From: an uncultured Methanobrevibacter sp. | GTDB lineage: Archaea; Methanobacteriota; Methanobacteria; Methanobacteriales; Methanobacteriaceae | NCBI RefSeq assembly: GCF_902764455.1 | Contig: NZ_CACWVY010000027.1 | Location: forward strand, 1-32,703 | Direction: 5' to 3' | DNA: 32,703 nucleotides | Shown: positions 1-32,703 of the stretch, one piece after another | How positions within the stretch are numbered: the first letter of the stretch is position 1 | Layout of the letters: the number at the start of each line of letters is the position of its first letter | The notes under the pieces: generated by a model | Seen by the model: only the letters and a program-made list of their open reading frames with translations | What the model was told of the DNA's origin: nothing | Databases searched by the model: none | Made by a program: the position numbers and the translations under genes

Positions 1-983
1 CAACAGTAACACCAACAGGCCTTAAACCATCTTGATCATTACCATCATCCCAAACCTTAGTAACATTCAAATCAGTCACAGCAGGAACATGAGTATTAGA
101 TACAGTCCAGTTGTAAGCAGTACTATTAGAAACAACAGACACATAACCACCAACAACAGCAACTTCCTCAATAGTATAATTGATTAAATCACCATTACTA
201 TAAACAGGCAAATCAGTGAAAGTATGTTTCCAACCATTAGAAGCATTCAATACATACACAGCAACTACACCAACATCATCAGATAAAACAACAGTAACAC
301 CAACAGGCCTTAAACCATCTTGATCATTACCATCATCCCAAACCTTAGTAACATTCAAATCAGTCACAGCAGGAACATGAGTATTAGCATGAGTATTAGT
401 AATAGTAAAGTTATCAACAGTGTTATTAACATATGAAACAGTATATTTGTCAACTACTTCCTCACTGAAGTTATACTTAATCTTCTTACCATCTTTATAA
501 ACATAAAGATCAGTGAAATAATAAGCCCACTTATTAGACTCATTCAATTCAACAGTCTGGTAAATAACACCATCAGCAAGCAAATTAACAACAACACTAA
601 CAGGCCTTACACCATCACGATTATTATCATCATCCCAAACCTTAGTAACATTAACAGAAGTCCTCAAAGGAGTATGACTATTTTTAACAGTGAAATTATA
701 AGGAGTACTATTAGAAACAACAACTGAATAATTACCATTATTCAAAATTTCTTTAATAGTATATTCAACCTTTTTAGTATTATTATAAACATATAAGTTA
801 TCAAATGTATGTTTCCATCCATCTGCAGCTGTTAAAGTATAAGTAGCATTCAACTTACCATCAGCATACAACTCAACAACAACACTAACAGGCCTTACAC
901 CATCACGATTACCATCATCAACCCAAACCTTAGTAACATTAACAGAAGTCACTTCAGGAATATGACTATTAGTAACAGTGAAA
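1..983 (-). pseudogene. Out-of-frame continuation of the adhesin: further Cna_B-type domains, runs off the left edge
   Basis: On the minus strand this stretch is open throughout and encodes three full Cna_B-type domains plus the start of a fourth, in a frame shifted from the upstream adhesin. Each unit has the VTKVW(V/D)DD start, the R/L-P-V-(S/G)-V strand, an NxW(K/A) strand and a Y-(T/N)-(I/F)-x-E-(E/I) motif. This is the family pattern of domains that form Lys-Asn isopeptide bonds, with Lys in KVW and the helper Glu in Y-x-x-E. It has no signal peptide or ribosome binding site of its own, so it is best read as the C-terminal part of the same gene, separated by the 981-1006 duplication. Removing one duplicate copy restores ...NNTPYNFTVTNSH... 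and fuses the two parts. It may be a phase-off state, a real disruption or an assembly error. The true C-terminus and anchor lie beyond the window. Confidence 0.75.
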
Positions 984-1006
984 TTATAAGGAGAAATTAT
1001 AAGGAG
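981..1006. repeat. Exact 13-bp tandem duplication causing a frameshift
   Basis: The 13-mer AAATTATAAGGAG occurs at 981-993 and again at 994-1006. Thirteen is not a multiple of three, so the duplication shifts the frame and creates a minus-strand TAA at 986-984. The Trp codon of each Cna_B VTKVW motif starts at plus positions 50, 338, 635, 923, 1233 and 1533. The gaps are 288, 297, 288, 310 and 300. Only the 310 gap is not divisible by three, and 310 minus 13 is 297. Confidence 0.9.
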
Positions 1007-4000
1007 TGTTATTAGCATATGTGACATTATAATTAGCAACAGACAACTCAGTAACATTGTACTTAATTAAAGCACCACCATTTTTATAAACAGGTAAACC
1101 ACTGAAATTACCTCTCCAATTATTAGTCGCATTCAACACAACTTCCCCAATAATAACATTAGGATCATCAACATCAAACAATCTAACAACAACACTAACA
1201 GGCATTACACCATCACGATTACCATCATCAACCCAAACCTTAGTAACATTAACAGAAGTCACTTCAACATCAAATTTATAGGTATTGTTAGCAATTATAA
1301 CAGTAAAATCATCTACAGTTTTATTAATGATATTCATTGTATAATTTTCAATAGGGATTTCACTAACTGTATAATTAATCACTTTACCATCTTTAACCAT
1401 TGGCAATTCGACGAAAATATGATTCCAATTATTTTTATCAGATAAAACAATTTCATCAATTTTCTTACCGTCAGCGAATAAAATAATGGTTACATTTTCA
1501 GGTCTCATACCATGTTGATTATTGTTATCATTCCATACTTTAGTGACATTAACTCTTATTGGTACAACTTCAGTTTTATTCTCTGTAGTTTTATTCTCAG
1601 TTACATTGGAATTTGCAACAACAACATTGGTAAAATTACCACTAACAGTTGTATTGAAAATAACTCTGAAAGAAGCACTAGCGTTTTTAGCTAAAACACC
1701 ATCAAGGACAAATTTATCCCCAACACGTTTCCAGTTACCTGTACCGTTAACATAACTATCAAATACTAATCCAGTGTATGATTTCTCAACGACAGTGACA
1801 TTGCCTAAATCACAGTCACCAGTATTGCGAACAACAATATTGAAACTAGTCTGATTACCAAGATAAACAGTCTTGTTCAAAGTAATCTTTTCAACAGTCA
1901 TGTTAGGCTTGTAAGCTGTAGTTTTGTTTGTTGCATTCAATGTTTCCATTAAAGCATGAGCATTTAATGAAACCTTGTTTACTAAGGTACCGTTTGTTAA
2001 TGTTTTAAACCAAATTGTGAAAGTATAACTTTCACCAACATTTATTGGTGAGTAACGTCCGACATATTCTCTTTCAATGGACATTCTACCATCTTGAGAT
2101 ATGGAATTAGAGTCAATACGATAATATTTAACAACATTAAGTGTTTTATTAGTTTTATCGACATTAGTTAATACTTTAAAGTAAAGACGTGAAGTTACAT
2201 TTTCATGAGCATTTATCACTCCTGAATAGAAAAATGTTCCATCTGCATTTTCAGTTAGATTAACATTTGTACAGTTAACAAACTTCAATTCAGCAGGATT
2301 ATAAATACTGCTAAATGTTATATTTTCAAGAGGACTGTCACAGGTATTATTCAAACAGATATCATATACAACAAAATCATTACCGTTAGTGTCGTTGAAT
2401 GTATCATTATATATTCTGTTTATTTTAATATTACCTTCTTGAGATAATAAATTGTTATCTTCACTAAAACTATATTTAATAATCTTAGGAATCATAGCAG
2501 CCAAATTAACATCTTTATTTAATATTTTAAAGTAAAGACTAAGTGTTTTACTTCTGTGAGCCTTAATCTCATCGATGAATAAAAATGTACCATCTGGATT
2601 TTTAATCAAATCGGCATTTGCACATTTAACAAACTCCAATTGAGACGGATCATAAACATTGCCGAATACTGTATTTTCAAGATTTTTACCACAGGTATTC
2701 TCTAAATAAATATTATATATAACAATGTCACCTACATCAGGGTCATGATAGAAAGTGAATGTATCGTTATTTTTAATCCAAGTTTTATTATCAGAATGAC
2801 GGATGTATTCCAATTCAGTTGAATTATAAATTTCTTTTATTGTAATATTTACAAGAGGTTTATCTCCAGTGTTATTGACTGTAATATTAAATGCTACAGT
2901 ATCATTTACTGTGATAAAGTCTGTGGTGTTTAAATAAGTCTTGTCTATTTTTGGTATTGGAGTAATAAGGAACAGGAATAGACTCTGTGAAGCAGGAGAC
3001 ATTAAAGTTGAAAAATGATACTTAATCATTGTACCCTTAACCATTTTTGTTTGATCCTGACTGATTCTCTCCCCATTGTCATAACGCCTCAATATTTCTT
3101 GCACAAATGGATGTTTACTTTTTCTGAAGTCATGATCAGAGAATACGTGAACCGCTCTGCTGTAATAATCTGTACGGCTGATTGGAACCCAATTTGATCT
3201 ATCATCTTTTATTAAGTGAGGATAGTCTTCATATCCTTCAGGATATAATGTAAAATCATCTTGTGCATGAGGGTAAACCTCTTCCATTGAATTAAATGCC
3301 ACATAAACCAAAAGTTTCAGGTATTCAACAATACTTTCTTTAGATTTTACGTTTATTAATCCCTGTAATGATTCGTCGTATGCCCCATATTTTGGCAGTA
3401 GAGAATTTCTTTCAAAACACATTCCAATATATGAATTGTTCATCAGACGTGTTGAATTACCGATATTGTATCGGATAATTTCTGCTAAATCACTAGGAAC
3501 ATAAGCAATATTCTCATCAGGAATATGCAAATCTATTAAATCCAATGTACCACTATGATAAATATCATTACCGTATTTTGCGCTGTTGGAAGAGAAGTGT
3601 GAAGCGTTGATTTTTGAATCATATGAATGGATAGCACCACCCATGTTTGCAGAGTTGTTTATGAAAGTACAGTTATCCATTTCTGTATCAAGGGATGCTA
3701 TAGCACCACCGTAATTTTGACAGGTGTTGTTAATAAATCTTGTGTTCTGAATATATTTATCTGCATGATAATAATAGTAATCACAGGCTATTGCTCCACC
3801 TGCATACATTGCATGGTTTTTGTAGAAATATGAATTATTTACTAAACATGCTCCTTCATCAATCCAGTGGATAGCTCCACCTTTGTATGCGGAGTTTTCT
3901 ATAAATGTTGAATTGTCAACAGTACCGTATGCATCTAAAGCAAGAGCACCACCAACATACGCTAGTACCTTATTCCTAATGAAAGTTGAACCGTTGATTA

Positions 4001-6782
4001 ACAGATTTTTTCCAACACCGTTAATCGCACCACCTTCACTTGATGCATTGTTTTCAGTGAATGTTGAATTATAAATTACTCCATGGTCACCCATCCAGTG
4101 AATAGCACCACCATTAGCATAAACAACATTTCTTTCAAAAATACAATTTTCTACAATTGCATAATCATCAGAAATACTTAATGCTCCTCCTTCAGAGAAG
4201 TTACCCTCGTTGAATACACTATTTGAAATAAATTTAGTATTATTTATAGTTGCGTTATTTCCAACCCAGTAAACAGCTCCTCCTTGAGCATACTGTTGAC
4301 CTTTAGTTTTTACAATATTGCTATCAAACACAGAGTGGTCAATAACACCATTTTTACCTTGCCAGAAGATAGCTCCAGCATTAATCTTAGGTCTAACATC
4401 AATAGGCAATTTGAGGTTTTCTTCATTGGTAAACGCACCGTTTTGGGTGAAACGAGAATTATCCACGGTTACATTATCACCTATGAAAATATAAATAGCA
4501 CCACCCATACTAGCATTGTTATAAGACATATTGGTATTGTTTACTAGTGAATTGCCATGATAGATATAAAGAGCACCACCATAAGATGCATTATTATGTT
4601 CAAAGCGTGAGTTATCTATGGTATTGTTTTCTCCATTCAATTGAACAGCACCACCATTATTGCTAGCAGTGTTATAATAAAATTCACTTCGATTTATAAT
4701 ATTTCCTTTTGATTCTACATAAACAGCACCAGCAATCAAATTAGCTTCATTGTGCTTGAATATTGAGCCACGAATAGTGTTGTTAAGATCCTGATTAGCA
4801 TGTTCTGAATTTTCCGCTATGAAGATTGCACCACCTCTACCAGAGTATAAGTTTGAACTTGAAGAGTCTCCTATAGCCTTATTTTCAGTAAAGTTAGAAC
4901 AATCAATAGTATTGTTTGTTCCAAGAATTTCGATAGCACCTGCTCTATCAGCATAATTTTTATTAAATTCCGAATTGTTTACAACTGCATTATCCCTTTG
5001 TAGATATATTGCACCTGCAAATCCATCAGCATAATTTTTATTAAATTCTGAATTATTAATTAATAAATTATTACGCACCTCTATTGCACCAGCACTAACT
5101 CTTGCATTATTATCCTTGAATTCAGAACCTTCAATTGTTCCATTTATTCCCTCCCATACTATTGCTCCACCAGTTCGGGCAGTGTTTTCATTAAATTTTG
5201 AACCGCTAATTGTTCCATTAGCCCCAATCCAATAAATCGCACCACCTTGATCAGCGTTATGTTTATTGAATTCTGAGTTTAATATTTCTACATTGTTACC
5301 ATCAACATAAACAGCAGCACCATTACCTCCAGAACTATTAATTGAATTTTCATTGAATTTAGATTCATCTATAGTGATATTACTACCAGAAATACAAATT
5401 GCACCTGCAAATGAATCTGCAATGTTATGATTAATTACTGAATTATTAAGAGTGTTATCATGACCTGCCATATAAATAGCACCGGCACCAACATCAGCAT
5501 GGTTATTTTCAAAAGTGGAATCATTAACCAAGTTATCATAACCAGCTAAATAAACAGCACCACCAAAATATCCGTCATTACTTTCAAAAGTAGAAGCATT
5601 AACCAAGTTATCATAACCAGCTAAATAAACAGCACCACCATAATAGTAAACGTCATTATTTTTAAAAGTGGAATCATTAACCAAGTTATCATAACCAACT
5701 AAATAAACAGCACCACCATAATACTCAGCATGATTATTTTCAAAAGTAGAACCATTAATCAAGTTATCATGACCGCCTAAAAAAACAGTACCATAATCTC
5801 CTTCATTACTTTCAAAAGTAGAATCATTAACCAAGTTATTATTACCATTTAAATAAACAGCACTACCTTGAGATGCATAATTATCATTAAAAGTAGAATC
5901 ATTAACCAAGTTATTATTACCCTTTAAATAAACAGCACCACCATAAGATGATGCTTGATTGCTTTCAAAAGTACAATTCTGAACTAAATTTTGAGTTCCT
6001 GTTACATAAACAGATCCTCCCCTTTGTCCATTTTTGTTATTTTTAAAAGTGGAATTGTAAATTGAATTACGTCCACCTTCCACATAAACAGCACCACCTA
6101 AATAATTTCTACCGTCATTTTTCTCAAAAGTACAGTTTATAATATTATTGTAATAACCACCTAATAAAAGAGCACCACCATAGTATGCTTGATTATCGAT
6201 AAATTTTGAATTAATTACTTTATTACCCATACCTGTAATTGAGAGCGGACCCTCAGTTGACATAGTATTGTTTTTGAATGTACAATTGTCAACTGTACAG
6301 AAATTACCTTCAATAAGAACACTTGAATTTTCATTACAATTTACAAAAGTAATATTTTGCAAAGTAACATGTTTGGTGGTGTTTAAAATATGGAATACCA
6401 TTGCCTGATTTTCACCGCTTATTGTGTGACCATTACCAACAATAGTAATAGACTGAAGAACTGTTATGTTTTTTATAGCATCCAAGTCAGAATACGCATA
6501 ATTTTTATCAAGACTAAGAATACCGCCATAATTTGAATCAATCAAACTCTGCAGTTCCGTATAGTTTCCAACATCACCTGATTGAAGAGTGTTTTGAGAA
6601 TTAGTTGCACTTAATTTTACATTGATGTCATTAGCATTTTCTGCTAAAACAGCGCTATCGCTATCCAACATCAATTTTCCATCTTCCGTTCCAACCACAG
6701 AGTTATCTCCAGCTGAAACTGCATTCATTACCATTAATAATAGAAAAACTATTAATAAAATACTTTCTAGTTTAAATTTCAT
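984..6782 (-). CDS. Giant adhesin-like surface protein (beta-helix, thioester-like module, DUF11-like and Cna_B domains), main open part
   Basis: Secreted surface protein, probably for adhesion to other cells or plant or host material (inferred from architecture). The ATG at 6782 is preferred over an in-frame TTG at 6794 because GAGG lies about 7 nt upstream of it; the product is then 1932 aa. Residues 1-25 form a signal peptide with a long hydrophobic run. About residues 85-1085 are parallel beta-helix rungs of roughly 25 aa with recurring GGAIY/GGAVYL and NSTF-x-NN motifs, as in polymorphic-membrane-protein-like repeats. About 1090-1290 is a non-repetitive module with Cys1122 that resembles a thioester domain. 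About 1290-1730 holds DUF11-like repeats (NITVNNTGD-type motifs). From about 1740 come Cna_B domains (VTKVW, RP, YTVSE). The frame ends at 984 because of a 13-bp tandem duplication; the Cna_B array continues in another frame to the left edge. Asn- and Thr-rich. Confident on class, not on ligand. Confidence 0.85.
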   Translation of the reverse strand: MKFKLESILLIVFLLLMVMNAVSAGDNSVVGTEDGKLMLDSDSAVLAENANDINVKLSATNSQNTLQSGDVGNYTELQSLIDSNYGGILSLDKNYAYSDLDAIKNITVLQSITIVGNGHTISGENQAMVFHILNTTKHVTLQNITFVNCNENSSVLIEGNFCTVDNCTFKNNTMSTEGPLSITGMGNKVINSKFIDNQAYYGGALLLGGYYNNIINCTFEKNDGRNYLGGAVYVEGGRNSIYNSTFKNNKNGQRGGSVYVTGTQNLVQNCTFESNQASSYGGAVYLKGNNNLVNDSTFNDNYASQGSAVYLNGNNNLVNDSTFESNEGDYGTVFLGGHDNLINGSTFENNHAEYYGGAVYLVGYDNLVNDSTFKNNDVYYYGGAVYLAGYDNLVNASTFESNDGYFGGAVYLAGYDNLVNDSTFENNHADVGAGAIYMAGHDNTLNNSVINHNIADSFAGAICISGSNITIDESKFNENSINSSGGNGAAVYVDGNNVEILNSEFNKHNADQGGAIYWIGANGTISGSKFNENTARTGGAIVWEGINGTIEGSEFKDNNARVSAGAIEVRNNLLINNSEFNKNYADGFAGAIYLQRDNAVVNNSEFNKNYADRAGAIEILGTNNTIDCSNFTENKAIGDSSSSNLYSGRGGAIFIAENSEHANQDLNNTIRGSIFKHNEANLIAGAVYVESKGNIINRSEFYYNTASNNGGAVQLNGENNTIDNSRFEHNNASYGGALYIYHGNSLVNNTNMSYNNASMGGAIYIFIGDNVTVDNSRFTQNGAFTNEENLKLPIDVRPKINAGAIFWQGKNGVIDHSVFDSNIVKTKGQQYAQGGAVYWVGNNATINNTKFISNSVFNEGNFSEGGALSISDDYAIVENCIFERNVVYANGGAIHWMGDHGVIYNSTFTENNASSEGGAINGVGKNLLINGSTFIRNKVLAYVGGALALDAYGTVDNSTFIENSAYKGGAIHWIDEGACLVNNSYFYKNHAMYAGGAIACDYYYYHADKYIQNTRFINNTCQNYGGAIASLDTEMDNCTFINNSANMGGAIHSYDSKINASHFSSNSAKYGNDIYHSGTLDLIDLHIPDENIAYVPSDLAEIIRYNIGNSTRLMNNSYIGMCFERNSLLPKYGAYDESLQGLINVKSKESIVEYLKLLVYVAFNSMEEVYPHAQDDFTLYPEGYEDYPHLIKDDRSNWVPISRTDYYSRAVHVFSDHDFRKSKHPFVQEILRRYDNGERISQDQTKMVKGTMIKYHFSTLMSPASQSLFLFLITPIPKIDKTYLNTTDFITVNDTVAFNITVNNTGDKPLVNITIKEIYNSTELEYIRHSDNKTWIKNNDTFTFYHDPDVGDIVIYNIYLENTCGKNLENTVFGNVYDPSQLEFVKCANADLIKNPDGTFLFIDEIKAHRSKTLSLYFKILNKDVNLAAMIPKIIKYSFSEDNNLLSQEGNIKINRIYNDTFNDTNGNDFVVYDICLNNTCDSPLENITFSSIYNPAELKFVNCTNVNLTENADGTFFYSGVINAHENVTSRLYFKVLTNVDKTNKTLNVVKYYRIDSNSISQDGRMSIEREYVGRYSPINVGESYTFTIWFKTLTNGTLVNKVSLNAHALMETLNATNKTTAYKPNMTVEKITLNKTVYLGNQTSFNIVVRNTGDCDLGNVTVVEKSYTGLVFDSYVNGTGNWKRVGDKFVLDGVLAKNASASFRVIFNTTVSGNFTNVVVANSNVTENKTTENKTEVVPIRVNVTKVWNDNNNQHGMRPENVTIILFADGKKIDEIVLSDKNNWNHIFVELPMVKDGKVINYTVSEIPIENYTMNIINKTVDDFTVIIANNTYKFDVEVTSVNVTKVWVDDGNRDGVMPVSVVVRLFDVDDPNVIIGEVVLNATNNWRGNFSGLPVYKNGGALIKYNVTELSVANYNVTYANNTPYNFSL
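3540..6500 (-). repeat. Beta-helix rung repeats within the adhesin
   Basis: About forty degenerate repeats of roughly 75-78 bp (25-26 codons), each encoding one rung with the consensus N-x-(L/I)-(V/I)-N-x-S-x-F-x-x-N-x-A-x-x-x-G-G-A-(V/I)-Y. The block from about 5500 to 5960 is the most homogeneous: the DNA encoding LVNDSTF and AVYL recurs nearly unchanged, for example starting at 5524, 5599 and 5677. This suggests recent rung duplication. Confidence 0.8.
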
Positions 6783-6828
6783 TGTTTTCCTCAAAAGAGA
6801 GTCAAATCAACACATAAACTACTCAAAT

Positions 6829-6840
6829 AATATAAATTCA
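6829..6840 (-). promoter_or_regulatory. Possible TATA box of the beta-helix adhesin gene
   Basis: The minus strand reads GAATTTATATTATTT about 47-58 nt upstream of the preferred ATG at 6782, close to an archaeal TATA consensus. A second candidate, TTTAAATAAA, lies at 6841-6850. The surroundings are so AT-rich that the call is tentative. Confidence 0.3.
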
Positions 6841-7050
6841 ATTTATTTAAAGTTAATTAAACCTTCTAATCTAATAAAATCAACTATTATCGTACAAGAA
6901 AGACAAGTTATAACCGATTAACCAATTATTCTCATCATAAAAGTACTAAGCCGAATAATACCAACCATACAGTTAAATTAAACATTAACATTTGATTATC
7001 TTATTATTTAGATTTGATCTAACTCAATAAATTTTAAAATATATTATTTT

Positions 7051-7088
7051 TAATGATTAATAAATTAAAAAAATTTAATTAATCATTA
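7051..7088. repeat. Imperfect inverted repeat in the AT-rich spacer
   Basis: The left arm TAATGATTAATAAATT (7051-7066) pairs with the right arm AATTTAATTAATCATTA (7072-7088) with one bulged base and a loop of about 5 A. A partial further copy of the right arm, TAATCATTAATTAAA, follows near 7098. It could be an operator or a hairpin, but chance is possible in such AT-rich DNA. Confidence 0.4.
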
Positions 7089-7458
7089 AGCATAGTCTAA
7101 TCATTAATTAAACTATACCTTTTCAATGTTTGTGCAATATAAAAATATTGAAATTAATATTGCAATATTATATCTTTTTTTAATACTATTTAAACATATT
7201 TAAAAAAAATTCTTAATTTTTTAAGAGAAATATTAAATATTTTTTATAATAATATTCCAACATTTAAAAAATATACACAAAACACAGTTATTAAAAAAAT
7301 CACTTCTTTTTTAAAAAATAATTATAAAAAAATGATAAATAGTAATATATTCATGGAAAAAAAATCTTATTTTAATGAAAAAATACAAATTTATATAATA
7401 AATATGGAATAAAATTTAATTAATATCCGTAAAAAATAATATACAAATTCTGAACATG

Positions 7459-7497
7459 CAAAAAAAATAATAAAAAAAGTCAAAAAAGAAAATAAAA
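7459..7497 (-). terminator. Oligo-T terminator after the flavodoxin gene
   Basis: Directly after the flavodoxin stop codon the minus-strand transcript runs into successive T tracts (TTTT, TTTTTT, TTTTTTT, TTTTTTTT) within 40 nt. This is the typical archaeal T-rich termination signal. No stable hairpin is needed or seen. Confidence 0.6.
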
Positions 7498-8004
7498 TTA
7501 CTCCTCAATCCATGCATTTACAATGCCTTTTGCATCATAGACATCTGCACCCTGAATTGACAAGCCCCTTTTGATTTCAGCACCCTCACATAATTTCTTT
7601 AAATCTTTTAGTGATGAACCAAAACCTGATCCTTCATGAGTAACAAAAGGTTTAACAATTTTTCCGGCAAAATCAAGCTTTTCCAGCTGTGTAAACATCG
7701 GCATCGGAAGGGTTCCCCACCAGTTTGGAAAACCTATGTAAATAGTATCGTAGCCGTCAATACTTTCCAAAGTTTCTTTGATTTCAGGCCTTGCATCTGA
7801 CTGCTGTTCCTTTTTGGCAACATCAATGCATTTCATGTAATCGGCAGGATATTCTTCAGCAGGTTCGACTTTAAACAAATCAGCACCATCAAGTTCATGA
7901 ATATATTCAGCGATTACTTCGGTGTTTCCCTTTTCGATGTTTTTAAGTTCACCGCCGAAGTAGTTTTCACCGTTTCTTGAAAAATAAATAACTAAACTGG
8001 ACAT
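7498..8004 (-). CDS. Flavodoxin family protein (flavodoxin_4-like)
   Basis: Small FMN-binding electron carrier of 168 aa, a normal length for the family. The N-terminus has the strand LVIYFSRNGENY followed by an extended loop and GNT (residues 26-28), the phosphate-binding arrangement of the flavodoxin_4 type. FPNWWGTLPMPM (about 95-107) is the conserved aromatic FMN loop, and THEGSGFG (about 130) is the second flavin-contacting loop. It lies 31 bp downstream of fprA on the same strand, so co-transcription is likely and it may act in redox or oxygen-stress metabolism with FprA (inference). The ATG at 8004 has only weak Shine-Dalgarno complementarity. The T-rich 31-bp gap could also weaken read-through. 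Its partner and substrate cannot be told from sequence. Confidence 0.85.
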   Translation of the reverse strand: MSSLVIYFSRNGENYFGGELKNIEKGNTEVIAEYIHELDGADLFKVEPAEEYPADYMKCIDVAKKEQQSDARPEIKETLESIDGYDTIYIGFPNWWGTLPMPMFTQLEKLDFAGKIVKPFVTHEGSGFGSSLKDLKKLCEGAEIKRGLSIQGADVYDAKGIVNAWIEE

Positions 8005-8035
8005 AATATCAAAAAAAAATAAAGAATAAAATTAA

Positions 8036-9259
8036 TTATTCTTTAATGGAACGAGCCAATTCTGCACCTTTTTCAAAAGCTTCTGCTAAAACATCTTCAT
8101 CAGGTACAAACAATACATCCAAAGTATCGGTTACAGTGAAACCTGCTTCCTCTAAATCTCTTTGGAGTTTAGCTACAGCTCCTCCACCCCATCCTTTGGA
8201 TGAAAAGATTAAAGCGTTTTTCTCACTGCCTGTTCCTTTGAAGTTAACGCAGTCAAGCCAGTACATCATGTTTCCAATTCTTGGGAAAGGCTTGTTCATC
8301 ATTGTAGGAGCACCAAGTGCAATAGCTTTGGAGTCTAAAATGTCTGTAATTACATCGTCAGGACCGTCTTCCTGCATGAAATACATTTCAACTTCAACTC
8401 CTTCACTCATTATACCTTCAGCGATTTGGTATGCGAGCTTTTCGGTTGAGTGGTGCATAGTATCATAAATAACTGTGATTTTGTCTTTACATACACCAGA
8501 TCCCCATTCAGTGTATTTTTCTACAATTGGAGCAGGGTTTTTCCAGATTTGACCGTGACATGGTGCAATCATTTTGATTTCATTGATTAAACCAGTATCG
8601 GTTAATTCCTGCAATTTCATTCTAAGCATTGGAGAACCGAGAGTTACAAGATTTGCATAGTATTTTTGTGCTTCCTTAAGAAGGTAGTCAACAGAGTAGT
8701 CTTCGTCAAATCTTTTGGAGTGGCACACGTGCTGTCCGAATGCGTCGTTTGAGAAGAGAATTCCTTCTTCAGCCAAAAATGTGAACATGCTGTCAGGCCA
8801 GTGAAGCATTGGTGCTGAGATGAATTTCAATGTTCTGCCACCGATGTCAATTTCATCACCTGTAGCTACAGCAGTGATTTCCAAATCAGAGAAGTTATGG
8901 TATTGTGCTTCCAAAAAGTTAATACAGTTTTGAGATGCATATATTTCTGCATCCGGATTATATTTGTCAATAGTGTCTCTTAAATAGGTTGAATGATCCA
9001 TTTCAGAGTGGTTTTGTACAAATACGTCGATTTTAACGTCTTTTCCTTCTTGTGCAAATGCATCTTCAATTCTCGCATCTAATTGATTTTGCAAGCCTGT
9101 GTATGTATTGTCAATCAATACAGTTTTTTCTTCACCAAATACTAAATATGCGTTGTAGGTGGTTCCTGGAATTCCATAACCGTGGAAAGTTCTACTGTTC
9201 CAGTGAATTACACCAACCCAGTAAACACCATCTGCTATTTTTACAGCTTTTGCTTTCAT
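8036..9259 (-). CDS. fprA: F420H2 oxidase (FprA, A-type flavodiiron protein)
   Basis: Soluble enzyme that reduces O2 to water with electrons from coenzyme F420H2, protecting a strict anaerobe. The 407 aa match the two-domain flavodiiron length. Residues 1-255 are a metallo-beta-lactamase-like domain with diiron ligands H84-x-E86-x-D88-H89, H153, D172 and H235. Residues 261-407 are a flavodoxin domain starting ITVIYDTMHHSTEKLA, with a second FMN loop near SSKGWGGGA. There is no rubredoxin domain, as expected for the archaeal F420-dependent type. The ATG at 9259 follows a good Shine-Dalgarno (GAGGT at 9271-9267). It is divergent from the PHP gene across 86 bp and followed by a flavodoxin. F420 specificity is assigned from homology to methanogen FprA and the organism type. 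Confidence 0.92.
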   Translation of the reverse strand: MKAKAVKIADGVYWVGVIHWNSRTFHGYGIPGTTYNAYLVFGEEKTVLIDNTYTGLQNQLDARIEDAFAQEGKDVKIDVFVQNHSEMDHSTYLRDTIDKYNPDAEIYASQNCINFLEAQYHNFSDLEITAVATGDEIDIGGRTLKFISAPMLHWPDSMFTFLAEEGILFSNDAFGQHVCHSKRFDEDYSVDYLLKEAQKYYANLVTLGSPMLRMKLQELTDTGLINEIKMIAPCHGQIWKNPAPIVEKYTEWGSGVCKDKITVIYDTMHHSTEKLAYQIAEGIMSEGVEVEMYFMQEDGPDDVITDILDSKAIALGAPTMMNKPFPRIGNMMYWLDCVNFKGTGSEKNALIFSSKGWGGGAVAKLQRDLEEAGFTVTDTLDVLFVPDEDVLAEAFEKGAELARSIKE

Positions 9260-9345
9260 ATCTATTACCTCAATAATTTAGGTTATATAGATTTATATTA
9301 AATGTACTATATATAATATTATATTTATAAGAAGGAGTTATTATT
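9260..9345. promoter_or_regulatory. Divergent promoter region between fprA and the PHP gene
   Basis: This 86-bp spacer must drive both genes. For fprA (minus) a TATA-like stretch ATAAATCTATATAA lies at about 9282-9298. For the PHP gene (plus) CTATATATAATA lies at 9307-9318, followed by AAGGAG at 9332-9337, 8 nt before the TTG start. The perfect palindrome ATATAATATTATAT at 9311-9324 overlaps the plus-strand TATA region. The AT bias makes the exact boxes uncertain. Confidence 0.5.
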
Positions 9346-10011
9346 TTGAATAAAAGAATCGATTTACATATGCACAGTTTATTTAGTGACGGTGAATTAT
9401 TGCCATCAGAACTTGCAAGAAGAGCATTGAAATTAAATCATGAAGTTATAGCAATAACCGACCATGTCGACTGGTCAAACGTAGAAACAATTCCGGCAAT
9501 TCAGGATGCGATTGATGATATTAATGCAAACTGGGACATTACCGTCGTTTTAGGTGCAGAAGTTACCCATGCACCATGCGAGTCCATTGACGGAATAGCA
9601 AAAAGGGCAAAACAGTTAGGAGCCAAAATCGTTGTCGTGCATGGTGAAACATTAAATGAGCCTGTAACTCCCGGAACAAACAGAGCAGCTGTTGAATCAA
9701 AACATGTTGATATTTTAGGCCATCCCGGTTTAATTACTAAAGAGGAAGCAGAAATTGCACTTGAAAATGACATTTATCTTGAAATTTCAGCACGTAAAGG
9801 ACATTGTCTTGGAAACGGGCATGTAGCAAATATTGCCCGTGAAGTTGGAAACAAACTGCTCGTTGATACAGATACCCATTCACCTGATAACTTAATCACA
9901 TTTGAAAAGTCATATGAAATAGCTTTGGGTGCAGGATTAAGTCATGATGAAGCAATGAAAGCACTTGTAGACAATCCTCGTGAACTTTTAAAAAGCAAAG
10001 GAATTTTATAA
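9346..10011 (+). CDS. PHP-domain metal-dependent phosphoesterase (histidinol-phosphatase-like family)
   Basis: Protein of 221 aa with a full set of PHP metal ligands: H8-x-H10 in [11 protein letters not shown]39-H40 in ITDHVDW, E72 in GAEVTH, H99 in VVVHGE, H126 in ILGHPG, and D176-x-H178 in DTDTH. These would bind a multinuclear metal centre for phosphoester hydrolysis. The family includes histidinol phosphatases and other phosphatases, so the substrate is not fixed. The start is TTG at 9346, supported by an 8-nt-spaced AAGGAG and by the immediate start of the PHP motif; no better ATG lies upstream. Monocistronic, divergent from fprA. The intact active site argues against the related RNase P p30 protein. 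Confidence 0.82.
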
Positions 10012-10145
10012 AATCTCAAAAGCAACTATAACTCATCACCATTTGAAAATATTTTTAAAAATGAATTCATTGGATATATCAAAGCAACTATCTAAACAAA
10101 AAAATATATCCGATTATTACATTTGAATCTAAAAACGAGTTCATA

Positions 10146-10652
10146 TTATCCCCATAATATATTATTAATTTCAATAATCGTATCTTCAAATTCTCCAGAA
10201 TAGATATACACTTTTGTATAAAAAAAATCTTTTTGATTATTCAAAAAAGTTAAAAAAGATACATATTCATTTTCATACTCATCATTTTTTAGTAATTTTT
10301 GATGAATCAAATTAAAAAAATTAAATAACAATTTCTCTATAAACCTCAAATGAATTAGGAATAATTTGATATCATTTAATAGATAATCTATCATTCGTTT
10401 TATAGTTAAAAAATTATAAAATTCATTTTCTAAACTTTCAATTGGAGCCAGCATATAAGCAATTTCTGAAAGTGAATCCATAATGTATGATAAATCATTT
10501 AAAAAAGCATCATCATGAGAATATAAATCAACCAACTCTTCAATTGAAATATCATCCTGTGATTTGACATTAGAAAAAATTTCATGAATTTTTTTATAGA
10601 TATCCTTTAAATTATCAAAATCTGTTTTATCATTAAGCATATCAGCATACAT
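10146..10652 (-). CDS. Hypothetical protein, predicted all-helical
   Basis: Not recognised. The ATG at 10652 is preferred to an upstream in-frame TTG at 10667 because GGTGA sits just 5 nt before it; the product is then 168 aa. It is rich in Leu, Ile, Phe, Asn, Asp and Lys with heptad-like hydrophobic spacing, especially about residues 75-135, and has no Cys and no signal peptide. It is therefore probably a cytoplasmic helical bundle. It stands alone: the PHP gene converges on it from the left and the riboflavin reductase gene ends 123 bp upstream on the same strand. A TATA-like AATATATAAATA lies about 50 nt upstream. Base composition is even more AT-rich than its neighbours, so it may be an accessory or recently acquired gene. 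Confidence 0.6.
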   Translation of the reverse strand: MYADMLNDKTDFDNLKDIYKKIHEIFSNVKSQDDISIEELVDLYSHDDAFLNDLSYIMDSLSEIAYMLAPIESLENEFYNFLTIKRMIDYLLNDIKLFLIHLRFIEKLLFNFFNLIHQKLLKNDEYENEYVSFLTFLNNQKDFFYTKVYIYSGEFEDTIIEINNILWG

Positions 10653-10699
10653 TTTTTCACCGAACAATGGTTTTTAGTTAATTACCACTATATCCGGCT

Positions 10700-10713
10700 T
10701 TATTTATATATTT
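10700..10713 (-). promoter_or_regulatory. Putative TATA box for the hypothetical helical protein gene
   Basis: The minus strand reads AAATATATAAATAAAG here, a good match to the archaeal TATA consensus, about 48-60 nt upstream of the ATG at 10652. The gene has its own promoter if this is used. Confidence 0.4.
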
Positions 10714-10745
10714 TTCTAGATAAATGACTACAATTTTACATAATC

Positions 10746-10761
10746 AGACAACTTTTTGTCT
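10746..10761 (-). terminator. Short hairpin after the metG-arfC gene run
   Basis: AGACAA (10746-10751) and TTGTCT (10756-10761) form a perfect 6-bp stem with a 4-nt loop, 14 nt beyond the reductase stop codon. The minus strand is T-rich just before the stem, not after it, so it may stabilise the mRNA end and not terminate. Tentative. Confidence 0.35.
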
Positions 10762-10775
10762 AAAACTAAAAATAA

Positions 10776-11444
10776 TTACTTTAAAACATTATATTTTAAA
10801 ATTAAGTCTTTACCCAGAGTATAAGAATCTATTAACTCCAATCTGACGGCTTCATCCATCAAATCAAAGCCTTCACCATCAAAGAAAGTCTTTGCATTTG
10901 ATCCCCCTACAACCATAGGAGCTACACAAATGCTTATCTCATCAATAAGACCTGCTTTAATCATTGAGAAGTTTAAAGTTGATCCTCCTTCAAGCATTAG
11001 CTTTTCAATTCCTTCCTCATGAAGATAGCTCATAAGTGATGTCAAATCCACTCTTTCGTCACCGCTCCAAAAAAACTTCACTCCACGTTTTTTAAAGACT
11101 TCATATTTTTCTGATTTGATGAAATCATCCTTAAATTCATTGGCGCATGCAATTATTGTTTTTGCATCATCATTAGTTATTCTTGCATCAATTGGGGTTC
11201 TGCATTTACTGTCAACAACAACTCTTACAGGATTATCTTCAGGATTTGCGTCAATTTTATGAACTGTCAGTCGAGGGTCATCTGCCAAAACAGTTCCGAT
11301 TCCAACCATTATCCCGTCACACTGCTTTCTTATTTCATGAACCCTTTTAAGGTCTTCTTCACCGGAAATGTTGGAGCTTCCGGTTTGGGTTGCAATTTTA
11401 CCGTCCAGTGTCATTGCAGCATTCAATATTACATATGGTCTCAT
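10776..11444 (-). CDS. arfC: 2,5-diamino-6-(ribosylamino)-4(3H)-pyrimidinone 5'-phosphate reductase (archaeal RibD-reductase type)
   Basis: Riboflavin-pathway reductase (EC 1.1.1.302) that reduces the ribosyl side chain to ribityl using NAD(P)H. The 222 aa are one RibD C-terminal (DHFR-like) domain without the deaminase domain, the archaeal form. Visible motifs are the N-terminal strand and loop NAAMTLDGKIAT (residues 8-19), the NADPH-contacting segment GIGTVLADDPRLTV (about 48-61), VRVVVDSKCRTP, and LMLEGGSTLN (about 149-158). The gene starts 8 bp after the glycosyltransferase gene and is the last of a five-gene minus-strand run. Its product line leads to 5-amino-6-ribitylaminouracil, the precursor of both riboflavin and the F420 chromophore, and so links it to cofH at 20643. 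A family assignment by motif, fairly certain. Confidence 0.88.
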   Translation of the reverse strand: MRPYVILNAAMTLDGKIATQTGSSNISGEEDLKRVHEIRKQCDGIMVGIGTVLADDPRLTVHKIDANPEDNPVRVVVDSKCRTPIDARITNDDAKTIIACANEFKDDFIKSEKYEVFKKRGVKFFWSGDERVDLTSLMSYLHEEGIEKLMLEGGSTLNFSMIKAGLIDEISICVAPMVVGGSNAKTFFDGEGFDLMDEAVRLELIDSYTLGKDLILKYNVLK

Positions 11445-11452
11445 TTAATCAC

Positions 11453-12466
11453 CTATACATGATAGAACATTTCCTTGATTTGCAGGAAGTTCATCAATGT
11501 CTTACTTTCAAGCATTCCAGGCATTATCAATGCCACGGCAATACCTAATATTCCAAATGCTATGCCTATTGCCCAAATGATTTTTACAGCATCCTTTTCT
11601 GCAATAGGTTTTCTTAAAATCAGTCTGATTAATGATTTAAAACCTGCATCAGGTCTTACCAGTTTTCCATCTTCGTTTAATTGTGTCGGTTTTTGCTGGG
11701 AACGGTTCATGACACCTGCGGAGTAGAATTTCAAAGCGGCGTCAATAATATTTGGCATGAGCACAATAAGTGCAATCAGTTTTACCCTTCCGATAAATGC
11801 GATACATACAATAGCCGCACCGATAATAAGTGTTCCGGTGTCTCCCGGGAAAATTTTAGCAGGATATCTGTTAAAGTATAGAAATGCAAGCAATGCCCCA
11901 AGCATACTCATAGAAATGATTGTTACATCATATTTTCCTAAGATGATACATGCTATTGTCAGTGAGGTCATTGAAATAACACCCAGTCCTGATTCGATTC
12001 CATTTAAACCTGCAAGCATGTTTGTCAGGTTGGATCCGATGGACAATGCTATTGGAATGACGATCAGATAAAAAAGACCTACGTTTGGCGGTGCAACCCA
12101 CATCAAAGGAAGGCCTGCAATGAAAAGCAAAAAGAATTTTGATTTTGATGAAAGTGCAAGCAAATCATCAATAATGCCGATCATTCCTACAAGCAGTATT
12201 ACAACAAGAACTGTTACAAGCTGGAATGCAATAATGTCGTGCATATAGATACCTGAAAACATTCCTATTACAAATCCGAATATAATTCCGAATCCGCCCA
12301 TTTCAGCTACAACAGGTTTCCAGGATTTGTGAATGTCTTTTCCTACAATGTCTGCTTCTTCAAGTTTTCTAATAATTTTCGGCATGAATAATCGGGTTGC
12401 AAAAAAAGAAATCAAACCACAGATTATAGCTATCGCATACAATGGAAGTTGTGGTAAAATCATCAT
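11453..12466 (-). CDS. Membrane UDP-sugar:polyprenyl-phosphate sugar-1-phosphate transferase (GPT/MraY superfamily)
   Basis: Integral membrane enzyme of 337 aa with about ten hydrophobic segments. It would transfer a sugar phosphate from a UDP-sugar to a lipid phosphate on the cytoplasmic face. Catalytic landmarks are D100-D101 in GIIDD, N-x-x-NMLAGLNGIE (about 146-158) and FPGDTG (206-211). The NMLAGLNGIE form resembles eukaryal ALG7 and archaeal AglH enzymes more than bacterial MraY or WecA. A first step of N-glycan or other surface-glycan assembly is therefore more likely than the pseudomurein MraY-like role, but both remain open. It lies 36 bp downstream of the DUF1699-like gene and 8 bp upstream of arfC. 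Two Met codons are in tandem at the start (12466, 12463) and neither has a clear Shine-Dalgarno. Confidence 0.85.
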   Translation of the reverse strand: MMILPQLPLYAIAIICGLISFFATRLFMPKIIRKLEEADIVGKDIHKSWKPVVAEMGGFGIIFGFVIGMFSGIYMHDIIAFQLVTVLVVILLVGMIGIIDDLLALSSKSKFFLLFIAGLPLMWVAPPNVGLFYLIVIPIALSIGSNLTNMLAGLNGIESGLGVISMTSLTIACIILGKYDVTIISMSMLGALLAFLYFNRYPAKIFPGDTGTLIIGAAIVCIAFIGRVKLIALIVLMPNIIDAALKFYSAGVMNRSQQKPTQLNEDGKLVRPDAGFKSLIRLILRKPIAEKDAVKIIWAIGIAFGILGIAVALIMPGMLESKTLMNFLQIKEMFYHV

Positions 12467-12502
12467 GATTAATTATTTAACATTCCTTATTAAAATAAGT
12501 AA

Positions 12503-12967
12503 TTATTTTTTATTTAGAATATAATAGACACTTCTTAAAGGAATATCCAATTTTTCTGAAATATCTCTGGCAGACATTCCCTCGTCTTTGAGATTTTTAA
12601 TTTCGGCGTGGTTGTATTTTCGTTTTCTGTTATCAAAACTGGCTTTGCTTTTTCTTAAAAGGTAATAGACTCTATTTAAAGTAATGTTTAATTTATCTGC
12701 AATTTCTTTTGGTTTTAATCCTTCATCGGACAATTTTAAAACCTCAAATTCCGCACCGTTGCTTTGTGATTTTGCTCCCCAGTTATATTTTTTAATAACT
12801 TCAATATCCAGCTGTGAAAGTGCATCGACATATGTCTTTGAGGTTCTATCATAAACGCTTGGAGAGCATGTAATCTCTGAGAGGTTAGGATATTCCTCAA
12901 TTAAATCCACAATCATGGATGATGATAAAGCCTTTGTAATATGGATAGTTGTTGTTTCATCACTCAT
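12503..12967 (-). CDS. DUF1699-like protein with two C-terminal helix-turn-helix units
   Basis: 154 aa, function unknown. Residues 1-60 resemble the archaeal DUF1699 pattern (ITCSPSVYDRTSKTYVDAL); this assignment is from memory of the family and moderately sure. Residues about 75-110 and 117-154 form two similar helix-turn-helix repeats, with KEIADKLNITLNRVYYLLRK matched by ARDISEKLDIPLRSVYYILNK. The second repeat ends the protein. This suggests DNA or RNA binding, perhaps a regulator. The ATG at 12967 is 7 bp after the DUF530-like gene, so it is co-transcribed with metG. It could act as an autoregulator of this run or have an unrelated target. Confidence 0.72.
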   Translation of the reverse strand: MSDETTTIHITKALSSSMIVDLIEEYPNLSEITCSPSVYDRTSKTYVDALSQLDIEVIKKYNWGAKSQSNGAEFEVLKLSDEGLKPKEIADKLNITLNRVYYLLRKSKASFDNRKRKYNHAEIKNLKDEGMSARDISEKLDIPLRSVYYILNKK

Positions 12968-12974
12968 ATTATCA

Positions 12975-14552
12975 CTATTTCTTAATTAAGTCCAGGAATT
13001 TTTTGGACTTGTCGCTTTTCGGATTTCTGATTTGGTCAATGTGCTTTATTTCTTTTTTGATTCTGGATTCGTTAATGTTGAAAGCGTTGCTTATTTCTTC
13101 TATGCTAATTTCTGAGTTTTCACTTATGAGGGCTGCTCCCAGTGCAACCTGATTGAATTTTATGTTTGAGTTTCTGGACTGTTTTTCAAACTTGAATTTT
13201 TCATATAAAAGCAGGTCCTTTTCGGGAACTGAGATAATTTTGATGTCTGCAAAATTTCTCAGGATTTCTATAACTTTAGGATAGGAATTCTGGAATACCT
13301 TTCTCTGTTCACGGTCAAGTTCAACCCGGATATATGGAAATGGTCCTGCGATGATTTTACGGGAATTGTTGGATGTGGTCATGTAATATCTGAACATGTC
13401 CCATAATATCAGTGCTGAAGCGATATTTTTAAAGGTATTTACATAAATTGATTCCCTGATTTTCAAATCCCTGTTGAATGACCTTTTCAGATTGCCGAAA
13501 CGGTCTGCATAATTCAGTTTGATTAGTTCCTTTTGGATTTGGGATTCTCTCCATTGCTCAATTGCATTCAAATCGAACTTGTCAATATAATCGGGAGTCT
13601 GATTTTCATATTCGGAAAGGATTTCATAATATTTGTTGAGTCTTTTAAAATCAGTCAGCCTTCTTTTAAGTATGTCATCCTTAACGTTTTCAATAATTTC
13701 TTCACCATATTTGACATATGCTATTGCAAGGGCTGTTCTTGCATGTTTGTCGTCGATGATGGCGGGTTTGGTTCTGTGGAACCTTAAAGTTTCAATTCTG
13801 ACATTTCGTCCGTAGATGCGTCTGACTTCCTCTTCATAGTTATTTACATATTCAGATCCAAGAGAAACATTCTTTCTAATCAGACGATTGTTCTTATCCC
13901 TGAATCTGATAACAAGAGATATTGTTTTTACAACACCTTTACGTTCCTGCTTTAAAATATTGAGAACCTGCTTGAATGATTCCCTTCCATAATTGGAAAA
14001 TTGACTCATAAGCACCATGTAATTTCCGGATAGAGGAAGATAGGGAATTATTTCTAGCCTGAATGTGGCTTCCCTGTTAATTTTAAATGTAAATCCCTGA
14101 GACCCGCAGCTGCATTTTGCCTCTTTTTGCATATATTCCTCCATGGAATACTTTTTATAACAGGAATTACATTTAACGTATCCGAATTGCTCAAGATTGC
14201 CTATTGCAATTTTATGTGAATCAATAGCTGACTTTACCCTATCCAGTATGTTTTTCTTGGAGTTGGCTTTCATTCTGAATATCTGATTATGTCTTGAATT
14301 TTCACCAACCTCTTCAAGGGACACTTCAGATACTGATTTGTTTCCATATCTGCTGAGGGATGTAAAGGGTGTTGTGTATCCTTGAGCATCCATATCGTCT
14401 TTAAGGCTCTGCAAATAGTCTAGTCTGTCAACTAGTTTAAAGTAAAGATTTTTGAAATTATCAAAATCATCAATCTTTTCCAGACTAATTGAATCATTTG
14501 ATATTTCTTTTAGATAGTTCTCGGCTTTATTTACCAGGACAGACTCTTCCAT
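12975..14552 (-). CDS. DUF530-like conserved methanogen protein with a zinc-ribbon-like motif
   Basis: 525 aa of unknown function, matching in size and context the archaeal DUF530 family (recognition is by overall pattern, not by search). There is no signal peptide or membrane segment. Cys128, Cys131, Cys147 and Cys149 form a CxxC-x15-CxC cluster likely to bind zinc. The middle is rich in basic and aromatic residues, and the C-terminus ends in a helix-turn-helix-like segment (ISIEEISNAFNINESRIKKEI, about residues 487-507). It sits 12 bp downstream of metG and 7 bp upstream of the DUF1699-like gene, a layout expected for one mRNA. A nucleic-acid or translation-linked role is a reasonable inference from the ribbon, the HTH and the neighbour, but is unproven. 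Confidence 0.75.
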   Translation of the reverse strand: MEESVLVNKAENYLKEISNDSISLEKIDDFDNFKNLYFKLVDRLDYLQSLKDDMDAQGYTTPFTSLSRYGNKSVSEVSLEEVGENSRHNQIFRMKANSKKNILDRVKSAIDSHKIAIGNLEQFGYVKCNSCYKKYSMEEYMQKEAKCSCGSQGFTFKINREATFRLEIIPYLPLSGNYMVLMSQFSNYGRESFKQVLNILKQERKGVVKTISLVIRFRDKNNRLIRKNVSLGSEYVNNYEEEVRRIYGRNVRIETLRFHRTKPAIIDDKHARTALAIAYVKYGEEIIENVKDDILKRRLTDFKRLNKYYEILSEYENQTPDYIDKFDLNAIEQWRESQIQKELIKLNYADRFGNLKRSFNRDLKIRESIYVNTFKNIASALILWDMFRYYMTTSNNSRKIIAGPFPYIRVELDREQRKVFQNSYPKVIEILRNFADIKIISVPEKDLLLYEKFKFEKQSRNSNIKFNQVALGAALISENSEISIEEISNAFNINESRIKKEIKHIDQIRNPKSDKSKKFLDLIKK

Positions 14553-14564
14553 TTAAATCAGATT

Positions 14565-16553
14565 CTATTGAATTCTTTCGCCGACTTCAGCATTTTCATC
14601 AGGACTGAGCAATGCTCCTGATGCTCCGGTTGCTAAAATCATTCCTTCAGATAATGTTCCGAAGAGTTTTGCAGGTTTGAGGTTGGAAACTACACATACT
14701 TTTCTTCCAACCAAATCGTCTGCATCGTAGAATTTTGCAAGTCCTGCAACGATTTGTCTAGGTTTTTCTTCACCGAGGTCAACCTGAAGTTTCAAAAGTT
14801 TATCTGATTTTTCAATCTTTTCTGCTTCTTTTACTTCACCTATTTTGATTACAAATTCATCAAACTGATCTATTGTTACTAAATCACTCATATTATCATC
14901 CTCATTTTCATTTAAGTTTTCTTTTAATTTTGCTTTTTGAGCTTCAATTTCTTTATCTTCAATTTTCTTGAATAACGGTTTTGCCTTGTTGATTTCATGG
15001 CCTGTCGGCAATTCCGCTTTTGCATCCTCCCAGTTGTCTAAACTTCCAAGATTCATAATCTCAGCGATTTTATCAGCTTTTGTCGGAAGGAAAGGTTTTA
15101 ACATGTAGGCCAAGGTCTTTGCCAGCTGATTGGATAAGTACAGACAGTTTGCAGCTTTGGTTTTGTCTTCTTTAACTGCTTTCCATGGTTCTGCATCATT
15201 GAAATATTTATTTCCTTTTTTAGCTACCTTAAATATTTCAAGCAGTGCTTCTCTGAACTCATAGTTTGCAATATATTCTCCTGCATTGTCAGGCAGTGCC
15301 TCAATTGCAAGTCTGAATTCCTCATCTTCATCTGTCGGATTAGTGTATTCAGGGATTTTACTGTCAAATTGCTTTTTGGTGAATACAAATGTTCTGTGCA
15401 GGAAGTTTCCGATTACATCAGCCAGTTCATCGTTGTTTCTTCTCTGGAAATCATCCCATGAAAAGTCTGAATCCTTATTTAAAGGAGCATTTATTGTAAG
15501 GTAATACCTGAGTAAATCAGGTTCATAGTCTTTTACGAAATCAGCTATCCAGATAACCCAGTTTTTACTGGTTGACATTTTTTCTCCTTCAAGAGATAAA
15601 AATTCACCGGCATAAATCATGTCAGGCAATTTACATCCGTATGCATCAAGAAGTCCCGGCCAGAATATTGAGTGGTGGTAGATGATGTCCTTTCCGATGA
15701 AGTGAACAACATAATCGTTCCAGTAATCCTCCCATTTTTCACCTGACTTTTCAGACCATTGTGATGCTGATGAGATATATCCGAGAAATGCTTCAATCCA
15801 AACATACAATACCTTGCCTTTGGCGTCATCAAGAGGTACAGGAATACCCCAGTCCATATCACGGGTTAAAATCCAGTCGGTCAGACCGTCTTCCAGCCAG
15901 TTGGTTGCATAGTTTTTGACGTTTGCAGGAAGGTTTTCGTTGTTTTTGATGTATTCCTTAAGGTCATCTTCAAAATCAGAAAGCTTGAATGCATATTGGA
16001 ATGTGTCCTTGATGACAGGAGTTGTTCCGCAGGTAATGCAGTGCGGTTCATCAAGTTCTGTCGGGTTTAATGCTTTTCCACATTTTTCACAGTGGTCTCC
16101 TCTTGCTTCAGACCCGCAGACCGGACATAATCCTTCAACATATCTGTCAGGAAGGAATTTGTTACAGTTCGGACAGTAAAGCTGCTGAATATCTTCCCTG
16201 TAGATTAAATCCTTATCATATAAATCCTTAAAGAAGTTTTGAGCAATTTCATAATGCTTCTTGTCTGTGGTTCTTGTAAAATTGTCCAGTGATATGTTCA
16301 TTGACTCCACGTCACGAACAATCATATCATGATATCTTTTAGAAATTTCAATCGGTTTTTTGTTTTCTTTATCTGCCTTTACTGCAATTGGAGTTCCATG
16401 TTCATCAGTAGCGCAAACCATCAAAACATCGTTTCCTATCATTCTATTGTACCTTGCGTAAATATCCGCAGGCAAATAGGTTGAACGGATGTGGCCCAAG
16501 TGACATGGTCCATTTGCATAAGGAAGTGCACATGAAATAAAAATCTTTGACAT
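14565..16553 (-). CDS. metG: Methionyl-tRNA synthetase
   Basis: Class I aminoacyl-tRNA synthetase charging tRNA-Met, 662 aa. HIGH motif is HLGH (residues 18-21) and the KMSKS motif is KMSTS (325-329). The connective domain carries two zinc knuckles, C127/C130/C143/C146 and C155/C158/C172/C175. The anticodon-binding helical domain follows, then a fused C-terminal tRNA-binding (EMAPII/Trbp-type OB) domain from about residue 555 ([20 protein letters not shown]). The ATG at 16553 follows AGGGG about 9 nt upstream. It is the first gene of a five-gene minus-strand run. Between the catalytic and C-terminal parts is a charged linker (about 530-553) with an internal Met, so a separately initiated tRNA-binding domain is conceivable but not needed. 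Confidence 0.97.
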
Positions 16554-16598
16554 TTATCTAATCCCCTTATTTATTTTAAACATGATATAATTATGTAA

Positions 16599-16611
16599 TT
16601 TATATATAATA
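16599..16611. promoter_or_regulatory. TATA-box region upstream of metG
   Basis: TTATATATAAATT on the minus strand, 46-58 nt upstream of the metG ATG, is a strong archaeal TATA match and would drive the five-gene run. The reverse strand (TTTATATATAATA) is also TATA-like and points toward the remnant at 16671. Confidence 0.5.
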
Positions 16612-16670
16612 AAGTATTATTTTTTAACAGTGTTATAATTAAATTATTTGAAAATAACTGAAAAAATATT

Positions 16671-16806
16671 ATGGCCTTAAAAGATTTGGCAGAAAAATCA
16701 AAAGAGCTTACTTCATATAATTATTTTACTCATACCCATCGATTAATGCTTATCCGATAAAGACCTGAAAATAATAACAGGTCATGAACAGACGGGTAAA
16801 ACCTAA
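16671..16806 (+). pseudogene. Possible decayed gene fragment with a Walker A-like motif
   Basis: Starting at the ATG at 16671, a 29-codon frame encodes MALKDLAEKSKELTSYNYF... and stops at 16760. The next frame, near 16747-16806, reads CLSDKDLKIITGHEQTGKT and then stops. GHEQTGKT fits the Walker A consensus GxxxxGK(T/S), preceded by hydrophobic residues as in a P-loop strand. Together this resembles the broken start of an NTPase gene with a frameshift, lying between divergent metG and priL. No ribosome binding site is visible. It may be chance; confidence is low. Confidence 0.3.
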
Positions 16807-16817
16807 ATTTTTCAAAC

Positions 16818-16837
16818 AAAAATCAATATTGATTTTT
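16818..16837. promoter_or_regulatory. Perfect 20-bp palindrome upstream of priL
   Basis: AAAAATCAAT (16818-16827) is followed directly by its reverse complement ATTGATTTTT (16828-16837), ending 44 nt before the priL start. It could be a regulator-binding site or part of the priL promoter. It is less AT-monotonous than chance palindromes here because of the TCA/TGA core. Confidence 0.45.
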
Positions 16838-16881
16838 AAAATGAGTTATCTATTTAATAAATGAAATAAAAAGTTAAAAAC

Positions 16882-18213
16882 ATGGCTGAAATTTCATATA
16901 TCAACCCGTTGTCAAATGAAGGAAGACAAATCATAAGTCAGTACGGCGATTTAAATCAGATTTTTGAAGAGGACGAATCATTAGTTGACATTATCATTCA
17001 TACAAACAATCAGAAAATATCAGATGATTCCCTGATTCCCAAATCATATGCCGATTATGCCATGAAACGTGTTCAATGGGCAATTGAAAAAAAGAACAAT
17101 AAAAATTTCACACAGGCCGAATTTGAATACCTGACCAATTCAGATTTGTTTATGCAGGACGTGGTGATTTTTCACATTTTATGCCAGGCCATAGCCATTC
17201 AGTTTAATTTGGGTTCACGTGAAACCAGGCTTTTTGTTGAATCTCAGGGAACACTGATTCTTGAAAGACTTGCAAAGATACCTCCAATGTCCCGGGCAGA
17301 AATCATTGATGAAGTTTTGGATGAAGTCAAGGTAGACGGAGCAATCAACTGGAAATCCCTAAGAGAAGTTATTTCTACAAAAAAACTCAAACTGACAGAT
17401 TTATTAATTGATAATGGAGAGATTATTCTCCAGCAGGACGACTTTCTGGAACGTTTCAGCGACAAGTTCACTGACAGAAGCCCTGAGAGAATGTACGGAA
17501 TATTAATCGGAGACAGCGTCAAGGAACAGATATTGTCCAGACTGATTATGCAAAAAACAGAGGAATACATTGCCAGAATTAAGGAAATGTCTCAAAGAAT
17601 AGAGATTCATCCTGCAATCATAAAAATCGGAGAGGAGCTTAAAGACTTTATTCCCGAAGAAATCAGCAAATACAATCAGTATTATGCAGGAAGCGGAGGA
17701 ATCTACGGTACAGTTCAGGCAGGAAAATTAAATCCTGATGCATTTCCGCCTTGTATTGAAGCTACAGTTAATGGAGTCTCATCAGGTGGACGTAATGATG
17801 CAATTGTACTGCTTTTAACATCATTTGCTTCATATGCAAGATTATATCCAAGGATATTTGCCTCTGATGAAAGCGTTAAAGTATCAGACATGGATCCTGA
17901 CCTTTCAATAACCGAAAATGAAATCCTGCCTCTGATATTTGATGCTGCAGACAACTGTACACCGCCATTATTTGAGGACCAGCCGCAGGAAAAAATCAAC
18001 ATCATTTCAAAATTGGGTTTCGGAATGCATGACAGACTTGACATCAACCATGAAGGCGAAACAAAATGGTACACTCCGATGAGCTGTGAGAAAATAAAGA
18101 TACACCTGCCTCATCTATGCCATCCGGACAAATCATGTAAAGGCATTAACAATCCCTTATCATGTTACGGGCGTAAAAAATTCCAGCTGGACAAGGAAGC
18201 TCCTAAAGACTAG
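16882..18213 (+). CDS. priL: DNA primase large subunit PriL (iron-sulfur)
   Basis: Large subunit of the archaeal/eukaryal-type primase; it partners PriS and supports primer initiation in replication. 443 aa. The N-terminal helical half (about 1-235) is followed by the C-terminal Fe-S domain. Cluster candidates are C291 in FPPCIEATVNG, C402 in PMSCEKIKIH, C413 in HLCHPDKSC and C428 in NPLSCYGRK; C359 and C419 are extra. The segment LNPDAFPPCI is the family signature. The ATG at 16882 opens after a long AT-rich leader without a strong Shine-Dalgarno, and the family-like sequence begins at once. Its last 11 bp overlap the convergent gene at 18203. PriS is encoded 600 bp further on the same strand. 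Confidence 0.9.
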   Translation: MAEISYINPLSNEGRQIISQYGDLNQIFEEDESLVDIIIHTNNQKISDDSLIPKSYADYAMKRVQWAIEKKNNKNFTQAEFEYLTNSDLFMQDVVIFHILCQAIAIQFNLGSRETRLFVESQGTLILERLAKIPPMSRAEIIDEVLDEVKVDGAINWKSLREVISTKKLKLTDLLIDNGEIILQQDDFLERFSDKFTDRSPERMYGILIGDSVKEQILSRLIMQKTEEYIARIKEMSQRIEIHPAIIKIGEELKDFIPEEISKYNQYYAGSGGIYGTVQAGKLNPDAFPPCIEATVNGVSSGGRNDAIVLLLTSFASYARLYPRIFASDESVKVSDMDPDLSITENEILPLIFDAADNCTPPLFEDQPQEKINIISKLGFGMHDRLDINHEGETKWYTPMSCEKIKIHLPHLCHPDKSCKGINNPLSCYGRKKFQLDKEAPKD

Positions 18214-18718
18214 AATGGGAAAACTGAAACGGATTATGATCTTCTATAATCGCATCATAATATTTATTTAATATCTTGGATTCCCACATGTTATAATTTG
18301 ACTGCTCATTTTTTTCAAAATTGTATGCTAAAATCCCAATTGTGCGTTCATACTCATCAATGCCTTTCTTTTCACAAAAATCAGTAATTATATCAGGAAT
18401 ATACTCACAGGGATCGTCACTGCTGAACTCCAAAAACTCCTCATATTCATTTTTAGAAAAGAATTCCTGTTCTCTGACAGGTTCTTCATGAGATTCAATT
18501 GTGAATAATTCTATGTAAATCTCTGCAGCCAAAGGCAACTGATTTAATTCAATGCCCAATCCATAAACACTGCCTGTTTCCAAATTTAAAACTGTGTGGC
18601 CGGTTTTCATTCCTGCCTGCCAATTGTCATAGGCAGGTTTTACAATCTGTTCGGGAGTGAGTCCTGATAAAACAGTTTTCAAATGTTCAACACCAATTAC
18701 TTCAACAAACTCTTCCAT
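18203..18718 (-). CDS. Conserved-looking hypothetical protein between priL and priS (opposite strand)
   Basis: Not recognised. The likely start is the ATG at 18718 (MEEFVEVIGVEHLK), giving 171 aa. A longer frame to 18820 would add a hydrophobic, low-complexity stretch that runs over the priS promoter and is rejected. The protein is acidic and soluble-looking, with a mixed alpha/beta N-terminal half (about residues 1-75, YDNWQAGMKTGHTVLNLETG) and an acidic helical C-terminal half. It has no metal or nucleotide motif that I can name. It converges on priL with an 11-bp overlap and diverges from priS across 100 bp. The placement suggests a link with primase or simply an insertion between the two subunit genes. 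Confidence 0.65.
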   Translation of the reverse strand: MEEFVEVIGVEHLKTVLSGLTPEQIVKPAYDNWQAGMKTGHTVLNLETGSVYGLGIELNQLPLAAEIYIELFTIESHEEPVREQEFFSKNEYEEFLEFSSDDPCEYIPDIITDFCEKKGIDEYERTIGILAYNFEKNEQSNYNMWESKILNKYYDAIIEDHNPFQFSHSSL

Positions 18719-18818
18719 GAAATTATATTTTGCAATAATAAATAATAAATCTTGTTCACAAAAACACAAAATCACACTAACAAATAAAATAAATACTTTT
18801 AAAAATAAACTTATAATC
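18719..18818. promoter_or_regulatory. Divergent promoter spacer upstream of priS
   Basis: This 100-bp AT-rich spacer separates the divergent hypothetical gene and priS. AAATAAAATAAATACTTTT (about 18780-18798) could serve as the priS TATA element, 21-39 nt before the ATG. No Shine-Dalgarno precedes that ATG, so a very short leader or leaderless mRNA is possible. AGATTTATTATTTATT on the minus strand is a candidate for the hypothetical gene. Confidence 0.4.
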
Positions 18819-19796
18819 ATGTTTTCTAAAGCTACAATAAAAGAGCGAAGACAATATTACAGAGAGGAATGGGACCCTAAAGACTTGCCTGAATTCATCT
18901 CAAAAGATATTAAAAAAAGGGAGTTTGGTTTTGACCATAACGGAAGAGGACCGAACGACAGATATAAAGTCTTTAGAGGAACCGAGTCTTTAAGGAAATT
19001 CCTAAGATATAAGGCACCATTTGCAGCATACATATCCGTAGCTTTTTATAACAATCCTCGCCGCAGGGAAGACTGGTTAAAGGCAGAATACATTTTCGAT
19101 GTTGACGCAAAGGATATTCCCATAAGGTCATGTCAATGTGATGGAGTTTGCGAAACATGTCTTGGTGAAGCTTTAGAAATTGTAAACTCATTAATAGATA
19201 CATTGGACGGCGATTTAGGCCTTAAAAATATCCATCTGATTTACTCAGGTAGAGGATATCACATCAGAATACTGGATGATGAAATGATGCTTGCAAACAG
19301 TGAACTTAGATCTGAAGTTCTGAAATACGTTGCAGGAGCAGAGGTTCCAAAATCCCAATTCATCAACTCTGAAATATCAAATCAAAGTTTTAACTTTGAG
19401 CATTTCTCAATTCCAATAGGATATTCAAAAATATTTACCGACAAGGTCAAGTTCAATATACAGCATCTGGTCGGCAATGAAAAACTAGATGGAATCAACC
19501 CTAAACTGATGAAGGACATTATAGCTTCAAGGCATCACCTTGAAAATGATGACTGGGGTTACTTCAAAAGAGATATCGGTCCCAGACGTTACAAGAATCT
19601 TGTTGAAGCTATGGCAAGAGTCAATCTTGCAACCATTGATGCAAAGGTATCTATTGACTTGAAAAGAATTTTAAGACTTCCGTCATCACTTCACTCAAAA
19701 GTCAGTATGAAATGCATGGAAGTTAAAAACAGAGAAACCTTTGATCCTTTTGATAAGGCGGTTCCTAAATTTGTTTATGAAAGAAGGGGTGTTTAG
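18819..19796 (+). CDS. priS: DNA primase small (catalytic) subunit PriS
   Basis: Catalytic subunit of the archaeal/eukaryal-type primase, synthesising primers with PriL. The start is placed at the ATG at 18819 (MFSKATIKERRQYYREEW), giving 325 aa, the usual length; a longer frame from 18657 overlaps the divergent gene and lacks homology-like sequence. Metal-binding D94-x-D96 lies in YIFDVDAKD, H148 in the signature SGRGYHIRILDD, and a zinc motif C105-x-C107-x3-C111-x2-C114 lies in between, all in family order. The ending RILRLPSSLHSKVSMKC (about 285-301) is the conserved nucleotide-binding segment. The next small gene begins 1 bp after its TAG stop, so the two are co-transcribed. Confidence 0.93.
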   Translation: MFSKATIKERRQYYREEWDPKDLPEFISKDIKKREFGFDHNGRGPNDRYKVFRGTESLRKFLRYKAPFAAYISVAFYNNPRRREDWLKAEYIFDVDAKDIPIRSCQCDGVCETCLGEALEIVNSLIDTLDGDLGLKNIHLIYSGRGYHIRILDDEMMLANSELRSEVLKYVAGAEVPKSQFINSEISNQSFNFEHFSIPIGYSKIFTDKVKFNIQHLVGNEKLDGINPKLMKDIIASRHHLENDDWGYFKRDIGPRRYKNLVEAMARVNLATIDAKVSIDLKRILRLPSSLHSKVSMKCMEVKNRETFDPFDKAVPKFVYERRGV

Positions 19797-19797
19797 C

Positions 19798-20055
19798 ATG
19801 AATGAAACATTCAAAAACATATTACGAGAAAATCAGTATTTTGAAGAAATATCAGAAACCCGATTTGTACCGGAGTATCTTGGACTAATCGTCAACGGCG
19901 TAGTGGTTTATCATGTAAACTGGATTGACATTGTAGAGCAGGAAGCTATTTTCATGCACAAGGATATTCAAACCCATCCGATTGTTTCCATTGTACTTGA
20001 AAACCTTAATTCATTAATGATAATTACAAGCGACGGAATAAAAAAAGTATTATAA
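19798..20055 (+). CDS. Small hypothetical protein co-transcribed with priS
   Basis: Not recognised; 85 aa. The ATG at 19798 follows AAGGGGTG about 8 nt upstream and lies 1 bp after the priS stop, so translational coupling is likely. The sequence is acidic with alternating hydrophobics (YLGLIVNGVVVYHVNW, IVSIVLENLNSLMIITSDG), suggesting a small beta-rich or alpha/beta fold. It does not look like GINS, which accompanies primase genes in some archaea. Its stop uses the palindrome TTATAA at 20050-20055, which also supplies the stop of the convergent kinase-like gene. A replication-linked role is inferred only from position. Confidence 0.7.
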   Translation: MNETFKNILRENQYFEEISETRFVPEYLGLIVNGVVVYHVNWIDIVEQEAIFMHKDIQTHPIVSIVLENLNSLMIITSDGIKKVL

Positions 20056-20628
20056 ATTGTCAGTGCTGAAGCACTTTTCTATTATTTTTTTAGAAATAAC
20101 ATCGGGAGCGTCGTCTGCCGGAACAACGTTCCAGTTATATGTAAATTTTTGAGACCTTTCACGATTTTCCCTTAATGATTCTATATTTTCAAACATTTCT
20201 GTTTGCTCATCACGTGAGCCAATTCTTCTGAGGGATTCTTCGGGAGTGATGTCCAAAAAGAACATGCAGTCGGATGTAGGAAGTATAAAGGCTACAATTT
20301 TATAGACAATCGTATTTACGATATTGGGAAGATACATCACCGCCAGAATGTATCTTGAAAATATCACAACATCCACATCATCATTATAATAATACATATG
20401 AACTGAACGAATCGCATCAAGCCCGAAATATATTGTAGCTTTGATATGGTTTAATTTTCCTGTTTTAAGCAATGCCTGTTTTGATTTTCTTCCAAATTTA
20501 TTATCATTGCATGGATGGGACCTGACAGTGACATCCCTTCCTTTCTTCTGATATGCTTCGGCAATCAGATTAACCTGTGTGTCCTTTCCAGATCCGTCCA
20601 ACCCATCAATAACAATAAATTTCTTCAT
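20050..20628 (-). CDS. Thymidylate kinase-like P-loop kinase
   Basis: 192 aa, probably phosphorylating dTMP or a related nucleotide. Walker A is GLDGSGKDT (residues 9-17). The central helix and strand (IYFGLDAIRSVHMY, VDVVIFSRYILA) and the lid-like segment with R-x-x-x-R (ENRERSQKF) fit the thymidylate kinase fold. The motif normally DRY/DRF is SRY here (91-93), and the usual REPGGT substrate loop is RSHPCND, so this is a divergent member and another canonical dTMP kinase may exist elsewhere. The start follows AGGGA about 6 nt upstream and lies 14 bp after cofH, so the two are probably co-transcribed. It overlaps the convergent small gene by 6 bp. Confidence 0.7.
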   Translation of the reverse strand: MKKFIVIDGLDGSGKDTQVNLIAEAYQKKGRDVTVRSHPCNDNKFGRKSKQALLKTGKLNHIKATIYFGLDAIRSVHMYYYNDDVDVVIFSRYILAVMYLPNIVNTIVYKIVAFILPTSDCMFFLDITPEESLRRIGSRDEQTEMFENIESLRENRERSQKFTYNWNVVPADDAPDVISKKIIEKCFSTDNL

Positions 20629-20642
20629 AATATTCCCTAAAA

Positions 20643-21761
20643 CTATTCAATCGGATAAAATTCAGTGTATTTGGAATTCCTTTCAATCGGATTTCTTCCC
20701 AAATCCTTAACCATTCTTGCCAATGTATCAATTGATGCATCAACACCGTCCGGTGCTCCTGAAGCTTCAGACAGTTCATCTCCACCTAAAGTTCCTCCAA
20801 GGTCGTTTGTACCGGCTGTCAGTGCCACCTGTGCAAATCTGAATCCCATTTTTACCCAGGACACCTGAATATTCGGAACTATATCCCTTAGCATCAGTCT
20901 TGAAACTGCATATAATTTTAAATCCTGAGTTCCGGTAGCTCCAAGATCGGACTGGCCTTCCAAAAAGATTGGAGAATATTCATGCATAAATGTCATTGGA
21001 ATAAATTCAGTGAATCCGTGAGTGTCTTCCTGAATCTGTCTGATAATGTCAATGTGCTCTACTCTTTCTTCTAAAGTTTCTACATGACCGTACATTATAG
21101 TTGCAGAGCCCGGAATTCCAACTTCCTGTGCGGTTTTTACAATATCTATCCATTCGGCTACGCTTACCTTTTCAGGACATATAATTTCTCTGGAACGGTC
21201 TGTTAGAATTTCTGCTGCAGTTCCAGGCAGAGTATCAAGACCTGCTTTTTTGAGTATTTCAAAACCTTCAGCAACGTCAATTCCTGATACCAAACAGGCA
21301 TCCCTGACCATTGTCGGTGAAAAACCGTGAATTGCAACATCAGGATAGCTGTCCTTTAAAATGGTTAGCAGATGTTCGTAATAATCAATATCAGCATCCG
21401 GAAGCACGCCCCCCATCAGTGTGAATTCACGAGCGCCGCTTGCTACAGCACCTTCAGCCTTAGCCAGAATTTCTTCGTCACTTAATATGTAGGCGTCAGG
21501 GTCATCGGCATCCTTTCCAAATGCACAAAAACCGCATCTTACTGTACAGATATTTGTAAAGTTAATATTACAGTTATTAATGAATGTTACGTTGTCTCCA
21601 ACGATTTCATGTCTTAAAAAATCAGCAGTTGCTAGTAAGGGATATAAATCAGGCCCTTTAATATTCATTAAATGATTAGCTTCTTCAACAGTGATTGATT
21701 CATCAAGAGATTTTGATAAAATCCTTTCTGTTTTAGAAGTGATTGGCAGTTTATCAAACAT
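20643..21761 (-). CDS. cofH: CofH, 5-amino-6-(D-ribitylamino)uracil--L-tyrosine 4-hydroxyphenyl transferase (F420 biosynthesis)
   Basis: Radical SAM enzyme (EC 2.5.1.147) joining tyrosine-derived hydroxybenzyl to 5-amino-6-ribitylaminouracil, on the way to the F420 chromophore FO with CofG. 372 aa, standard for the family. The cluster motif is C72-x3-C76-x2-C79 in NICTVRCGFCAFGKD. Other CofH-type segments are FTLMGGVLPD, HGFSPTMV (about 145-152), LDTLPGTAAEIL, ATIMYGHVETLEERV and the C-terminal NDLGGTLGGDELSEASGA. CofG, which has different motifs, is not seen in the window. Start ATG at 21761. It is divergent from comD and followed by the kinase-like gene. It needs the pyrimidine made downstream of the reductase at 10776. 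Confidence 0.92.
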   Translation of the reverse strand: MFDKLPITSKTERILSKSLDESITVEEANHLMNIKGPDLYPLLATADFLRHEIVGDNVTFINNCNINFTNICTVRCGFCAFGKDADDPDAYILSDEEILAKAEGAVASGAREFTLMGGVLPDADIDYYEHLLTILKDSYPDVAIHGFSPTMVRDACLVSGIDVAEGFEILKKAGLDTLPGTAAEILTDRSREIICPEKVSVAEWIDIVKTAQEVGIPGSATIMYGHVETLEERVEHIDIIRQIQEDTHGFTEFIPMTFMHEYSPIFLEGQSDLGATGTQDLKLYAVSRLMLRDIVPNIQVSWVKMGFRFAQVALTAGTNDLGGTLGGDELSEASGAPDGVDASIDTLARMVKDLGRNPIERNSKYTEFYPIE

Positions 21762-21854
21762 GATTTTATATTACTCTAAAGTTAAATAAAAAGGTTACTA
21801 TTAATCTTAATCAATATTTTCCCAAATTAAATGATTTCTATAATTTAAATAAGT

Positions 21855-21886
21855 TTTTATAATATTTTAAATATAATATTATAAAA
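21855..21886. promoter_or_regulatory. Perfect 12-bp inverted repeat in the cofH-comD spacer
   Basis: TTTTATAATATT (21855-21866) and AATATTATAAAA (21875-21886) are exact reverse complements around an 8-nt centre TTAAATAT. It ends 26 nt before the comD ATG and overlaps the most TATA-like DNA for comD, so it is well placed for an operator. The whole 151-bp spacer is AT-rich, which raises the chance level. Confidence 0.45.
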
Positions 21887-21912
21887 GTAAATCAAAAAAC
21901 AGAAGTGATAAG

Positions 21913-22404
21913 ATGGATAGTAGCGAAGCCATTTATGATAGTCTTAAAGACACAGGAATTGACTTTATCGTAAGCGTTCCCTGCGTAAACCTATCAAAAT
22001 TATTAGACATGATTGATGAAGATGAAGAAATAATTCACATTCCTGTAACCCGTGAAGAGGAAGGAATCGGAATCTGTGCAGGAGCATATCTGGGAGGTAA
22101 AAAATCGGCGATTCTAATGCAGAATTCAGGACTTGGAAACTCCATAAATGCACTGAAATCATTGGATGAACTGTATGAATTTCCCCTTTTAATGATAATG
22201 AGCCACAGAGGAACGGAAGGTGAAAACATCTGCGGACAGGTCCCGATGGGACAGTCAACACCAAGAATTCTTGAAGGAATGGACTTTAAATTTTTCAAAC
22301 CTGAAACTCCAAATGCTGCATACGTTGACATCAAATCAGCGTGGGAATTGTCAGTTGAAGAAGGAAAACCTGTGAGTGTGCTTTTAGAAATTAGGTATTG
22401 GTGA
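21913..22404 (+). CDS. comD: Sulfopyruvate decarboxylase subunit alpha (coenzyme M biosynthesis)
   Basis: Alpha subunit of the TPP-dependent enzyme converting 3-sulfopyruvate to sulfoacetaldehyde for coenzyme M. 163 aa, corresponding to the pyrimidine-binding half of TPP decarboxylases. Visible family segments are [10 protein letters not shown] (about 18-27), the catalytic-Glu region [19 protein letters not shown] (45-63), [14 protein letters not shown] and SHRGTEGE. It starts at 21913 behind GTGAT and is followed 4 bp later by comE, which supplies the other half of the active site. The split two-gene form is typical of methanogens. Assignment by motifs and pairing is firm. Confidence 0.93.
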
Positions 22405-22408
22405 TAAC

Positions 22409-22948
22409 ATGGCAAGATATGAAGCTATTCAGGATATTATGAACCAGATTGACGATGAGATTGTAGTGTGCAACATAGGATTTCCGTCAAGGGAGCTGTA
22501 TGAAATTGATGACAGGGATAAAAACTTCTATATGATCGGATCAATGGGTCTTGCATCATCAATCGGATTGGGCCTTGCACTTTCAAAACCCGATGAAGAC
22601 ATTGTTGTGATTGACGGTGACGGCTCTCTTTTGATGAACATGGGCTCTCTTGTAACAATATTTGCCACAAATCCTTCAAATTTAACATGGATTGTTATTG
22701 ACAACGGTGCATATGGTTCAACAGGAAATCAGGATACCTATGCGCAATTGATTGACCTTGTTGATATTGCAAAAAGCGTCGGCTTTAAAAACAGCTATGA
22801 CTTTAAAGACATTGATTTAAAAGAAATTATAAACAGCAATGATGCAAGTTTTATTGTGTATAACACTGAAGCCGGCAATTCAAAAGCTCCAATTATTGAT
22901 TTAAGTCCAATTGAAATTAAAGAAAGATTTATGAAAGCTATTAAATAA
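22409..22948 (+). CDS. comE: Sulfopyruvate decarboxylase subunit beta (coenzyme M biosynthesis)
   Basis: Beta subunit pairing with ComD, carrying the TPP diphosphate-binding half. 179 aa. The TPP/Mg motif runs from GDGS (residues 70-73) to VIDNG (N99), the classic GDG-x(26-28)-N pattern, preceded by GSMGLASSIGLGLALSKP. The ATG at 22409 is preceded by GGTGAT, which overlaps the comD stop codon, so translation is probably coupled. It ends the operon. The 144-bp stretch after it, up to the winged-helix gene, holds only AT-rich DNA with a likely promoter near 23041-23066. Confidence 0.93.
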   Translation: MARYEAIQDIMNQIDDEIVVCNIGFPSRELYEIDDRDKNFYMIGSMGLASSIGLGLALSKPDEDIVVIDGDGSLLMNMGSLVTIFATNPSNLTWIVIDNGAYGSTGNQDTYAQLIDLVDIAKSVGFKNSYDFKDIDLKEIINSNDASFIVYNTEAGNSKAPIIDLSPIEIKERFMKAIK

Positions 22949-23092
22949 TTTAATAGCTTACAATTTATTTTTAATATATAATACCATCACTGAAAAATGA
23001 ATAAATGATTTTTAATTTATTAATAATTTATTAAAAACAGACATATTTTAAATATAAAAATATAGAAACCCGTTTAACTAAACAATATATTT

Positions 23093-23353
23093 ATGTTGGA
23101 AAAAGAATTTTTTAATAAATTAGGATACGTTAAGGTATCTCCTACAAGAATGAAAACAATGAAAAGCCTGGAACATGAATTTAAATTGCCCTCTGAAATT
23201 TCAAAATCAACAGGGTTAAGAGACACACAAGTTTCAAACGCATTGTCTGATTTGAAAAAAGAAAATCTGGTCGTTTGCGTTAATGAAGAATTAAAAAGGG
23301 GAAGAATATATATGCTGACTGAGGACGGAAAAGAAATAGTCCAATATCTTTAA
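23093..23353 (+). CDS. Small winged helix-turn-helix transcriptional regulator
   Basis: 86-aa DNA-binding protein. A helix-turn-helix (LPSEISKSTGLRDTQVSNALSDLKKENLV, about residues 32-60) is followed by a beta-hairpin wing (NEELKRGRIYMLTEDGKEI), as in archaeal ArsR/MarR-like single-domain regulators. There is no effector domain. ATG at 23093; a TATA-like TTTAAATATAAAAATATA lies at about 23047-23064, only some 30-45 nt upstream and without a Shine-Dalgarno, so a short leader is likely. It converges on the protease-bearing adhesin gene with a 31-bp gap. Targets are unknown; the adjacent adhesin is one candidate. Confidence 0.8.
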   Translation: MLEKEFFNKLGYVKVSPTRMKTMKSLEHEFKLPSEISKSTGLRDTQVSNALSDLKKENLVVCVNEELKRGRIYMLTEDGKEIVQYL

Positions 23354-23384
23354 AAAAAATAATAGGAGATGTTATAAACATCCC
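23352..23384 (-). terminator. Hairpin plus T8 terminator after the protease-bearing adhesin gene
   Basis: Just after the adhesin stop codon the minus strand reads GGGATGTTTATAACATCTCC, a hairpin with GATGT/ACATC as its core stem. It is followed by TATTA and eight T (23359-23352). The A8 tract overlaps the stop codon of the convergent winged-helix gene, so the 31-bp junction is very compact. Confidence 0.6.
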
Positions 23385-26300
23385 TTATTTAACTGTTATT
23401 TTTACATTTTTACTTATTGTATTATAATAAGCATCACCAAATTTAACAACAGCAGTAAATTTACCTTTTTTGGTCAATTTTGTAATTTTAAAAGTGGCCT
23501 TACCCTTTGAATTGGTTGTTGCCTTATATGTTTTGCCGCCTACTTTTAAAGTTACCTTCTTGCTTTTCAGTACCTTATTTAAATTGGATTTCAGGGTTAT
23601 AGTATATGACTTGGTTTTTAGTTTTACTTTGAAAGTTTTGGCTGATGCTGTTATTTTAGGAGTTGCCTTTTTTATAACAAGTTTAGCTTCGCCCCTGACA
23701 TATTTTGTGTCATCCACTTTAATGTAATATGTGTTTGGAACGAAATTACATGTCAGTTTTGCATATCCTTCAACATCAGTTGAACTTTTATAGATATTAA
23801 TCAGCTTCCTGTTTTTGTCATATACTGCAAACTTAATAGGCTGTGCTGAAATCGGATTTTCTTTATAGTCAAGAACACGTACTGTAAATGTTTTGGAATC
23901 GCCATAAACCTTATTTAAATTGTTAATGATAAAAACAGGTGTTTTGTCTTCAATGGATACTTTTATGGATTTTGAAACCGGATTGAAAATATTGTCACCG
24001 GAATATTTTACCAATACATTAAATACACCGGAATCTGAAAATGTTAAATAGGATGCACCGTTTCTTATTCCTGTCGGATATTGATTGCCATCTACAATGA
24101 AAGTAATTGTTCCTGTAGCAGAGGAATATGACAGGCTGGCCATTAAAGCATCCTTATCATCGACTGTAGTCATCTTTAATGTAAGTACAGGATTTATTTT
24201 TGAAACTGTGAAATTCAGTGAAGATGAAACCTCTTTATAATTTGAATTTCCAATGAATTTGGCAGATACCGTATATGAACCTGCATCCAATCCCATTAAA
24301 TCAAAAACTGCCTTACCGTTCTCCAAGGCGATTGTATTTTCTCTTGATGCTGCATTAAATACAATATACCCTTCGGCAGATTGTGGAGTTATGCTGGCGG
24401 TTATGCTTACAGTACCGTCCTTTTGAGAATACTGCAAAGCAATTTCAGGAGTTGATTTTAAAATGTTTAATCTGAACTGTTTCTGTTCACCTGTAACAGG
24501 ATTTGTAGCTATAACAGAATAGCTGCCTGTATTTAAATTGACATTAACGCTTGCAACACCGTTACTGTTGGTTGTTGCACTGTACTGCTTGCCTGCAATA
24601 TTAAAGAATACCCCAGTATTTGAAAGTATTTTGGAAGCTGAATCCATGAAGCTGGCTTTAAATACTGCATTTGAATATTCAGCATTTACATCCATAGCTG
24701 AAATTGTTGACAATATTGTAATCTTTGATGTTACTGACACTCCACCGTATTCTGAGATAAAAGCATATTCTCCAGTTTCATAATCTTCTATATCAATTGA
24801 AATGATTCCTTTACTATTAGTCGGGAAATTATATACCTCACCGTCAAATGTGCATTTAACAACTTCGCCCACTACAGGATTATTATTATTTTTAACTGTA
24901 ATTATAAAAGGCTCTACACCATTATACATCTTAACCAAATCAGGGGCGGAAATTGTGATTCTTGGAGTGACTATAATAAAATCAAGTGAGGACATTGCAT
25001 TGTTAAAGTTGTTGTCTCCAACATAATTTGCAACTGCAGTGTAACTTCCTTCGCTTAAATCAGTTAATGTCAATGCAGCTTTTCCATTTTTAACATTAAC
25101 AGTGTACTTATTGGATCCGACAGTGAAAATCACATTACCGGTAGCAGTCACAGGTGTTAGACTTGCAGTTAAAGTAATTTGTGAGTCACTTTGGCTTCTT
25201 GATAATGTAATTTGAGGATTGGCTTTGGTAATCTGAATTTCAAATTCCTTTTTCTCACCTGTAACAGGGTTGACTGCAGTGACAGTGTGGAATCCAACAT
25301 CCAGATTAAGTTTTGCGGTTGCAAATCCGTAAACATCTGTGGTTGCTTTAACTGAAGCTGTTCCCACTTTAAATGTTGCTTCCTTATTTACAACACCTTT
25401 CCCTTCATCGTCAACAAATTTGACAGTGACGCTTGATTTTAGATATTCGCCTGAATACTGGACTGATGAAATTGTGGAACGCACTTCAAGACCTGAAAGA
25501 CTTGATTGGCCTCCATATTGAACAAGGACTGTGTAGTTTCCAATATCCAGACCCGGAAACTGCACATAAGCCCGGCCTTTAGAGTCTGTTATTCCGATAT
25601 AAGTTTTATTTTGGATTGTGAATCTGACAGTCTGGCCTGAAACGCCGCAATTATTTTCATCAACAACATCTGCAAATATTCTGCTGTACTCTCCGTAATA
25701 CATCCAGACATTGTATGGGTCTAATGTATAATCGTCATCTACAACAGATAAAATCAGATGTGAACCTGTTCCATAAAAATTAACATTTCCGGAGTAGCTC
25801 GCAAGAATATCATAAGTTCCTGCATCAAGGTTTATTAATTCCCATGTGGCAGTTCCATTGACAACATTGACATAATGATTTCCATTGAAAAAGAAATTGA
25901 CATTACCTGTTGCATCTGCAGATGATAAAGTGGCTGTAATGATAATTCTTTCCGCATTTTGAACAGCAGTAATTTCCAAATCTACTGTTCTTTTAAATAT
26001 ATCCAATTTTATACGTTTTTGCTCTCCGGTTATTGGGTTTATAACTGTAACATTATAACTTCCTGCATCCAATGGAATATTTACAAGTACGTAACCTGCA
26101 GCTGATGTCATTACCCTAAAGTCAGTATTTCCAATTCTGAATATTACTTCCTTATCTGAAAGGAGGTTGCCCTCGGTATCCAAAAAGCTTGCAAAAAGGA
26201 AAGACTGTAAATAAAGTCCGCTTGCATCTTTAGCATCGATTGTTGATTTGACAATGAATTTTGAGGAAACTGATTTTCCACCGTATTCAGATACTATATT

Positions 26301-29300
26301 ATATGTTCCGCTTGGAAGGGTCAAATCAAGGACTGCCTGACCGGTACTGTTTGTTCTTACTGTATAAACCTTATTGTCTACGGTGATTTTTACACTTGCA
26401 CCGCTGACCGGCAGATCATTGTTTGTTAGGGATACAACGTATTTTTGAGAACCTCCGTAATATTTTGAAACATCTGAAGCCTTGAGAGAAATCCTGTCTT
26501 CAACTTTGGATACTACATTGAAATTGAACATTACTACATTTGATATTTCAAGATTTGTTTTATAATAAGCTGTAAGAGAATGAGTGCCTAACTTGGAAAA
26601 GCTGATATTCAAAGAGGCCTTTCCGTTTTTAATAGGTGCATAGTAATATGTTCCGTCAATATTGAATGTGATAAATCCGTTTAGATAATGGCGGTGTCCG
26701 TCAACAACATAATATTCAGGTATTGTTGCAGTTATTGTGACAATTTCATTAACTTTAACCTCATTTAACTGGTTGACATTGATGTTTACCTGTTTTAAAG
26801 TTGGGGAACGTGTGAATGCTTTAATGCATGCTACTGAAGAGCTGTAGTATAAGTCATACCATGTTTTTCCGTCTGTGCTGTAGAATGATGTTTCATCGCT
26901 GAAAGTTACTTTATTGATTACATTTGCCATACATACAGGAAGTCTGTAGCCGTTATTTCCAAAGCATTTGAATTCAACAACGAATTCATCCCCTTTTGCC
27001 AGCTGGATTTCCTTGTCGAGAGGGAATGTGTAATATCCTGCCTGAGTATAGCCTTCCTGGGTTGTAATCAAATTGCCGTTTAAATAAACTGAAACTGAAT
27101 AGTTTGTAGGGTCATAGAAGAATGTTGAAACTGCTGTTAAAATATCATTGCTTGAGGATATGAATTTGTTTTTGGAATAGACTGTATTTGCACTTGGAAG
27201 GTTTCTATAACCTGTTACTCCTGAAAAATCGTATTGGTAAATGTCAGAGTATCCTCTGTCTTCATTGAAGATAAAAGTATAGGCGTTTTTAAATTCCTTT
27301 TCGTAGGACATATAGAAATAACCGTTATCATACCAGTCTTCTCCCCAGCTGTTTTTAAATATCCATGCTCCGGTGGATTTGGTGTTGAAATAGTCAAATC
27401 CTGTGTATTCATCATCCCATCCTACAAGTGTGATTGCATGGCTTCCGGTATCCCATTTTGTAGAGACTGAAACAGCACCGCAGTCCATTATTGCTCTTTT
27501 AACTAAATCGTTATCATATGAATTTTTCCTTTCAGGTATGCAGTAGATATTTTGAATATGCAGGGCAGGGTCATAAATAACGGATAATGATGAATAATCG
27601 TCATAAACATCCTTATCATCATTGACAGGTCCGAACCAGCTTGCAAGATATGCCATGAACATGTATAGGTTTCCACCATCGTTTGATTCAATGTCCCATC
27701 CGAACAGTGAATATGCTGCCATGAGGTTTTTGGCGTTTTCCTCTGAAAAGTCATAGGTAATTCCTGTTGCCTTTTTAAGACATGCTTCAAGTGTTGCAAT
27801 TCCTGAAAATGCCCAGCAGTTACCACCTCTTTTCTGATCCTTGACAGGAGTTATATATCCGTAATCCCTTGAATCATAAGAAACAGGCAGGCTTTGGGGA
27901 GTTACAGTGTAGTTAAATAACGGCACGGATGAATAAGGATTGATATCATAAAGATTACCGTATTGAAGCAATATCATGAAATTTTTAAAGTTAAGGTCAA
28001 AAAGCACATCGCTGATATGATTTTCATGAGTTGTTAATGCTCCAACATCAGAATAAATAATGTCTCCGGCTTCATCAATAATGTATGCTTCGATAAATTC
28101 ATTTTCAAATTTATTGCCGTATTTTTCAAGGTCAAACAGTAACCTGTTGTCCTGGTTTATGTCAGTGTATATAATTGGAGAAGGATTTCCTTCAACGGAA
28201 ATATTAAACTTCACATAGTTACTGTCGTCAGCATTGTCATTGGCCAGAGGCACGACATAGACACCATTGCTTGAAACGCTGAATGTAAGGTAATTGCTTA
28301 TTGCCACATACTCTTCACCATTCAGAGTAGCTGAATAAAGACAGACAAGGTTGTAGATTTCCTGATAGACATTGTTTTTTTCCACAACACTACCAGCATC
28401 ACCGTCTACAAATATTATATGACCGTAAGCAGCTGTAGAATTTACAAATGTGTTATTGTTTAAATATAGGGAGTCTGAAAGCCTGCTGCAGATTGCACCA
28501 CCGCTTGAATCAGCATGAGAGTCTTCTATAGTATTGCCCTGAATGCCTGCATAACCGTAAACATTGTATATTGTTCCGCCATAGTATACTGCAAAATTCC
28601 TGCTGAATCTGGAATCAAGAAGAGTGAAATTTGATTTAAGATTACAGATTGCACCTCCGAAAAATGATTTTCCATCAGTAAATGATGAATCATAAACGTT
28701 TAAAGTGGAATTCAATGAATAAATAGCTCCACCGGCATCACTTAGGGACTGATAATTATTGAATATAGAATTATATACAAGTGAATCGCTTGAATCTGAA
28801 ACTATTACACCACCGAAGCTGTATGCCTGTGAATCCCTGAAGTCTGAATCAAAAACTTTTAGGACAGATGCCTTAGAATAGATAACACCACCATATCCTG
28901 CCTTATTTTTTGAAAATGAAGAATTTGAAATAACCACATTAGAGGCACTGCTATAGACAACACCTCCGAAACGTGTTGAGGATGAATTATAAAATATACA
29001 ATTTTGAATGTTTACATAGGAATTGAATGCGGCAATAACTCCCCCATTGACTGCACAATCATTAATGAAACTGCATCGATTCAGATATACTGAGTTTTCC
29101 TTTCCGCGTGGTGCATTGGAGATTATTACACCACCATAAGTGCTGTCGTATTCATCGGACAAATATGGCAGACTTGGTCCTTCATCTTCTGTGAATCCGA
29201 CGCTGTTTACAAAACTAACATTTTCAGCAACCAGTGTTGCCTGATTGTTTATGTGAATGTTGTCCAGTGTCAAACCGGCCAGAGCAAAATAAGAATCCGA

Positions 29301-29753
29301 ACTGACTATAAAATCAAAGGAATCGGATAATTTAGACCTGATGATAGTATTTTGAATACTTTCACCGACAAAAATGGTCTTATATGATGAAGAGGATGAA
29401 ATTGTTAATGAATCGGACAGTTCATAGATACCGTCTGCAAAATAAGCAACTGTACCATATCCTATCCTGCCATTTTTTAGATATTTATATGGATTGTTTC
29501 TAGATCCGTCTCCGTCATGGGCTGCAGATGCATCGAAATAAACTGATGTTGCAGCTAAAATGTCATCATCCTGTGATATTGAAAGCCGACCGTCGTCATA
29601 CGTGTTTAACTGAGATTGAGAATAATTCTGTGAAATTGAACTTTCATGAACAGAATCATAAGTTATGTTCACATCACTTGCATATGCTGTTGAAACAGCA
29701 AAAAATATGCAAAGAATTGAACAGATAAGCAATATTTTCTTTTTATAATTCAT
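23385..29753 (-). CDS. Giant adhesin-like protein with an embedded papain-family (C1) cysteine protease and Ig-like array
   Basis: Secreted 2122-aa surface protein. Residues 1-26 are a signal peptide (MNYKKKILLICSILCIFFAV...). About 70-460 is a parallel beta-helix with GGVIYS/GGAIY rungs. About 620-825 is a papain-like domain: PVSYDSRDYGYITPVKDQ, oxyanion Gln640, catalytic Cys646 in GGNCWAFSG, His772 in GSHAITLVGW and Asn801 in FKNSWGEDW. The Gln-Cys spacing of 6 equals that of papain. About 830-970 fits the lectin-like domain that often follows C1 domains in prokaryotes. About 1085-1855 is three copies of a three-module Ig-like block, then further Ig-like domains, ending in a Lys-rich Ig-like module (about 2028-2122). 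Start ATG at 29753 after AGGGG. It may cleave surface or foreign proteins, or process itself; the substrate is unknown. No membrane anchor at the C-terminus. Confidence 0.88.
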   Translation of the reverse strand: MNYKKKILLICSILCIFFAVSTAYASDVNITYDSVHESSISQNYSQSQLNTYDDGRLSISQDDDILAATSVYFDASAAHDGDGSRNNPYKYLKNGRIGYGTVAYFADGIYELSDSLTISSSSSYKTIFVGESIQNTIIRSKLSDSFDFIVSSDSYFALAGLTLDNIHINNQATLVAENVSFVNSVGFTEDEGPSLPYLSDEYDSTYGGVIISNAPRGKENSVYLNRCSFINDCAVNGGVIAAFNSYVNIQNCIFYNSSSTRFGGVVYSSASNVVISNSSFSKNKAGYGGVIYSKASVLKVFDSDFRDSQAYSFGGVIVSDSSDSLVYNSIFNNYQSLSDAGGAIYSLNSTLNVYDSSFTDGKSFFGGAICNLKSNFTLLDSRFSRNFAVYYGGTIYNVYGYAGIQGNTIEDSHADSSGGAICSRLSDSLYLNNNTFVNSTAAYGHIIFVDGDAGSVVEKNNVYQEIYNLVCLYSATLNGEEYVAISNYLTFSVSSNGVYVVPLANDNADDSNYVKFNISVEGNPSPIIYTDINQDNRLLFDLEKYGNKFENEFIEAYIIDEAGDIIYSDVGALTTHENHISDVLFDLNFKNFMILLQYGNLYDINPYSSVPLFNYTVTPQSLPVSYDSRDYGYITPVKDQKRGGNCWAFSGIATLEACLKKATGITYDFSEENAKNLMAAYSLFGWDIESNDGGNLYMFMAYLASWFGPVNDDKDVYDDYSSLSVIYDPALHIQNIYCIPERKNSYDNDLVKRAIMDCGAVSVSTKWDTGSHAITLVGWDDEYTGFDYFNTKSTGAWIFKNSWGEDWYDNGYFYMSYEKEFKNAYTFIFNEDRGYSDIYQYDFSGVTGYRNLPSANTVYSKNKFISSSNDILTAVSTFFYDPTNYSVSVYLNGNLITTQEGYTQAGYYTFPLDKEIQLAKGDEFVVEFKCFGNNGYRLPVCMANVINKVTFSDETSFYSTDGKTWYDLYYSSSVACIKAFTRSPTLKQVNINVNQLNEVKVNEIVTITATIPEYYVVDGHRHYLNGFITFNIDGTYYYAPIKNGKASLNISFSKLGTHSLTAYYKTNLEISNVVMFNFNVVSKVEDRISLKASDVSKYYGGSQKYVVSLTNNDLPVSGASVKITVDNKVYTVRTNSTGQAVLDLTLPSGTYNIVSEYGGKSVSSKFIVKSTIDAKDASGLYLQSFLFASFLDTEGNLLSDKEVIFRIGNTDFRVMTSAAGYVLVNIPLDAGSYNVTVINPITGEQKRIKLDIFKRTVDLEITAVQNAERIIITATLSSADATGNVNFFFNGNHYVNVVNGTATWELINLDAGTYDILASYSGNVNFYGTGSHLILSVVDDDYTLDPYNVWMYYGEYSRIFADVVDENNCGVSGQTVRFTIQNKTYIGITDSKGRAYVQFPGLDIGNYTVLVQYGGQSSLSGLEVRSTISSVQYSGEYLKSSVTVKFVDDEGKGVVNKEATFKVGTASVKATTDVYGFATAKLNLDVGFHTVTAVNPVTGEKKEFEIQITKANPQITLSRSQSDSQITLTASLTPVTATGNVIFTVGSNKYTVNVKNGKAALTLTDLSEGSYTAVANYVGDNNFNNAMSSLDFIIVTPRITISAPDLVKMYNGVEPFIITVKNNNNPVVGEVVKCTFDGEVYNFPTNSKGIISIDIEDYETGEYAFISEYGGVSVTSKITILSTISAMDVNAEYSNAVFKASFMDSASKILSNTGVFFNIAGKQYSATTNSNGVASVNVNLNTGSYSVIATNPVTGEQKQFRLNILKSTPEIALQYSQKDGTVSITASITPQSAEGYIVFNAASRENTIALENGKAVFDLMGLDAGSYTVSAKFIGNSNYKEVSSSLNFTVSKINPVLTLKMTTVDDKDALMASLSYSSATGTITFIVDGNQYPTGIRNGASYLTFSDSGVFNVLVKYSGDNIFNPVSKSIKVSIEDKTPVFIINNLNKVYGDSKTFTVRVLDYKENPISAQPIKFAVYDKNRKLINIYKSSTDVEGYAKLTCNFVPNTYYIKVDDTKYVRGEAKLVIKKATPKITASAKTFKVKLKTKSYTITLKSNLNKVLKSKKVTLKVGGKTYKATTNSKGKATFKITKLTKKGKFTAVVKFGDAYYNTISKNVKITVK
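24190..26500 (-). repeat. Three tandem super-repeats of about 255 codons in the protease-bearing adhesin
   Basis: Each block of about 770 bp encodes three Ig-like modules in fixed order: one beginning near YYG or MYNG and ending SEYGG(K/V)SV, one beginning STI and ending NP(V/I)TGE(Q/K)K, and one with the (S/T)A(T/E)G-x-(V/I)-x-F pattern. Approximate boundaries are 26500-25745, 25745-24965 and 24965-24190. Copies are diverged at DNA level, so the expansion is old. Confidence 0.7.
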
Positions 29754-30178
29754 ACAAAAACCCCTGAGTTTTTATTAATGTTAGATAATTTGTCAAAACT
29801 ATTATTTAATTGATATTGGAATATATATCTTACATAAATTGAAATAAAAAGCTTTATGCATGAAATATAGTCTGAAAAAATTTTAAATGAAGCTATTTTA
29901 TCAATCATTCACAGTTACATGTGAGATTCAGTGAAATACTGCAGGCAATCCCTGATAATTTTTGATATTTCTTAAACATCAATAATCAAGACCTACACCA
30001 AGTAGTCAAATCATGAATTTTACGCCAAATTAAAATTATAGTTTCACAGATTACCATTAAAATAATCAATAGTATCGCAAAACAAATAGAAGTTATTGTA
30101 AAAATAGACTAAATCAAAATACTAAATATATACGAAAATAAAAAAAGTAGAGAGTAAGTGCAAAAATGCACCTACATT
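29754..30178. other. Intergenic region between two adhesin genes
   Basis: 425 bp without a gene on either strand. The left end should contain the promoter of the protease-bearing adhesin: AGGGG lies just before its ATG, and TATA-like GATATATAT (29820-29828) or AATTAAATAATAG (29803-29815) lies upstream on the minus strand. The right end holds the terminator of the third adhesin. I see nothing definite in the middle (about 29880-30130). Confidence 0.55.
30133..30171 (-). terminator. Hairpin and T-tract terminator after the third adhesin gene
   Basis: GTGCA and TGCAC (30158-30171) form a 5-bp stem around a short T/A loop on the minus strand. A seven-T tract (30146-30140) and TTTT follow. It starts 7 nt after the stop codon of the adhesin. 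The structure is bacterial-like, and the T tract alone would fit archaeal termination. Confidence 0.6.
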
Positions 30179-32703
30179 TTAAATTATTTTTAATTTTTTA
30201 GCGGTTGCTTCATCCACATTTCCAGTTACTTTCAAACCTTTGGCTTTCTGGAACTCTTTTACAGCATTGAAAGTATGCTCAGCATAAATACCGTCAACTT
30301 TCAAGTAATGGCCATATGCAGAAAGATAAAATCCATTATTTTTCAATGCCCTTTGGATTTTTTTAACAGCTGCAGAGTCCTTGCTGCCTTTAAAGACTGT
30401 TTTGAAAGCAGATTTAACAGTAATTTTAGCCTTTTTAGTAACTTTTTTAAAGTATTTATTGCCTTTGTATGTAACTGTTGCCTTGAAAGTTCCTTTTTTG
30501 TTGAGTTTGAGAATCTTGAAGGTTGCTTTACCTTTGCTGTTGGTAGTGGCCTCGTATGTTTTGCCGCCAACCCTCAGAGTAACTTTAGCCTTCTTGATTG
30601 CTTTTCCTTTATTGTCCTTTAAGGTAACTGTGTACTTTTTGCTTTTTGTAGATGATTTGAAGGTTTTCTTATTGGCAGTTAACTTTGGAGTAGCCTTCTG
30701 GACAGTGATTTTTACAGTAGTATTGAATCCGTTGTAGTTATCAGTTCCCTTAAATGACACAGGCACATCATAAGTTTTAGGAGCTAAACCTTTGGTTGGT
30801 ATGTTGATTTGGCCTTTTTTATCAGTTGTATATTCTTTAGGTCCGTTTAAATCAACTGTAACTGTCATGTTGGAAATAGGATTACCATTTTCATCCTCAA
30901 ATGTCAATATTACATCTTTACCGCTGTTATATAAAGGAGTTGTTGTTGCACTGGCAGTTGTATTGGCTTTGCTGACTTCAAAATCAACACTTTTACTAAC
31001 AGGATTGTGATTGTCATCACCGGCAACAGTAACTGTCAAGGTATGATTTCCAGCATCCAAAACAGGAATTGAAACTTTACCGTCCTTAATTTCAACACTT
31101 ACATTGTCAATTTCAGCAGTAATTTCACCTGCACCATCAACTTTTACATCAATTTCAGCAGACTCACCATAAGTAAGATCAATATCACCAACACCAACAC
31201 TTGAATCAGCCTTACTGACAGTTATATCAACACTTTTTGTTACCGGATTATGATTACTATCAGGAACCACAGTAACATTTAAAGTATAATTACCAGCATC
31301 CAAACCAGAAACACTAATTGTATTATTATCCACATTAACAACAGCCTCAGGATGATCAACAACTTCACCAGTAACTTCAACAGCACCGGAAACAGACACA
31401 CTAACAGAACCTGTTTCACCATAAGTCAGATTAATGTCATCAACATCCACGCTTGAATCAACCTTATTTACAGTTATCTCCGCAGTTTTAGTTACAGGAT
31501 TATGATTATCATCAGGAACAACAGTAACACTTAAAGTATAATTACCAGCATCCAAACCGGAAACACTAATTGTATTATTATCAACATTAACAACAGCCTC
31601 AGGATGACCAACAACCTCCGCACTAATCTCACAAGCACCATTAACAGTCACATTTACAGAGTCTGACTTACCATAATCAAAAGTAATATCATCAACAGAC
31701 AAGGTTGAATCAGCCTTTTTAACTTCAAAATCAACGCTCTTGGTAACAGGATTGTGATTGTCATCACCGGCAACAGTAACATTTAAAGTATAATTACCAG
31801 CATCCAAACCAGAAACACTAATTATATTATTATCCACATTAACAGCAGCCTCAGGATGACCAACAACCTCTGCAGTGATTCCAGAAGCACCACTAACAGA
31901 CACACTAACAGAACCTGTTTCACCATAAGTCATGTTAAACTCACCAACATCCACGCTTGAATCAACCTTATTTACAGTTATCTCAGCAGTTTTAGTTACA
32001 GGATTATGATTATCATCAGGAACAACAATAACATTTAAAGTATAATTACCAGCATCCAAACCAGAAACAGAAATTGTATTATTATCTACATTAACAACAG
32101 CCTCAGGATGACCAACAACCTCAGCATTAATCTCAGAAGCGCCACTAACAGTCACATTTACAGATTCTGATTTACCATAATCAAAAGTAATATCATCAAC
32201 TGATAATGTTGAATTGGCTTTGATTACTGTGATTTCAATGCTTTTGCTTGACTCAGCATATTTATTATTGCCTGAAAATGTGACGGTGATGTTTGCTGAA
32301 CCTGCACCTACAGCAGCAATTTCACCATTGGAATCAACTTTAACAATGTCATTGTTGCTGCTTTCAAATGTAACATTTCCTTCAGCATCAGAAGGTGAAA
32401 GAATATAAGTAATATTTGCTTTCTCACCGAAAACCATCTGTGAAACTGTATTTACAGTAATTTCAGTTTGTATTTTGTTTACAGTAACGTTGACAATGAC
32501 TGAATCATATTTATAAACAAGATCATCTCCAACACTGACAATAATGGTTGCATTACCCTCACCAAGAGCTATAATGTTTCCATCACCATCAACAGACACA
32601 ATACCATAATCAGCAGTTGTGAAATTGACTTTTAAATTATTAGGAGTTGGAACAGCAACAATAGTATCATTATCCCCAACATTTAAATTATAAACAGTCT
32701 TGG
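30179..32703 (-). CDS. Adhesin-like protein with tandem Ig-like repeats and a C-terminal PG_binding_1-like domain (5' end outside the window)
   Basis: The reading frame is open to the right edge, so the N-terminus and signal peptide are missing; 841 codons are seen. From the visible N-terminal end there are Big_2-like domains (VSVDGDGNIIALGEGNATI, VDSNGEIAAVGAGSANITV). Five tandem Ig-like repeats of about 84 residues follow at 32212-30962, then an Ig-like linker domain (TTASATTTPLYNSG...). Next is a Lys-rich Ig-like module at about 30708-30410, matching the C-terminus of the protease-bearing adhesin. The last 75 residues (GSKDSAAVKKIQRALKNNGF ... DEATAKKLKII) match PG_binding_1: (V)xxIQxxL, VDGIYAEHTFNAVKEFQKAKGL and the final DEATAKKL. 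In a pseudomurein-walled archaeon this domain is a plausible wall anchor (inference). Ligand unknown. Confidence 0.85.
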   Translation of the reverse strand, partial: KTVYNLNVGDNDTIVAVPTPNNLKVNFTTADYGIVSVDGDGNIIALGEGNATIIVSVGDDLVYKYDSVIVNVTVNKIQTEITVNTVSQMVFGEKANITYILSPSDAEGNVTFESSNNDIVKVDSNGEIAAVGAGSANITVTFSGNNKYAESSKSIEITVIKANSTLSVDDITFDYGKSESVNVTVSGASEINAEVVGHPEAVVNVDNNTISVSGLDAGNYTLNVIVVPDDNHNPVTKTAEITVNKVDSSVDVGEFNMTYGETGSVSVSVSGASGITAEVVGHPEAAVNVDNNIISVSGLDAGNYTLNVTVAGDDNHNPVTKSVDFEVKKADSTLSVDDITFDYGKSDSVNVTVNGACEISAEVVGHPEAVVNVDNNTISVSGLDAGNYTLSVTVVPDDNHNPVTKTAEITVNKVDSSVDVDDINLTYGETGSVSVSVSGAVEVTGEVVDHPEAVVNVDNNTISVSGLDAGNYTLNVTVVPDSNHNPVTKSVDITVSKADSSVGVGDIDLTYGESAEIDVKVDGAGEITAEIDNVSVEIKDGKVSIPVLDAGNHTLTVTVAGDDNHNPVSKSVDFEVSKANTTASATTTPLYNSGKDVILTFEDENGNPISNMTVTVDLNGPKEYTTDKKGQINIPTKGLAPKTYDVPVSFKGTDNYNGFNTTVKITVQKATPKLTANKKTFKSSTKSKKYTVTLKDNKGKAIKKAKVTLRVGGKTYEATTNSKGKATFKILKLNKKGTFKATVTYKGNKYFKKVTKKAKITVKSAFKTVFKGSKDSAAVKKIQRALKNNGFYLSAYGHYLKVDGIYAEHTFNAVKEFQKAKGLKVTGNVDEATAKKLKII
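30962..32212 (-). repeat. Five tandem 252-bp Ig-like repeats in alternating A-B-A-B-C order
   Basis: Units lie at 32212-31961, 31960-31709, 31708-31457, 31456-31205 (252 bp, 84 codons each) and a more diverged 31204-30962 (243 bp, 81 codons). Units 1 and 3 share STLSVDDITFDYGKS; units 2 and 4 share SSVDV and TYGETGSVSVSVSGA. All carry SGLDAGNYTL and DDNHNPVTK or a close variant. The alternation indicates duplication of a 504-bp dimer. Confidence 0.85.

Follow-up and report, generated by a model that had tools for sequence, protein, structure and literature searches.

The window, the whole 32,703-nucleotide stretch that was analysed and an entire contig within a 2.75 Mb draft genome of an uncultured Methanobrevibacter sp., encodes on its reverse strand (23385-29753) a protein of 2122 amino acids, counted from the ATG. 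With a probability of roughly 0.55, this is a secreted, cell-surface adhesin-like protein that carries a Cwp84-type module, predicted to be enzymatically competent, with a beta-helix on one side and an Ig-like stalk on the other. The presence on this adhesin of a papain-type domain with a full catalytic set is confirmed as real, far beyond chance. Among the neighbouring genes are those for methionyl-tRNA synthetase, a radical SAM protein of the CofH type and the large subunit of an archaeal DNA primase, so the contig is chromosomal and archaeal; the nearest named relatives in the tree are uncultured Methanobrevibacter. The features of the protein are as follows.

29676-29753, reverse strand: Sec-type signal peptide, residues about 1-26 (MNYKKKILLICSILCIFFAVSTAYA); from the sequence, cleavage point judged by eye
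28359-29558, reverse strand: right-handed beta-helix, residues about 66-465; AlphaFold2 pLDDT mostly 83-98 with regular short strands, and a Chlam_PMP repeat match
27966-28355, reverse strand: insert, residues about 467-596; without a confident fold, absent from the closest paralogue
27891-27965, reverse strand: short linker (residues 597-621, YGNLYDINPYSSVPLFNYTVTPQSL) just before the protease; the closest paralogue has a similar one
27294-27890, reverse strand: Peptidase_C1 (papain family) domain, residues 622-820; Pfam, Cwp84 profile match and Foldseek
27834-27836, reverse strand: Gln640, oxyanion-hole residue; same in 135/135 sequences
27816-27818, reverse strand: Cys646, catalytic nucleophile; same in 135/135
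27438-27440, reverse strand: His772, catalytic base; same in 135/135
27351-27353, reverse strand: Asn801, catalytic helper; same in 134/135, with one Asp
26811-27242, reverse strand: Lectin_like domain (PF18560), residues 838-981; Pfam, with the Cwp84 match running through it
23664-26786, reverse strand: array of Ig-like (Big) domains, residues about 990-2030; Big_3_5 (9.1e-62, eight stretches) and Big_1 (1.3e-27)
23388-23663, reverse strand: C-terminal lysine-rich (27% Lys) domain, residues 2031-2122; candidate cell-surface attachment domain

The signal peptide, the beta-helix and the archaeal Ig-like (Big) repeats mark the product as a Methanobacteriales adhesin-like protein; NCBIfam matched it to no family. 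Its lysine-rich C-terminal domain is likened, by description and not by alignment, to the 'M1-C' domain of PMC2812497. Other surface proteins are encoded elsewhere in the window. Two overlapping adhesin ORFs on the reverse strand, at 984-6794 (with a beta-helix, DUF11 and Cna_B) and 2-1057 (with Cna_B repeats), may be one frameshift-broken gene or two genes. An Ig-like surface protein at 30179-32701 (reverse strand), cut by the contig end, has a C-terminal PG_binding_1 domain (3e-16), which is unexpected in an organism whose group has pseudomurein walls.

The protease domain was matched by Pfam PF00112 (Peptidase_C1) over residues 622-820 with an E-value of 1.3e-17 (score 65 bits, cut-off 20.7), and the match spans profile positions 1-207 of 220, that is, the whole domain. 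Directly C-terminal to it, residues 838-981 match PF18560 (Lectin_like) with an E-value of 6.7e-17. Gln640 and Cys646 lie within KDQKRGGNCWAFSG, His772 within SHAITLVGW and Asn801 within FKNSWGEDW; these four residues are the catalytic set of peptidase family C1A, in the right order. The initial annotation had named the same four, and the interval it gave, 27200-27900, agrees with the positions of the Peptidase_C1 and Lectin_like domains listed above. Its placement of the protease between a beta-helix and a lectin-like plus Ig-like array was borne out by both Pfam and AlphaFold2. A profile match to Cwp84 of Clostridioides difficile (4ci7), with an E-value of 3.7e-57, covers both the protease and the lectin-like domain.

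An AlphaFold2 model of residues 31-1000, computed with 37 aligned family members, has a mean pLDDT of 77.7 and a pTM of 0.78. The beta-helix, protease and lectin-like domain are modelled with confidence, residues 467-617 without it. The top Foldseek matches in the PDB are the Cwp84 structures 4ci7 and 4d59 (E about 3e-16), and the next are mature papain-family chains and cathepsins (TMt about 0.7). The domain is thus predicted to have a two-lobed papain fold, and the structure prediction that had been proposed as a check returned this fold. For a typical, insert-free paralogue (L049), the model reaches a mean pLDDT of 90 and a pTM of 0.89 across beta-helix, protease and lectin-like domain, which suggests that the three domains pack as a single unit; within its linker, about 20 residues have a pLDDT of 72-74. 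Foldseek again matched this model to Cwp84, with a TMt of 0.79 against the form after propeptide cleavage.

Cwp84 (4ci7, 4d59, 4d5a), also a surface protein, is the best match of the module in both sequence and fold, and has the same order of C1A protease and lectin-like domain. It comes with a short, cleavable propeptide and with repeats that bind the cell wall (PMC4089489), whereas the adhesin has a beta-helix N-terminal to the module and an Ig-like array C-terminal to it, and a propeptide of this type was not found in it. The protein that Cwp84 processes lies on the surface of the same cell, and Cwp84 also sheds its propeptide (PMC4089489). The lectin-like domain of Cwp84 has a calcium site (Leu339, Glu448, Lys460 and Asn487). 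No ligand of that domain has been reported (PMC4089489). The same C1 plus lectin-like module, with the same catalytic residues, occurs in proteases secreted by Methanosarcina, Methanoregula and a range of bacteria, but nearly all of these, unlike the protein described here, have a propeptide. Classical papain and cathepsin L share the catalytic fold and residues, but have an I29 propeptide and do not sit within a large surface protein.

The pairing of papain domain and adhesin is already known, and in itself is no novelty because three papers precede us. Papain domains (PF00112) were described in 'several' adhesin-like proteins of M. ruminantium M1, with a suggested role in pseudomurein turnover (PMC2812497, 2010). 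One PF00112 adhesin-like protein each was reported for M. smithii and Methanosphaera stadtmanae, and the lectin-like domain was named among rare domain types (PMC11532034, 2024). A putative peptidase_C1 with adhesin-like domains was enriched in vesicles of M. smithii and M. intestini (PMC12134236, 2025). The papain-domain proteins of M. ruminantium M1, M. smithii and M. stadtmanae are of the same kind as ours. The main texts of PMC2812497 and PMC11532034 do not mention conservation of the catalytic set, a relation to Cwp84, the lack of the propeptide or gene numbers such as the 18 in this genome, and we did not find the intactness survey, the Cwp84 relation, the copy number or the propeptide contrast in the open-licence papers searched. 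Proteolytic activity of a methanogen member is likewise reported in none of the open-licence papers found.

The catalytic residues are conserved in nearly all of the family members compared. The Gln, Cys, His and Asn were complete in 47/47 sequences, comprising the 18 genes of the same genome, unselected, and the 29 best-scoring genes from elsewhere, and in 134/135 after the addition of 88 sequences found by patterns that favour His and Asn, among which only Gln and Cys are unbiased. To lessen this bias, the C1 matches of five more genomes were taken, even the weakest, except for one match in G071. The resulting six genomes gave 73 distinct segments, 65 with the full set (QCHN), five with Asp in place of Asn (QCHD) and three fragments, which come from one split gene in G114 and one truncated gene in G039. 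No substitution of the catalytic cysteine occurs among the C1 segments of these six genomes, which speaks for catalysis. Frequent loss of Cys646 in orthologues had been named beforehand as grounds for abandoning the protease reading; the opposite was found, the cysteine being kept wherever the region is present. The split adhesin (L192 + L194) is interrupted by a frame change and only the C-terminal half of the truncated one (L159) is left; these are occasional pseudogenes or assembly errors. A minority branch (L157, L186, L189, L191, L193 and the second ORF of L135, 3551-6137) has Asp for the catalytic Asn (KDS for KNS), often with QGDN or a similar motif ahead of CWAF. With this variant Cys-His-Asp set, catalysis may be slowed or changed in some paralogues.

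The N-terminal side of the protease differs from that of relatives elsewhere. A classical inhibitory prodomain had been noted as absent from the adhesin, and indeed the I29 propeptide is unmatched by Pfam. The suggestion of the initial annotation that residues 465-620 serve as a prodomain did not hold up. About 120 of these residues are an insert that is missing in most relatives, including the closest paralogue, L060 (58% identity across 358 columns, with an identical catalytic set), whose beta-helix and protease are about 120 residues nearer to each other, and the prodomain reading was rejected on this ground. The AlphaFold2 pLDDT of the insert is mostly below 50. Only one orthologue, L063, shares it at all clearly, and weakly (E 2.7e-5), with residues 459-567 of the window protein (about 28053-28379) matching residues 477-586 of the L063 ORF.

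Outside the Methanobacteriaceae, in archaea and bacteria alike, the module nearly always begins 80-200 residues into the protein, and the propeptide there has the pattern APxNPxF..Y ... GxIPxPxDLSHL. A profile built from these relatives (Cwp84's own propeptide was not the query) matched 32/32 testable rows outside the Methanobacteriaceae (30/32 when each was left out in turn) and 0/97 Methanobacteriaceae rows at E<1e-3; against the window protein it gave an E-value of 1.2, over the signal peptide only. In Methanobacteriaceae usually 350-640 residues precede the protease, forming a beta-helix in most proteins and Ig-like domains in a few (L087, L091, L098); L027 has a short N-terminal part that is neither. 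Judged by sequence, then, the beta-helix usually stands where relatives have the propeptide, and it may be doing the propeptide's work. A bolder proposal, that the beta-helix has replaced the propeptide and both regulates the protease and attaches to a target (cell or glycan), such that the paralogues are contact-dependent, target-specific surface proteases directed at partner or rival cells, we regard as speculative and rather doubtful. The chagasin-type inhibitor I42 is unmatched in this genome; Methanosarcina acetivorans does match.

The pairing is not singular in Methanobrevibacter, with 18 genes for the protease/lectin-like pair in this genome alone in addition to the published precedents. 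A survey of C1 domains in adhesins, another check proposed at the outset, found PF00112 in 107/139 Methanobacteriaceae genomes and PF18560 in 107, and these genomes carry the pair. Among the high-quality genomes, 63 have matches, and in these the two counts are nearly equal (Spearman coefficient 0.99); the median is 4 per genome, 15 genomes have at least 10 and the maximum is 20 matches, a few genes yielding two matches each. Prokaryotic genomes mostly have a single C1A sequence, with up to three on occasion (PMC10380794). A recent burst of copies was ruled out: the 18 paralogues are scattered on the tree (17 changes against 17.2 when shuffled) and are therefore mostly old lineages common to several species. 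The protein is probably an active surface protease of a known kind and a member of a large old family; what sets it apart is the beta-helix at the place of the propeptide. We saw no sign of a phage origin of the gene, the phage collection giving only five records (MT837935, MT839909, MT838937, MT835662 and MT838865, all unannotated faecal 'Bacteriophage sp.') with relatives of the module at 26-29% identity; these are possibly misassigned cellular fragments.

The presumed substrate subsites were placed by counting from anchors (Gly693-Gly694 as papain 65-66, His772 as 159) and not from coordinates. Among 100 Methanobacteriaceae rows, columns 695, 696 and 770 (papain 67, 68 and 157) fall at the 92nd, 98th and 89th percentiles of entropy, and neighbouring columns, including that of the invariant His772, are fixed. 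This variability at the presumed S2 and S3 subsites fits differing substrates, short of proof, as surface columns vary in many domains without bearing on specificity. Fixed catalytic residues beside variable presumed subsites would mean that the paralogues probably cut different substrates.

These observations bear on what the domain does. One possibility, which we consider unlikely though worth entertaining, is that it mainly matures or sheds the adhesins themselves or their siblings, as Cwp84 matures SlpA, and does not act on foreign proteins. Cwp84, the closest solved relative, does act on a protein at the surface of its own cell and loses its propeptide by its own action (PMC4089489), the protease lies within an adhesin, adjoining the beta-helix, and one C1 adhesin is enriched in vesicles (PMC12134236). 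Yet 18 divergent paralogues with variable presumed subsites are more than a single maturation step needs, and no shared cleavage motif is known.

A role in pseudomurein turnover, as suggested in print for M. ruminantium M1 (PMC2812497), in which the domain would cleave the peptides of the archaeal wall, appears improbable. It would suit a protein located at the cell wall, and cysteine peptidases of a different family, PeiW and PeiP, do cleave pseudomurein; their target is an epsilon-linked Ala-Lys bond (PMC2989375), unusual for a papain. The distribution also argues against wall turnover. Pseudomurein is typical of Methanobacteriaceae, but PF00112 is unmatched in 10/17 sampled genera of the family, and the module occurs in Methanosarcina, Methanoregula and many bacteria, all of which are without pseudomurein. 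We give slightly less credence still to a papain fold turned adhesion domain, in which catalysis is now irrelevant. The adhesin architecture around the domain and the Asn-to-Asp branch are compatible with such a scaffold, but binding would not require that Cys, His and Gln remain unsubstituted wherever the region is present.

The most likely reading is of an active, surface-tethered ectoprotease with paralogue-specific substrates, and overall the earlier interpretation is partly supported. The Ig-like stalk and lysine-rich C-terminus would hold the protein on the cell, and the protease would cut proteins at the contact surface, in reducing and anoxic surroundings. The lectin-like domain could shape the cleft or dock a glycan or glycoprotein, while the beta-helix and short linker may stand in for the lost propeptide in folding or gating. 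The substrates would most likely be proteins of partner or neighbour cells, proteins secreted by them, or dietary proteins.

Adhesins are the main suspects for the hold of rumen and gut methanogens on their hydrogen-producing partners. If up to about 20 working proteases per genome, with differing clefts, are displayed on them, these archaea would edit the proteins of the contact surface as well as stick to it, and the ectoprotease reading would matter for methane mitigation and for the use of adhesins as vaccine antigens. The exchange of a propeptide for a beta-helix, if true, would be an unusual means of controlling a papain-type enzyme.
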